Shown here in pieces: positions 1 through 64,000 of a DNA stretch of 64,000 nucleotides. Source of the DNA: Cystobasidiopsis lactophilus (lineage: Eukaryota; Basidiomycota; Agaricostilbomycetes; Agaricostilbales; Chionosphaeraceae); the NCBI GenBank assembly GCA_001599975.1, contig BCIO01000003.1:2288677-2352676 (forward strand). The letters run 5' to 3'. The notes below the pieces were generated by a model, which did not search any database, was not told the DNA's origin, and worked only from the letters and a program-made list of their open reading frames with translations. Numbering within the stretch: position 1 is the stretch's first letter; each line of letters opens with the position of its first letter. The position numbers were made by a program, and so were the translations under genes.

Positions 1-1432
1 TCAACTTGTATCGTCTGCATTGGTGGCCGGAGCGGCTGGGAGGCAAAATCTCGTACTTCGTGTTCTGGCTCGGCGCCTTGCTCGTCGCGTTTGCGCTTCA
101 TCAGCTGGACTTGTTCGGCTCAAGGAACAGATGGAACCACAGGCAGCCAGGTGACAATGGGGAGAGCGATGTTGGACAGGATTGGGAGAGAAAAGGACTC
201 TACACGGCGCTGGCAAGCTGCACCATGGCGTTCGTCCCGTTCTTCCGTCTTGATCTTTGTCAAGCTTGATGTATAAAGGCCCAACAGACTACCAGCGTGG
301 GCTTGCTTCTTGAAGCTGCGGCGAGACAGGCGTCAGAGCTACCGCCATTCCATGACCGTCATGCAGAAGACGTTCTTAGAGCGCCAGCTCACCCAGCGCA
401 TGCCGAGGTCCTACAAGCGCTTTCTTTGGTTTATGCTGTGCATCCTCATTGCGCTCTCGGCCCTCACTGCCGGGCAAATGTTCGCCTCCGTCTTCTTGGC
501 CACCTTGCCGCACAATTCCTCGGAGGGGATCGTCTATGTGTGGACCTGGATCATGAGCGTCCAGATCTTGGCCTCATGTACGAGCTGGATCCTGGAGAAC
601 AAGATTCGCTCAAAGGCCCTGCTCTTCATCTTCCGCGTGAGTCTCCGTTTCGCATTGCCTGCCGTAGCCGAGCCTTGGCCTAACGCCCCAACGCAGTATT
701 ACTATTATCTGGCCTACTTCATCTTCTATCGCACACTGTTTGCCCGCTTGCGATCGCCAGACCAGTACCTCAAGATCCAGGCCATCAAGTCAGTTTCTCG
801 CTTCGTCATATGAGTCCTCGCTCAAAATGGGACCACAGCTCCCTCTGGGTCATCATCGCCCATCCAGCTGCGTTCTCGAGGCCCGTGTGGTGGCTCATGA
901 AGCAGGTCATCGCCTACGACAAGAGCTACGAAGACCACTGCGACTTCTTGGCTGTCTCCTTTTATCTCCGGAACGTGGCCGAGAATACGACCATCGTTTG
1001 CTTTCTGGGCTATTTGACCATCTTACGTTCGTGTTCGCCGCCATATTGTCGAGTGAAGGACCGCACTGACGAAGTCCAAACAGACTTTGGGCCGAACGTT
1101 TCGGTCTTTCCCTTCTTCGCCCTCGACCATCCTACCCAGCATGATCCGTACAACTTTCGCCTCACTTCTATCGCCACTCTGGTCATTTGGGCTTCTGAGC
1201 TGGTCTCTTCCTTCATTGCACGGCGCTTCATCGGCTGGATCCACAAGGTCAACGTCACCGAGGCGGGGCTGGAGGAGATGCGCAACTACCCAGAGCTCTT
1301 GCCCGCGTTAACGACCACCAGCGTCCATGTCATCTCGGACATCGTGAGTCTTGGTTCTCTGGGGGCAAAATCCAGGACTGACTCAATTTCCTCTCCCAGT
1401 TGCTTTTTCTCATTAGACTCAATTTCAACTAA
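1..1432 (+). CDS. Unknown multi-pass membrane protein, 5' end cut off by the window
   Basis: The window opens inside this gene. Several short exons on the plus strand encode hydrophobic helices (for example around 40-110, 410-500, 700-740, 980-1020 and 1160-1215) separated by polar loops. The reading frame shifts between blocks in the way short fungal introns predict. The last join is clear: GTGAGT at 1344 to an AG at 1398-1399, giving a C-terminus ending LLFLIRLNFN with a stop at 1430-1432. I do not recognise a named family. The pattern (five or more helices, conserved aromatic patches such as YYYYLAYFIFYRTLF) suggests an integral membrane protein of unknown role. The exact exon chain before 310 is uncertain. 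Confidence 0.6.
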
Positions 1433-1669
1433 TCACGTTCACAACCAAATGTACACAGAAGGGGGTCTTATGTGGGCACTTTGACAATATCATGCATTGC
1501 GATATCCGCCTCGTCTCATGGGAATGTTTTTTGCTTTGCTGTGGCGAGAAGGAACTGTGCCACTTGTAAAAAAACATGCAATTAGAGATGAACAGTTATG
1601 TTTAAATGTCCGTTGTGTCTATGTGAAATGATGTGTTGCTATAGGAGTGTCCAAGCTGCACTCGCTGCC

Positions 1670-4625
1670 TTAGCTGTCGAAATCTTCCACGACCAGGTCG
1701 ATGTTCGCCCTGCCAGGCTGGATGCGCTCGCTGACCAAGCGCCGTACCACCGTGTTGAGCGTGACTGGGCCGCAGCAAGCGACGATGAGGCCACCAGCTG
1801 AAGCCGACAAAACTTCCTCGTCCAGCAGGGTCTTCAAGTTTGGCCGGCCCGTTCGCGTCAGCTCCGCCATAGCGTGCAAATCCGATTCGTCTTGTGGTGA
1901 GACGTCAAGAGGAATTCCCGCAATGTCGTCGTAGAAGAGGTTGGCGGGGGCGTTCATCATGGTCGAGATGGTGAAACTGGAGCCATGCGGCGAGTCTGGC
2001 ATCTTGTTGTAGCGCGTCGGCGTGGGAGGTGCCAAAGTATCTTCAGATTGAGCTGACCCGCGTCGTGTATCGAGGAAGGCGGAGCGTGATGGGGAAGGAG
2101 GGTACTGCTCGTGAGTTGCGGAGGCCGTCCGGTTGGACCTGAACTTGTCCCGCAAGCTCTTGATCGTCTTCTTCGAATTAGCCCGTCGGAGTTTGCCTTC
2201 CTTTTGAATGTGCTTGGAGAGGTTGACTTCGGCAGTCGTCATGACCTCTTCCTCCCCATCGAAGTGGACCAGATCTTCTTCGACGATTCCTGCTGCTGAA
2301 GACGGTCGATCGGCAGAGTCTCGCGGCGAGTCGTCTTCGCTGTCAAGCTCTGAGTCGGCGCTATACCGACGCGAGTTGTCCTTTGCAAAGCCAGGCCGGG
2401 GCGGTTCAAGCACATCCTGTGAGGCGTTGGGCGTGTCGTAACGATGCGTAAAGGCAGACGAATTGGGCAGTGCGGCTTGACGAGTGACATAGAAGTCCAC
2501 TTGAATAGAATCGGGCGGGCACTTGGTCATGGCCCGTCGCACGGCCGGCGCAACCCATGTCAAGTGGGCTGGATTTGAATACGTTTTCAGCGTCGAAAAA
2601 GCATTCTGCCAGAGAGTATAAGCTTACAGAACTCCTTGAGGAGCCACACCAGCCGGACTCGGGTCGTCTTGAAGTTTGTCGGCCGCCGCGCCAATTGAGC
2701 GCAGCAGTGCTCGAAGACGGCCATGCCAAAACTGATGCCGCTCCCGCCACAGACGATCAAGACCGTTCCAAAGTCCTCATACCGCCCCCTTGAAGCCGAG
2801 CCGACCGGTACAGAAACGCAAGCCCGGATGAGAGACCCGTGGCTGTTGAACGTCGCGTCGTTCGACGCTTGCTGGCGCTCCTCGACCAAATGATTCCATA
2901 GTGCCCGGCTGAAGCCTTTCCGGACGCGGAGAAGGAGGGTGATGGTCGAGCTGGACTCCGGCTTCGTGATGCGATCGTCACCACTGGCAATCGTATAAGG
3001 GTGGCCTTGCCACCAGCGGACTGAGGGGATGTTGAGCAAGACGTGTTGGCCAGTCCGCCACCAGAGGCGCTTCGGAGTCTTGAGGGTGAGGCGGATGGTG
3101 CGTCCGGGCAAGAGCTGAGCAACGGCAAAGCCTGGTGGCGGGTCCAGCTCGTACCGCGGCGGCGCTACATGTGAGCTGGGCTCGCGGTGCATGACCGGCC
3201 GAGCTCCTTCCGGTAGCAGGTGGTTGTCAGAGTACATGTAGGTGGGAAACTCTTGCGCCTGGTCATCGCCGTCAGTGAAGGACGTGCCCTTTTCTGTCTT
3301 CTCGAGAGTAGGGTTGGCTAGTCGCATGAACTCGGTGCGCTGGGACCTCTTGGAAGAGAAGCCGAGGCCGCTGAAGAAGCCATTGATCCAAAGCCAAAAG
3401 AGCGTTCGGAAGCCGCGTTCGACTCCCCACAGCGCGAGGGCAATGAAGCAGTATGGCTAGTCGCCCTCGATCAGCTGTAGTTCATCAAAAGTCCAAAACG
3501 GAAAGTGCGAACCCCTAGGTAGCGATAATGCAAGCCGCAGCCAACCAAGAATGTGATGACGAGGGCGGTGTGGGAGTAAAAGAAAAGCTCGTAGTAGCGC
3601 TTTCGGATGGGCGGCAAAGACAGAAGAGTGATTCCGCAGATGGCGATGTACGCTACGGCGCCGGCTCTGAACCGCCAATAGGACCAAACGTCAACAAAAA
3701 CGGAGCGGCCAAAGGGGTCTTTGTCTTTGACCAGCTGGATAGTCCAGAGCACTACATGCACGGTCGACATGGCAAAGACGATCCTGCCGAACCATTGGTG
3801 GAAGAAGGCGACCTTGTTGTAGCCGAGGTCGGTGATGTAAGGGATGGCGAAAACGGCGAATGGCCAGAGCTTGAGAGCCAATGCCACATTGAGCGGCAGA
3901 AGAGCGTAGGCAATCATTCCCACGCGAGAGGAGCTGGTCCAAAAGTTCTTGTAGATCCGGTAGTTGATCGAGCTCAAGAGAGGATCGTTGTAGGGCTGGT
4001 GGTAACGCCACCCTTGAGATGACTTCCCTGGATAGGAAAAACATACTTACTGCCCATTTGTTCGGGTTCAAATCGCCCCTCTTCTCCAAGTCGGAAAGTG
4101 GTAAAGGTTCTGGTCGCAGCAAGCTGCGCCGGCCATTGTTGGTGCTGAAAGTTGTCCTCGGCGGACTGGCAGAGACAGCGGCCGGACAGACCCCGTTTGA
4201 CCAGGTGCATTCTGTCGGCGCCAGGTAGTCCGGTCCGATGTACGAGAGGCAGAACACGGCGGCGACGCTGACGAGCAAGACGAGAACGAATCCCAAGGAC
4301 GGCGAAACCCAAAATCCTCTATTCGTGCGGTCGCATCTATCACTCAGACTCAACAGAATCAAAGAGGACGACAGACGAACCTTTTAGAGCCAGCCTTGGT
4401 GGACCCAATCTGCACCCGCTTCATGCCATACTTCCTGACCACCGCCCCGGCTGTCCCACCGCTCCGCCGCCTGGTCAACACATGCACAATCGAGTACAGC
4501 ACCCATAGACCGCCAATCACGATCCAGAAGATATAAGCGTCTGTCGACCCGAAGCCTAAATAAAGCGCATGAGGCATCAAAACAGCGCCTCCTCTTACAG
4601 CGGAAAGAGGGCCAGGAGAGCTCAT
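1670..4625 (-). CDS. Ferric reductase-type transmembrane oxidoreductase (FRE family)
   Basis: This is probably a plasma-membrane or vacuolar metalloreductase that passes electrons from NADPH through FAD and two hemes to ferric or cupric ions. An N-terminal helix precedes an extracytoplasmic segment with two Cys (TECTWSNGVC). The ferric reductase helix block follows, with paired histidines in FFHQWFGRIVFAMSTVHVV and FYSHTALVITFLVGCGLHY. After an intron (about 3463-3525), the FAD motif HPYTIAS, the nucleotide-binding motif CGGSGISFG and the terminal ACCGP motif are all present. A Ser-rich loop of roughly 170-200 residues is inserted between FYVTRQ and LIVACCGP. The ATG at 4625 is the earliest one in frame with the first clear exon. 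An upstream ATG near 4828 opens a Ser/Thr-rich frame that might be a further exon, but I could not join it in phase. Confidence 0.88.
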
Positions 4626-4994
4626 GGGCCAGCAAGTACGGCTCAGTGAAGTATCTGCAAGGCACCCGTTGAGCCCGAAGCACTTGTCTTGAGGCGGATT
4701 CGGCTTCCTTACGCCAAGAGCGAGTTGGTGTCCAGGGGCGAGTCGGTCGAGCCAAAGGACGCCGCTGTGGACGTCCCAGTGCCGCCTGGCAACGTCGCAA
4801 TGGACGCGAAGGACAAGGTGGTCGTCATTATAGCATCGCCTGGACGTGTTGATGGACGACGCAGTTTGACATTTGTTTTGCGCTTGGGGTCTCTGCCAGC
4901 TGCGCGGTCATATGCACGAGGATCGGATTTAATTTTGGGTGGCGTCTCCATGGATCTCGTGCAAGGCATCGTAAAGTAGCATACAAGCTGACGT

Positions 4995-7687
4995 TCACCC
5001 GTCGTGCGTGGGATCCGTGCCCAGCAAAGCGTCCAGCGAGGCTTGGATCGACCTCTGCTGCTCCTCTATCGCATCCAGCCTGTGCCGCAGCTCGTCTTGA
5101 TCCACACCTGGCTTCAGAGGAGCGTAAAGTTGAGCCAGGCCAGTGTAGCGGCGCTGTCGAATCTGGCCAGACTGCGAGGGCGTCGGTGAGCGCATGCCAA
5201 GCCTTGAAGGCTTCTTGGTCCGATGCGCAGGTCTCTGGTCGTCTTTGCGCGAAGGGGCAGAGAGGTCGAGATCGGCTTCGTCGTTGGTGTTCATGGTGTC
5301 GAAGACGGCTTCGATGTCGGCACGAGGGTTGAAGAAGCTGGTACTCTCCCGAATGAAGGTCGACCAGAAAGACGACTCCTTTGTGTGGCTAGAGCGCCAG
5401 GAAGCCGGCAAGAAGTTTCGATGGCGGCCCTCAGCGATTGCCACCACAATGAGGATGGGGCTGGACAAGATGCCTGCACTGCGTTTCAGCTACTCGTTTC
5501 GCCACCAGGAAGGCACTGCCAAAGCTGCCATGGTATAGAACGTAGACATACGGGTGCAAAGAACATTCAGCGAGTGAAAGCGCCTTGGGTTCATCGTGAA
5601 GCGAACGGGGACGAGGAAGAGGAAGGCGAGCAGGTTGATGGGAGGTTGGTAGTTGAAGAGTCCGTCGCTCTTAATGCCTTGGAAAATGACCACTGGAAAG
5701 CGCTTTAGGTCTCGTGGAAGTCATTTGAGTTCTTCGAGTGGGCTCACCAGTCCGCCTGTAGAGACCCTCCGCAGCCGTGTCCTTGTCGATGTTGGCGAAG
5801 GTCGCCGTCAGGATCGCCACCATGACGGTGAGCAGTAGTGTGTTGGAAAGGCATGCGTAGACGACCTTATGATGGTTTGGAAGGCGTCATTTCAACGACT
5901 CTTTTGGGCTCAGTGACATGCTCACATAGAGGATCGGCCCAAGGATGGGATGAAAGTTGGGCGCGACCTGCGAGACAAATCAGATCTTACAACAAAAAGA
6001 AGGGCTGCGAGGCAGCAAACGCACTTCAATGCCAGTACCGTCCAGACCAAACCTTCAGAAGCGGAAAAGCATCAGCCACTGCGACTCCTTGTTTTCTAAG
6101 GTGCCTGCTCACCAGATCCACACCATGTACTTGGAAATCGTGGCCAAACTGTACTCCTTCCCAGCCAGGAGCCACAAAGAGTACAAAAAGCCAGAAAAGC
6201 ACCACATGGCCAGAAACATCAAAACCGCAAAGTTACCGAGCATCGCCCTGACAGCGAGCACCATGACGTTGTCCGACAAGACGGTGAATACTAGGCGGGG
6301 CAAGAGAAAGACAGCGGCACAGCTCAGCACGTTGTGGTGCTGCACGTAGTCTCCTTTCCCCAAAAACCCCAAGTAGCTGCGCGTGCTCCTTTTCAGCGCT
6401 GGCGGACGAGGATTGAAAGATGTCACCTACACCATGAATGTGAGGCAGAACATTGCATCCACGCTATTCCACAGGTTTGCGGCGAAGACTGAAAACCATC
6501 CGCCAGGTGAGCTCAACCGAATGCTCCAAGCGACCTCAAAGTCCTGACCTTTCCATCCATGCTCCAACGTAGAAGTGAACTTGTCCAGAGTGAAGCCCAG
6601 GCCATAAATGATGAACCACCATTCGGCGAGGTTTGGGGGGTGGTTGATAACACGCGTTTCTAGCACTAGAAAGTAGGAGCAGAAGAGAACAAGGAAACTG
6701 ACAACGGACTTTCAGTCTCAATTTAAGAAAGCAAGGCGCAAAGGACAAACTAGGTGGTTTCTAAGTAGGACCGAATGCGAGGGACCTGAAGTCGATAGTG
6801 ATCAAGGAAAGGTGCGGCGACAGGATCGTAGATGGCGATGGGCTGACGTTTTAAAAATATAAGCACAGCATTTTGAGAGACGAAGCTCGACGCAAACCTT
6901 TCGCTTGTAGTTGTCGGGCAGAATGTGCAGAGCCGCTGTGGCGCTGTACACGATTTTGCCCACGTAGACTCCCTGGACGACGGTCTGGCAGGCCTGGGAG
7001 CGAATGAAGTTCTTCGCGCTGGAGAGGATGGCCAGCTCAAGGGCTGAGGTTTGCGCCTTGACGGAAGGGGGAGAGGGGTGCTTGTCCGCGGCTGCCATCC
7101 GAGTCGCATAATCTTCTGGCAAGACCGACTTTGGTGCACCCTGCCACGGATCAAAGTTGCGAGCGAGGGCATTGGCCAACTTCAGCAGCTTGCGGTCGTG
7201 AGAGTACCGGTCGGCCGACTCCTCTTCGTCGTCGTGCATGCGCCTGAGCACGCAGGTGGCCAAGATCTCGCAAAGCGCAGCTCTTGTAGCATTCACACTG
7301 TGGTAAGAAAGGGTGACGGAGGAGCGTTTCAAGAAGTGGACTCGGCAGGTGAAAAGCTGCAGAGTCAAAATCGGGTGTGTGAGAGACCACAGTCGCCAGA
7401 GAGCAGCACTATGACCAGTGACTCACGCAGAACAGGACAGCCGGGTTGTTTAGAGCACAAAGCTCTTCCTCGAGTGGGCGAATGACTTGCAGGGCAATTC
7501 GAGGGCTGGCGAGCTGTTCAGTCGAGAGGGGCGTGTCGATCATAGAGACGAAATCGGCTCGAATCTTCTTGATGAGGGAGAAGACTTCAAAGTCTTTCTT
7601 GATGAAGGACGAGTCGGACGGCACCCGCATGAGAGGCGCCCTCTCTGGGTCATGCTGGGTGTTGCTTGCGCTCAACGTCCCGTACAT
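4995..7687 (-). CDS. YVC1: YVC1-type TRP-like vacuolar cation channel
   Basis: This is a predicted Ca2+-release channel of the vacuolar membrane. The N-terminus starts at the ATG at 7687 (MYGTLSASN) and runs into the family's cytosolic helical region (FSLIKKIRADFVSMIDTPLS). A soluble block follows (MHDDEEESADRYSHDRKLL), and then a series of transmembrane exons (ILPDNYKRK onward, WWFIIYGLGFTLDKF, NVMVLAVRAMLGNFAVLMFL, YSLWLLAGKEYSLATISKYM). The C-terminus is cytosolic, acidic (EAVFDTMNTNDEADLDLS) and ends with a short coiled coil (RLDAIEEQQRSIQASLDALL), as in yeast Yvc1. At least six introns interrupt it. The order and content match fungal Yvc1 homologues, so I am fairly sure of the family. 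Ion selectivity and gating cannot be read from the sequence. Confidence 0.85.
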
Positions 7688-7909
7688 CTTCTGATGTTCC
7701 CTTGCCACCGCAGCTGGTCAACCTGACCAGCCCTGTGGGTCTAAGAAGCCGATAAAATAGGTGTCCAGCCAATTTTGTGCCAAGCTGTCGGACGAAGCAA
7801 ACCAAAGAGGCTTGGCTCCTGCGCGGCCATCCGATTTCGCTTTGGGCGGGCTCGCGGTTCTCATGCGACACTTTGAGGGTATCTGATCATGCGTTTTGTG
7901 TCTCTGAAG

Positions 7910-9903
7910 CTACAACGTCTCGAGGTATGGTACATTCACAAGCATTGTCGGGTGAGAGTTCGCCACCAGTCTAAGAGCCTGCCCCAGGATGGTTGCCTTC
8001 GGCGCCACCCGACCCCTGGTGAGCAATGTAGCCCGTGCCCATGCTATCCAGAGAGCTGCATAATGGAGGAAATGAGACGTGCAAAGGCACAGATTGGAGA
8101 AGTCGACGAACCCTTCTTTCTCAAGAATGTCCGCTGCACGCTTCAACAGCCTCTCGAAGCCATCCATGCCACGCTCGAGCACGTCCCTAGCATGCCTTTT
8201 AGATGACAAGGAAGAGAAATAAGGAGGAAGACGGACATCGGCGGGCCAAAAGAAATGCGGACAAAGTGATGGCAGGGCGAATCGAACAAATTGCGACCTG
8301 CCAACAGAACATTCAGTCCGTCTTGATATGATAGAGATCAGCTAGTCAGGAGGACGCACGGTGGCTGGGGTTCACATCGAAGCTGAGGCCAGGCACGACG
8401 ATCACTTTTTCCTTGAGCAGTTCCTCGAACATGGTCATGCCGTTGTTCAAGGGTGGTGGCAACGAAGACAGGTCGAGCCATATGTAGAACGTGGCTTGGG
8501 GCGGGCATTCGACAGGCAGACCCATTTTGGCGAGGCGGTCTAAAACGTAGTCCCTCTTTTTCTTGAAGTGGCGTTGGAGGGCGACCTTCTCTTGATGGAC
8601 CTGGTCCAGATTCTCAAGAATTGGGATGGCCATGCGTTGAATGACGTGCGATGCGCCGCCGTCCAAGAAGGAACCGCTCTGGGACAAAGCGGTGATGACG
8701 TTTTCAGGCGCGACGACCCAGCAGCAACGGAATCCTGGCAATCGGAAGTTTTTTGTGAGGCCATCGATGATAATGACGGCATCTTCGTTGACATCTTCAA
8801 CGAAAGCTGCGGCGGAATGAGAAACGCCTTCTTCGCCATCATAGAACTGCCCCGGACAATGAGCGGCATCTCTACTTGTAACCGGCAAACAGCTTACGTA
8901 GCAAGAATAAAACTCGTCCAAAATAATAGAGCAATTTCCCTGACGGCCGATTTCAGTCAGCTCTTTAAGCTCATCGCCGATCAGCGCCTGCCCGGTCGGG
9001 TTTCGTGGGTTGCTGGCCACAATAACCGAGATGCCTTGGTTTGTGACCGTCTTCCTTAGGTCGTCGATGTTGATCTTGTACTTGTCTTTGGGCGACAACG
9101 CCGTGGGGATGGGCACCAGTCGCTTGAACATGCTCAGCATTTCGTCGTAAGCGGTGTACTCGGGAACCGCGAACAGAGTCTGTCTCATTGCTTCAGATGT
9201 TGTTCCTCAAACGACCGCCGAAAACTCACGTAAACGTCGCCAACAACGGCTGCGACTCTGCTGAGGCCAGCGCGGCCGCCGGGGACGATGCAGACATTCT
9301 TGTATGTGTACTGCGACGCCTTGCCTTTGCGATAGGTGGCATTGTAGAGGTTGGCCACCACCTCACGTAGGGGCTTGATGCCAGTCGTTGGGGCGTACTC
9401 GAAGATGTCATCCCCGAAGGGCGTGAAATCAAACGACTTCGGGCGCGGCGGAGCTCCAGGAATTGGGCCCGTTTCTGGGGCGCCCTGTCCGAAGTTGGCC
9501 CACTCTGGATCTTCGTTGCCTTTGAAGCCATTCGCTGTGGCACGACTGGCAAGAAGCCTTGAGACGGCGTCACGGACTCGTTCAAAGACGACTCACTCGG
9601 TGGCGTAGATGACTCCCGTCGCGCCAGGGGACTGTACATATTCCTGTTAAGCATTAAGTCCTCGAAAGAGACCAATGGCCGCACAATGATGCCAGGCAGA
9701 GGCTAGGGAACATTTCAATCAGCCACCAACTTTCAAGCGGTCTGCGCGATAGACTGACCTGTTCGTCCGAATGGGTGTCAGCCTGCTCCTTTTTGGGCTG
9801 CGAGGCTCTGCAGGGGAGGGCGCAAAAGGGGTCTATTTATATATGACCAGAAGAGCCAATTAAGCGGCCACGATACCTGAAGAGCTGATGTGCTGGCGCC
9901 CAT
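7910..9903 (-). CDS. Class I/II PLP-dependent aminotransferase
   Basis: A fold-type I aminotransferase of unknown substrate. The spliced N-terminus (MGASTSALQ, then PKKEQADTHSDEQ, then PLPGIIVRPLVSFEDLMLNRN) joins in phase through three introns to the catalytic body (EWANFGQGAPETGPIPGAPP). Family landmarks are ASNPRNPTGQ, ILDEFYSCY (Asp and Tyr contacting PLP), the Schiff-base lysine in DGLTKNFRLPGFR, and a C-terminal Arg region spliced as NPSHRRNLFDSPCHHFVRIS. That last part needs an intron at about 8281-8342, and a second short one at about 8190-8230, before DVLERGMDGFERLLKRA. The C-terminus runs unusually far past the last family helix (to 7910), so the end may be shorter through another intron. 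The start at 9903 rests on phase-consistent splicing; an in-frame ATG at 9654 is an alternative. Confidence 0.83.
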
Positions 9904-10400
9904 TGTTCTTGTATAAGCGGGCGTAACAGGTCCATGCACTAGGAAGCACGGTACCTTCGGAGTCCTTGTCGTGGAGGATCTGGCTCTTGCTCTTGGCCTT
10001 CATCTTGGAGGCGACGGCCAAAGCTGAGAACGCCATCTCTTGCAGTTCTGCTCTCCGATCAGCTCAGCTTCACAGCTCATTCTTGTCTCTCGAAGAATCT
10101 TCAGAGACGCACAGCTTCAGACGCGTTGGTCGATCAATCCCACCAACCACAGGCAGCGCAAAAGAAGTTGAATCGAGCTCGTGACCCGGGCTGCGATTCC
10201 CAGCAAGCCCATTTCTGCCTTTCTGTGCCTGCTCGAAGCCTAAGCCTCTGTACAAAGCTTTGAGGCTCTTCCACAATAAGACCGGCAAGCCAGAGGATTC
10301 CCAGCACTGCACACAACCCTGCACATCAATCCCCGGGCCCTCACGCCAAAGATCCCGACCGTCCTGTTGCCCGAGGTCATCCTTGGGTCGACCCTTTTGA
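9904..10400. promoter_or_regulatory. Divergent intergenic region between aminotransferase and GATA factor
   Basis: No supported coding exon lies here. A plus-strand pyrimidine-rich stretch and several short open frames are present, but none has family support. It should hold the promoters of the minus-strand aminotransferase and the plus-strand GATA gene, as well as any unplaced first exon of the latter. Confidence 0.5.
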
Positions 10401-10769
10401 TTTTCCTCTGAGACCTTTCGCCACTGTGTGGATGCGTGCTTGAAGTTGGTGAGTGCAGCTCCGCCCCGCCCTGGCACCGGAGCAGCGCTGAACCAAGCTG
10501 GCTCCGAAAGACGCCGTCACCCAAACGCCCTGCCAGCCAACGGAGTCCAGCTCCGACCAGCTCCCACCCTGGACGCCTCAACCGACCCGTACAAGGACTT
10601 TGTTCACGCAGAGTCCCCGGACTCGAACGGGTCGACTCGGTCGAGCAGCACGCCCAGTTCAGACCTGGCGCCGCCGACCGCTTTGACGTCCCTGTCCACC
10701 TCGCCCGACCTCTCGCACCGCCAGGAGTACAAGCCGGTCCAGCCGAGGGAGTTTGCCATCCCTCACAAC

Positions 10770-13700
10770 ATGGCTTACCCATCGCTGGACCACAGCCAGC
10801 CCTGGATGCGGAGCGGGACAGGTAAAACGCTGGCCCTAAATTTCTGTTGAGCCAAGGAGCTCAACCCGCCGTCTTTGCAGGCTCCGGGCCCTTTACTTGC
10901 GACTCGGGTGGCACTCCAGCAGCGCCCATCACCTCTTATGCCTTTGCACCAGCCACGCTCGCGACCAGCTCGTCCCCGTACATGCTCAACGCGGAATCGT
11001 ACGGCTCGCCGAGCCAGTTCGACTACTCGCTGGCTGCAGCCGCTGCCGCTGCTCAGTCGCAGCAGCACCAGCACAACCTCGCCATCGCCCAGGCTTTGGC
11101 GACGGTCAGCCAGCAAGCCCGAATGCCAAACTTTGTTCTGCCGGCACCCAACGCCACCAGGCCAACAGTGGCTCCTCGATCGTCTGGCTACAGCGTCCCA
11201 CAGCTCACACCACCCCAGCTGCTCCCTCATCCTCATCCCAGCCACCACTTTGACCACACCCAAAACTTCCGAAAACGCAGCATCCAACCACCCGGCTCTC
11301 TCTCGTCCGCCTTCCAAGCTCTCCCGCCCTTCTCAGCGCACCCGCCCCACGTTTCCAGCATGGCCTCACCAGCGGCGATGTCAATGATGTCTGGCCAGGC
11401 TTACACACCCATCATTGACCCTTCCAGCCTGGCCTTACCTCTGCCCTCCCCGTCCTCCTCCTCCAAGTCGCCCCCGCGGGCTTTGGACCTCAACTTCAGC
11501 CAGATTGAAAGGGACATCGAAGCAGCCGCCTCTTTACGCAAGAACAGCACCCCCTTGCACACCATTTTGCAGCGCGAGCCACCCTTGCCCGTGCCGTCAA
11601 CCTCGCAGTTGCCGGTTCCCCGCCCGTCCGCTAGTGCCACGCCCCAGCCTGTCCAAAGTACCCCTGCTCCGCTGAAAGCCCAGCCTCTCCGGAACGGCGG
11701 CCGACACCTATCCGTCTCGCCCAACGATCCACTCTCCTTCCTAGCAGGCGGCGCCTCCAGCGACAACCCAGACGAGCTAGCGGCCAACGACCCGCTGGCC
11801 ACGCAGATGTGGAAGTTCTTCTCAAAGGCCAAGAGCAGCAACATGCCCCACGCCGCCCGGATGGAGAACATCAGCTGGCGAATGGGCGGGATGAAGTTGG
11901 GCCAGGCGGCGGTCAGCCGGGAGTCATCCATGGCCCCCTTTTCGCCTGCGCCTTCGCTCCCCACCCCATCCATCGAGCAAGCACAGGGATTTTCGGCCTT
12001 TGCGCCCGACGTGAAGCAGGAAGAAGAGCCTGCAGACGAAGGGGCTGCTGCGGAAAATTTGCCCACTTTGTCCGCCATCGCAGAGACGCCAGCCGAAGAG
12101 GAGCGTGAAGTTGACGCAATCCAAGAGGAGCTTGAATCAAGAGGTCGGAAGAAGGGCAAAGGCCCGAAAAGCGCAGGCACGACACCGGAGTACAGCGGTG
12201 GCTCGACGGGCGGTTCCTCAGTGTGCGTTTGCTTCCCTCTCCCATATTGCCTCACCGTCATCTGGGCTGATATGGCTTTCGCCAAACGACAGTGTCGACA
12301 TGGACTGGAAGTCTCAAAGTCGCTCTCGCTCGCGTCCGCCGCCACAAGGTGTCTCCGACATGGACTGGCGTGCTGCATCCCGCTCTCGCTCTCGTGTTCG
12401 GCCCCGCCTCTCTTTGCCTCTGCTCAACGACTTTTCGGAAGAGGCGCCGTCCAGCGCGGTTGGCCACATGCCTTCCCTCGAGCACGACCTGTACTCTTCG
12501 ATCTTTGGCGCCCATCCGCCCGGCGAGGACATCACTCCCGAGGAATTGCGTGCTTTAGCTTCATCTGTGACCAGCTCCAGCACGGCCAAGGCCAATGGTG
12601 TCCACTTTGACGACCTCGACTGGTACCATCAGCTTGAGCAAGAGCAAGGCGCAAACGAAATCGACTGGTCCAAGCTGACAAAGGAAGCGCCACCAGTCAA
12701 GACCTCCTTCAAGCTCGACCACTTGGCCAGCCCGAAGATCAATGCCAGCATCCCCGGCCTTATGTCCGAGCGTGACGTGCCGCAGAACAACACGCAGGAG
12801 TTTGGCTACCTGCCCAAGCTGGTGCGCAAGACCAGCGCTGATGCTATGCTCGGAGGTCGGCCGTCAGAGCCCAAGAAGGACGAAGACCGGATGTTGAACC
12901 CTGGCGACCTGAGTCTGCCCGTGCGTATTCCTCAAGAGTTTGCAAGCAATGAACCGGTGCTAAGGCTTGTTCTTCTGACGCACTACAGGCTGGTAGCATT
13001 TCTTCGCACCAGTCTCATTCGTCCATCGACTTGGCAGCGCTCAGCCGGCCTGCGCCCAGCAGCGTGTCGACCAACTCAATTCCTCAGCCACCTGTGGCTG
13101 GCAGCCGCGAGAATCCTTCGGCCTTTTCCCAAGTGTTCAAGACGCTGACGCCCGGTGAGACGCAAAGCATGCCGCCTCCGGCTGGCTCGCCGTACAGCTT
13201 CGCGTCCCTGCCCAACAGCCCAATGCTCTCCTCCAACAGCGGCTATTTCAACTTTGCCAGTCTCAACCACCAGAGCCCAGGCGCCATGTCGTCATCCTCA
13301 ACCTTTGTGGACCCGTCGCTGCTCTTGACCGGACCGTCGCCCAGTGTCCATGGGCTATCCATGTCGATGCCGCCCATTTCCTCCTTCCCGGGCGCCTTTT
13401 CGCCGCATGAAGAAGTCAACTGGTCAGCTTTAAGCCCAGACACCCTTTCCGAGCTGGCCAGCCGGCCGGCCACACCTTCGCTTAGCCTTTCCGCCACCAC
13501 CCCCAACTACCTCTCCTCCCTCGAGCTCTTGAGCCCCGTCGACACTTCCGAGCTCACCTCTGGCATGGCGTTTGCCGGCGGTCCCAAGAGAACGATGTCG
13601 GCAAAGCGACGATCGGACGGCCCCGGGCACGCGAGGTCGGCCTCGCTGAACACTGGCACCGCGCAGAGCCCGCTGTCAGGTGGTTCACCCCACGCCGAAT

Positions 13701-14009
13701 CGTCCCTCTCCTGCACCAACTGCAAAACTTCGGTTCGTTGTTCTCTTTTTAAGGTGTGCCAGCAGGAGCGCCAGCTGATCTCAGCGCTTTCAGAACACGC
13801 CCCTTTGGCGGCGCGACGATGCCGGCAAGCCGCTTTGCAATGGCTGCGGCCTCTTCAAGAAGCTGCATGGCGTCGACCGGCCGCTCTCGCTTGCTACCGG
13901 CGTTGTAAAACGACGCAACCGCTCCAGAATAAAGGACAAGGACAAGGACAAGAAGCCAGCCGGCACTTCCCGCACGGCTAGCCGCAAAAACTCTATCGCC
14001 AGTGTCTAG
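10770..14009 (+). CDS. AreA/Nit2-type GATA zinc-finger nitrogen regulator
   Basis: A large nuclear transcription factor, probably the activator of nitrogen catabolic genes. Domains in order: a Ser/Pro/Gln-rich activation region; a conserved block around 11800-11900 ([14 protein letters not shown] followed by [14 protein letters not shown]) that is the fungal GATA-factor N-terminal domain seen in AreA and Gln3; two copies of MDW-x-x-x-SRSRSR near 12300-12400; a long disordered region; and one C-terminal GATA finger. The finger is split by an intron (about 13732-13792). It reads CTNCKT, then [18 protein letters not shown], then [15 protein letters not shown] and a basic tail KRRNRSR. The usual CNAC is CNGC here. 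Introns also fall near 10818-10880, 12224-12280 and 12955-12987. The same frame stays open upstream to 10401 and looks coding (Ser/Thr-rich), so the true N-terminus probably lies upstream of the ATG at 10770. Confidence 0.9.
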
Positions 14010-14289
14010 TGGCTGTGCCCGTCCTTTCCCTACGTCTTGTTCCCTTAGAGTCTTTCGGTGTGTAGATGCGCCTCATCTTCGAGTTGTTTTAATTCTTTGG
14101 GCTTTGTTGGCTGTCTTGATGAGAACGTGTAGACCGCAATCTTGCTTTAGCATTGTCTAGCAAACCATCAAATTATGCCCGCCCTCATGTAATGCATCGC
14201 TTTCTCTAGATTTATCTATCTGTCCCGCACCTTGCCAGCGAGCTGGGTTGGAGTTCGAGACGATCTATCGGCGATCGGCAGCCGCTCTA

Positions 14290-16091
14290 TCAATCTAGGT
14301 CTCTATTCACAGAGGGCTTGTCCTTCCATTGCTCCGGCATGTAGAACGAGTCGTGCAAAGAGAGAACTGCGGCGGCGTTTTGACGGCACTCGACCTGCAT
14401 TGGTGCAAAGGGCACGGCTTCGCCATCAACGGCCATCCAATGAGGCGTTCCGTTCTTGGACTTGGGAATTAGGCGATAAGCTTCGCATTTGTAATCTGCG
14501 AAGATCTGGATGAACACCGGACACCGGGCGGACAATCCACGAGATTTGACCCACAGTGCATAGCTGGGTGGTGGAAATGCTGGCCGTTTTCCGCGCCGTC
14601 CATCGCAGTGAGGAGGTTCTTGCGGCTGCCAGACTCGACAATTGCTACGTCGATCAAGCCGTCGTTCGCCACACACGGAAAGGCTAAGACCCCGGCGTCC
14701 ACCCTGCACAGCACTCAGTTGCTGCGACAATCGCAAGACAAGAAGCGCAGACCCACCACGGCACCAGACCCGCGTAAAAAATGCCAACGGAAGTGAAGTC
14801 GAGCTTGGTCCAGCCTTCTTTGCCCGTCAGGTCTTCGTTTAAATCTCCGGTCGTCATTGTCGTAAAGTCGTTCAGCGGCAGTCCAGAGTTTCGCTCTGGG
14901 TGGCTGCCTTGTTGCTTGATGCGGTTGGAAAGCGTTTCCTTGTCAGCGTGCGGCGTGGCCGATTTGAGCCAGATGTCGCACAGGTAGCTCGAATTTTTGA
15001 CAACGCCCGCCGCGTACGCCACGTACACTCGGCTGTTGCCCATCCAGCGGTACTTGTCCGACCCCACGTCGCAATCGGCCATCAAACCGTACGCTTGAGT
15101 CAAGAACGAGTAGAGGATAGGCCGCTCTGGCTGGGCAACCAGGCAAAGGTCGAGTGCGAGCGGCTTGCCTACAAAATTCTATAGCAGTCAGAAGGATACA
15201 AACTTGATGAAGGAAGGGTGTGCGCACCCTTGATGACAGAAAGACAAGCTTCTGCCAAACTTTTGGCCTTTTCTGGTCCAACCAAGCAAACCCAGAGCCC
15301 GTTTGAGGTGCCCGCCGGGATGACACCTATCGGCATTTTCAAGGCCTCTTTGGCGTCCGGCCGACTGGCAAAGCCGTTGAGCAGCTCGTGGACGAGGCCG
15401 TCTCCGGACACCACCACGACCGCGTCGTACTCGTCCAACTTCAAGCTGGCCGCTATTCTCTTCGCGTGTCCTTCGCCATCTGTCTCTTGCAGGTCTATTG
15501 TGCAGCCAGCTGCTGCGAAAATGGGCAAAACTTTGCTCTTCTGTAGACTTGCCAATGAGCAGAATTTTGGGCATCTCGCCGAGCACCCACCCATAGGCTG
15601 CGACCTTTGCCCCTTCCGCTCTTTCTGTACTCGTCCGTGAGCATTCGCGTCTGGACAGGTGATGAGACAAACGGACGGATTCAAGAACACCTTGAGCTTT
15701 CTGTACGGCTTCGAGCCTGTTTCGCACGCAGGCAATGAGTTGCAAGATTTCTGCGGATCCTGTGAAACGAACTGGAATAGGCTTTTGCTAGTAGCTCTTG
15801 CGTCCAGGCCTCTGCCAAGGCTGGCGTTGCGTCCGCGGAAGCACTCTTGCCGGTCACTTTGGGAAGACGTGTAGGGTCGCTTTCCAGCAGCGCAATCTCC
15901 ACGGTGCCAGAGGCAGCATCGAACCGCGCGTTGAGCACATGCGAGTAAGCAAATCGTCGAGAAGAGCCTCCAGCGTGCGCGAGGGCTTTGAGCGATTTGG
16001 AGGCGCCCGTCAAGAACAAGCCCGAATCCGTCAAGCACAGGTTACAAGTCTCAGCTGACCCGCCTGCTAAGGTCAGAAGCAGCTCAGACAT
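14290..16091 (-). CDS. Sphingoid long-chain base kinase (LCB4/5-like, DAGK catalytic fold)
   Basis: Phosphorylates sphingoid bases with ATP, at endomembranes. The start is the ATG at 16091 (MSELLLTLAGG). An N-terminal PH-like region is followed by the catalytic core: KPYRKLKVFLNP, then after an intron a Gly motif, AAAGCTIDLQETDGEGHAKRI, the nucleotide motif VVVVSGDGLVHELLNGF and PIGVIPAGTSNGL. Later exons carry LTQAYGLMADCDVGSDKYRWMG and the C-terminal beta domain ending VNRDLD. The second Gly motif is GTSNG where relatives usually have GTGN or GSGN. The first Gly loop reads PMGGCSAR if the intron runs from about GTTTGTCTC to GGTCGCAG; that join is my weakest. The gene is head-to-head with the C2H2 gene at 16506. 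Confidence 0.85.
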
Positions 16092-16505
16092 GGTTTTGAG
16101 AAGTCGTCGACTCGTCGTCTGCTGCCACAAGTGCGAATTTCTTAAACCCCCCTCCAAGATCAACCCCGATGATCTGCATCTAGACCCCCTCCCAGCTTGG
16201 CCCAACTCCGAAAGCCTCTGCTGGCAAGCACCAAGAGACTGGCTAGAAGAGCTCTATTGGGCGCTCGAAAACCTTTCGTGCGGGCAACCGAACGGCTTTG
16301 CCATCAAAAGAAGGCGGAAAATAAACAGGAGAGGGCTTCTTTGCTCGCCCTTTGTCACCCTCTTTCGGCTCCTGGAAGGGCAAGCGATGGTTCTTGGGCA
16401 GCGCTCTAGATTTCAGCTCTAGCGTGCTCCTCAGCTTGCTCGATTGGCCTTGAGCCAAACAAGGTTATCAATGACGGGTCAGTTCATCTGGTGAACTCTT
16501 GCATC
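16092..16505. promoter_or_regulatory. Shared divergent promoter region, LCB kinase and C2H2 factor
   Basis: 413 bp between two divergent start codons. It has two ATTGG (reverse CCAAT) pentamers at 16256-16260 and 16443-16447, which could bind the HAP/NF-Y complex; two pentamers by themselves are weak evidence. No coding exon is supported. Confidence 0.45.
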
Positions 16506-18155
16506 ATGCTTAGCTCAAAACATGTGCTCTGCTCCACCTCCACCTTCGCAGATCGCTACTCTCATCCTGCCGGCAATCGATACAGCTGGCACGCAGGCAA
16601 AACCGGCGCCTTGGTGCCCTTGGCAGAGCCGGTCGACGCCCCGGAACTCAACCAACGGGATTCGCAGCACCCCTTCAATGCTTCCGGGGCAAGCCAGTAC
16701 GTCGCTCACGAATGGCCGCCCATGCCCGATGGCCGCCCGCCCCTACAGCTCGTCGACGCCTATACCGCCTACCTGCAGACCTCCAGCGCGCCCGTAGTGC
16801 CTCCTCATCCTGTCGCGAGCTGGCCAGCGGCCATTCCCGTCCCCGTGCACCACCGCAGCCTGCCGCCCCTCGAGTTGGGGTCCTTCGACAGCCTCTCCCC
16901 CAGTGATGCCACGCCCACAACGTCGTCGCCTTGGTCGGGCCTGACACCAGCGGCTGACTCCTCCTCGGTCGAACTGCCGGATCGCTCTCTAACCACTTCC
17001 CCGGGCGCCCTCAGCCTTGTCCTCCCGCCCGAGACGCAGCTTCCTGCCACGCACTTTGACTACTCGAGGCCGGCAAGCATGGACGTCTTGAAACATCAGC
17101 CCGCCCCGGTGGCAGCAGCGGCGCGAGGGCGAAGTTTACCCCCCGCTGCCTCCACCTCCGCGTCCGGCCTTAATGCCAGTCCCAAGGGTGGCGAAAAGAT
17201 GTTTCGCTGTAACGAGTGCCCAATGGCCTTCAGTCGCAACCACGATTTGAAACGGCACAAGGTGCGTCTGCCGTCTCGCTTTCGTTATAATTCCGGCCCC
17301 GGCTAATTCTCCTACGCACTACAGGTCCTCCACTTGGACCAAAAGCCCTTTTCGTGTCCAGTATGTGGCAAGGAGTTCGCGCGAAAAGACGCCATCAAAA
17401 AGCACTTCATCGTCAAGGCTTGCCGGGCCCAGCTCATGGAGGAGGAGGTGCAGCTGTCTTTGCAAGGCAGGCATTGGCGGTTACCTCAAGTGAGTGGTGG
17501 GCCCAAGATCGTACCAGCGGATCAAAGATCGCCCTCGCTGTCGCCTGCACCAGCGCCGTCTGCCATCACTACTTCGCAGCCGCCGGCTCCCGGCCTCTTG
17601 GCCGTTCAAGATCGGGTGATGGCGCAGCATGCGCATTCTCAGACCCCGCCATCCGACATCGAAACCCCTCCTTTAATATCGCCGGTCGAAACCGACTCGT
17701 CGGACAGTTCCGCTTCCAACTCCTTCTTCACGCCACCGATGGGCCCTCCTCCGGCCGTCTTGTCATATGGATCACCGGATGCGGATATGTGGCGACTGCA
17801 AATGGGCGGACAAGCCGCTTGCGGCGTGCCGTCGCCTCCCCAACACCCGAGCTTGGGCCGCCCAATGCAGTCACCAGGCGTCTACCTCCCCATCCCGACG
17901 CCGGAAGACTACATCGAGCCGTCCTTTCACCCGTCTTCCGACTACTTTGGGTCCAGCAACTTCAACGCAGGCCGTGCGCAGCCGCCGCGGACCCACCCGA
18001 GCTTTTTCATCCAGCCTCCTCAGCAGTACGACCACAGATTTTCCCAGCAGCAGCAGCAGTATTACCAGCACAGTATTCCCTCCGTCCAACCTTTCCCATC
18101 GCACTTGACAGCACAACCACCCCTGCATTTTCATCCCAATCCACCCACGCAGTAA
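16506..18155 (+). CDS. C2H2 zinc-finger transcription factor with two adjacent fingers
   Basis: A predicted nuclear DNA-binding protein. The first exon (ATG 16506) encodes about 250 residues of Ser/Pro/Ala-rich disorder and then finger 1: FRCNECPMAFSRNHDLKRH with a lysine at the intron junction. A GT-AG intron (about 17262-17324) separates it from finger 2, FSCPVCGKEFARKDAIKKH, ending KACR. The remainder is Pro/Gln/Ser-rich with a short poly-Gln near 18045-18060 and stops at 18155. An in-frame pyrimidine-rich stretch at about 16525-16550 ending in CAG could be an intron, so the first residues are uncertain. Fingers of this kind occur in many fungal stress and development regulators; I do not assign an orthologue. 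Confidence 0.85.
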
Positions 18156-18685
18156 TCCACTTTCTCCTCTGTACCACCCGCAACCGCCTCTTTTACTTTA
18201 CCCTCATCTTCTCACCACACGCTCCTTCGCCTTAATCCTTGCTGTCAACTTTCGCGGCTCGCAAGTGTGCATTCATCAGGTTTTCCTATGCTTCTCGCTG
18301 TACTTCGCCACCTTCACTTTCCACCTCCTTCTTTCGGACCTTCGGCTGGAGGGCACTCTCTTCTTTGGGGACCCATGTTTTGGGCATTTCTTTTGGACAT
18401 TCACACGGGTTTTGGAGTGAGGGTTTAGAGTAGGGTAATTCCGCACACAAGATTTTGAAAGACTATGAGCACAGTTGTGGCCAGCTGACCGCCACAAGCG
18501 AAACACCATCCTCGAACCTTGCTCTTGCAAAGACTGAACCCTTTAACGCCCAACTTCATGAGGATCGGGAAAGCGTTCCCGAGGAAGGTTTGTCGAGAAT
18601 GCAGCAGCGCGCGCGATCAGTGAAACAACGGTTCTATTCATCCAGGCAGCAAGTCTGTTGGGCTCTAAAGTTACGCACGAGGTCG
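18156..18685. other. Convergent intergenic region
   Basis: Lies between the 3' ends of the two-finger C2H2 gene and the MYND gene. It is T-rich on the plus strand just after 18155, as expected for 3' UTR and poly(A) signals. No coding exon is supported, though an alternative last exon of the MYND gene could end near 18630. Confidence 0.4.
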
Positions 18686-19823
18686 TCATCTGAACCTTAA
18701 TGAGCAACTCACGCTCGCCTGGGCAATGCGGATGGGGCTCTGGCGAACCTCGAGCTGGATGGCCTTACAGGTCTTTTTGTGGCCACCTGTCTTGAAGGAT
18801 CAACTGGCGCAAAGGACTTCTCAGAGACAGCTAACGAACGCTTCCAGGCGCCAGCTGCGTGTTGAAGCCCAATGTCAGCTTGACGCCCGCCACCAATGAG
18901 GGAAAGTTGACACCTTGGCAAGCTTCCGAGCAGTAAAAAGTGATCTTGCAGCCAGAGCAGGCTTGCATGGAGCCCAGCTTCCAGCAGCCCCAGAAGGCGC
19001 ACTTCCTCACCCACTCGACCTTGGGAGCGGCGCCGAGTTCGGGGCGGTGCTTGGCCACAATGGCCTGGGCTTGTTTCGTGATATGCGGAGGGTACTGCTC
19101 CTGAGCACCGAGCTTCAGCATCTCGATGTACTGAGGGGCGCTCTTGCCGAGAGTCAAGGGCAGGCCTTCCAAGAAGGACGAAAGGATGCGGGCGTCGCGG
19201 AAGATGAGGATTTGAGGTCGAAAAGGTGCCTGCTGAGCAACGATGCTGTCGTGGATGCCATCGAAGATGGCGGAAGCGACGTGGCGGGCCCAGAGCCAGC
19301 GCATGACCCTGACCTGCGAATTATCGGGCGCGCTGACGATCTCGCTGATGCCGGGAAACTCGGGCGCCCTGTCCACCTTGCGAGGGTTCTTGAAGCCTTG
19401 TTCGAAAGGGGGCAGGATGGGGCCATAGCCGCCTTTTTGGAACGGAGGGATGATGGTGCCAGCGTGGTCGCGCCAGTGGAAAGCGGCAGCAAAGATCTCC
19501 TCGGAGCCAGCGACGCGGAAGAAGTCCACTATCCATACGTTGGGGGCTTCTTCCTGCAGCTGAATGGGGCTGGGGAGGCGGGTGAGCGTGTTGACCATGC
19601 GCTCGACCCGGGCATCGCGCTCCTTGTTCGTCTCGGCGGTGGCATTGGCTTCCTTGTACGAGCTGATATAGCTGCGGTAGATCTCGTTTGCCTCATCGAG
19701 ATTGGCACGCTCGCACTCCTCCTCGGTCTTCGTCTCGGTTGCTGGGGCTTTCCTGGACAGCTCAGGTTTTTGCACAGTGCAGCGTGTTCACGATCACTCA
19801 CGTATATCAGGAGTCTGCTGCAT
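18686..19823 (-). CDS. MYND zinc-finger protein
   Basis: The C-terminal MYND finger is probably a protein-interaction module; the N-terminal body is of unknown function. The first exon encodes MQQTPDI and splices (GTGAGT to CCCCAG) into PTETKTEEECERANL, then about 250 residues of mixed helical sequence (NVWIVDFFRVAGSEEIFAAA, ARHVASAIFDGIHDSIVA). The MYND finger starts CAFWGCWKLGSMQACSGCK and YCSEACQ. It can only be completed by a 15-nt exon (18840-18854) giving AGAWKR, followed by an exon from 18786 giving GHKKTCK. The result fits Q-x3-W-x3-H-x3-C. The C-terminal tail ends at 18686, unless a further GTGAGT donor near 18716 is used. The finger sits at the C-terminus, unlike yeast Mss51. Confidence 0.8.
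18840..18854 (-). other. 15-nt micro-exon completing the MYND finger
   Basis: Minus-strand exon CTGGCGCCTGGAAGC, flanked by AG before and GT after. It links CQ to GHKKTC as CQ-AGAWKR-GHKKTC and supplies the conserved Trp of the MYND consensus. Its length is a multiple of three, so skipping would keep the frame and remove that Trp. Confidence 0.7.
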
Positions 19824-20251
19824 CTTGAGAGAGGGACAGTGAGGGTCTTTTGTGAGTTCTACAGTCACTTGGGCCTTGGAGGGTGGTCGAACGGGACCAA
19901 AAACCGACGCTCGGTCGTCAAGGTCTGGTGTGACCACCGCACCACTCGTGGGGACTGCTGCTCAAAGCTCACGACATGCTTTCGTTCTACTCATCTTAGT
20001 ATTCAGGTAGAAACGCTTCCCAACAGCTCTCAGGAGCTCAGTGTCCATGGGCAAACTTCAAGTGGAAAAAGTCTTGGGGAGACGGGCCAGTCTCTCGATG
20101 CAGGGGGGAGAAAACACATGATGCTTGGGGCCTGGAGGGCGTTCAAATCTGGTCTCTCGACAATCAGTAAAGCTGATACGGTTCGAGAGTGGAAGGCCTG
20201 CACCTAGAGCCCGGGGATGAAATGATACAAAGTACACTTGTAGGCCACACG
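19824..20251. promoter_or_regulatory. Promoter region of the MYND gene and 3' flank of TAF13
   Basis: 428 bp between the MYND start and the TAF13 stop, which lies upstream on the same strand. A plus-strand open frame crosses it but continues antisense through the MYND gene and has no family features. Nothing else is supported. Confidence 0.4.
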
Positions 20252-20910
20252 CTACCGCTTACCCACTTTGGCCTTCTTCTGCGGTCCACCTCCGGCATCG
20301 CCTTTGGGGCCTCGCTTGCCCGTCGACGGCCCGGCCTCTGCGCCTCCTCCGCCGGTGCCTCCGTCCTTGTCATTGGCGTACTCCTTGAGCTCGTTGCCGA
20401 GCGACTTGGCCTTCTTGATCTCCACGTCGATCAGCAGCAGCTCCTCCACACGGGCGGCCTGCTTCCGGAAGTGCGGCTTGCGGAGGGCGTAGCGGACGTC
20501 GTCCATTTTGAGCTTGCCCCGGCTCGAGCTGACTTTGTTCGCTGAGGTGCACTGCGCGTCCGAGGCCTACTGAGCCACCTTTGTATATTGTAGCTAAGGG
20601 GAAGAGAGAGACGCACGAGGTCGGAGAGGTAGTCAATCACGATATCCTCGAGCACCGTTACGCTCTCTGGTAAAGGGTCGGCCACATCCCCGTAGGCGTA
20701 CATCATATCCTTGACTGCAATACCACCCGTGCCCATTAGCATGATGCCCTGCTAGACTAGAGGACGGCCAGACTTGCGCTCTTTGGACATGGCGAGCGCC
20801 TTCTTGTTCATGGTCGGCCCTCGGGTGGCCTTGCGCTCCTTCTTGCCCGGCTCGCCCGCTGCTGGCTGCTTGCCATCTGGCCTGTACTCTCGGTCGTCGT
20901 CCCCTGCCAT
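20252..20910 (-). CDS. TAF13: TFIID subunit TAF13 (histone-fold)
   Basis: A general transcription factor subunit that pairs with TAF11 through a histone fold. Exon 1 (ATG 20910) encodes a charged tail ending MNKKALAMSKERKSG. An intron (GTCCTC to TATTGCAG, about 20701-20753) restores the fold start LKDMMYAYGDVADPLPESV, then VLEDIVIDYLSDL. A second intron (GTGCGT to TCAGTAG) leads to ASDAQCTSANKVSSSRGKLK, MDDVRYALRKPHFRKQ and VEELLLIDVEIKKAK, which match the TAF13 C-terminal helices. The extreme C-terminus is Gly-rich and basic. Without splicing, the first exon runs into a stop, so the intron is needed. Head-to-head with RPT3, only 95 bp apart. Confidence 0.9.
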
Positions 20911-21005
20911 CTTGGACCGGGGGTCACGCGGGTTCTGGCGAGGGACAAGGTGGAGGTCGAAGTGTGAGAGCTGACGACGAACTCCCTCGCGCTCATTTCT
21001 CAGCA
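20911..21005. promoter_or_regulatory. 95-bp bidirectional promoter, TAF13 and RPT3
   Basis: Only 95 bp separate the two divergent start codons. The segment is GC-rich. It has no TATA box and no GGTGGCAAA proteasome control element, so RPT3 is not driven by a yeast Rpn4-type site here. Both 5' UTRs must be very short or overlap. Confidence 0.6.
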
Positions 21006-22827
21006 ATGCAGGTTGAGGTACGGCCTGGCTTCCCTCCCTTAGCTACTGCGAGACGTGGCTCATCGTGCCATTCCGCTGTACAGCCTGTGGTCTCCGAGCT
21101 AAACGACGAGCTCAAGGAGAAGCGGATCGTTCGAGATGCGGCTGGCCAGTCTGACCTTTACACCAAGCTCAAGCGGTTAGGTGAGGCTGGCTCTTACCTT
21201 AGTGCACTCTCAGTAGCTCACTCTGGTTATCGCTTGCGCACAGAACAACATTTGGAGTTCCTCGAGATTCAGTGAGGGCCGCCTGCCTCCTTGTCACGCT
21301 CTGTGGACAGCTCATTGATTCTGTTGCTTCTCGCGCGTAAAGGACGGAGTACATTAAGGTTGGTCTTGTCTCCTACTGAAGCTCTCTTTGAGCTGCTGGT
21401 GACGCTGGACGGAACAGGACGAGACGAAGAACCTAAAGTCGCAGCTGACCCGAGCGCAAGAAGAGGTCCGCCGGATCCAGTCCGTTCCTCTGGTCATCGG
21501 CCAGTTCCTCGAGCCCATCGACCAGCACACGGGCATCGTCGGCTCCACCACCGGGTCCAACTATGTCGTCCGCATCCTCTCCACCATCGACCGCGAGCTG
21601 CTCAAGCCCTCCTCCTCCGTCGCTCTGCACCGCCACTCCAACTCCCTCGTCGACGTCTTGCCCCCTGAGGCGGACTCGAGCATCTCCATGTTGGGCGCGG
21701 ACGAGAAGCCGGACGTGACTTATGCCGATGTGGGCGGGCTGGATGCGCAGAAGCAGGAGATCAGGGAGGCCGTCGAGCTGCCCTTGACCCAAGGGGACCT
21801 CTACAAGCAGATTGGCATCGACCCACCGCGGGGTGTGCTCCTTTATGGCCCGCCAGGTGCGTTCGAGCGCCCACTGCTATCAGTTGCTCTTTCCCCGTTC
21901 TGATAGGCTGGCTTCGAATCCCACAGGAACGGGCAAGACAATGTTGGTCAAAGCCGTAGCGCACCACACCACGGCCGCCTTCATCCGGGTGGTGGGCTCC
22001 GAGTTTGTGCAAAAGTACCTGGGCGAGGGCCCGCGCATGGTGCGCGACGTGTTCCGGCTGGCCAGGGAGAACGCGCCGGCCATCATCTTCATCGACGAGG
22101 TCGACGCCATCGCCACCAAACGCTTTGACGCCCAGACGGGGGCGGATCGAGAGGTGCAGCGCATCCTGCTCGAACTCCTCAACCAGATGGATGGCTTCGA
22201 CCAAGGGTCCAACGTCAAGGTACTCGCTCTGCCCTTCATATACAATCTTTCATAGAGGAGGTGTTGATCGGCCCGGGGTGGTACAGGTCATCATGGCCAC
22301 CAACCGAGCCGACACTCTGGACCCTGCTTTGCTCCGGCCCGGGCGGCTGGACAGGAAGATCGAGTTCCCGACGCCGACCAGGCGGGAGAAGCGTTTGATT
22401 TTCCAGACCGTCACCAACAAGATGAACGTCTCCCCTGATGTCGACCTCGAGGATTGTGCGGCGTTCTCCCTTACTTGATCAGTTGTTAGTTTCTGATAGA
22501 TGTTCGCATTTGACTCGCACAGACGTCCAAAGACCGGATAAGCTGAGCGCGGCAGAGATTGCGTCCATTTGCCAGGCCGCTGGGTTGCAAGGTGAGGATT
22601 CAGCACGCCTTTGCATCATGCCTTGATCGTGGTCTGATATTTGTTGCTGGACTTTACAGCGGTCAGGAAGAACCGGTACATCATCTTGCCTGTGGACTTT
22701 GAGAACGCGTGGCGGGACGTGTAAGTTGCCTCCCCTGAGCCCTTGCTTGTTTGCGTAGACTTACGTCGCTTTTTGGTCAACTCACAGCGTCAAGAAGGGA
22801 GACGATACGCTCGAGTTCTATCGATAA
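21006..22827 (+). CDS. RPT3: 26S proteasome regulatory ATPase RPT3
   Basis: An AAA+ subunit of the 19S base that unfolds substrates. The first exon is tiny: ATG CAG GTT GAG, donor GTACGG, joined to [18 protein letters not shown]. Further short exons build the coiled coil and OB region ([19 protein letters not shown], then [15 protein letters not shown] and [20 protein letters not shown]). The AAA domain has Walker A GPPGTGKT split by an intron between the second Pro and the Gly, Walker [32 protein letters not shown] with the arginine finger, and [11 protein letters not shown]. The C-terminus EFYR is an HbYX-type tail that docks into the 20S ring. At least seven introns. Near-identity to RPT3/PSMC4 across [20 protein letters not shown] identifies the paralogue. 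Confidence 0.96.
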
Positions 22828-23181
22828 GCGCAAAGAGGGATCGGAAGAAGAACACCAAAAAGGAGAGAGATGGAAGGACGAGCGTGGATCTTGCGCAAGC
22901 GGCAGTGGCGGCCCTTTGCTGTGTGGCGTGCATTGCCACCCCGACTGCTTTGCCCTTCACGGCAAACTCTATATCTCACGTCCTGTGTTGCATTTTCAAG
23001 ACCCTTTGCCTTAGAGCTAGAGCCACTTTGCCAGAAGTTTGGCTAGCGAGCCGGCTTCCTCGCTTCCGGACTGCCGCTCGTCTTGTCCGCGTCGACCGTC
23101 ACTCTGCCTTGCAAATTTTGCATGCCGCCACCAATATGCAGAGTGAGTGATGAGGCCACCGTTATCAGTAGCTATTGACTG
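22828..23181. promoter_or_regulatory. Intergenic region between RPT3 and single-pass membrane protein
   Basis: 354 bp with no supported coding exon. It contains the RPT3 3' UTR and the promoter and leader of the next gene. An ATG at about 23135 starts a four-codon frame, which could be a small upstream ORF. Confidence 0.35.
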
Positions 23182-24068
23182 ATGCCAGTCGTCTTTATAA
23201 ACACAGATGGTGAGTTCACTGCCAGGCAAATGCGTTCGAAATTGAGCTCAGGTCTTGCAAAAGCCACACTCGCGCTAATCATCGTCTTCTCCTTGTTGGC
23301 CTTCTTCCTCGCCCTGTTCGGCGTCCTGTTCTTCTGCATGAAGCACCGGCGCCGGCGTGGAGGCTCAACCTCGGCCGTCCAAGCTCGCATCGAACGCGCT
23401 CTGGGCAGCTCAACAGCGACGGGCCCTAGGGACCCATTGGAGCCGGACGAAGAGGACGAGTCGAGGGATCTGGAAGCGGACGCCAGCGAGCTCCGGGGCG
23501 TGGACGAGTTTGGGCTGCCCGCGAGCAAGGCGGGCGAGGTGCAGGCGGATGGCACGAGGACCTTTCTCAATGGCTGGTGCGTTGTGCTCTGCTTTTTACA
23601 GCACTCTTATTGTGTGCTTACTCCCTTGATGCTATGCACAGGTTCGGGCTAGATCCAGTAAGGCACTACCTTGGCGCAGCCACACAGGAGCCTTAACATT
23701 TGAACGCTCATTAGCCTCACAACATCTCGGCCTCGTCCAAGGACTCGCTGGCGAACAGCAGGTCATCGAGGGACGACCGGCTCAAGCAGATCCAGAGCTC
23801 CTTGCCGCGGTCCATCAAGACGCCCAAGCGGCGGAAAGAAGGTGACGAGGACTCGAGCGACGACGAGTACGACCCGCCGTTCGAGAATGAGGTTCGTCGA
23901 TTATGCCTTCAATTGTATCAACAAGGCCAAAGCTGATGTGTGTAATCATCGGTAAACAGCTAGGGGAAACAGAAGAGGTTCGTCATTGGTCTCCCTTAAC
24001 TCATTTGCTTCGAGTTCGTTCACTAATTCGGCCACGAACAGGAGGAATACGACCGCATTGCAGGGTAG
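23182..24068 (+). CDS. Single-pass membrane protein with acidic, serine-rich tail; unknown function
   Basis: No family recognised. From the ATG at 23182 a short N-terminus leads into one strong helix (LALIIVFSLLAFFLALFGVL) followed by a basic stop-transfer KHRRRR, so the long C-terminal part is probably cytosolic. The tail is acidic (EPDEEDESRDLEADASEL) and Ser-rich. The 3' half is assembled from very small exons: a 16-nt exon (FGLDP), the HNISASSKDSLANSRSSRD exon ending PPFENE, an 18-nt exon (LGETEE) and a final exon EEYDRIAG with stop at 24066-24068. Each join has GT and AG and keeps phase. The single helix with a charged mid-size tail could mark a cell-surface or vesicle adaptor, but that is a guess. 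Confidence 0.65.
23642..23657 (+). other. 16-nt micro-exon (FGLDP)
   Basis: GTTCGGGCTAGATCCA between ...CACAG and GTAAGG. It completes the split TGG codon of LNGW and ends in phase for PHNISAS. The length is not a multiple of three, so it is required for the downstream frame. Confidence 0.6.
23960..23977 (+). other. 18-nt micro-exon (LGETEE)
   Basis: CTAGGGGAAACAGAAGAG between ...AACAG and GTTCGT. It joins ENE to EEYDRIAG. The length is a multiple of three, so skipping would preserve the frame. Confidence 0.55.
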
Positions 24069-24687
24069 CACTCTGTCTCTGCTTCTGGCGCGCCGACACC
24101 GCCACACAAGAGCACACGACCAAACTTCTTTGTTCATACAACCTGCCTCGCAGCTCGCAGCATTTCTCCGCCCTCTTCACGACCTTCAAGCCCCTCTACG
24201 ATCCTCTTCCCCTTCTTCATTTTACCCAGCATTAACACCGAATATACCTGGCGGCGGTGGTGCTCTCAGCTCCCCCTCTGCCCTCTTCATGGAACTCGCC
24301 TCTTCAAGTCGCGCCTGCGCCGTCTGGAGGCTTTTCCCACAAGCTCTTGTGTTCTTTGGTTCTTCTCTCTGTACACAAAGGGGCCAGCTGCACGTCGACT
24401 CTAGACGAGTTGATCGCCGGCGTTGATAATGGGTCGTTTAGCTTGGTTTAGCTTGAAGCTTGTTCTAGCGCATATCAAAGGGCTACTCCATTTGAACATA
24501 GATTACATCTGCGCTCTCCAAAGCGCCGTCCTAGATCAAGGGCAATGCAGACGCGTTGACTGGCCAGGCCCTGCATTTCACGCGCTTTCAAGGCCGCATG
24601 AAAATTTTCTGAGCCGGCCGTTCTTTGCAGGATTTGCGTTGGTTGTTCTCGCTCGCTTTGCCACCCTTTGTCCTCTTCCCCTCTTGC
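24069..24687. promoter_or_regulatory. Promoter and long leader of elongation factor 3
   Basis: 619 bp with no supported protein exon. It is pyrimidine-rich on the plus strand (about 24150-24330), as in strongly expressed fungal genes. A leader intron ending at the CAG near 24630 is plausible. Confidence 0.4.
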
Positions 24688-27600
24688 ATGGTCGGTGTTG
24701 TGAACATGGCCGCCAACGGGACAGCTACCTTGTCGCCCAGCGCGCAATTGCAGGCGATTTATGCAGCCTCGACCTCGTTCGAAGCCCGGGAGCAAACGCT
24801 CAAGCTGGTCCAGTATGTCAAGCAAGCCGGCTTCTCCTCCCTCTACACCGACGCCATCCTGCCCGACTTGATCCGCGCCACCCGGTCCAAGAGCGGCATC
24901 GAGCGCGAGTCGGCCTTGCTCGCTCTGAGCGTTTTGTTCGACAAGCTGGCGCCCGGCGCCGAGCCCTTCTTCCTGCCCGTGTGGAGCGACGTGTTGGAGC
25001 GCTTGCAAGAAGTCGGCAAGGCGCAGGTGGTTGCTGACGCCGCGGACGCCGCCTCCAAGGCCTTGCTCAACGCCATCAAGCCGGAGAGCGTGATGAGGGC
25101 CCTCGACGTGCTCTTCACCCAGGTGCTCGAGAACAGCAGCGCCAAGTGGAGGGCCAAGGTCGGAGCTCTTGAGGCTGTGGCTTTGCTTAAAGAGAAGGGC
25201 ACGTCCCAGATCGCTGAGCACTTGGGGGACATCATCCCTCGCTTGACCGCCCAAATGGGCGACACCAAGATTGAGGTGCGTCTTCGACTACTTGGCCAGC
25301 AAGCTCGCTTGCTGATCTGTTTTTCTCCGCTCGCACAGGTATCTGCTGCCGCCATCAAGGCCGCCAATGCCGTTTGCTCCGTCCTCACCAACCCTGATGC
25401 CCTTCCTTTCGTTCCTTTGCTTGTTGAATGTGAGTTTCGTTCTGCATTATTCTCACATGAATACGAGTTAATCATCAACTTCACAGGCATGGCTCACCCG
25501 GACAAGCTGGCCGAGGGAGTCAAGAAGCTTTCCTCGAACGTGTGGGTGCGCGACGTCGACGGCCCGACTTTGGCCGTCATCGTGCCCCTTCTCAACCGCG
25601 CCCTGAGCGACCGCAACACCACGGTCCAACGGCAGTGCGTCATGCTCGCCGCCAATTTGTTCAAGCTGGTCCGCTCCCCCGACCTCGCCGCCAAGCACAC
25701 GCCCTCCCTCTTGCCCGGCGTCTCCCGCATCTTCGAGTCCGCCGCCTTCCCAGAGATCCGCGCTTTCGCCGAGGAAGCCAAGATCGTGCTCGAGCACTCC
25801 ATCATTGGCGCCGCCGACTCGGTCCAGGACGAGCTGGAGCAAAAGCAGATTGCAGAGGACGAGGCAACCGCGGTGGAAATGCTCTCCACCTTGATCACCA
25901 AGGAATCGGGTGCCCCGCCCACCCCGATTTGCCAGCAGGCCTTGAAGTGGGTCGGCGCCACCGTCGCACTGCTCGTTGCCAAGCGCGACTTTGACGAAGA
26001 GGTCTGGAAGAGCACCTACGTCGGCCCTTACCTCCTCAACTTTTTGCCTGAGAACCAAGCTCAGGGTATCTCTACCGAGGTGCTCAAGCGGTGGTTGGAA
26101 ATCGACAGGGTGCGTTCCTCACCAAATATTTCGAGCGAGATGCTCAAAGAGATCCCACGCAGATCCGCAACCTTGGTAACATCCAAGAGGAGGACGATTC
26201 AGAGGGCGAAGTGCTCACCAACATTCCCTTCTCGCTCGCCTATGGTGGCCTGCTCCTCCTCAACCACACCGTTCTCCGCTTGGTTCGCGGTCACAGGTTT
26301 GTGGTCGAGCGCTTCATTCATCCGATATCGTGATCTGAATTAGTCTGCTGGTTCAAACAGATATGGCGTGTGCGGCGCCAACGGTGCCGGCAAGTCGACC
26401 CTGCTCAAGGCCATCAACCGCAAGCAAATCGAAAACTTCCCGTCCCACCTGACCACCTTTTACGTCGAGCACGACATCGACTCTTCCGAGTCGGACGACT
26501 CGTGCTACACCTTCATGTGCAACGACAAGTTTGTCAAGGGCGTCGGCGCCACCCAAGAGAAGATCCTCACCATCTTCGAGGAGTGCGGCTTCACCGAAGA
26601 CAGGCGCGCTTTGACTGTCGGTGCGCTCAGCGGAGGCTGGAAGATGCGGTTGGCTTTGGCCAGAGCCATGATTTGCGGCGCCGACATCCTGCTCCTGGGT
26701 GGGTTGCTCCCATGCTTGATCAGACGCTAGAGCCCTGATTGACTTGGGTTGCCTCTCACAGATGAGCCCACCAACCATTTGGACGTGGGTTCCGTCGCCT
26801 GGCTGCAAGACTACCTTAACGCCCAGACCAACGTCACCGTCCTCGTCGTCTCGCACGACTCGGGCTTCTTGGATGCCATCTGCACCGACATTATCCACTA
26901 CGAGAAGAAGCGCTTGGTCTACTACAAAGGCAACCTCAAGGCGTAAGCGGGCACCCATTTTTCTCAAGACGTGGCGAGCCTGACCTCGTCTTTGTCTTTT
27001 GCAGCTTCGTGGACCAGCATCCTGCGGCGCAGTCTTACTATACCCTTAGCGCGAGCTTGGTCAAGTGCGTCGTCTCTACAGAATTCTTGGCAGACCCGGG
27101 GCTGACGCAAATTGCCCAGATTCTCCTTCCCGCCGCCTGGTGCTTTGGTTGGTGTCAGGTCTAACACCAGAGGTATCCTCAAGATGACGGTGCGTCTTAC
27201 TCCTGAACACGTTCACGTTCATGTGCGAGTGCTCAAGATGAGCCGTGCGAACAGAACTGCACCTTCACCTACCCCGGCGCTGCCAAGCCGTCGCTGAGCA
27301 ACGTGTCTTGCGCTGTGTCTTTGTCGTCGCGTGTTGGCATTGTGGGACCTAACGGTGCCGGAAAGGTGCGTGACTGCTTGCCGTCTATGGTAGGCTTTGA
27401 CTGACGCGGCCTGCAGTCCACCTTGATCAAGCTGCTCACCGGCGAGACGATCCCCGACTCCGGTAAAGTCGAAAAGCACCCCAACTTGCGTGTTGCGTAC
27501 ATTGCGCAGCACGCCTTCCATCATATAGAAGAGCACCTCGAAAAGTCAGCCACCCAATACATCAAGTGGCGGTACGCGGACGGTACGGACAAGGAAATGG

Positions 27601-28706
27601 CTGCCAAAGCTTCCCGTCGTCTCTCACCCGAGGAGAAGCGCATCTTGGAGACCCCCATCGAGGCAAAGTCTGGCGAGAAGCGATTGATCGAGATGATCAT
27701 TGGGCGACAAAAGCTCAAGAAGTCGTTCACCTACGAGATCAAGTGGAAGGGATTGGACCACAAGATGAACACCTGGATCCCGCGCGAGCGCCTCATCGAG
27801 CTCGGCTTCACCAAGATCCTGCAGCAGTTTGACGACTTCGAGGCATCGCGAGAGGGCGCCGGCCAACGCGAGCTTACCGGCTCCGCTGTCCGCCAGCATC
27901 TCGAGGCGCTGGGCTTGGACGGCAACATCGCGGAGTACAACGAGATGTCGGGTCTCTCTGGCGGCCAGAAGGTCAAGGTGGTCATCGCCGCCGCGTTGTG
28001 GGCCAAGCCGCAGGTGCTCATCTTGGACGAGCCGACCAACTTCTTGGACCGCGACGCTCTTGGCGGCTTGGCAACTGCCATTCGCGATTGGGCAGGCGCT
28101 TTTGTGTGCATCTCGCACAACGTCGAGTTCGTCACCGCCCTCTGCCCCGAGCGCTGGGAGGTCGAGGGAGGTCGCCTCACGCACAAGGGCAAGGTCAACA
28201 TCGTCGAGGACGCGTTCGAAGACCAGGCGGCCAAGGTGGAGTCAAGGGAGGCCAGCAGAGCCAACACGCCCACCATCTCGAAGGGTGCTGCTCGAATGGC
28301 GGCGAAGTTGGCTGCCCGCACGCCTGGCTCCTCCGGCAAGAACAGCGCTGAGTCTAGCGCCGCCAACACGCCAGCTGGCACCCCTGCGCCTGGCACACCC
28401 ATTGGGTCTGGCGACGAAGCCAACGCGAACGGCTCTCCCTTAGGCGCACCCATGCCCAAGGTGGCCAAGAAGAAGCTTAGCCGGAAGCAAGTGAAAGAGG
28501 CAAGTACTCTTGCCCACTCTTTCCACAGACGCTCTCTAATTGAATCTTGTGCTTTAAACAGCGAGAAGAACGTCGGCGTGCCCGCACATTACGCTTCCTG
28601 AGCAGCTCGATCCCCGGCACCGTCGTGAGTGGCCTTTGTTCTCCCGTTGCCTGTAGTCTCCTGCTCATATTCTTTGCAGAGGGAGCCCGACACCGACTCT
28701 GATTAG
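24688..28706 (+). CDS. YEF3: Translation elongation factor 3 (eEF3, ABC-F type ATPase)
   Basis: A fungal ribosome-associated ATPase that helps release E-site tRNA. The start is ATG 24688 or the in-frame ATG 24706 ([11 protein letters not shown]). Domains: N-terminal HEAT repeats (to about 25960), a linker, ABC1 with [29 protein letters not shown] and DEPTNHLD, then ABC2 with [29 protein letters not shown] and [10 protein letters not shown]. The chromodomain insertion ([17 protein letters not shown]) in ABC2 is diagnostic for eEF3. Introns fall inside Walker B of ABC1 and inside the P-loop of ABC2. The tail has a Thr/Pro repeat ([14 protein letters not shown]) and a basic end ([18 protein letters not shown]), with the last exon REPDTDSD and stop at 28704-28706. 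The lysine blocks usual at the yeast C-terminus are shorter here. Confidence 0.96.
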
Positions 28707-29282
28707 ACGCTTGCACTCTCACGCTTGATCCTCTCTGTTCTCACGCCTCGCATGTTGGTTCGGATGCCTTGGGGCGCTCTCCGTATTCCCTTTCCTTCAG
28801 CTTAATTGGACCTTAGACTATACCCTCTTGCTCCTCCTTGTTACTATAGAGCCTCCTCTCTCGCTCTTGCATTGCCTTTAGATCTGTAGCCCTAGAAAAT
28901 CCCATTTGCCACCGGCCAACAATCGCCGCGCTAACTTTTTCATGCCGGCCTTTGGAGTTGTCTGCTCACCGTCAGGCTTCTCAGCTCACCCTCGCTCTCA
29001 GACCAATTCGCTTGTATGCTCCAGGCTCGATGTCAAGAATGCAGGAGCACGCCGAGAGGAAGCTGATCTCATCGACTCCTGTCTCCCGCTGCTCCGCCGT
29101 GAATTCCACGCTGCTCCTCGCGCTCTTGGAATCGGACCAGGCTCGAATGCATTTCCCTCCTGATCCCCAGTCCATCCTCCGACTGCCAACAGCGGGCTGA
29201 CCGCGCGCCGTCCAATCTCGCACATCCCCCCTGTCCACTTCAAGCTCAGGGGCCACCCAAGGGTCCTTGCGGGCGCTCCTTT
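28707..29282. promoter_or_regulatory. Promoter region of the NDR-type kinase gene
   Basis: 576 bp including the pyrimidine-rich 3' flank of EF3. No coding exon is supported. Short open frames between 28906 and 29256 are unsupported on both strands. Confidence 0.4.
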
Positions 29283-32200
29283 ATGAAGCCTCGGCTGGGT
29301 GTCCTCGATCGACGACCTCTGCCACCTTTCATTGCGCCAGTGGACGACATCAACCCGTCGCTTTCGTTGACGCTCGACCCGGCCAAAGGCTCGCTGCGCC
29401 AGCAGATCAAGGCGCTCCAGGCCGCCATGGACAACGTGCCCCAGAGGAAGCCCCTGCCTACCCCACCGGTTGGCGCTTACATGCCGGGTGCCTATGGGAC
29501 AACCAGGCTGCAGTACGCCCCGACACGCCAGCAGCTAGTCTACGTGGGCGAGCCTCAAGACGGCCTCTTCTCTGACTTCCCTCCCACGCCGGCGGTCAAC
29601 TCACCTCCTCTGTCGCCTTACGCCAGTCCTCCTCACTCGCCAGAGAAGGCTAGACAGCTGCCTTTGCCTCGTGAATCCCAAGTGCCGTTGTCAAACTCGA
29701 GCTCCATCTTGCTGGTGTGTTGCTTCGCAATTCCTTAGGTTCATTTAAGCAGCAACATAACATCCAAGAACAGCACAAAGGCTTCTGGGATCTATTGGGT
29801 CTCGCACAAGCAACGGGCAGCGTCATACGCAACATGCCGCCGGCGAGCTCACCATACTTTGGAGAGGACACGCCTTACGCTGCCGCTCGGACTCAGGCGT
29901 CTCCCCCGCTACCTCCCGGTGCAACCACCATCAGAGCCAAGCACCAGCCTTATACGCCGTCTCCAACCGCATTGCCGCCACCGGCGAAACGCCGCATCTC
30001 GCGGGACATGATCAGCTCTCCCACGGGTTTTGCGTAAGAGAGCTCCATTTCCACTCTCTGCCAACTTTGCTGAAAATATTGGTCTGTACGATTTGCAGAC
30101 ACTTGTGCCACGCCAGCGACGCCGAGCAAGCGGAAGCGATTCTCACGCGGTGGCAAAAGGATGGGATCGGCAAGCTTCCAGGTGCGCACACTTTACCTTT
30201 AGATACCTTAAGAAGGAATCCTCAGGCGGAAGTTGACCACAGATCCCGCGTGGATCATTCCCATCAAAGAAGCAGCTCGCAGCCGAGCGCGAGCCAAAGG
30301 CATCGCACAGGTCCAGTCGTTCCGCGATGAGGTGGTGCACCCATTCGCGACTTTGAAAGTGATCAACCCGTCTGACTCCATGCTTTCCAAAACGACCGGG
30401 ACAATCACCACGGAGGACCATTCTTTGAGCAGCCCCCAGTCTGAGCGGTCGTCGCTTGCGCCTCCTTCGCCTGTGCGCTCTGACACAGCAGACACCATCA
30501 TCATTCGGCCTTCTACTAGGCCGCCGCTTCCACGTTCATCGCTGTCGCAAAGCAACTTGGACGAGCAGCCTCAGTCGGTGGATCCACCTCGTTTCGCACC
30601 CTCGCTAGAAACACTGGAGAGAAGCTCCGCGGCGGCCATCTACTTCGAGCAGCTATACTATGGCATTCTGAAACGCCCCAAAGCAAGAGACCAGCGGCTC
30701 AAGCAGCTCGAGAATGCGCTGCACAACTTGCCGGACGCCGAGCGCCGGGCGGCCCGAGCGGCTTGGGCAGAGGCGGAAAGCGAGTACCTGCGCGAGCTCA
30801 GGACTCGCATCGATGTGGGCTCTTTCGTCAAGCTCAAGACGGTCGGGGCTGGGGCTTTTGGCGTCGTCAACTTGGTTCGAGAGAAGGGCACGGGCCAGCT
30901 ATTCGCCATGAAGCAGCTCAGCAAGGACTCGATGCTGAAAAAGTCGCAGGAAGGTCACGTCCGGGCAGAGAGGGACTTCATGGCGCAGGCGAGCCAAATC
31001 ACGCGCTGGATCGTCCGGCTTGCATACAGCTTTCAAGACGCCGACCATCTCTACTTGGTCATGGAGTGAGTTTTTCAGCTGCCATGGAGCATCTCAAATC
31101 TGAAAGGGTCTCAGGTGGATGGGTGGCGGCGACATGCTCAATCTGCTCATAGAAAAAGACGTTTTTCCGGAATCGTTCGCTCGGTTCTACGTTGCAGAAA
31201 TGATCTTAGCTATCGAGGAGGCCCGCAAGTCTCTCATAGACTCAAACCTTGAGGCAAGATGACTCACTACCGCTTGCAGATAACCTTGGCTTCATCCATC
31301 GCGACATCAAACCGGACAACTTTCTGCTCGACTCCAGCGGTGAGGCAATACCTGCTCTCGAGACTCAGGTATCTAATGAATACGACGCATCTCACAGGCC
31401 ATCTCAAGCTGAGCGACTTTGGTCTAGCAACAGGTGCGTAGTGCTGTTCCATTGTTCGACAAATTGGCTGAGAGCCGCTTTCACCAGATTTCCATTGGTA
31501 CCGCTTATGGCTCATCTCCCTCTTTTAAGTGATCTAAAAGTGCTCTGCAGGGGCCACGATGGCGCATACTATGATCTACAGCGGAAAGCGCTGCTCCGCA
31601 AGCATGGCATCGACTTGGCCGACGGGACGGCAAGGATAACCCCCGGTCGGCAGCGTCCGCCAATGGAATTTGATCGTGAAGAATCGGCAGCAGCAAAGGC
31701 TGAAACGATCCTCACCATGCGGGACAAGAGCCGGCGAAAGCTAGCCTACTCGGTCGTCGGGACGTGAGCGGTCCTCTTTTTTGACTGCCTTATTCCTCTT
31801 TTCTGATTGAAAGAGAAGGAACAACTACATGGCGCCAGAAGTTCTCCGGGGGCAAGGCTACGCCCAAAGTTGCGACTGGTGGAGCGCGGGCATCATCACG
31901 GTAGGCTCAATCTGCACTCAGTCGTTCGTTTTGCTCACCAGTCTCAACAGTTTGAGATGCTTTACGGCTACCCTACCTTCGTATCCAAAACACGGCATAT
32001 CACACGCAATAAAATCCTCAACTGGCGCCAAAATCTCAAGTTTCCGTCCAAGCCCACCGTCTCGCGCGATGCCCAAGACTTTATCGAGAAGCTGGTGTGC
32101 GAGCGAGAAGACCGACTGGGCAGCTTGGGCACTACAAGCGTGTCTCGGCCCAATTCCCAGATTCTGCTGGAGCGTCGCAGTGGCTACTTCAATGCCAATG

Positions 32201-32776
32201 CCGGGTCGCGCTACACAGGTGCTGAGCAACTCAAGGCACGTCGATCATTTATCACCGGCACACTGTACTGAAGGTGTTGAGCGATCAGGCCCACTCCTGG
32301 TTTCGCGGCCTTGATTTCAACACCATCCATTTGCAAACGCCACCATTCGTGCCTAAGCTCAAAGGTCAGTCATATGACTTAACTGCCATCCCTCTGCATC
32401 ACCTGAATCTGGGCGTTCAGACGCGGCCGATACGAGGTACTTTGAAGATGGGATTGCACCAACGCCGCTGGCACCTGCCGATGGCCAAAGCCCAGACTCC
32501 ACAAAGGACCCTTTGTTGCGCGACCCGAAGAACGGCAAGCATCTGTTGGAAGTGCGCAAGTCCCTCGCCTTCGTTGGATAGTGCGTCCTCTCCATACCAG
32601 AGAGTTTCGCTTGGAAAGGCCTCTGAGCAGATTCGAGCAGCACCTACAAGCGGCCCAAGCGAACAATCCACGATCCTCGCGTTGGCATCATAGAGAACAA
32701 GTCACAGGACCGGGTCGGCCGGCCAACGGAGAGGGTTGCAGGGGGGAGCAGCCTCATTCGTTCGCTTTCCCTTTAA
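29283..32776 (+). CDS. NDR/LATS-family AGC protein kinase with N-terminal CRIB-like motif
   Basis: A Ser/Thr kinase of the Mob-regulated NDR/LATS group. The start is ATG 29283. A Pro-rich N-terminus is followed by ISSPTGF and, after an intron, AHLCHASDAEQAEAILTRW. Together these give I-S-x-P-x2-F-x-H-x2-H, the core of a CRIB (Cdc42/Rac-binding) motif, ending GKLPDPAWIIPIKEAA. In the same continuous exon come the NDR N-terminal regulatory helix (YFEQLYYGILKRPKARDQR) and the kinase domain: GAGAFGVVNLVREK, FAMKQL, FIHRDIKPDNFLLD, LSDFGLAT, a long activation-segment insert, then YMAPEVLRGQGY. The tail has the hydrophobic motif FVGYTYKRP, which is diagnostic for NDR/LATS. About eleven introns, including a 10-nt exon at 31488-31497 and a GC-AG intron at 31225-31279. 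A second possible GC donor lies near 32236. Orthology to Cbk1, Dbf2 or another member is not settled. Confidence 0.9.
31225..31279 (+). other. GC-AG intron in the NDR-type kinase
   Basis: The donor is C|GCAAGT and the acceptor CTTGCAG. Only this join yields AIEEAHNLGFIHRD, where the split codon supplies the conserved His before the HRD loop. The nearby GT at 31229 would lead to an immediate stop. Confidence 0.7.
31488..31497 (+). other. 10-nt micro-exon in the kinase activation segment
   Basis: ATTTCCATTG lies between CACCAG and GTACCG. With its neighbours it reads LAT-DFHW-GHDGAYYD, which matches the NDR/LATS segment after DFG (xFHxxHDxxYY). Without it the frame is lost. Confidence 0.65.
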
Positions 32777-33090
32777 TTAATCAGGGCAGTTTTGGCGTTT
32801 GGGCATGTATGTACTCGAGTTTACGTTCTGTTTCCTTGAACATTATGTGGCTTGCCATCACGGCATCCGAGTGTTAAAACCCCTTTTGACATTCCTTTTA
32901 ACGCGTATCGCGCTTCTACAGTACAGCTACAAAGTGACTTTGGGTGCATTTTCCGCCTCTCTTGAAACTTGGCGCGTCGGTGTTTATAAAATGTTCTCTT
33001 CTAGATAAAGGGACGAAATGATGGTGTTGTAAAGGTCGCAGAAGAGTGGGGTATGCAGCAAAGAGTGGAGAAAGTCGAAGGGGGAATCGT
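32777..33090. other. Convergent intergenic region
   Basis: 314 bp between the stop codons of the kinase gene and the C2H2 gene. AT-rich patches such as TTAATTAA near 32774 and TTTATAAAA near 32984 suit 3' processing signals. No gene is seen. Confidence 0.4.
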
Positions 33091-34269
33091 TCACTGGAGG
33101 GATGTCGAGGAACTGGCCTCGAGAGAGGCGTCGGCGGCAGCAGCAGCGGTCTCCGATTGGAGCTTGTGGATCTTCATATGCCGCTTAAGGTTGCTCTGAA
33201 CGCTGAAGCTGCGTCCGCAACTGAAGAGCGCCAAGTCATCAGAATTGTGCAAATTGAGACATGGCGGGAAAAAAAAAACTTGCACTTGACAATCGAATGG
33301 CCGCTCGCCGGTGTGGGAGTGGACTGGAAGCACGGCAGCGAGTAAGCGAGGAAGGCGAGGAGGCAGCGTCGGTACACATACCGTGGATCTTCAGCGAGGA
33401 TGGGCGCGTGAACCGCTTTTGACAATATTGACAAGCGTATTTGCCAGGCTCCGAGCCCGCGGCAGCCTCCTCCCCGTCCGACTTGCGCGGTTTCTTGGCC
33501 TTGACGGGCCCCGTATTTGAGCTGCCAGAGGGCGTTTGCGGCTGGTGGTAGGCATTTGGATTGATGTAAGGTGATGGAGATCTGGAGCGATCGCTTGAGC
33601 CGCCAAGGGAAAGGTCGCCGACCTCTGGATGGTCGCCGGGCGGCGTCAGTAGAGGCGGCGGGATGTAAGGATCGAGGTAGGAGGGGTGGCCGCCGTGCTG
33701 TGGCATCGGGTGCACCAAGGACGAGATGGGCGGAAGATACGCCGAGCCGGGTGCTGCGCCGTACGGATTGAGGTAATGGTCGCCGGCGTGCTGGCCCTCC
33801 TCAAGTATGGCCGGGGAAGGAACATTGGAGTTGCTGAAATAGACGGGCGAGGCCGAGCGGGGACTGAGGGAGGAGGGGGACGGCCAGCCGTCCGGCCCGC
33901 CCTGCCCATCGCTCCTGGGCGCAAACGAGTACGAGCCAGGCCGAGGCAGGTGGAATTGAGGCCTGCGTTGGTACCAAGTGGAGTCCCTGCTTTCCATTCC
34001 AGCATTGGGCGGCGGCAGCGAGATGGGGGGATAAGAGGGCTGATGCTGTTCGGGCTGCTCGCCCTGCCGGGGCCACGGCGGCTGCTGTTGTGCTGACTGC
34101 TCGTTGGCCTGCCAGTCGTCCTCAGGCGGCGGCACCAAGGCTGCCTGATAGGTCGGAAACTGTGTCGAGCACCAAAATAAAGACGACGATCCCCGCTGCT
34201 CCGGCGCTCAAAGGCTAATAGACGCACCTCGGACGGCGGCCCATCAGGGAAGTAGTGTGGACTGTCCAT
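33091..34269 (-). CDS. C2H2 zinc-finger transcription factor (RPSSLKIH type)
   Basis: A predicted nuclear regulator with two C-terminal fingers. From the ATG at 34269 (MDSPHYFPDGPPSE) an intron leads to a Pro/Gln/Ser-rich region and a basic stretch (KAKKPRKSDGEE). Finger 1 is YACQYCQKRFTRPSSLKIH; an intron splits the linker (V-HSHTGERPFDC). Finger 2 is CQV-CGRSFSVQSNLKRHMKIH. The join inside finger 2 requires a GC-AG intron (33221-33283). The pair RPSSLKIH / SVQSNLKRH is a common fungal arrangement (Azf1-like), but I do not assign an orthologue. The frame stays open upstream to an ATG at 34752 with a basic, arginine-rich segment, so the N-terminus may be about 160 residues longer. Confidence 0.83.
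33221..33283 (-). other. GC-AG intron inside a zinc finger
   Basis: On the minus strand the donor is GT|GCAAGT and the acceptor CTCTTCAG (63 nt). It gives FDCQVCGRSFSVQ with the canonical C-x2-C spacing. Both nearby GT donors put the second half of the finger out of frame. A T10 run follows the donor. Confidence 0.7.
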
Positions 34270-36047
34270 GGTCTTACGCTTGCGGGCAGCAGCGCGGGGG
34301 CGACAAGGCGAGATCCGCCTGCGCTTTCGTTGTGTCGGCGAGAGGTGGCCGCGGTTGACTTTGGCGTCCAAAGAAAAGTCGCACAGGTCGGAGTCGCAGC
34401 GGACGAGGCAGAGCGCGTCCTCGATGAGCGCCTGCAGCTGCTGGATGGGGTCTTTAATCGCGGAGGCCGAGCAGGAATGAGCCCGCTGGCGATTGGTTGT
34501 GAGTGGAAGGCCAAGCGGCGCCGCACCTTTGGCCACCCAGCGGTTGCTCGATGCTTTCAGTGGCATTCGAGCACGACCGAAGCGGGTGTCCTGGCTCATC
34601 ATCATAGGTGGTGGACGGAGCTCAGGAGCAGAAGGCGCGGGAGAGCGATGCGCAGCGCATTGGAGACCATGCTTTACCTCTGATGAGCCAAGCCCGAGGG
34701 GGCAGGGTCTTTCTGGGTGATAAATTGCTCTACCCGATGGGGATCGCCGCATGTCCTGATCATCCTCCTTGCCTCGGCAATCGTCGTCATTTTGGCGCGC
34801 TTCATGGATCTCGACCCTTGACCCATCTAACTTCGCGCTCTGGCTGCTGCTTTCTTTGGCCCGCGCTAACTTTAAAGCTCATCATTTGCCTTTGCACATA
34901 TGGATTATTATACCCAGACAAAAGCTACGGCCACGTCGATCCCCGGTGTCGCGGTGGCGTGCGGATCCCAAAGCGACCGACAAAACGGGAGGAGCATGGC
35001 GGCTGTTGGCAGGCAGCCGGTTCCTTGGTCTCGTTCCTTGGTGCGCGGAGCATTTTGGCTTCAGGGAATTACCCAATTCATTCTTGGATAATTGTCGCTC
35101 TTGACCAAGTGAAACATGCCGCAAAGGCGAGCAACCCACCAGGGCTCCCGATTTGGGCAACTCATATCCACTCTTGGCCGAGTTTGGGACGTGCGCTCCG
35201 GGACCGCAAGCGCAGGTATAGCAGAGTTCAACGTCGGATGAGACACACTATGCTCGCGCGCCAAGGGGAGTCAAGGTGGCAAACGATAAGTTCAGAGGGG
35301 TTGATGTCGTGCCCCACGGCGGCGCATCACTCAAAAGCTTGTTGAGGTCATAATGCTGATCCAGTGATCCACGCACCTGCCAGAAAGCCAATCTTTTCTC
35401 GGCTCTCTTGCCCGTGCTTTGATGAGCAGTCCATCGAGATCGAGATTTTTCTCGCCACCACGCCGCATGGCCTAGAATAATCCAATTCGCGACCTTGCAG
35501 ACGTCAAATAATCTACGAGTTGTGTTGCCCTCATACGGTCTGAGGCTAAGGACGCCCAGAAAAGGCTCCGTGGCGGTTCGTGGAATCAGGGCCACGCCAT
35601 GCTCGAAAGTCTCTGGTCACGGCGATCCTGACTTGTAAGCGAGATCCGCATGTGTGAGCTGCGAGATCGGCGCTTTGCGTGCGTAACGATAATTTTTGCC
35701 GCTCGGCGGTCGCAGCCGAGCGGCGCCCTGGGGCTGTGACCTGGCTGTCGACCGGTCTCCAACCGTGGTCGAGCCACGATGGGCAATGACACGATGAAAT
35801 CCAATTTTTCGCCAAAACGATTTGGAGAAGTCCGAATAAGCACACGTTGAAATTTCTGCGGCTAACTAACTACTTGGCAACCGCGCTTCCGATGGTCCAT
35901 GGCAAACCCCAAACGGACATTTTAAAAGAGCACAGACAAGTGGAGATGTCTCCGGTTCGTGGCAGCCTTCGGGCTGAGTCGGGTTTGCGTTCCGGGTCCA
36001 AAATTAAATGAAGATCGCAACCGCGTTTTCAATATATAGCAAAGGCA
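34270..36047. other. Longest stretch without a clear gene
   Basis: 1.8 kb between two minus-strand genes. The part up to 34752 may belong to the N-terminus of the C2H2 gene. From there to 36047 I find only short open frames with no family features, no repeats at ends and no RNA gene that I can support. It probably holds the C2H2 promoter and the 3' flank of the esterase-like gene. Confidence 0.4.
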
Positions 36048-37710
36048 TCAAGACTTGTGAGCAGCAGCGGTGTGGACCGCTCTGAACAACTCCCATAGGA
36101 TGATCTCGCCCCAAAGGGCAGTGCCGGGCGAGCCAGGAGCACCATGGAGTCGGTCCGGCTGGTGAGCGGGTTGTCCGAGCATGAGCGTGCCCCAGGTGTC
36201 CAAGCGGTAGTTGGGCGTGTTCGCGAGGACGAGGGAGCGAGCAGCTTGGTCCAGCTGGCTCACGCGGTTGAGCGAGAAGTGCGGCGGTGCTTGGGCGGAG
36301 AGCTTAAGGCTGCCGACGTGGTCCTGCAAATCATTGTCAGAGAGTCGCGTGACCATGCTAAATCAAGGGGACTAACCTGGAAGTAGTTGAGGTCGGCTGC
36401 TTGGTCGGACGGGTAGTGCACCGTGCGCCAGAGCTTGCCCTTGGCCGACGGGAAGGTCTTGTCGACCAAGTCCATCGCCTTGCTGGCCCGCTGGCGCCAC
36501 CAGGTCATCCGGTCGTTGGTCAAGGCACCTGTCGGGCTCTTGCCCACTTCGTAGTCCTGGCGGGCCCAGCGCATGAGGTCGAATGCGCCGGAGGACACTT
36601 CGATCAGATCCGGGGCGGAGCGGCCAATGGCTTGCAGCTTTTGGACCAGTGGCCTGAAGTGGTCGTCCATACGGTGCTCGAAGAGGCCGGGAGAGGTGTA
36701 GAGCTCGGCGTGCTGCCAGTAATCCTCTTGGTCCAGGCCGAAGTGGAAGACGGAGGCGAGGACAAAGTTGAACTTCGGAATGTGGCAGATGCGAGGCTGG
36801 GAGCCTTCCGTGGCCTCTCGGCCGAAAACGCGGCCAGAGCGGCTCTTGGGGACGGGCTTGCCATTGAGCGGGGAGGTGGTCAGGGCGTGACGCTCGTTGA
36901 CCACTTGGACCTCTTCGCCCATCAGCATGCAGAACTGCTCAACGTGCTCCCGCTCGATGGTGTCGCCAATGAGGAGGATGGTGCGGTTGTGGAGCCAGCC
37001 CATGTCGTGCACTTGGTTGTGGCGGAGCTTCTTGAAGAAGGTGGGCGCGTTGCAGGTCTTGTCAAACGGCTGCCACTGGGTGCCATCTGGGTCGACCTCG
37101 TCTATTTGAAGGGTGCCGAAGGAAGAGAAGGGCTCGCAAGCGAAAAGGTGGGAGTACTGAGAGGGAATTAGATGGGGAACACTGAGCGCCACCGAAGCGT
37201 CAGCCAAGGCAGTCATCGCCTGAGAAGATGCGCTTGGTCTCACCTGCCACCGACGAAAAGATTTGCCGCCAAAAGAAAGAGTGCGATGCCAAAGAGAAGG
37301 AGAAAGGCGACCATCAGCGGACCATTGCAGCTGTGAATGCGGACGGCGGGTCAGCGCTGGGCCAATGTGCGCAAAGAAGGAGAACCAGCAACGCACCCAA
37401 GTAACCGGCGTAGCCATGGCACCACGCCTCTATACCGCTTGTGCTCCTTCCACGTCGGCTGCTCCACTGGAATCAGGCTGATGCTGCCGTTGCGCCGGAA
37501 GTAGCCCATCTTCTCCTGAAAGCTGGGGTACGGGGACGTGCTTCCCGTCGAGCTGTTGTAATCGTTGCCATCGGGTGATGAGGGGGCGACTGCAAAGATG
37601 TTGGTGGAAATGGAGGTCGTGAACGAGGCGGAGGTGGCATGGCCTCTTGAGGACGGCAGCGCTGGGTTGGTGGCCGAGTAGGACACGCTGCGCTTCTTGA
37701 AGTTGCTCAT
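36048..37710 (-). CDS. Type II membrane protein with PC-esterase (SGNH-like) domain
   Basis: From the ATG at 37710 a Ser-rich cytosolic tail (MSNFKKRSVSYSATNPALP) precedes one transmembrane exon (about 37250-37330). A lumenal domain follows. It has CEPFSSFGTLQIDEVDPDG, the block TILLIGDTIEREH in the position of the GDS motif of PC-esterase/TBL proteins, and WLHNR just before it. Near the C-terminus is PDRLHGAPG, which contains D-x-x-H. GDS plus DxxH are the catalytic motifs of plant TBL polysaccharide O-acetyltransferases and related fungal proteins. Here the GDS serine is Thr. The likely role is a Golgi or secretory-pathway glycan acyl-transfer or esterase reaction, by inference only. Introns lie near 37200-37430 and 36300-36380. 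Confidence 0.7.
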
Positions 37711-38235
37711 GGTTGACTGGCACACACTATTTGACAAGTGAGTGGGTTGGTAGGAGAGCAAGAGCAAGCTGCAACTGCGCGACCGAGCAATTCAAGCCAG
37801 AGCAAAAGGTTGTCTGTCATTTGAGCGGTCTCCTGGGTGTGGCCGGTTGCCAAATGCGTCGATTTTGGACGCGCTCTCCTACTCCGAAACGCGTCAATGG
37901 GCGGGTGGCAGGCAAAGACAGAGACCAAGCAGGCATGGGCTGGCAAGCCTCTCGCTCGATTTTTGGCAATGGTGGCTGGCCGCCCGTCGTTCGTTCGCAA
38001 ATCGCCCTCGCTCTGGATCGTGGGATAGGCTCTTGATTGGCAACACATAGGACGATGATAGGCTTCCATGTTGCATGGCTCGGTCGAGGGCCGTGAGCAA
38101 GAAGTAAGAAGTGGAGCCGCCGCCGTCACTTCGAGTTTGAGATCGATGGCCTTCTCGCTCGTACGGCCAACGTCCTCCTTGTAATCTCGACCAAGCCGGG
38201 CAGCTACTTGCTAGAAGCATGCGCATCCTACAATA
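37711..38235. promoter_or_regulatory. Divergent promoter region, esterase-like and START genes
   Basis: 525 bp between two divergent start codons, with one ATTGG pentamer at 38036-38040. Open frames on both strands here lack family support. Confidence 0.4.
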
Positions 38236-40089
38236 ATGTCCTTAAGGGAGAGCACCAGCCTGCAAGGCCCTTCGAGAGCCTTTGCGATTCTGCCTTCGGC
38301 CAGCGTCCTCGGTCTCGGCTCGTTGCCTCTCAGCGCTTTGGTGACCTTCAAAGACCAGCTTTCCCTAGATGGCTTGCACATTACATTGGTCCAGCTCTTA
38401 ATCCTCGTCCTCCTTCGCTTCTGGTGCAGCGACTGGTTCAAAGCACCAAAAGCTGTTCGCTACGCTCCTCAGCCACCCCAAATAGTGGAAGTCAAGGCGC
38501 CAGTCCGGACGGAAATTTTGGTTCCCTCCGCCTCAGGATCGACAGGAGGCAGCGCTGTGGCGGACGAGCAGGGGGATGAGGACAATGAAGAGGAGGAGCA
38601 CGCCTTGTTCTCCAACTTGCTTATGGACGATACCCTGGCTAGGCTGCTGTTGATTGCCGACCCTGATGACCTCGGATTGGTAGCTGGCAAGACTCCACCA
38701 CCGAATCCCCTGCGGCTTTCAGATTGGTCAATCATGTTCGAGGACGAGACGGTGCGCGTGCAAGCCCACCCAACGCAAGCCGGCCTCTATGCCATCACCG
38801 CCCGCTTTCCCAAAATTGATGTCCGAGATCTCTGGGAGCTCATGACTTGCGTCGATGTCCGGACGACCTGTGAGCGTGTCTCCCCCAAAGTCGCACGCAG
38901 ACCAAGCTGAAATCTCCTTTCCTTCGATACAAAGACGACAGCATGTGCGAGCAAACCGAAAACATCGAACACATCGGACCTCGCACGCTCTCCAAAACCC
39001 GGTCCGCTTCTGTCGACTACATCGCCTCCAAATCGATGTGGCCAGTGTCGGCCAAGGACCTCGTCCTGCTCTCTGTCTACGCTCAATTGCCCTCTTTGCC
39101 TCGTACTGGTGGAAAAGAAGGGACTTTGCGGAGACTCCTCTGTGCCTCAAGAAGCATCGAGCACCCAGCCAAACCGCCGGTACGTGCTACTGATCCTTCT
39201 CTCCACAGCCTCGTAGCTGCAAGCTCAGAGCTTACTTCTCACAGCAAACTGGATATACGCGCATGAAGATGGCTTCCGGCGGGTTCCTGTTAAGCGATCT
39301 CGAAGAGGGAGGCAGCGTGTTAACACAAATAACGTGAGGCCCGAGCCCTTCTTCCTTCCACCGGGTGCCGCTCTGACTACGGCTTGAACAGCGATCTGTC
39401 GTCCTTAGGCTCCTGGATTCCGACTAAGCTTGTGAACTTGGTCACGCACAAATTAAGTGGGTTCGCTGACTCTCAGTCAATTCACGATTGAGCTCAAAGG
39501 GCCGGCCGGCAGTTCCTAAAACTTTAGTCAAGATGGGCAACGCGGCTCAGACCACCCCATGGGCACCAGAGCGGAAGATGCTTGTAGGCAACGACTGGTT
39601 GCCACCCATGATTGGGACGTGGCCGCCACCTCGGCCCAAAGGCTTCGTCAAGCCCAGCCGGCGCGCATCTCAAGCCACGCCGTCAGAAGCCCGAACCTTG
39701 TCGTCTGTAGAATCTCAGCTTAGAGTGATCGTGTCAAGGTGAAGCTCCTCTGCCTGTTGCCATTCCGCTGATGTCAGGCTGATCGTCTCTACGCGCAATT
39801 GAAACTTGAAAGGCTGTCCCAGCTCGAAACGATGGTTGGAGGGTCAGAATCGCCCTCGGAGGATTCGCCGAGCAGCTCCAACGACAACCAAGTGGCGGCG
39901 CCGTCGTCGTGGTGGCCCTCTTGGCTGATCTTCAATTGGTCCAGCCGGGCTGCTTCCCGCCGGCGCAAAGATCGAGGGAAGGGCGATCTCGGCCTTCTGC
40001 TCAAGAGCTCATTTGCTGGCGGGTTTTTGGGAGCTGCTGCCACGGTAGCTTTGCTTTCTTTGTGGTGGGCTCGCAGACGAGCGAAATGA
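38236..40089 (+). CDS. Membrane-anchored START-domain (lipid transfer) protein
   Basis: Probably binds and moves a lipid at a membrane contact site. From the ATG at 38236 there is a hydrophobic stretch (ITLVQLLILVLLRFW), an acidic segment (DEQGDEDNEEEEHALFSNLL) and then the START fold: WSIMFEDETVRVQAHP, DVRDLWELMTCVDVRTT, joined by an intron to YDSMCEQTENIEHIGPRTLS, then SMWPVSAKDLVLLSVYAQLP. Later exons hold the C-terminal START helix region (PTKLVNLVTHK-type sequence near 39420-39460 and PKTLVKMGNAA). The C-terminus is basic and ends in a hydrophobic helix (GGFLGAAATVALLSLWW) with ARRRAK, a probable tail anchor. At least six introns. Confidence 0.8.
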
Positions 40090-40249
40090 GGCCTCTTGAG
40101 CCATCTCCTTGTAACAACAGTGATTCTGAGTCCTTATCTACCTTCACTTGGCGCAAGGGGTCGCAAAAGCACCCCTGGGGCCAACCCCCCAGTCGACGCC
40201 CGCCCAATTTCCTTCCCCTTGAGCAGCCAATTGGACTCTAAAAGCAAGC

Positions 40250-41209
40250 ATGGCCGATTCTACCCACCCTTCCTTCATGGACAAAGTCAGGGACGCCTTG
40301 AGCCCCAGCCGAGCGCCCAAGTCAAGGGAGTCGTCGCGGGACAGGCATGGCGGAGCTGGCGGTGATGATGGTCAGTTAATGCTCGCTCTTACCCCGCTTT
40401 CCGCTCTGCCTCTCGCCGCCAATACACCGCCCAGCTCTTGGATGATCCAATGCGCGCCCTTGGAGCCCTCCCTGCCACAGCGCAGGCGCCTCGCCAATCT
40501 AGATTTCACCATTTGTGCCCCTTTGCCCGATAAAAAAATCTTTCCGCTGTTCGGGACGGCGACTGATGTGTGCTGTCTGTTGCTTCAACAGAGCGTCGTG
40601 GCCGCGCCCAGTACATGAGCACTGGCCGAGGTGGTGCCGGTGCGTTTTCGAGCCACTTGCCCAAATCCGAGCCCCATGTTGATTCTTATTCGCTGCACCA
40701 GGCAACATCATCCGATCCGTGAGCCCATCCTCTGGCTGGCGATTCCCACCTATCAGGTGCTGAACTAGGTCCATCGAAACAGCCATCTCGCGATCCCGCC
40801 CAGGAAGCAGCCGAGCAACAGCGTGAGCGCCAGCTCGAACGTTCGCTCTCCCGCGACCGCTCCGGCGAGAGCTCCCGCGTGCGCATGGGCCGTGGTGGCG
40901 CTGGCAACTACCGCAGCCCCTCCCACGAGGACAAGGAGAAGCTCGCCGCCGACCGCGCCTACGAGGCCCGTGTCATTCAAGAGCAGCTCGACAAGGACGA
41001 AAGCGCCATCCACTCGACCGGCCGTGGCGGTGCAGGCAACGTAGGTTCTCCCCTTACACCTTGCCTCGCCTCTGTATCATGTCTAATAAACTTTGAACCA
41101 TGCAGTTGAAGAAGTCGCCTCTGGACGAAGCCTTGCGAGATTCGGTTAAGGAGGGCGACGAAGAAGTTGTGAGTTCCACTTTGCCTCCCTTTCACCGGCA
41201 GCAGTCCTG
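40250..41209 (+). CDS. GRGGAGN-repeat protein (DUF3602 / Par32-like)
   Basis: A small, polar, probably disordered protein. Three copies of the GRGGAGN motif occur, each followed by a Ser/basic stretch: STGRGGAGNIIRSPSRD (spliced), RMGRGGAGNYRSPSHED and STGRGGAGNLKKSPLDE. This repeat defines the fungal DUF3602 family, which includes yeast Par32, a TORC1-dependent phosphoprotein acting on ammonium transport; that function is not shown here. The ATG at 40250 (MADSTHPSFMDKVRDAL) follows a CCAAT at 40227-40231. Four introns join in phase. The end is uncertain: the exon ends KEGDEEV at a good donor (GTGAGT, about 41169), while reading through stops at 41209. Confidence 0.82.
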
Positions 41210-41723
41210 ACTCTCAGGCAGTAAACCCATTCGTGCTCTTTCTCTGTCAAGAGTTATGTTGCAACCTTCGTCAAACTCCCGTAGATACCGGTTCACTCTG
41301 TTATAGTCGTCTCTATCACCCGTCCTTTAGAGCGCCGTGTCTTCTACAACCTTGAATACTATGAACATTGTAATTGAAGCTTTCTCGCGTCGCTCTCAAA
41401 AGTTTTGGGCGGCATGACGAGAGCAAGTGGGACAAGCCCGGCCGGCAGCAAGGTGGAGCCCGCTGTGCGAGGATTTGCGGATTTGCCTTCTGTATACCAC
41501 CAACACGCTTACCTTCTGCCAACCCCTTCGAGATGCCGCCTACTTCAGTTGCCCAAGTTGCCCATTGAAGCCTACGACCTGCAGAAATTTAACTTTGGGA
41601 GGCGTTGCATTTGTCCAGCGACTAGCGTAATATCATCTGCCGGCCAGAAGAGAGGCCGCCTTTGGTGTCCAGCAGTGCAAGCGGCGGTGTTAGAGGATAC
41701 CTTCAAGACTGTAGACTGGGGCC
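41210..41723. promoter_or_regulatory. Promoter region of the phytochrome gene
   Basis: 514 bp. It may include the unplaced last exon of the GRGGAGN-repeat gene. No other coding exon is supported. Confidence 0.4.
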
Positions 41724-44700
41724 ATGGCCTCGCCAAGGTCGACGGGCTTTCCGCCAGGCGAGGAGAGCAGCAATTCGCCGGTCAGCAGCGCAGGAGGGCC
41801 CACGTCGCCTATCGACACGAGCAGGTCCGTGGGCAGCAACGAACGCATCTTCCCCATCTCCTCGTTTCATAGCGGCCCACTGTCCTCTGCGTCTGAAGCG
41901 CCTCCGCCCTTTTACCCACCCATCCCGACCACCTCCTCAACTTGGAGCCAGCCGCCGCCCATCAAGCGCACCGGCTTCTCCGACGACATCTCCTACTTTG
42001 CTCCAAGACCTGCTAGCAGCACCTCGGGCACGAGCCGGCGGGCGTCCCACGATTCGTCGGACACCACGCCGAAGAGCGCGCCCTCCGCCCGCTATGTCCC
42101 CAGCCTCCCCTCCCAGCCGTCGGTGCCCGTGACGCCGTCCGAGCTGCCTGATGACAGCTTGCCTGACCTGCCGCCAGACGAAGACATCATCGAACGCGCC
42201 CGGCTGGCCCGCATTAGAGCGTCGAAGGAGCAGCCATCGCCAGGTCTGCGCAGGGTGCCATCAGAGCAGCTCATGACTGTTCGATTCGAGCACCAAGAGA
42301 CGTCAGATGGCCATATGATCGTGACAGGGCGGTCAGGCGAGCTGCAGCGGTGTGAAGATGAGGTGCGCCAAGTTGTTTGGGTCCGATGTCCCGTTTTCCG
42401 GTCACTGATCCACGTCTTGCTGCAGCCGATCCACATTCCTGGAGCAGTACAAGCCTGGGGTGTGCTAATTGCCATGGAGATCGATCGGCATGGCAACTTC
42501 AAGGTTCGGCAGGTGTCCGAGAACAGCGGCCACATCCTCGGCCTTCCGCCCTCGTACTTGTTCAGCCTCAGTTGCTTCACAGTTTGCTTGGACGAAGAAG
42601 AGGCCGAGGTTCTGAAGGAGGCGCCCCAATACTGCCCGACTAGCGACGCCGAGCTCTCAGAGTCCGGGCCATACCACTTCGAGCTGGCAGGGACTGGTTT
42701 GCCAGGGACAGGCTTGGACGGACCGGAGAGCCGAGCCGACTGGATCGCGTGGTGCTCGATGCACAAGCCAGATCGGGCGAACCGGCCAAACTTCGTTGTG
42801 GTCGAGTTCGAGCTTCAGCAAGACGGGCTGAACCCGCCCATCACCCACAACTCTGACCCCTTGGCCGATGACGAACGTGGCGGTCTGGCTGGCGAGCCCT
42901 ACGAGCCGACGGAGGAAGATCTCAAGGAATCGACCATCAACGCCGCCAAGCCCCTGCGCAAGCGATTAGCGAATGCCCGAAATCGAGGCAATTCGCGTGA
43001 CTTTGGCACTGTCGACATTTTCCTTACCCTCAATCAAGTCCAGGACCAGCTCTCCAAAGCGGCCGACCTTCAAACCTTCCTCAAAATCGTGGTCGGCGTC
43101 ATTCAGGACCTCACCGGCTACCACCGCGTCATGATCTACCAGTTTGACGAAGTGTGGAATGGACAAGTGGTGGCCGAGATCGTGGACTGGAGCAAGACGC
43201 GCGATCTGTATCGCGGCCTCCATTTCCCTGCCAGCGACATCCCCGCCCAAGCCCGCGACATGTACAAAACGAACAAGGTTCGCCAACTCTACGATAGAGA
43301 TCAACCGACCGCTCGGATGGTCTGCGCAAGCAAGGCGGAGCTGGATAGACCGCTGGACATGACTCATGTTTCGCTTCGCGCAATGAGCCCGATTCACATC
43401 AAATATCTGGCCAACATGGGCGTGGTGAGTCGCTCTACAGCCTTATGCTCTGTATTTGGAAGAGCCGCTGATTGTTTTGAAGCGAGCGTCTGGATCGATC
43501 TCGATCCTGGCGTTTGGAACTCTCTGGGGCCTGATCTCATGCCATTCTTACGGCCGATACGGGCAGCGCATGACGAGCCCGCAGCGACAACTGTGTCGCA
43601 TCCTGGGCGGCGACATTTCGCGCAACATTGAGCGGCTTTCGTACGCCCAGCGGCTACATGGCCGCAAGCTCATCAACACCGTCAGCACAAAATCCAATCC
43701 ATCTGGTTACATTGTCGCCAAGGCTGAAGATCTCCTCTCGTTGTTCGATGCCGAGTTTGGCTGCCTATCGATTGGAGAAGAGGCCAAGCTGCTTGGCCCA
43801 ATGGAAAACTCCCAAGAAGTCCTGGCTATCCTGGATTACCTCCGGCGACGCAAGAACAAGTGCGTCTCTCGTGCCTCAGGTGGACAAGCTATCAAGTTGA
43901 CTTGGCGTCGCACAGCTCCATCGTCTCCAGCCAAAATATCCAAACCGACTTTCCCGATATTCGAGTGCCCGGCGGCTTCCAATTGGTGGCTGGCATGCTG
44001 GTCGTGCCGCTCTCCTCGAGCGGGCGTGATTTCATTGTCTTCTTCCGACGCGGCCAGATCAAGCACATCCATTGGGCTGGCAATCCGTACGACAAGGCGA
44101 TCAAGGAAGCTGAACAAACAGCACCAGCCTTGGAGCCTCGCAAGTCATTCAAACTTTGGTCGGAAACGGTCATCGGCAAGTGCAAAGCCTGGACCGACGA
44201 CCAGCTCGAAACCGCGTCCGTGCTCTGCCTCGTCTATGGCAAATTCATCTCTGTCTGGCGGCAAAAGGAGGTCGCCATGCGCTCCAACCAACTGACCTCG
44301 CTGCTGTTGTCCAATGCCAGCCACGAAGTCCGAACACCCCTCAATGCCATCGTCAACTATCTCGAAATGGCCCTCGAAAACCAGCTCGACACTGATACTC
44401 GCGACGCCCTCACCAAGTCCTACTCCGCATCTAAAGCCCTTATCCATGTCATCAACGACCTGCTCGATCTAACGCGAGTCGAAGGAGGCAACGATCTGTA
44501 CTTGCAAGACCCTATCGACCTGCCCGCCATCGTGGAGGACGCTGTGGCTGTCCACAAAGCCGAAGCCGAGCGGAGGAGTATCGCATTTGATGTGATTCAC
44601 ACGACACCGAACGAGCGGCACATGGTCCTCGGAGATCGAGTCCGCATGCGGCAAGTGCTGGGCAACAGTGCGTTTCTTTGCTGCCGGCTGTTTATCGGAA

Positions 44701-46358
44701 TGCTAAGCCTGCTCACAGTTGTGTCGAATGCGGTCAAGCATACCAAGGAAGGCCGTGTCACGGTCGAGTGGGGCAAGGATGAGCTAGCCGAACCACGCCC
44801 GCCGCTTGATGCCCGCCATGTCGTTCGCTTTGCCGTGACAGACACAGGGTTTGTCTTCTCTTTTGCATCAGTCGATTGCTTCTGACAGGTGTCTGTACAG
44901 GTCTGGCATGACCAGTGCGACACTAGACAACCTGTTTCGCGAGTTTGAACAGGTGGAGACCTTCGAGAGCGACTCAGGCCATGGTGTGACGACCAAACAG
45001 CAAAACCCTAAAGCTCTCGGCCTCGGCCTCGCTGTCGTTGCTAGGATTATTCGGACCATGGGAGGCCAGCTCCGCGTCGAATCCACCGAAGGCACCGGCT
45101 CCACGTTCACGATCATCATGCCGTTCAAGGTTCCCGAGGAGGAAGGTGGCAGCAGCAAGGGCAAGTTGTCAAGGACTTCAAGTGCCAACAGCATTAACTC
45201 TGGCAGCGCCAAATCCTACCGATCGGGCTCTTCGGGTCACCGCTCCGAGCTGGAATCTTTGGTGGATGCCATCACTAACGACCAATCCAAGGAAAATGCC
45301 TACTCGATTACCGAGATTGAAGATGCACCCTCCACCGCCGCTCCGTCTTTGGATGGCACGCCGGGCAATGTAACTCCGGCAAGTCCAGGCGCGGTCGGGC
45401 TAGCTGGGTCAGGAGTGCCGCTGCGACCTGTGCGACTATCCGACGACGACGTGGTGTCTGCTCCTCCTCCTTCCCGGCGCCCGGTTCCAGATCGCTCTCT
45501 GTCAACCGTTGCCCTTTTAAGGGGCTCGACCGCTTTGCCCACGCCACCGGAATCGCCTCTTGTCTCGCCCGGCGCAGGCTCCACCTCTTCTTCGTCTCCC
45601 AACAAGTTTGCCTCCGCCTGGGCGCAGATCCGTTCGACAAGAACAAGCAGCACGGTCTCCAATGACAACGTGGGCGTAAAACCGATGCGCATCTTGGTGG
45701 TTGAAGTGAGTTCGCACCCTCTACATCACATCGATCCGAGCTGAAAAGGCGCTTGCAGGATGATCCAGTATGTCCCGAAAACCAGATTCCGTGGTAGTCT
45801 GCGCTTATCTTCCCATTCCAGATCAATCGCGCCATCCTGCAAAAAAAGTTGGCCAAAGCCGGGCACACTGTGGCGCTAGCCTTTCACGGTCAAGAAGCTG
45901 TCACGCAGATCGAAGAGAATCCCGACGCATTTGACGTTATCCTTATGGATCTTCAGTACGCCCTCATGCTTCTGAGCTGGGCCAAAGTGTGACTTATCAC
46001 CGGCATCTCGTACAGAATGCCAATATGCGACGGCTTGACTGCGACGCGCCGGATTAGAGATTTGGAGAAGAAGAACGCCGGCGCCGACAAAAAGCCCAAT
46101 CGCGTCCCCATCGTCGCCGTATCGGCGTCACTGCGGGAAAAACAGCGCCCCGAGCTATTGGATTGCGGCAGTGCGTTGGACCAGTGTACTCTTTTGACGT
46201 CCTTCGCTGATTTTGGTTTTCTAGTGGACGGCTGGATGCTTAAACCCATCAACTTCGAGCGCATGACGGCCATCCTCGCAGGCGCAATTGATTCCGACGA
46301 ACGAGCAACTGAAAAGTATCGGCAAGGGCATTTCGAGCGTGGCGGTTGGCTGTCTTGA
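41724..46358 (+). CDS. Fungal phytochrome: PAS-GAF-PHY sensor, histidine kinase and receiver
   Basis: A red/far-red photoreceptor and hybrid two-component kinase. A Ser/Pro-rich N-terminus (ATG 41724) is followed by QRCEDE and, after an intron, PIHIPGAVQAWGVL. The Cys just before this motif is the bilin attachment site in fungal and bacterial phytochromes. The GAF domain has FPASDIPAQAR and MSPIHIKYLANMGV; the PHY region carries GLISCHSYG. The kinase has SNASHEVRTPLNAIVNYLE (phosphorylated His), an N box in SNAVKHTKEG and a G box in ALGLGLAVVARIIRTMGG. A Ser-rich linker leads to a receiver, MRILVVE-DDP-INRAILQKK, with the phospho-Asp in VILMDLQMPICDG and the Lys in WMLKPINFERM. The acidic pair comes from a 9-nt exon (45759-45767). 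About nine introns. All catalytic residues are present, so it looks functional. Confidence 0.96.
45759..45767 (+). other. 9-nt micro-exon encoding the receiver acidic pair (D-D-P)
   Basis: GATGATCCA between GCTTGCAG and GTATGT. It joins LVVE to INRAILQ. The two Asp are the Mg2+-binding acidic residues of the receiver domain. The length is a multiple of three and both flanking introns are phase 0, so skipping would keep the frame but remove the acidic pair. Confidence 0.8.
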
Positions 46359-46655
46359 GGTCTTTTGGTTTGCCTTCTGTTTGTGGGCCGTTTTGGTGGC
46401 ATTTGGCAACGTAATTATAACATGTACCCTGCAACATACACGCATTTTGCATTGAATGTAGAGAAACCTTCGAAGAGTCGCTGAATTGCAAGTGGCAAGC
46501 GGAATTAGAAAGACGAAAGTGGACCCAAACCAAACTCCACCCGGAGCGCAACGCCAACACCGCAAGCAAGGTTAGGCATATTGGACCTCGTCCGCGTAGA
46601 ACGACTCGTCACGTCGCTTCTCATTATCTTCCAGCGCAAATCTGTGTAGCCAAGC

Positions 46656-48294
46656 TTAGCAACATTCTTTGAAGGACTGTGAGGAGACAACGCACGGATT
46701 GCGGCCGAAGGCGAACGCAGGTTTCTCGCCCGACCCTTTGCCGCTGCTGTCACCGTTGCCGCTGCGGTCGCTGAGCCCATACGAGTTAGTGATCTGGCTT
46801 TTGGTAAAGTTGACGACGTCCGGTGCGCGCAAATTGAGGCAAAGTCGCTGAATCATGACACTGGCGAACGCCACCGAGAAGGGGCCGCTGAATTTGGATG
46901 TGTTGAGCCTGCATTGGAGCTCGGGTGAAGATTGAAACCTACTGCAAAGCTTTGATATCTGCGTCGGAGCGGAACCAGACGACGTTCAAAACGTTGAATG
47001 AGAAAATAGACACGAAGTAACTGCAACCGACGATCTCTTCAATTAGACAAGTCGCTAATTGACTACATTGGGCAGTGGCCCGTGAGATCTCACAATGCTC
47101 CGTCTCTGGCCATGATCTTCAAGAATGGAAGAGAGCCGCCTGAATGGCAGTCAGCTAGGAATTGGGATGACAGGAAATGTTCTCACCTTCTCGCCACAAC
47201 ATCACAATTTTGACCATTGTAAGGAAGACAACAGCACTATCGAAGATTAGCTGCTCGTGGATTTAGAACTGAGCCATGATCCAAGGTGTAGTGGAACTCG
47301 CAGGGCTCAGCCAATAAATCCAATCTGGAATGTCTCGATGAGCACAGACTGAGTGTGAAGGCCACAGAAGCTCGTACAAGAATGCTCATTGGATGCAACT
47401 GGAGCATCAACGCAGCCCCATACATAGGGCGGCAAGGCAAGAAAAGTGTTTGGGCTGCGGTGTTCGAGACCACTCGGGTTGGCTGTGAAATTCAGCCCGT
47501 CAAAAGACACCTACTGGATAGCCCACGCCTGCATGATGATTCCAGCAACCGAAATACTCGTGAGGAGGGCGGCAACCCATTTGGCCTGTTCCCAGATGGC
47601 GAAAACTCTTGCGCCAGCCAGAAATTGGATCGCCAGCAGCAAAGGGATGCCCAAGCACGGCTCCAGAAAGTGGGCCTGTTTGCATTTCGCCGGGCTCCAA
47701 TAGTTCCAGAAAAGCAGCATGTCTAGAGTCCGGTCTCAACGAGCGCACACCGCGTCTAAAGGAGAACTGACACATGAACATGGTAAAGATCGTCCAGTAG
47801 CGCAGGAACAAAAACACAACGGCTGAGAGAGGGTGCCATGTGAGCTGAATGCCTCGCAAAGTTGAATAAGAGCCAAGGCGCACAGACTGCAGACTTTTTC
47901 TTTGCCCAAAAGCGCTCCCACTCCATCCGAAAGGTGGCCAAGTAGTCCCAACCGACTAATGCCATCGCACATGTCAAGTAAACCTGAGCCAGCGAGTGAG
48001 TTGGGTGCCGCTCGGGGACCGCGGAACGTCTGCTCACCTTGGCTCTGCAAACAGAAGCTGTCAGATGTCAGACTGGCCCGTCAAATGAGCTTTACTTGCC
48101 CATAGAGCAATGTGTTGACTAAATCACGCTCAGATGCGAAGACTGGACAAGAAGGCAAAGCGCGAACCGTGAATGATCCCTTCAAACTGACTAGAGAATC
48201 CAGCAACAGCCTGGCCCGCGGCTGCAGAAGCGATAGCAGCGATCGCCGGGTCAGTTATCGTCGGAGGCGGCGGAAGCTGAGGAGCCGCTGCCAT
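46656..48294 (-). CDS. Seven-helix membrane protein, DUF6533 type
   Basis: A basidiomycete family of unknown function. The start at 48294 opens a clean first exon (MAAAPQLPPPPTITDPAIAA). After short exons comes the DUF6533 core: VYLTCAMALVGWDYLATF and MEWERFWAKKKSA, joined by an intron (GTCTGT to CATTCAG) to LTWHPLSAVVFLFLRYWTIF. The next helix exons follow: YWSPAKCKQAHFLEPCL, IPLLLAIQFLAGARVFAIW and ISVAGIIMQAWAIQ, then weaker helices to 46900. The C-terminal tail starts VAFASVMIQRLCLNLRAP and is Ser/Gly-rich, stopping at 46656. The gene is cut by about eight introns and I cannot fix every exon between 46900 and 47500. Its ligand or partner is unknown. Confidence 0.68.
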
Positions 48295-48945
48295 CTTTGA
48301 CAACAATCGGGGCTTTGGAGTTGCAGGTGAAACGCGTCTGCTTTAGCTCGAGGATCAGCGGCGCTTGCAGTTGTCCAGTCGGCGGCTGCTCGGCCACTCG
48401 GCTCTCTGACGCTCGTACTAGCAAAGACTGAGATCAAGTGGTGGACAGGGAGCAAGGAGACAGCAGGAAGCTTCGAAATTCGGGGTCTCCTCTGGTTTCC
48501 GACCCAAAAGGCTCGAAGGTCTCCGTGTTACAGGAGGCAAGCTTGTGGTCCTTCCAGAGATGTACAGAAGAGCAGGCAGCATCATCCAGAGATGAAGTAT
48601 ATTGGCAACGATAGGATGACGGTTGAGACAAGTTGAGCGCACAAAGCACGGCAGCCAGCACGTCGAAGCAACCTGAATTCGTGAGAGAGCTTTTTTCGGA
48701 GCATGATCGCGCCAGGCAGTACAGATAGACAGCAAACTGGCCAGGTCAAGAACAACAAAATTTAAAGGTATTGGAGGCGATCGAAATTCGGCAGCCGGGC
48801 GGCGGTGGCAAAGTCTTGGAGACGCTCAAAGTCAAGGGAGGTCAGGCTACAAAGAGGATAGTCTGAAGGAGTTGCAATGAATGTATTAATTCGTATTCGA
48901 CATCAGGTTACAAACGCGGACTTTTGAACGACACGACCTCCCGAA
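48295..48945. promoter_or_regulatory. Promoter region of the DUF6533-type gene and 3' flank of C2H2 gene
   Basis: 651 bp. Minus-strand open frames between 48418 and 48735 are Cys/Leu-rich and overlap in two frames, with no family features, so I do not call them. Confidence 0.4.
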
Positions 48946-50470
48946 TTACATCGCCTGCCGAATCAACTCATATTCCGCTTGAAGATCTTGGGGGCTCATA
49001 GCGGGAAGAGCGTAGGCGTAAGAGCCTCGTCGCTCTTCGTGGCCGGAAAAGGCGGTCCACATTGGATCGCGAGAAATGGACGCCGACCGAAGGTGGTGGG
49101 ACGAGCTGTGCCGGCTCGGGGTCACAGGAGAGGCAAGAGAGAAGAATGACGGCCATGTTGGGGATGGGGCTTGCAGCTCGAAAGTAGACAGCGGCGAAGG
49201 AGGGCCATTGTCGGCGCGCTCGAAGCGGTCGATGGACAGTGGCTTTGGCGCCATGAAAGGGTCGCGCTCCACAATTCTGGGCAGCTGCTCGGATGGAAGA
49301 GGTGTAGGGAAAGCGTCCATGTTGCTCGACACTAAGCGGAGGGGCGGAATGTAGACCGGCCAGCGGTGCTCAGAGGGTGCCGGAGTCGCATACGAGTCGC
49401 TGGGCAGGTAAGAGTCGGTGGAGCCGAGGGAAGCGTGAGAAAGCTGAGGGCTGAGGAGGTCGGATTGGCGCGAGGGAGAGGAAGTGTGCGAGCGAGGTGG
49501 CCTGTAAGACTGGTAGTAGGTGTCCAGGCTCTCGACCTTAGCGCGGACTGGGAAGACAGGGTGGCTGGAGCTCCGTCGATCCAACATGGAGCGAGGGACC
49601 TTTCTGGTACTGTAAGGCTCGCTGGTCGGAACGGTGAGGTAATTGCCGTCGCCCTGAAGGCTGATGCCAAGGCCGATCGGAGTGGCGCTCGGTAACAAAG
49701 GACTGGGGCTTGCTTCAGGGGTGGCGTAGAGCGCGTTGATGGACTCCTCATCATCGGAGTAAGGTGTCGATTTGGAAGTACCGGTGGTAGAAGGATCCGG
49801 AGAAGGATAGGCGTGGTGGCGTTTGACATGCTTTGTGAGCGTGATTTTCCTGAAGCTCCGTCTGTCAGTTTCGCGCACTGTACTAAAGACAAAACCGAAC
49901 AGACAACATACCGACAGAAGGTTTTGAGGCAACCAGGGGAATCGCATTGGTAAGGGCGTGCGCCAGTGCTGAAGATGGGGAACATCAGCTCGGACCCAAG
50001 CAATACGACATGGAAGCAACCAACTGAACACGCCTGTGTCTAGCCAAAGAGCTCGAATCGCCAAAGGCCTTGTCGCAGCTCACGTAAGGGCACTTGTGAG
50101 GCCGCTCGCCCGTACTGTTCCAGTTCGAGGTCAGCTGGCTGAAATCTGACGAGCACAATCAATGAGAAGCGCACTGGACACGGCGATGCACCGTCAAGGC
50201 GCTGCGCTGAATGAAGGATTTGCCGCAACCGCGCCAGTCGCACGAGTATGGCCTGCGCCCCCGAACAATGAAAATAAGCTTCGATCGCTCTCGCACAATG
50301 AAAGAGTTTAGAGCACCGCACCTTTCGTTGGCGTGGATACGCATGTGGCGAACGAGATCCGAGTTGCGGCTGAAGGCCTTCTCGCACTCGGGCTCGTCGC
50401 ACACAAAGCGGCGGGAGCCAAACTTCTGGCCGTCGATGTTGTCACCGTGGACGAGTTCCAAGATGTCCAT
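48946..50470 (-). CDS. C2H2 zinc-finger transcription factor with four fingers
   Basis: Four tandem fingers sit at the N-terminus, just after [11 protein letters not shown] (ATG 50470). Finger 1 is [21 protein letters not shown]. Finger 2 is [21 protein letters not shown]. Finger 3 is [20 protein letters not shown]. Finger 4 is [14 protein letters not shown], joined by an intron to [12 protein letters not shown]. Linkers of the TGERPH and SGARPY type mark sequence-specific DNA binding. Each finger is on its own exon or split at an intron (about 50274-50324, 50121-50163, 49983-50035 and 49851-49912). The remaining 290 residues are Ser/Pro-rich, with an acidic spot ([19 protein letters not shown]), and end EYELIRQAM. 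Similar fungal proteins regulate stress or development; no orthologue is assigned. Confidence 0.88.
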
Positions 50471-51340
50471 GGTTGATGAAGGGTATGAAAATGAGGTTGC
50501 TAGATATCGACGATGGTGGTGGCAAGCAAAAGAAGTGTGGCGAGAGAAGGAAGCGGTGGACCTTCCCAAGAGGTGGAAGAGGCAGTGAGAGGAGTGGAAA
50601 ATTGAGCGAGCGTAAGTAGCGGCGGGTCTTGCGAGCAGGTTCCCACGCCGAGAACAATAAAAAACGAGAGAAAGGCTGTTCTTCGAACCAGCGAAGAAGG
50701 ATCGTCAGGCAAGGGGTAAAGAGATCGTGAGCGGCTGGCTTTGACGGAAACACTAAGATAGCAGCGAGAGGTCGTGGGCCACGAGGCGAATAGGGTGGTG
50801 GGTGCGGACGAACGAGTTGCGAGGGTGTGGCGAATTGGGCACTAAAAAGTTGGGCGGATGGCGGACCGAGCACAATCGCGCCTCTGGCACCACTTTGTCT
50901 TATGGTCTTTGAGAGTTGAGAAAAAAGGCCCGGCACGCTGGCCTGCGCAACAAAGCGAGCCTTGGGAAGAATGGAAGCCGCCGTCCAAAGGGTCCGTGTC
51001 CCAAGTCACGATGGCCTTTGTTTGGCTGCACGAAACCACCACATAGGAAGACAAAAGAGGGGGACAAAGAGACCACAGCAAGGTGTCATGGGTCGCACAC
51101 ACCGAGCAAATCGGCTCAGAACATCCTGCCGCAGAAAGCCTTTTGTCTGCGCTCTTTTTCTGGGCTGCTCGAGCGACAGCGACGCGCGTCATGGCCTTCT
51201 ATCATTCTGAAACGCTTTCACGGCGACTAGTTCAAGGCTGAGGCGGGCAGAGGGGGTCAACTTTCTTTTGTTCGACAAAGGTTTTGAAAAAGGGACAATA
51301 GGCCACTCAAGATGGCATGGCCAATTCGTGGTAGGAGCCG
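50471..51340. promoter_or_regulatory. Long upstream region of the four-finger C2H2 gene
   Basis: 870 bp between the C2H2 start and the IPK1 stop. On the minus strand the first 170 bp are very pyrimidine-rich (CT blocks), as in fungal core promoters and leaders. Open frames here are low in complexity and not supported. Confidence 0.4.
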
Positions 51341-52674
51341 TCATGCATGGCAAGCAGAGAGGTCTTGCGAGGCTAGTGAACTAGAGAAATGGGAGACTAT
51401 GGCCCGGTCCAGCTCCCAGTAATGCTGCAGCTTGCGGACGCTCTTGCGGTCCAAGTCGATGACTTTCACTTGCGGCGCCAACCCCGGATTGAGCTGGACA
51501 AAGATAGAGCAGTCCTTGAAGGAGGCGGAGAGGAGGTAAGCCGTGATGAGCTGGCGGCGGTCCAGGGTGGCAAAAGTGGTGGTGGCGTCAAAGGCGTGGC
51601 AGAGGTTCTCGAACTCTTCGTCTGATGGTTCCACCTCTTCTCGGAAGACATCAGGGTGCATATCCTTGAGGCCTTCGATGCCCAAAGGGTCAAAGCCAGA
51701 TTGAAGTTGAGCCAGCCGGGGAAGCAAGTTCGAACTCGACAGGGCGCTGGCCAGCATTTCCACCAGCGCCTCGTCGACCGAGTCGGTTTGCAACACTTGC
51801 TTGAGGGTGCTTGTCTGTGAATAGCCAAGACTTCTTTAGACCAGCAAGAGGTCTAAAGGGGATCGAAGGGCTCACCTGGCCGGGCTTAATTAAAGAAGCG
51901 GCGACGAAGACCTTGAAGTTATTAAAGCCCTTCCCAGCCTCTTTCCACTCCGTCACCAAAGCCCGCAGAGCCTTCTTCAATCGGCCCTGGTCTGTGGAAA
52001 ACAGGTCGAGCGGGCAATATCGCTCTGACCACCGCGGCTGCCCCGCCGAATCGTCCGAGCTCAGGGTCGGCGTCTGTGCGAGGGAAGCCGCCTTGTAGAC
52101 CCGGTGCATGCACAGTCGGCAGTACTTTGTCTTAAGTGATCTTGACGTTAGATCCGGGATAGATTGGGGTCGGGCTGGAAGGAAGCCCCATTTGGGCTGG
52201 TTGGCCAGGGGCAAGAGAGCGCATTTGAGGACGACTTCTATCTTGTGTTTACAAAAGGTGACAAGTCCTCACCTTGATCTCCACGGACAAGGCATTAGCA
52301 GAGCCAGACACCAGGCTCTCGGCCAAAACAGCGGTGGTTTGGGCCAGGTCGATCTCGTCCTTGGCGTTTCTGGCCACAGCAGCAGGCAGAGCGGCGTAGG
52401 TCCTAGCAAACTCTTGTAGCACATCTTGCCCAATCGGGATTTCCTGCAAGTCGACGGCGGACGAGGAGGGCAGCAGCCTGGCAGTGGCTTTGGCGAACCT
52501 GAGCGAGTCGACGTCCGGCTCGTCCTCTGCGCGCACTGGAGCCGCCGAGTCCCGTTTGCGCTTCCTCAGACGCAGCACCTTGTTCTGCCATTTGGGTTGG
52601 TCGCTCGTGAAAACGGCCGTTGCACCACCCTCGGCCAGAAGAGTCCAATCCTTCGCATTCAGCTGCGCGCCCAT
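51341..52674 (-). CDS. IPK1: Inositol-pentakisphosphate 2-kinase
   Basis: Makes inositol hexakisphosphate (phytate) from InsP5 in the nucleus, a cofactor for mRNA export. The start at 52674 gives MGAQLNAKDWTLLAEGGATA with the nucleotide-binding start. The basic KVLRLRKRKR follows. The conserved motif SVEIK-PKWGFLP is split by an intron (about 52214-52276). Next come the zinc-site-like KTKYCRLCMHRVYK, then RYCPLDLFS and FNNFKVFVAA. The last exon has VKVIDLDRKSVRKLQHYWEL, the catalytic and metal-binding motif of IPK1. Two introns join in phase. Head-to-head with IES2, 104 bp apart. Confidence 0.93.
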
Positions 52675-52778
52675 TTGCTGTTGGTCGAGCTCAGCCAACA
52701 GGCCTTGCGCGGTTCCAACCTTGCTTCTGGCAGTCGAGCGCAGTCGGTGCTGTCAAGAGCGCAAACAGACAAGAAGCA
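52675..52778. promoter_or_regulatory. 104-bp bidirectional promoter, IPK1 and IES2
   Basis: Only 104 bp separate the two divergent start codons. No TATA box is visible. The two genes must share core promoter sequence. Confidence 0.55.
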
Positions 52779-53952
52779 ATGGTCAAGCGGAGGATCGCCC
52801 CCTCGTCGGACGAGGAGGACGAAGTGGACGAGCTCGAGCTGCAGTCGGAGGACAGCGCGGAGCTGCCGGACGCTGATGGCGCCTTCTCAGTGGACGAAGA
52901 AGAAGAGGACGAGCTGGCGAGCGAGGAGGACGACTACAGAGACTCGCCCGCGCTGCCCACCACGCCGGCCTCTGGCATCAAGCTCAAGTTCAAGGTCGGC
53001 AGCGCCCCCTCTCAGCAGCCTTCCCTCTCGCCAGAGGACAGCTACTCGGCCGCCTCAGGTTCACGAGCCAAGCGGACCATCAAGGTGCCAGCGGCATCGG
53101 CCAGAGCGCAGGCGGCCACCTCGCAATCTGGCTCCCCTGCGCCTGGCTCCGTTGTGGGCGGCAGCAGTCGCCGGACCAAGCGCAAGCGTGCAGAAGACGA
53201 TTTTGGAGGAGGTGAGCTCAAGCAGCACTGCTCTCTCTCTCTCGCCGCACACGAGACTCATGCTTGCCTTGGTGCATAACAGACGAGGATGAGGAGGACC
53301 AGTTCGATTCAGAGGCTTCTGAGGGCTCGTCTTTCAACTTGGCCAGAATGACAGCGCGGCAGAGGGCCAGGGAGCTCGGGCCTGACGGAGGAGATGCCCT
53401 CGTTTCCCTGCCGATGGGTGAGCCCGCCCTTTCTCCTTGTCCCCCCGATTGCTAATGTACATTGCCATTGCAGAGGTCGCTGGAAAGAAGAAGAAAGTGC
53501 TCACGGAGGCCGAGCTGGCGTTGAAGAAGTCGGAGGACAACCGAAAGCGGAAAGCACAAGTCGACAAGAAGCTCGAGGACGAGGTGCGTCGACGCTTCAC
53601 TCTATTACTTTCGTCTAATGAGTATGGCGTTCTTGCACAGAAACAAGAAACGATCAACCGACTGCTCAAGAAGCAAGTGGGCCGAGGGGGCGGCCGAGGG
53701 TCTAAAGCCGCCACCGCCGACGACACGCCCGGCACCAATACGCCTCTCAGCAAAGCCACACCAGCACCACCCGCGATACCCGTTATGTACCGTTACATCT
53801 CCAGCATCAAGTCCGGCGAATACCTCTCCTCCTACTCGGCGCCGTTGGGCAAAGAGTTCATCACCGTCCTGCCTTCCACCCACACCACCCAAGCCGCCGC
53901 GCCCAAATACCCCGGCCCTCGACCGCCTCCTCTGACACGGAAATTGCGATGA
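52779..53952 (+). CDS. IES2: INO80 chromatin-remodelling complex subunit IES2 (PAPA-1 domain)
   Basis: A nuclear subunit that activates the INO80 ATPase. From the ATG at 52779 (MVKRRIAPSSDEEDEVDELE) a long acidic region alternates with basic Ser-rich stretches (SRAKRTIKVPAAS, RRTKRKRAEDDFGG). After introns come SSFNLARMTARQRARELG and the PAPA-1 signature: LTEAELALKKSEDNRKRKAQ, DKKLEDE, then KQETINRLLKKQVGRGGGRG. The C-terminal part (MYRYISSIKSGEYLSSYSAP) is probably the domain that touches the ATPase. It ends at 53952. Three introns keep phase. Confidence 0.88.
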
Positions 53953-54258
53953 AAGAGCTTGTACTCATTTTGATGACTGTCGACGACCACGACTGCTTGG
54001 AATTCCAAGACGCCTTGCAAATTCACATGCTTTGTCAGCGCGTCTCGCCTTTAAAGGCTTTCGGTGACTCCTGCTCTCGGTTCCTTCACACTTACGTCTC
54101 CTCTCCCTGCTTTTGTGGGTACCCAGCTGGTTCCTCCTCCCAGTTATACTGAGCGAGGCGTCGACGTCGGTCCATCCAGACCACCAAGCGAAGACGATAA
54201 ATCCACGCACGCACGCACGCGTCTCCTTTCCTGGACAGCATCAGCCAACAGTCTGACC
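53953..54258. promoter_or_regulatory. Promoter region of the cystathionine gamma-lyase-like gene
   Basis: 306 bp containing a short (CACG)n-like run near 54205-54222. No CACGTG (Cbf1-type) site is seen. No coding exon is supported. Confidence 0.4.
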
Positions 54259-55869
54259 ATGACGATCATCGCGAACGGAGCGGCCAAGAAGTCGCACTTC
54301 GACAGCAGCCACATCGACGCTGCCGAACGCAGCTTTGCCACCAGCTTGATTCACGCGGATCACGTCGTGCCTTCGACCTCTGTCATCCCTTCCATCAACC
54401 TCTCTACCACGTTCAGACAACCCGAACCAGGCCAACCGGTCGACTTTGAGTATTCGCGCGCGAACAACGCGAACCGATTGGCGCTGGAGAGCTTGTTGGC
54501 CTCCCTCGAGCTGCCGCGAGATGTGCAAGATCCTGCCTTGATCGGCCCTTACTCGCCTTCCCATTTGCCTCCTGCGCTGGCCTTCAGCTCTGGGAGCGCC
54601 ACCACGTCCATCATCATCCAAGCTCTCGTCGGTCAGGGCGGGCACATCGTCTCCATTTCGGATGTTTGTGAGCTTAATTTCCTCCTGTGCCCCTCCCAGT
54701 TCAAATGCTAAGTTGGAGATTCGTGTCGCGCGTAGATGGAGGCACATATCGTTACATCAAGAGGGTGGCGTCAGCTTACTCGGTCGAAGCAAGTTTTCTC
54801 GATTTGTCACCCAACGAGGACCCCAACCATGCGCAAGAGGCGATCGACGCGCGCCTGGAGGCGGCTTTCAAGCCCAGCACCCGCCTGGTCTGGCTTGAAT
54901 CACCTACGAACCCCACACTGCGGCTGGTAGACATCAGAAGAGTCGTCGAGATCGCTCATGCGAAGGGAGCTCTCGTTGTGGTTGACAACACCTTTGCGTC
55001 ACCTTTCTACCAGCGACCTTTGGCTTTGGGCGCTGATATTGTTGTCCACTCTCTGTGAGCTTCCTTCGATAGCTTCTTTGGGGTTCCGAGGGACTGACAA
55101 TCGGATGCAGGACGAAATACTTCAATGGCCACTCGGACGTGGTCGGCGGCGCCCTGATCACGAACAAGCTGGACGCCCTAGAGTCTTTGCGCTTTCACCA
55201 GAACGCTGTCGGTGCGATCCCGTCGCCGTTTGATTGCTGGCTTGCCGTGCGTGGCGCCAGGACGCTTGAACTGCGGATGCAACGCCACGGCCTGACCGCT
55301 CTCAAGCTCGCCCGCTTCCTAGACACCGAAGCTCGGCAGCTTGGATACGTCAGCGAAGTCCTGTATCCCGGCCTCGAGTCGTCGCCGCTCTCGAACCGCC
55401 AGCTGGTGTGGGATCAACTTTCGCCGGAAGCGCTGGCTTGGGTCTCGGAGGCCGGCTTCACACCGGAGACTGGGTTTCCTTTCTCTGGGATGCTCAGCTT
55501 CAGGATCGTCGAAGACCGAAGCGAAGAGGTGACGGCCGATCGATTTCTGAGTGCCCTCAAAGTCTTTTCGCTGGCCGAGAGTTTGGGAGGCGTCGAGTCT
55601 CTCGCCGAGCTACCTGGCAAGATGTAAGCTGCGTCTTTAGTGCTTTGATTACAGAGGACTGATTGTCGCACAGGACTCACGCCAGTGTCTCGGCTGAAGA
55701 CAGGGCTGTTCTTGGAATTGACAATCAGCTCATCAGGTCAGTCCGTTTTCTATTCTGAGAGCCAAAGCCCAACTCATTTGTTGCAAATAACAGACTCAGC
55801 ATTGGCATAGAGAACGCAGAAGACCTCATCCGGGATCTGGTTCAGGCGTTCAAAGCCGCTTTCGCATGA
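54259..55869 (+). CDS. Cystathionine gamma-lyase-like PLP enzyme (trans-sulfuration)
   Basis: Probably cleaves cystathionine to cysteine, 2-oxobutyrate and ammonia in the cytosol. From the ATG at 54259: AERSFATSLIHADHVVPSTS, TTFRQPEPGQPVDFEYSR with the Tyr and Arg that bind PLP phosphate, AFSSGSATTS, YGGTYRYIKRV (spliced at about 54669-54735), WLESPTNPTLRLVDI, VVVDNTFASPFYQRPLALG and the Schiff-base lysine in VHSLTKYFNGHSDVVGG. Then NAVGAIPSPFDCWLAVRGARTLELRMQ is seen, and the last exons give THASVSAEDRAVLGI and LSIGIENAEDLIRDLV. About 14 extra residues sit between SLLASLE and AFSSG. Gamma-lyase is favoured over gamma-synthase or beta-lyase by the FRQP and SLTKYFNGHSD blocks, but substrate choice is not proven. 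Confidence 0.9.
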
Positions 55870-56044
55870 GCACTTTCCACGGACAATCCTCCCCTCCATG
55901 TAGACTTCTATCGTTTCTGAATAATTCTTGCAATCTGTACTTTTAGACCTGCATTTTTCATCTTCATTCGCACGAATCTGAGCCTTGTCCCCTCTCACGA
56001 TCCTTGAACTTCGTCAGCCGAGATCTGCGGCCTCCGCTCTCCCC

Positions 56045-57230
56045 ATGGCGTTTCCGGCGTCTGAGTCAGTCTCTGACCTCTCACTTGAGATACGAAACTT
56101 ATGTTTCGACAGTTTGGACAACCTCACCCGCACCCAGGCACGCTCTCACCTCGTCTCAAAAGATTTCGCAGGGTCGAGCTGAACGGGACGCAAACAGATC
56201 CAGCGTCTTCACAAGGCCTTCGACGTGGGTTCTTTATGTATAATAACGGCAACTTTTTACTGATGCAAGACCGCAGAATGCATCGGAGCTGGCATACGGC
56301 GAGGCTCAACCCGCAACGAAGCGCAGGCGGGTCGACTCGCCGCTCAACGCGTCCAATGAAGGCGGCGGTTTCTTTCCAGAACCTGAAGCAGGAGGCTTCT
56401 TTCTCGATGATCAACCTCAAGGCGGTTTCGTGGCCCCCAAGCCGCAGAGCGAGCCGCAAGTGGCGAAACACGACCGCATGCCGCTGTCTTTCGTTTCGAC
56501 CGCCCTCGACGAACTAGAGCTACCCAGCGATGCCGACGTTCTGGCAGCCTTTGAGCAAGGGGTCGAGTCGGACCAAGACGAAGACGGGGAAGGCGACGAT
56601 CCCACCGTTTCGCGGTCCAAGTTCTTGCAAATCTGCGCCGTCTTAATGGGCACCGAAGACTCCGAAGAAGGAGACGGCGGATCGTCTGATCGAGAACGAT
56701 CGGATGAGGATGCATATCAAGGGTCGGGCACAGACGAGGAGACGGCTGCGTCGACCCGCCGAATCAGAACTCGGGCCACTGCCAAGCGAGACAAGGGAAA
56801 GGGGAGGGCAGTGGACTCTGATCCGGAGGAGCGCCTGACCGACATCGAAGAGGACGAAGATACCGTTGTTGCCACCGTCAAGCCGGCCGCCAACACCTCC
56901 CGCCGCCGTCCAGTCAAAGCGCAGGCGCCCCTGACCGACAAGCAGGTAGCCCTCATCTCCAACATGTTCCGCAACTTTTTTCCGCCGGAAGAGCAAGAGG
57001 ATACCGACAACAAGACGATCGGCGTAGCCAACATTAAGCATGTGCTGGGCTTGATTCAAAAGGGCCTCACAGACGCCGAGGTAGGCCGACCTTGCCACTT
57101 ATGAGCGTTTGAGTACTAACAAATATATCGACAGATTGACGAAATGCTGGAGCACGGCTCTTCGTCTGCCTCGCGGCGGGTTTCTCTTGACGATTTCACG
57201 CAACTCATGCGTGATATGAAGGCAGTCTAG
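56045..57230 (+). CDS. Acidic nuclear protein with GGF repeats and EF-hand-like C-terminus
   Basis: No family recognised. The ATG at 56045 starts MAFPASESVSDLSLEIRNLC. After one or two uncertain introns (56130-56275) the frame reads NASELAYGEAQPATKRRRVD, with a basic NLS-like patch. Three Gly-Gly-Phe repeats follow (GGGFFPEPE, AGGFFLDDQ, QGGFVAPK). A long acidic, Ser-rich middle includes basic islands (RIRTRATAKRDKGKGRA). The last part, LTDKQVALISNMFRNFFPPE then ANIKHVLGLIQKGLTDAE, joined by an intron to IDEMLEHGSSSASRRVS and FTQLMRDM, has the spacing of a calmodulin-like EF-hand pair without clear calcium ligands. This layout suggests a chromatin or DNA-repair adaptor, by inference. It is convergent with PDS5, with 45 bp between stops. 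Confidence 0.65.
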
Positions 57231-57275
57231 GAAGGCAGAAGGAGCAGCAAGTTTAGAAAGGCGAATATTGTACAA

Positions 57276-60200
57276 TTAATCACTTTCCTCTTTCCCCTCA
57301 TTGTCAAAAGCCTCGAGTTGCTTTTCGAACGCATCGTCCGAAAGGTCGCCGCTGGCTGACACCACTGCCTTCCTCGCCCGGTCCGACCTCCTGGGTGGAC
57401 CTGCCCCGTCATCGTCCACCGGCTTGGCCTCTGCCTTTGCCTTCTTCTTTTTCTTGGCGTTGAGCTCGCGGATGGCGGCCTCATCATCGCTCTCGCTTGA
57501 GGAGTCTTCCCTCCTCTGCTTCTTCTTCTTGGTCGATTTGGCAGTGCCGTTCTCTTGACTCTTGCGCTTCTTTTTCGGTTCACTGCACATTGGCTAGTCA
57601 GCTCGGTCGCGGCCAAAGCCGGGTTGGCCAAAGCCTCACTTTTTGACCATAGCCCCAGTCGGCGATGACTTCCGTTTGCGAGGTTTGGCGGTCTTCGGCT
57701 TCTCTTCCTCCTCGTCTGCAGAGCGCTCTGGCTCCTCCTTAACCTTTTCCTTCTTGACCTTCGGGCCAGCTCTCTTCGACTTCTAGGAGAATGTGAGCAC
57801 ACGAGCACGGCGATTACATTCTTTAGAAGCCACGGCTTACTTTGGCATCGCTCTTTTCCGGATTGAGATACTGCGTAAGAGCGGCGGTGGCGTCTTCGGA
57901 GAGCCATTGGCGCTTGTGAATCTTCTGCTGAATTTCCATGGACGGCAAGCTCTTGAAGATATCGGCCGGCATGCTGATGCTTCCAGGGTAGGTGGCGATC
58001 GCCCACGAGTGTGAAGCGGCTCGATGGCGGATCACATGCTGCGCTATCTCTGACAAAATGTAAAGATTCTGCGCTCGCCAACAATCAGTGGATGGAACCA
58101 CATCAGTGAAACACTCCCATACCTCGGTATGGCCTTGAGAAGTGGCGTCGCGGATGGTTCGCAGCTTTGCGGCCAAGTGGAAGAGGAGAGCAATGTTCTC
58201 AGAGTTGGACACGCAATCGAGGAACAAATCAATGTATCTAGTGCCTCCTCTTTAGCGATGATCTCACCGGCGCAAGGATGGCTCTCACTCTGCAAAAGTA
58301 ACAACATCTTCGGGCTCAGCGGAAAAGTCAGGGTGGTGCGCGAGGAGGTGCAGGAGCCGAACGAAGGGCATTTCGAACGCCGTCAAGCGCATCTGAGTGG
58401 CCAGGCGATGGATCCGAGCGCTGATGCTGCTTTTCACTCGAGAGATGTTTTCCACCTCCGGGTCGTGGGCAACGAGGTAAAGCAAAGTGTTGAGATGGTA
58501 GCTGACCCGCCGTCGGGAGAGGTAGCTGGTGAGCTTGATCATGAAGCGCTGTCGCACTCCGAACGCATGGTCTTGCATTAACTGGGAAAGCTGGTTGATT
58601 GCGGCGAGAACCTTGAGCTCCACGCTTTTGATGCTGCTGAGCTTGAGGACGGAAGTCGCCGCTTGGAGGCGGAGTCGCGAAGCATCGCTCGGCTGGAACT
58701 TGCCGGGACCGTCTTGCACCTCAATCAGCCGCCAGAGCAGGGGAAGCAAATCCTCGGCCGCTGTGGCCTCTCGATCCGGCGATGCCTTCAGTTGCGAGAG
58801 CGCCAGGTTTGTTAAAACCTTCAAGCTGAACACAAGGACCAAAGAACTGGCTTGAAGGTCTTCATCTTCAACCCAGTCCTCCGAGTCTTCCATCTGCAGG
58901 TTGGCCTGACTGAGCGAGCTGCACCGTAGGGAGGTCAGCATACACACCGCCACATCTTCAGGTTCCAGAACGTCTTGGGTGAGGATGGAGCGTAGCAGTT
59001 CGATGCGGGTATCGAAGGCGGCGAAGGATCCTTTCGCAACGCGATTGAGGACGAAGAGAGCCCGCGCTTGACCGGTCGCATCGAGAGCCGGGAAGCCGTC
59101 GACTACTTCTTCGACCAGCACGACGACGGCATCAGAGTCGGGCAGGTGTGCATAGATGGTGGCTGCGTGCTTGGCTTGAGTGAATGAGCCTTCAGTGATG
59201 AAGTGGCGCAGCCGCGTTTTCAATTTTCTACAGAGTCATCAACGTCACGCTATCTCTAGCTGAAATCAAAGTGAAATTGACTGACTGTGAATCCTCCAGC
59301 TTCGTCGCGTCGGTCTGGACCATACGGCTGAGTGCGAACAGGCACGCTTCTTCAAAACGGGGCGAGGACGTCTTGAGGATGCCGTCCACCAGGTCGTCCA
59401 TAACACCCGAAAACAGCATCGGATTCATCTTGGCGATGTCCGACAAGACCGACAGAGCAAGCTCGGCCACGCGCTCTTCATCTTCCGCGGTGGCGTCGGC
59501 ATCTCGAACGCGCTCGAGCAACGTGGGGATCGAATTGCGGTTGACGAAGAGTAGAGAGCTTTGCCGCATGAAGAGTGCAAAAGTGGCAGACAGGGTGTCG
59601 GCTGATTGTTCGATCCGCCTCTTGGCTTCGCTGTAAGTCTTGATCAAAGTTTTGAGGTCGGTTTGCTGATCCATTAGCGTCTTGAGCAGCTTGTAGATCC
59701 GGTTCTCGTTCATCTTGGCAAACTTCATGAGGTCTTCATAGGCGCGCTTAGGGTCCGGGTAGTAGACGGTCAGGAACTTGGCCGATTTTTGGAGGTTGCT
59801 GGTCACTGTTTCGCTGTCTTCGTCGATGACGCCGCCCTGGTCATGGTAAACTTCAGCAGAAACCATTGACTGGAGAGGTCCGACGGACATTGTAGGCTTC
59901 ACAGGCCTCGAGGAAGACAGGGAAAGGGTTATTGGACGCCAGGCCCAGGTGAATGATCCGGCTGAGGACCAGGCGAGAAGATTCTGACAGTGTCGAGAGG
60001 ACGACGAGGTACCGGTCGACCCAAACCGACTCGTCTTCCGCTCTGGACGGCAAAGGCAGAATGTTTTGCAGCAGGGCGTTTTCGATTTGATTTCTGCCGG
60101 GCTCGCTCAGCACGAGGCCTGGCAGAAAGAGGGGATTGTGCTCACCGCAGAGCAAGGTCGCCTCCAGAACGATAGGTTTGTAGGAGCTCATCGGGGATCC

Positions 60201-62004
60201 AGCTGAACTTTTCCACGGCCATGGGCTCCACCGAAGACCTGTTAAAGAGTCTTGCCTCAACGTCATCCGGCCATAGCTAAGCAGCCTGTCTGCCTCACAC
60301 TTCTGGATATGCAAGATTGTAGAGGCGAGTGATACCCTTGAGCGCTTCAAGGTAGACCGCGGGCTGCAAAAAGCCTCAGACCTCAAACAGGCCAGCGAAA
60401 TTGAGGAGCGCGCACCTTTTTGTCGCGTACTCGCAGCGCTAGTGCTTTCAGCAACTTTTTGCTAGCTCGGTGAGAGACTGTGTCGAAGTCTATCGAGCTG
60501 AAGATGGCGCAGGTGGCAACGCGAACTTTGTCGTCTGGATCGATCAGCTTTTGCTCCAACGCATCTACAGGCCCAGACGTCAAAGGTGAAAGCTGAATCA
60601 GCTATTATGAAGGAGTGGCGGCTCACCTTCGATGTCATGGCCAAGGTCGGCGTGTCCGATCCAAACAGCCTTGAGGCAATCCATCATCGCAAGCCGGACA
60701 GCTGGCAGCTTGTCCCTAGCTCTCCCCAACCATGACTTCCAAGCGGCCGGAAACCTTTTGGCTAGGTGGTCCACCTGGCCTGGGCCTTCGGCGAACATGC
60801 TGCCCAAGGTCTTGGTCGCCAACACCCGCAAGTCGACCTGCTCCATCCGCAGGTCCTCTTCAAGCTGAGGGATGACGTTGAGCAGGATGGTGGGAACACA
60901 TCGGTTGAGCTCCTTGATCAGGTCGTGCGCTTTCGTCAAGTCGTCCAGGTCGTCCACTTCACCTTCGGAGGCGATCTGCTCTCGAGCTGAGGTGAAGACG
61001 TCTGTGAAGTACTGCGAGACGTAGCGCTGCAAGCGATCGCCGGAGGTGTTGCAGACGGCGGATGCGAGGTAGTACGACGGCGGTTTGTGTTTCTGTCCAA
61101 AATACCCGCAAGGTTACAGAAATTCTCGGAAGTCAGCGGGCAACGCACGGCATTTTTGGGCAAGAGATGCGACAGCAAGATATCAACCACGTCTTGAGGC
61201 ACCGTCTGGGACTCGTCGATCATTTGGGAGAGTATGTCGGCCATGCATGACTTGGCGTTCTCCGGCGTGTTGGCCCTGTACATCGAGGTTGGAGTCTGAG
61301 ACTTCGGTAGGTTCATCAAGGCAAGTTCAAGACACACCCAACAATGTCGAAGAAGTCCTTGAACGCCTCGACAATCTGCTCGTCGGCCCGCGTCAGCTCG
61401 CAGACCAGGCAGGCACTTTTGGCGTTGGACAGCGAGTCGAGCAAGTAGTAGTACTGGTTGTGATGGGTGTTGTCGGCAGAGGCCTTGCCCAAGTTCTTGA
61501 GCTGGCGGAACAGGAAGGCAAAGATGTCCTGGGGGGATGCGTCGTCAAGCCAAATAAACAAAAATTGGCCCAAAGCTGAGAAGGACCGCACCCTGAGCTC
61601 TCCCTCGGTGTACGGCGCATCGGGCGCCATGAGCTTGAGGACGTCTGCCAGGCAGCAGGCCACATAAGCCTTGACGCTGCGGTCCTGTGGGAGCGAGAGG
61701 TCGGACACAAGCGGGCAAAGCACAGCAAGGGAGATGAGCTCTGACCTTGTGCATGAGGAGCGAGGTGTGGATCAGGTCCTTGCTGACGGCCTTGACCGAC
61801 TCTTGGTCGACCTCGCCCTGCTCAAAGGAAGCCAGCTCCTCGTGGAGAGCCTGTCCCGGGGGGCGCAAAGTCGGTCAGCTGCAGCAAACAATGCCCGCTT
61901 GTCGAACCCACCTTGATGCGCTTGACGAGGTCCACGCTGGAGCTCTTGCCTCTGAGCGTCGCAGCATCAAAGGAAAGTCGCTTGGGCGTCGAGTCGACCT
62001 CCAT
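57276..62004 (-). CDS. PDS5: Sister-chromatid cohesion factor PDS5 (HEAT repeats)
   Basis: A cohesin-associated regulator. From the ATG at 62004 (MEVDSTPKRLSFDAATLRGK) the exons follow the Pds5 pattern: LHEELASFEQGEVDQESVKA, VKAYVACCLADVLKLMAPDA (the conserved Pds5 N-terminal block), IFAFLFRQLKNLG, then FTSAREQIASEGEVDD with VPTILLNVIPQLEEDLR, and long HEAT-repeat stretches to about 57830. The C-terminus is highly charged and basic, with KR-rich motifs (KPRKRKSSPTG, KSTKKKKQRREDSSSESDDE) that probably bind DNA. It ends with an acidic tail at 57276. At least ten introns. The order of helices and the basic tail match fungal Pds5, so identification is firm although individual exon ends were not all resolved. 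Confidence 0.9.
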
Positions 62005-62144
62005 GGCGGCTCGGAGCGCGAAGCACAGAGTCGACGTCGGGGATCACTCTGGGCTCAGCCTGGCAAGGGCGGACCCAGCGACCAGAAGAGCTTGCGGTGG
62101 CCCAAGATTCTCGTGATCATGGTCTTGACATGTACATTTACAAT

Positions 62145-62688
62145 TCATAGCCTCCCCAGAAGGTCCAATTGGTCGAAAGCGTCCTCCAGCTTCCTTGGCC
62201 CCGACCCCGAACCGCCGTCTGTCCCTGCTGCCGCCGCCGCTGGCTTGGCCACCTCCACGCTCTTCCTAGACGGTGCGAGCACTCCATTCTCCCACCCTGG
62301 CGCAATCTTCCTTAGTGCCTCCTTCCGGGCCAGGCTCTTGGCCTCCTCGCGATCCGCCAAGAACTTCCGCCGCGCTTCCCTGTCACTTGCGATCCTGGCC
62401 AGCTGGTCCGCGTGGGAGAGCTGGGTGGCCGTCGAAGACAGCACATAGTGCTCCAGAGAAAAGGGGTAGACGAACTGCAAAGAGGTTCATCGTCAGAACT
62501 TGGTTTCAGGAGCACCAAGATGCAATCAATGCGAGATTCACATAAGCTTGGATTGAGTCAGGCAAAGGGTGGATGTCTGGAGGCAAGGTCACAGGCTGTG
62601 GCGTCCAAAGCGCTTGGGAGAGCTGAATGGGCACATCGGCAAGGGCATAGGACGGATGCAATGGGGCGCTGGAGCCAGAAAACGCCAT
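62145..62688 (-). CDS. Small unknown protein with charged helix
   Basis: No family recognised. Exon 1 (ATG 62688) encodes MAFSGSSAPLHPSYALADVP and a Pro-rich segment ending LPDSIQAY. An intron (GTGAAT to about 62480) joins it to QFVYPFSLEHYVLSSTA and a strongly charged helix (LARIASDREARRKFLADREE, AKSLARKEALRKIAPGWENG), then an Ala/Gly-rich linker and a short acidic-hydrophobic end (KLEDAFDQLDLLGRL). About 155 residues. Its start is divergent from the gene at 63025. The clean two-exon structure and biased third-base use suggest a real gene. Confidence 0.6.
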
Positions 62689-63024
62689 GGATCAATGTTG
62701 ATGCAGTCTCTGCTGAATTCTAAGGCACTTTGAGGGCAACGGAGATGGTCCCAGAGGTGACCGATTAGCTGAGGTCGCCAACTGAGGGCAAGACTGGCAA
62801 GAGCCGGTTGGTCCAAGACGTCGATATTGGCCTGTCCTTGTTCCCATTTGACTTCATCAGTCCTTCAGTTCTATATCGCGAGTGATTGCCAGGCCGAATT
62901 TGCCATTGGGAACTCGTTCACACCGCTGCCGCCTCGCTGACTCCGAATTGTGCAATCGCTCTATTCTTGGATCTCTGGCATCTCTGCCCAACGCTCTTTG
63001 GCCTGGTTCTTACTGTTAACGACA
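62689..63024. promoter_or_regulatory. Divergent promoter region
   Basis: 336 bp between two divergent start codons. No TATA box or other motif stands out. Confidence 0.35.
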
Positions 63025-64000
63025 TGAAGTCTCTCTTTCGTGCCTCAAAAGATGAGAACATCAAGCTCAAAGTGACCTACGAGTAAGCACATTGCGTTTG
63101 ACCTTATCGTTCGTGCAAATGTTGAATGCGCATTGCAGTGATCCCTTGGCCATCCTGTATCCAACGTCGGTATTCGGTTCGGGGTCGCGTTCAGATCAGC
63201 CAGTTTCGGCGACCATCCGAGGGCAACTCCATCTTGAGGTCAAGAAGCTTCCGGTCGAGCTCCGCTTCGTGTCGATGGATGTCCTTGTCCAATTGGTCGT
63301 ATCAAAAGGTGTAAAGGGTGACATCAAGGGTGAGCAGGGTCACCTCCGAGCGATGAGATTCCATGCTGACGACAGTTTGGCGAGCAGGGAAAGGGCAGGA
63401 AATCGTGGTGAAGAGCCAATCTTTGATCCTACTCCATCAACCGCAACAGCTCTCCGTTGGTGTCCATGACATTCCATTCGTCTATTGGGAATCTTCAGAC
63501 ACTCCGCCCAACCACTACGTCAACTATCACTACACGGGGTCGCCCCAAGTGAACGCATTCATCGTGCGGAGGGTTCTGCAGTTCAAGCTCTTGGTCAAAG
63601 ATAGCGACCCAATCACCATGACCTGGGAACCTATACCAACCTGCGCGGATTCTCTGCTCATCGAAGAGGCTGGAAAGCACTATGTGACCGCTTCGCCGGT
63701 GCTTGCCGGCGACAGCCCTTTGTCCCTTAATCTCGTTGTGGAAGAGATACTGTGAGTTTTCGACTGCTTTTCCATGGTACCGATGGCTGAGCACCTTTGT
63801 AGACCCGATCTTGGCTTGGTTCGGATGTGAGTCATGACCATGTTTCTCTTTGATCAGTGATACAAATCTCTTATCGTTTTTCTTGTCGTTACGATGGGAG
63901 CAGAGTGGCAACGGCCGCGCCGTTAATGATTCGATCCACGATGCACTTGCAGGTCGATCTGGTCGACCCTCCCACAGTTCTGCTACATTACATCCGAGCG
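63025..64000 (+). CDS. Unknown protein, possibly arrestin-like, 3' end beyond window
   Basis: From the ATG at 63025: MKSLFRASKDENIKLKVTY, an intron (GTAAGC to TTGCAG), then DPLAILYPTSVFGSGSRSDQ and the strand-rich block VSATIRGQLHLEVKKLPVEL with RFVSMDVLVQLVVSKGVKG. A later exon reads SVGVHDIPFVYWESSDTPPN, SPQVNAFIVRRVLQFKLLVK and LLIEEAGKHYVTASPVLAGD. The alternating beta pattern with the G-x-L-x-L-x-V start resembles an arrestin-fold N domain, but no hallmark proves it. The gene runs off the window end while still open (VDLVDPPTVLLHYIRA). Confidence 0.5.

Follow-up and report, generated by a model that had tools for sequence, protein, structure and literature searches.

A predicted NDR-type kinase gene with a CRIB-like core upstream of its candidate Mob-binding region

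In fungi, polarity depends on Cdc42/Rac signalling as well as on the NDR (MOR/RAM) pathway, and a gene in the 64-kb window analysed here (the whole stretch of Cystobasidiopsis lactophilus DNA presented) raises the question of whether the two could meet within a single protein. A preliminary description of this DNA had reported an NDR-type kinase gene with a CRIB-like core upstream of the kinase, and this observation, as far as sequence can tell, is confirmed by our analysis. The claim that the N-terminus of the kinase carries a CRIB motif is only partly supported.

The predicted gene occupies positions 29283-32776 of the + strand and comprises 13 exons encoding 919 aa, with an ATG at 29283 and a stop codon ending at 32776 (Table 1)—a transcript structure predicted from DNA rather than from RNA. 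The rebuilt 13-exon model contains no internal stop, and its introns are of the GT-AG type with two GC-AG exceptions (donors GCAAGT at 31225 and GCACGT at 32236). Exon 1 contains the sequences RPLPPF and KPLPTPP, which we take to be SH3-ligand-like. Codon usage was first tested with a training set of nine long frames, at least one of them doubtful, and the predicted frame was the best of six in 12 of the 13 exons, with exon 3 tied. The doubtful frame spans 18900-20204 (+), and the frame opposite to it has a MYND match. Since the first set held this frame, the test was repeated with nine frames carrying Pfam matches; the predicted frame was best in 12 of the 13 exons. Exon 4 reached a frame score of 54.4, with the predicted frame leading in five of its six pieces. 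For exon 3 (83 bases), a reverse frame scored 3.8 in the repeat test against 2.1 for the predicted frame, so codon usage gives this exon no support.

Table 1. Features of the predicted kinase gene, in positions of the window
Feature	Position	Strand	Basis
Exon 1, proline-rich N-terminal region	29283..29714	+	Gene model; coding frame score 32.5, best of six
Exon 2, ending in ISSPTGF (30011-30033), first half of the CRIB-like core	29774..30033	+	Gene model
Intron 2, 65 bases, GTAAGA...GCAG, splitting the CRIB-like core	30034..30098	+	Splice consensus among 12 open pairs
Exon 3, HLCH (30100-30111) as second half of the core, then ASDAEQAEAILTRWQKDGIGKLP	30099..30181	+	Gene model, without codon-usage support
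Exon 4, DPAWIIPIKEAA, linker, Mob-binding region and kinase start in a single open frame	30243..31065	+	Gene model
alphaMob / N-linker (candidate Mob-binding) region, aa 389-452	30632..30823	+	Alignment to yeast Cbk1 and the genome's own Cbk1-like kinase
Kinase domain and C-terminal extension, exons 4-12	30824..32580	+	Pfam Pkinase 199.8 bits; alignments
Hydrophobic motif FVGYTYKRP, interrupted by the last intron (32581-32640)	32570..32656	+	Gene model; alignment
Exon 13, tail and stop codon	32641..32776	+	Gene model

The best relatives of the kinase in the PDB were yeast Cbk1 (354.8 bits) and human STK38 (291.5 bits), in agreement with the earlier assignment to the NDR/LATS type, and MRCK beta (CDC42BPB, 229 bits) and ROCK1 (226.6 bits) ranked lower. 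The catalytic motifs are intact in the alignments—the glycine loop, FAMK, HRDIKPDN, SDFG, the KSRRKLAYSVVGT activation segment and APE—and the activation segment is elongated, with 74 residues from DFG to GT, ending in KSRRKLAYSVV. The Mob-binding region aligns from query residue 4 and Cbk1 residue 39 onward; its helix carries R-x2-R and its linker LRxxRTR, matching the helix and Arg-rich N-linker described in PMC4428629 as an NDR/LATS feature with a role in Mob binding. FVGYTYKRP, previously named as the NDR/LATS hydrophobic motif, likewise held up, in that FVGYTYKR aligns with FIGYTYSR of Cbk1 and conforms to F-x2-[YF]-T-[YF]. On these alignments, the protein is an NDR-type kinase with a candidate Mob-binding region. 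An MRCK/ROCK identity was rejected because the PDB ranking puts Cbk1 and STK38 first, and a PAK with a STE20-type domain was rejected because NDR and other AGC kinases head the PDB list, with no PAK among the best 60 of 136 matches. Comparison of exon 4 with viral and prokaryote genome contigs returned three and 64 pattern stretches, respectively, with no relatives in either set.

The place of this kinase within the family was then read against the rest of the genome. A separate Cbk1-like kinase (L006, C2:1618907-1622479) is 67% identical to yeast Cbk1, and another NDR-type kinase (L010, C3:1304181-1307426) reads as Dbf2/Sid2, a label that we assign from general knowledge rather than by comparison to a Dbf2 sequence. 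Orthology of the window kinase to Cbk1 was rejected, given that L006 is much closer, as was a Dbf2 type, given the presumed identity of L010. With these two kinases encoded elsewhere, the window kinase is at least the third NDR kinase predicted in this genome, and not a Cbk1 that bears a CRIB—a point that is new here. Of the preliminary interpretation, the single gene model, the NDR kinase, the upstream core and the exon shared by DPAW and the kinase start were retained, with the correction that the kinase is not the Cbk1/Orb6 orthologue. Most likely, we are dealing with an additional, divergent NDR-family member on the Cbk1-like side. A tree of eight rows placed the kinase weakly (fork 70/84) and did not resolve it from a Rim15-like kinase, which weakens the explanation proposed below.

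In the predicted splice form, the CRIB core I-S-x-P-x2-F-x-H-x2-H is present as ISSPTGFAHLCH (aa 224-235), with all six consensus positions (I, S, P, F, H and H) intact and basic residues (AKRRISRDM) ahead of it. The core arises where ISSPTGF and AHLCHASD are joined across the predicted intron, as had been proposed. According to the sections of PMC8847673 available to us, the consensus core is I-S-x-P-x2-4-F-x-H-x2-H, and binding is compatible with one or two variations in it. By independent-residue estimates, chance would produce the exact core 2.4e-6 times in an N-terminus of 388 aa and about 0.02 times per 3.5 million residues of whole-protein composition; the looser pattern [IVL][ST]xPxxFxHxxH had no match when the window was translated unspliced in six frames (127,996 residues). 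A Pfam search, suggested earlier as a check, did give a PBD match for an 84-aa fragment (12.6 bits, E 0.17), but below the cut-off of 21.3, and a scan of the whole 919-aa protein gave no PBD at E<=1; of the refuting conditions named earlier, the lack of a PBD score therefore applies by half. In the fragment, PBD was the sole family at E<=1 and aligned to the core, covering profile positions 1-15 of 59, that is, the core only. None of six shuffles of the fragment gave any Pfam family at E<=10.

Behind the core, the protein departs from the CRIBs of PAKs. The V-G that follows the second His is replaced by A-S—the usual Gly being Ser, as previously noted—and the VGFDxxTGxFTGLP-like stretch, hairpin-forming in PAKs, is absent. 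By eye and alignment, what comes next is a helix-prone DAEQAEAILTRWQK together with a P-x2-W (LPDPAW), and the downstream block DPAWIIPIKEAA lies in the exon that also holds the Mob-binding region and the kinase start, in line with the first description. A PDB sequence search with the CRIB block gave three matches at E<=10, with no CRIB protein among them; a search of the genome found no second copy, all three matches falling inside the window gene. Elsewhere in the genome, Pfam PBD matches occur at three places (86.4, 84.9 and 44.9 bits), and the CRIBs of the two PAK-like genes each miss one core residue. Both L006 and L010 lie away from these places, so our finding is silent on any CRIB control of the canonical kinases. 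One alternative, which we hold unlikely but worth keeping in view, is that the block derives from or resembles a CRIB and yet binds Rho-type GTPases poorly, or serves another partner, within an ordinary Mob-dependent extra NDR kinase. The sub-threshold PBD match confined to 15 profile positions and the lack of the V-G and of the hairpin-like stretch that the two PAK-like CRIBs have would suit such a protein, whereas six intact core residues are not what unconstrained drift would be expected to leave.

The splice junction bears on a second alternative. At intron 2, 12 donor/acceptor pairs avoid stops, and HLCH is given by one of the 12 only; this pair (donor GTAAGA at 30034, acceptor TTGCAG at 30098) was chosen by eye on splice consensus, and exon 3 then opens with A-H-L-C-H (to 30111). 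If the junction were spliced differently, or if the core were a chance resemblance in a Pro- and Ser-rich N-terminus (Pro 15%, Ser 11%), the gene would encode an ordinary divergent NDR kinase. This would fit the single enabling junction, the codon usage of exon 3, an E of 0.17 that by itself is not significant and the fact that scanning many motifs yields some matches. The very low expectation for an exact core, the empty shuffles and a chosen donor that looks the best of those listed (by eye) all speak against it, and we consider it improbable.

Intron 3 decides whether the core and the kinase belong to one gene. Four pairs were listed there, and 30182-30242 (61 bases, GT-AG) is the sole one with a GT donor; its removal joins GKLP to DPAW. 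Were the intron retained, a stop would follow at 30330 (ORF 29761-30330), and two adjacent genes would result—a CRIB protein ending near 30330 and a kinase starting within exon 4—an arrangement to which the donor GTGCGC, not ideal by eye, lends something. We regard it as very improbable, because removal of the intron leaves a frame that is open and in phase into the kinase, and no stop interrupts exon 4 between DPAW and the kinase; over the first 150 bases of this exon, the frame scores as coding (10.8, the highest of six).

Weighing these points, we lean, with modest confidence, towards an extra divergent NDR kinase whose long N-terminus carries a short putative Cdc42/Rac-GTP-binding CRIB motif. 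This reading is favoured by a model that stays open through CRIB and kinase, by the exact core with both His residues, by PAK-like CRIBs of the same genome that themselves lack one core residue each and by candidate Mob and Cdc42/Rac-like partners encoded in the genome. It is weakened by the sub-cut-off, core-only PBD match, the one junction in 12 and the codon usage of exon 3, as well as by the missing PAK hairpin stretch, a PDB search without CRIB proteins and the single-copy nature of the block. Alongside the gene model, the CRIB core and the NDR features, the partner genes can be read directly from the DNA: four Mob loci (one Mob1-like, two Mob2-like and one phocein-like) and, from a protein query, two Cdc42/Rac-like genes with exons 61-87% and 48-78% identical to the Cdc42 query. 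Ten Ras-family loci were also inspected and were uninformative for the Cdc42/Rac-like genes. A unique extra Mob as private partner was rejected, with four Mob loci here and likewise four said to occur in N. crassa (PMC7096357).

Under the CRIB reading, the long N-terminus would probably be disordered, and Cdc42-GTP or Rac-GTP may bind the CRIB core together with the helix-prone stretch behind it. Such binding could recruit the kinase to places where the cell grows in a polarised manner, and might also lift an N-terminal inhibition. A Mob2-type coactivator might occupy aa 389-452; the hydrophobic-motif Thr in FVGYTYK might be phosphorylated by a germinal-centre kinase acting upstream. That these steps would add up to a Rho-GTPase-gated NDR kinase, activated at the growth site by Cdc42/Rac-GTP through the N-terminal CRIB together with Mob2, we put forward tentatively, as a possibility short of an expectation. 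Gef1, an exchange factor of Cdc42, is an in vitro substrate of Orb6, and Orb6 limits Cdc42-GTP but also has a Gef1-independent action, in a study whose consulted sections use a CRIB as a Cdc42-GTP reporter (PMC6367570). If true, our proposal would place a small GTPase directly upstream of an NDR kinase, besides the reverse route from Orb6 through Gef1 to Cdc42; if the binding is real, a CRIB within an NDR kinase would connect two systems of cell-shape control directly, and in an unusual way. Since the Cbk1-like and Dbf2-like enzymes exist beside this kinase, a deletion study would be possible with those two kept.

An NDR kinase alongside a Cbk1 orthologue has already been published (PMC3591445, PMC3245316, PMC9765699, PMC5030230). 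Additional members comprise A. nidulans An-Stk21 (AN10485; N. crassa stk-21), F. graminearum Fg01058 ('Cbk1-like'), M. oryzae MGG_09519 and one of two W. cocos proteins, the last two cases being listed as CBK1; we liken them to the window gene by their kinome descriptions, with no orthology implied. The consulted portions of these kinome papers mention no CRIB in them. MGG_09519 is given as 488 aa with a kinase match from residue 98, which leaves little space for a CRIB, and DBF2 is said to be lacking in W. cocos, so the second CBK1 there might be of the Dbf2 type. Among the matches listed in the open-licence literature searched, no NDR kinase with a CRIB was described, nor was one found in excerpts of PMC1420674, PMC3218828, PMC2838846, PMC8429772, PMC2684140, PMC7409079 and PMC3738472. 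An excerpt of PMC2838846 does name the PBD as one of the kinase-linked domains in all types of fungi, leaving the kinases unspecified.

With Cbk1/Orb6/COT1 and their Mob2 partner, the window kinase shares the kinase domain, the Mob-binding region, the hydrophobic motif, a long activation segment and a basic stretch ahead of Ser. Its identity with both yeast Cbk1 and the genome's own Cbk1-like kinase is 43-44%, whereas those two share 67%, and it differs from the Cbk1 type in reading GTNNYMAPE for GTPDYIAPE, in an insertion of ~29 residues in the kinase C-lobe and in a 388-aa N-terminus bearing the CRIB core. The PAKs (Ste20/Cla4 type) resemble it in that a single protein has a Ser/Thr kinase with a CRIB ahead of it; their kinase domains, however, belong to the STE group, and the PAK-like CRIBs of this genome match nearly the whole profile at 84.9-86.4 bits, against the core-only 12.6 bits of the window block. 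MRCK/DMPK kinases also combine an AGC-group kinase with a CRIB, and their kinase domain is related (229 bits), but in MRCK the CRIB lies at the C-terminus. Compared with these, the window kinase is nearer to Cbk1/NDR and has a candidate Mob-binding region.

Using the sequence facts, the simplest account of the window gene is that it encodes an NDR kinase which depends on Mob and bears a short N-terminal CRIB motif. Open splice sites were listed with scripts that return only sites avoiding stops, and these were then combined into a predicted gene of 13 exons and 919 aa—free of internal stops upon rebuilding and with the start and end assigned in the preliminary description. Introns 4, 7 and 8 were varied in the combination step, the remaining introns being set by eye from splice consensus and kinase-motif match. 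Three combinations were left, differing solely in intron 8, and the variant giving SVVGTNNYMAPE was retained because it fits the kinase consensus with no residue extra or missing. GC donors replace GT in two of the 12 predicted introns (GCAAGT and GCACGT). Codon usage, trained on nine window frames with Pfam matches, placed the predicted frame ahead of the other five in 12/13 exons, with slightly negative best-frame scores in exons 7 and 13; when exon 4 was cut into 150-base pieces, the predicted frame ranked top in 5/6. The DPAW end of the CRIB block, the NDR N-terminal region and the kinase start had been ascribed to a single exon, and exon 4 is indeed open throughout, from DPAW across the Mob-binding region into the kinase. 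We regard it as highly improbable that the CRIB part and the kinase are two separate genes.

Genes and kinase-gene elements in the window (window coordinates)
Feature	Position	Strand	Content
EF3-type protein	24613-28700	+	one long frame with the N-terminal HEAT repeats of EF3, another with ABC and chromodomain
NDR-type kinase with CRIB-like motif	29283-32776	+	predicted gene
Kinase gene, HKGFWDLLGLAQATGS	29774-29830	+	start of exon 2
Kinase gene, exon 4	30243-31065	+	open frame
Kinase gene, intron	31225-31279	+	GCAAGT donor
Kinase gene, extra C-lobe residues	about 32120-32220	+	between RLGS and the GAEQLKAHSWF block
Kinase gene, intron	32236-32288	+	GCACGT donor
Serine/proline-rich frame	33239-34207	-	downstream of the kinase; C2H2 zinc finger matched weakly, at 22.5 bits (cut-off 25.2)
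Fungal phytochrome histidine kinase	41715-45744	+	three long frames: PAS_2, GAF (under cut-off), PHY, HisKA, HATPase_c
PDS5 cohesin subunit	58288-59235	-	183.5 bits

By eye, the EF3-type gene apparently stops ~0.6 kb ahead of the kinase gene. Within the latter, HKGFWDLLGLAQATGS resembles a short conserved-type motif amid a low-complexity region; a Pfam search at this stretch reported nothing.

The kinase (Pfam Pkinase, 199.8 bits) has its catalytic motifs in place; its activation segment is basic (KSRRKLAYS), and the hydrophobic motif already recognized in its tail reads FVGYTYK. From the Mob region on, its PDB matches (best 60 of 136 distinct sequences passing 1e-40) were led by yeast Cbk1 at 354.8 bits, with human STK38, a shorter construct, at 291.5, MRCK beta at 229 and ROCK1 at 226.6. 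In an eight-row alignment, identity was 44.0% to the Cbk1-like kinase of the same genome (L006, itself 67.2% identical to yeast Cbk1), 42.7% to yeast Cbk1, 49.5% to human NDR1 (partial row), 36.1% to a Rim15-like kinase (L008), 33.5% to a Dbf2-like kinase (L010), and 44.3% and 40.1% to NRC2-like and Akt-like rows (both partial). The rows for L008, L010, L011 and L012 were joined by eye, and their labels are presumptive, given by reading. The tree of these eight rows leaves the kinase unsettled against the Rim15-like protein (fork support 70/84); the case for an NDR kinase, as originally proposed, is accordingly built on four other features: the Mob region, the activation segment, the hydrophobic motif and the order of the PDB matches. 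Compared with Cbk1, the C-lobe holds ~29 extra residues.

The CRIB core, ISSPTGFAHLCH (aa 224-235 of the predicted splice form), matches I-S-x-P-x2-F-x-H-x2-H in full, and A-S stands where V-G is usual, so that the preliminary description was right on both the core and the Ser in place of the final Gly. Given the amino acid composition, chance should yield 2.4e-6 exact copies of the core in the N-terminus (388 aa) and 0.02 copies in 3.5 million residues. Its junction, intron 2, is one of 12 open donor/acceptor pairs and the only one yielding HLCH. Exon 3 (83 bases, half of the core) is the exception in codon usage, at 2.1 for the predicted frame versus 3.8 for a reverse frame; with a less clean training set the predicted frame led in 12 exons and tied in exon 3. 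We consider a core produced by chance, or belonging to another splice form, improbable.

A Pfam PBD match was found for the 84-aa fragment at 12.6 bits (E 0.17, profile positions 1-15 of 59), which is under the 21.3-bit cut-off, and PBD was unlisted at E<=1 for the complete protein; none of six shuffles of the fragment gave any Pfam family at E<=10. The hairpin-like stretch that PAKs have is missing from ASDAEQAEAILTRWQKDGIGKLPDPAW, directly after the core. A P-x2-W is present downstream in LPDPAW, its equivalence to that of PBDs being uncertain because the alignment placed another Trp there. Three PDB sequences matched the block at E<=10, with no CRIB protein among them, and the genome has a single copy of it, its three matches there all being exons of the window gene. 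Given the weak score and missing hairpin, the motif may bind with low affinity or be degenerate. We lean towards a functional GTPase-binding motif and rate a block that has degenerated or been repurposed as rather unlikely. The whole-genome PBD search gave three matches, all above cut-off (86.4, 84.9 and 44.9 bits, same library): two PAK-like kinases with kinase motifs in their translations, and a WASP-like protein with a WH1 match ~0.4 kb away. Since this search goes exon by exon, intron-split CRIBs escape it, that of the window kinase included, and more may therefore exist, also near L006 or L010.

If functional, the motif would bind Cdc42-GTP or Rac-GTP. Candidate partners include two genes, labelled jointly Cdc42/Rac-like: one at C4:3061032-3061583, whose exons share 87, 61 and 79% identity with the query, and one at C1:2694845-2695271, with 78 and 48%. 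For Mob partners, the search gave seven matches at four places, five above cut-off: a Mob1-like locus (L020-L024); a narrowly called Mob2-like gene, L019 on C5 (81.6 bits to yeast Mob2 versus 75.5 to human MOB1A); a second Mob2-like gene, L022 on C1 (50.9 versus 40.3); and a phocein-like locus under cut-off, named by reading. L022 is the more divergent Mob2-like gene (queries of 100 and 104 aa).

A full-text search covering part of the matching open-licence papers found no NDR kinase carrying a CRIB. The architecture may already be present, unremarked, in basidiomycete protein databases; similar 'AGC/NDR protein kinase' records may exist, a lead rather than evidence. At least three Cbk1/Dbf2-type kinases occur in this genome (22.1 Mb, 8 contigs). 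Published work already describes further NDR kinases, among them AN10485/stk-21 (PMC3591445) and MGG_09519 (PMC9765699). The basidiomycete Wolfiporia cocos is described as having two CBK1 orthologues, with DBF2 said to be absent (PMC5030230); one of the two may therefore be of Dbf2 type.
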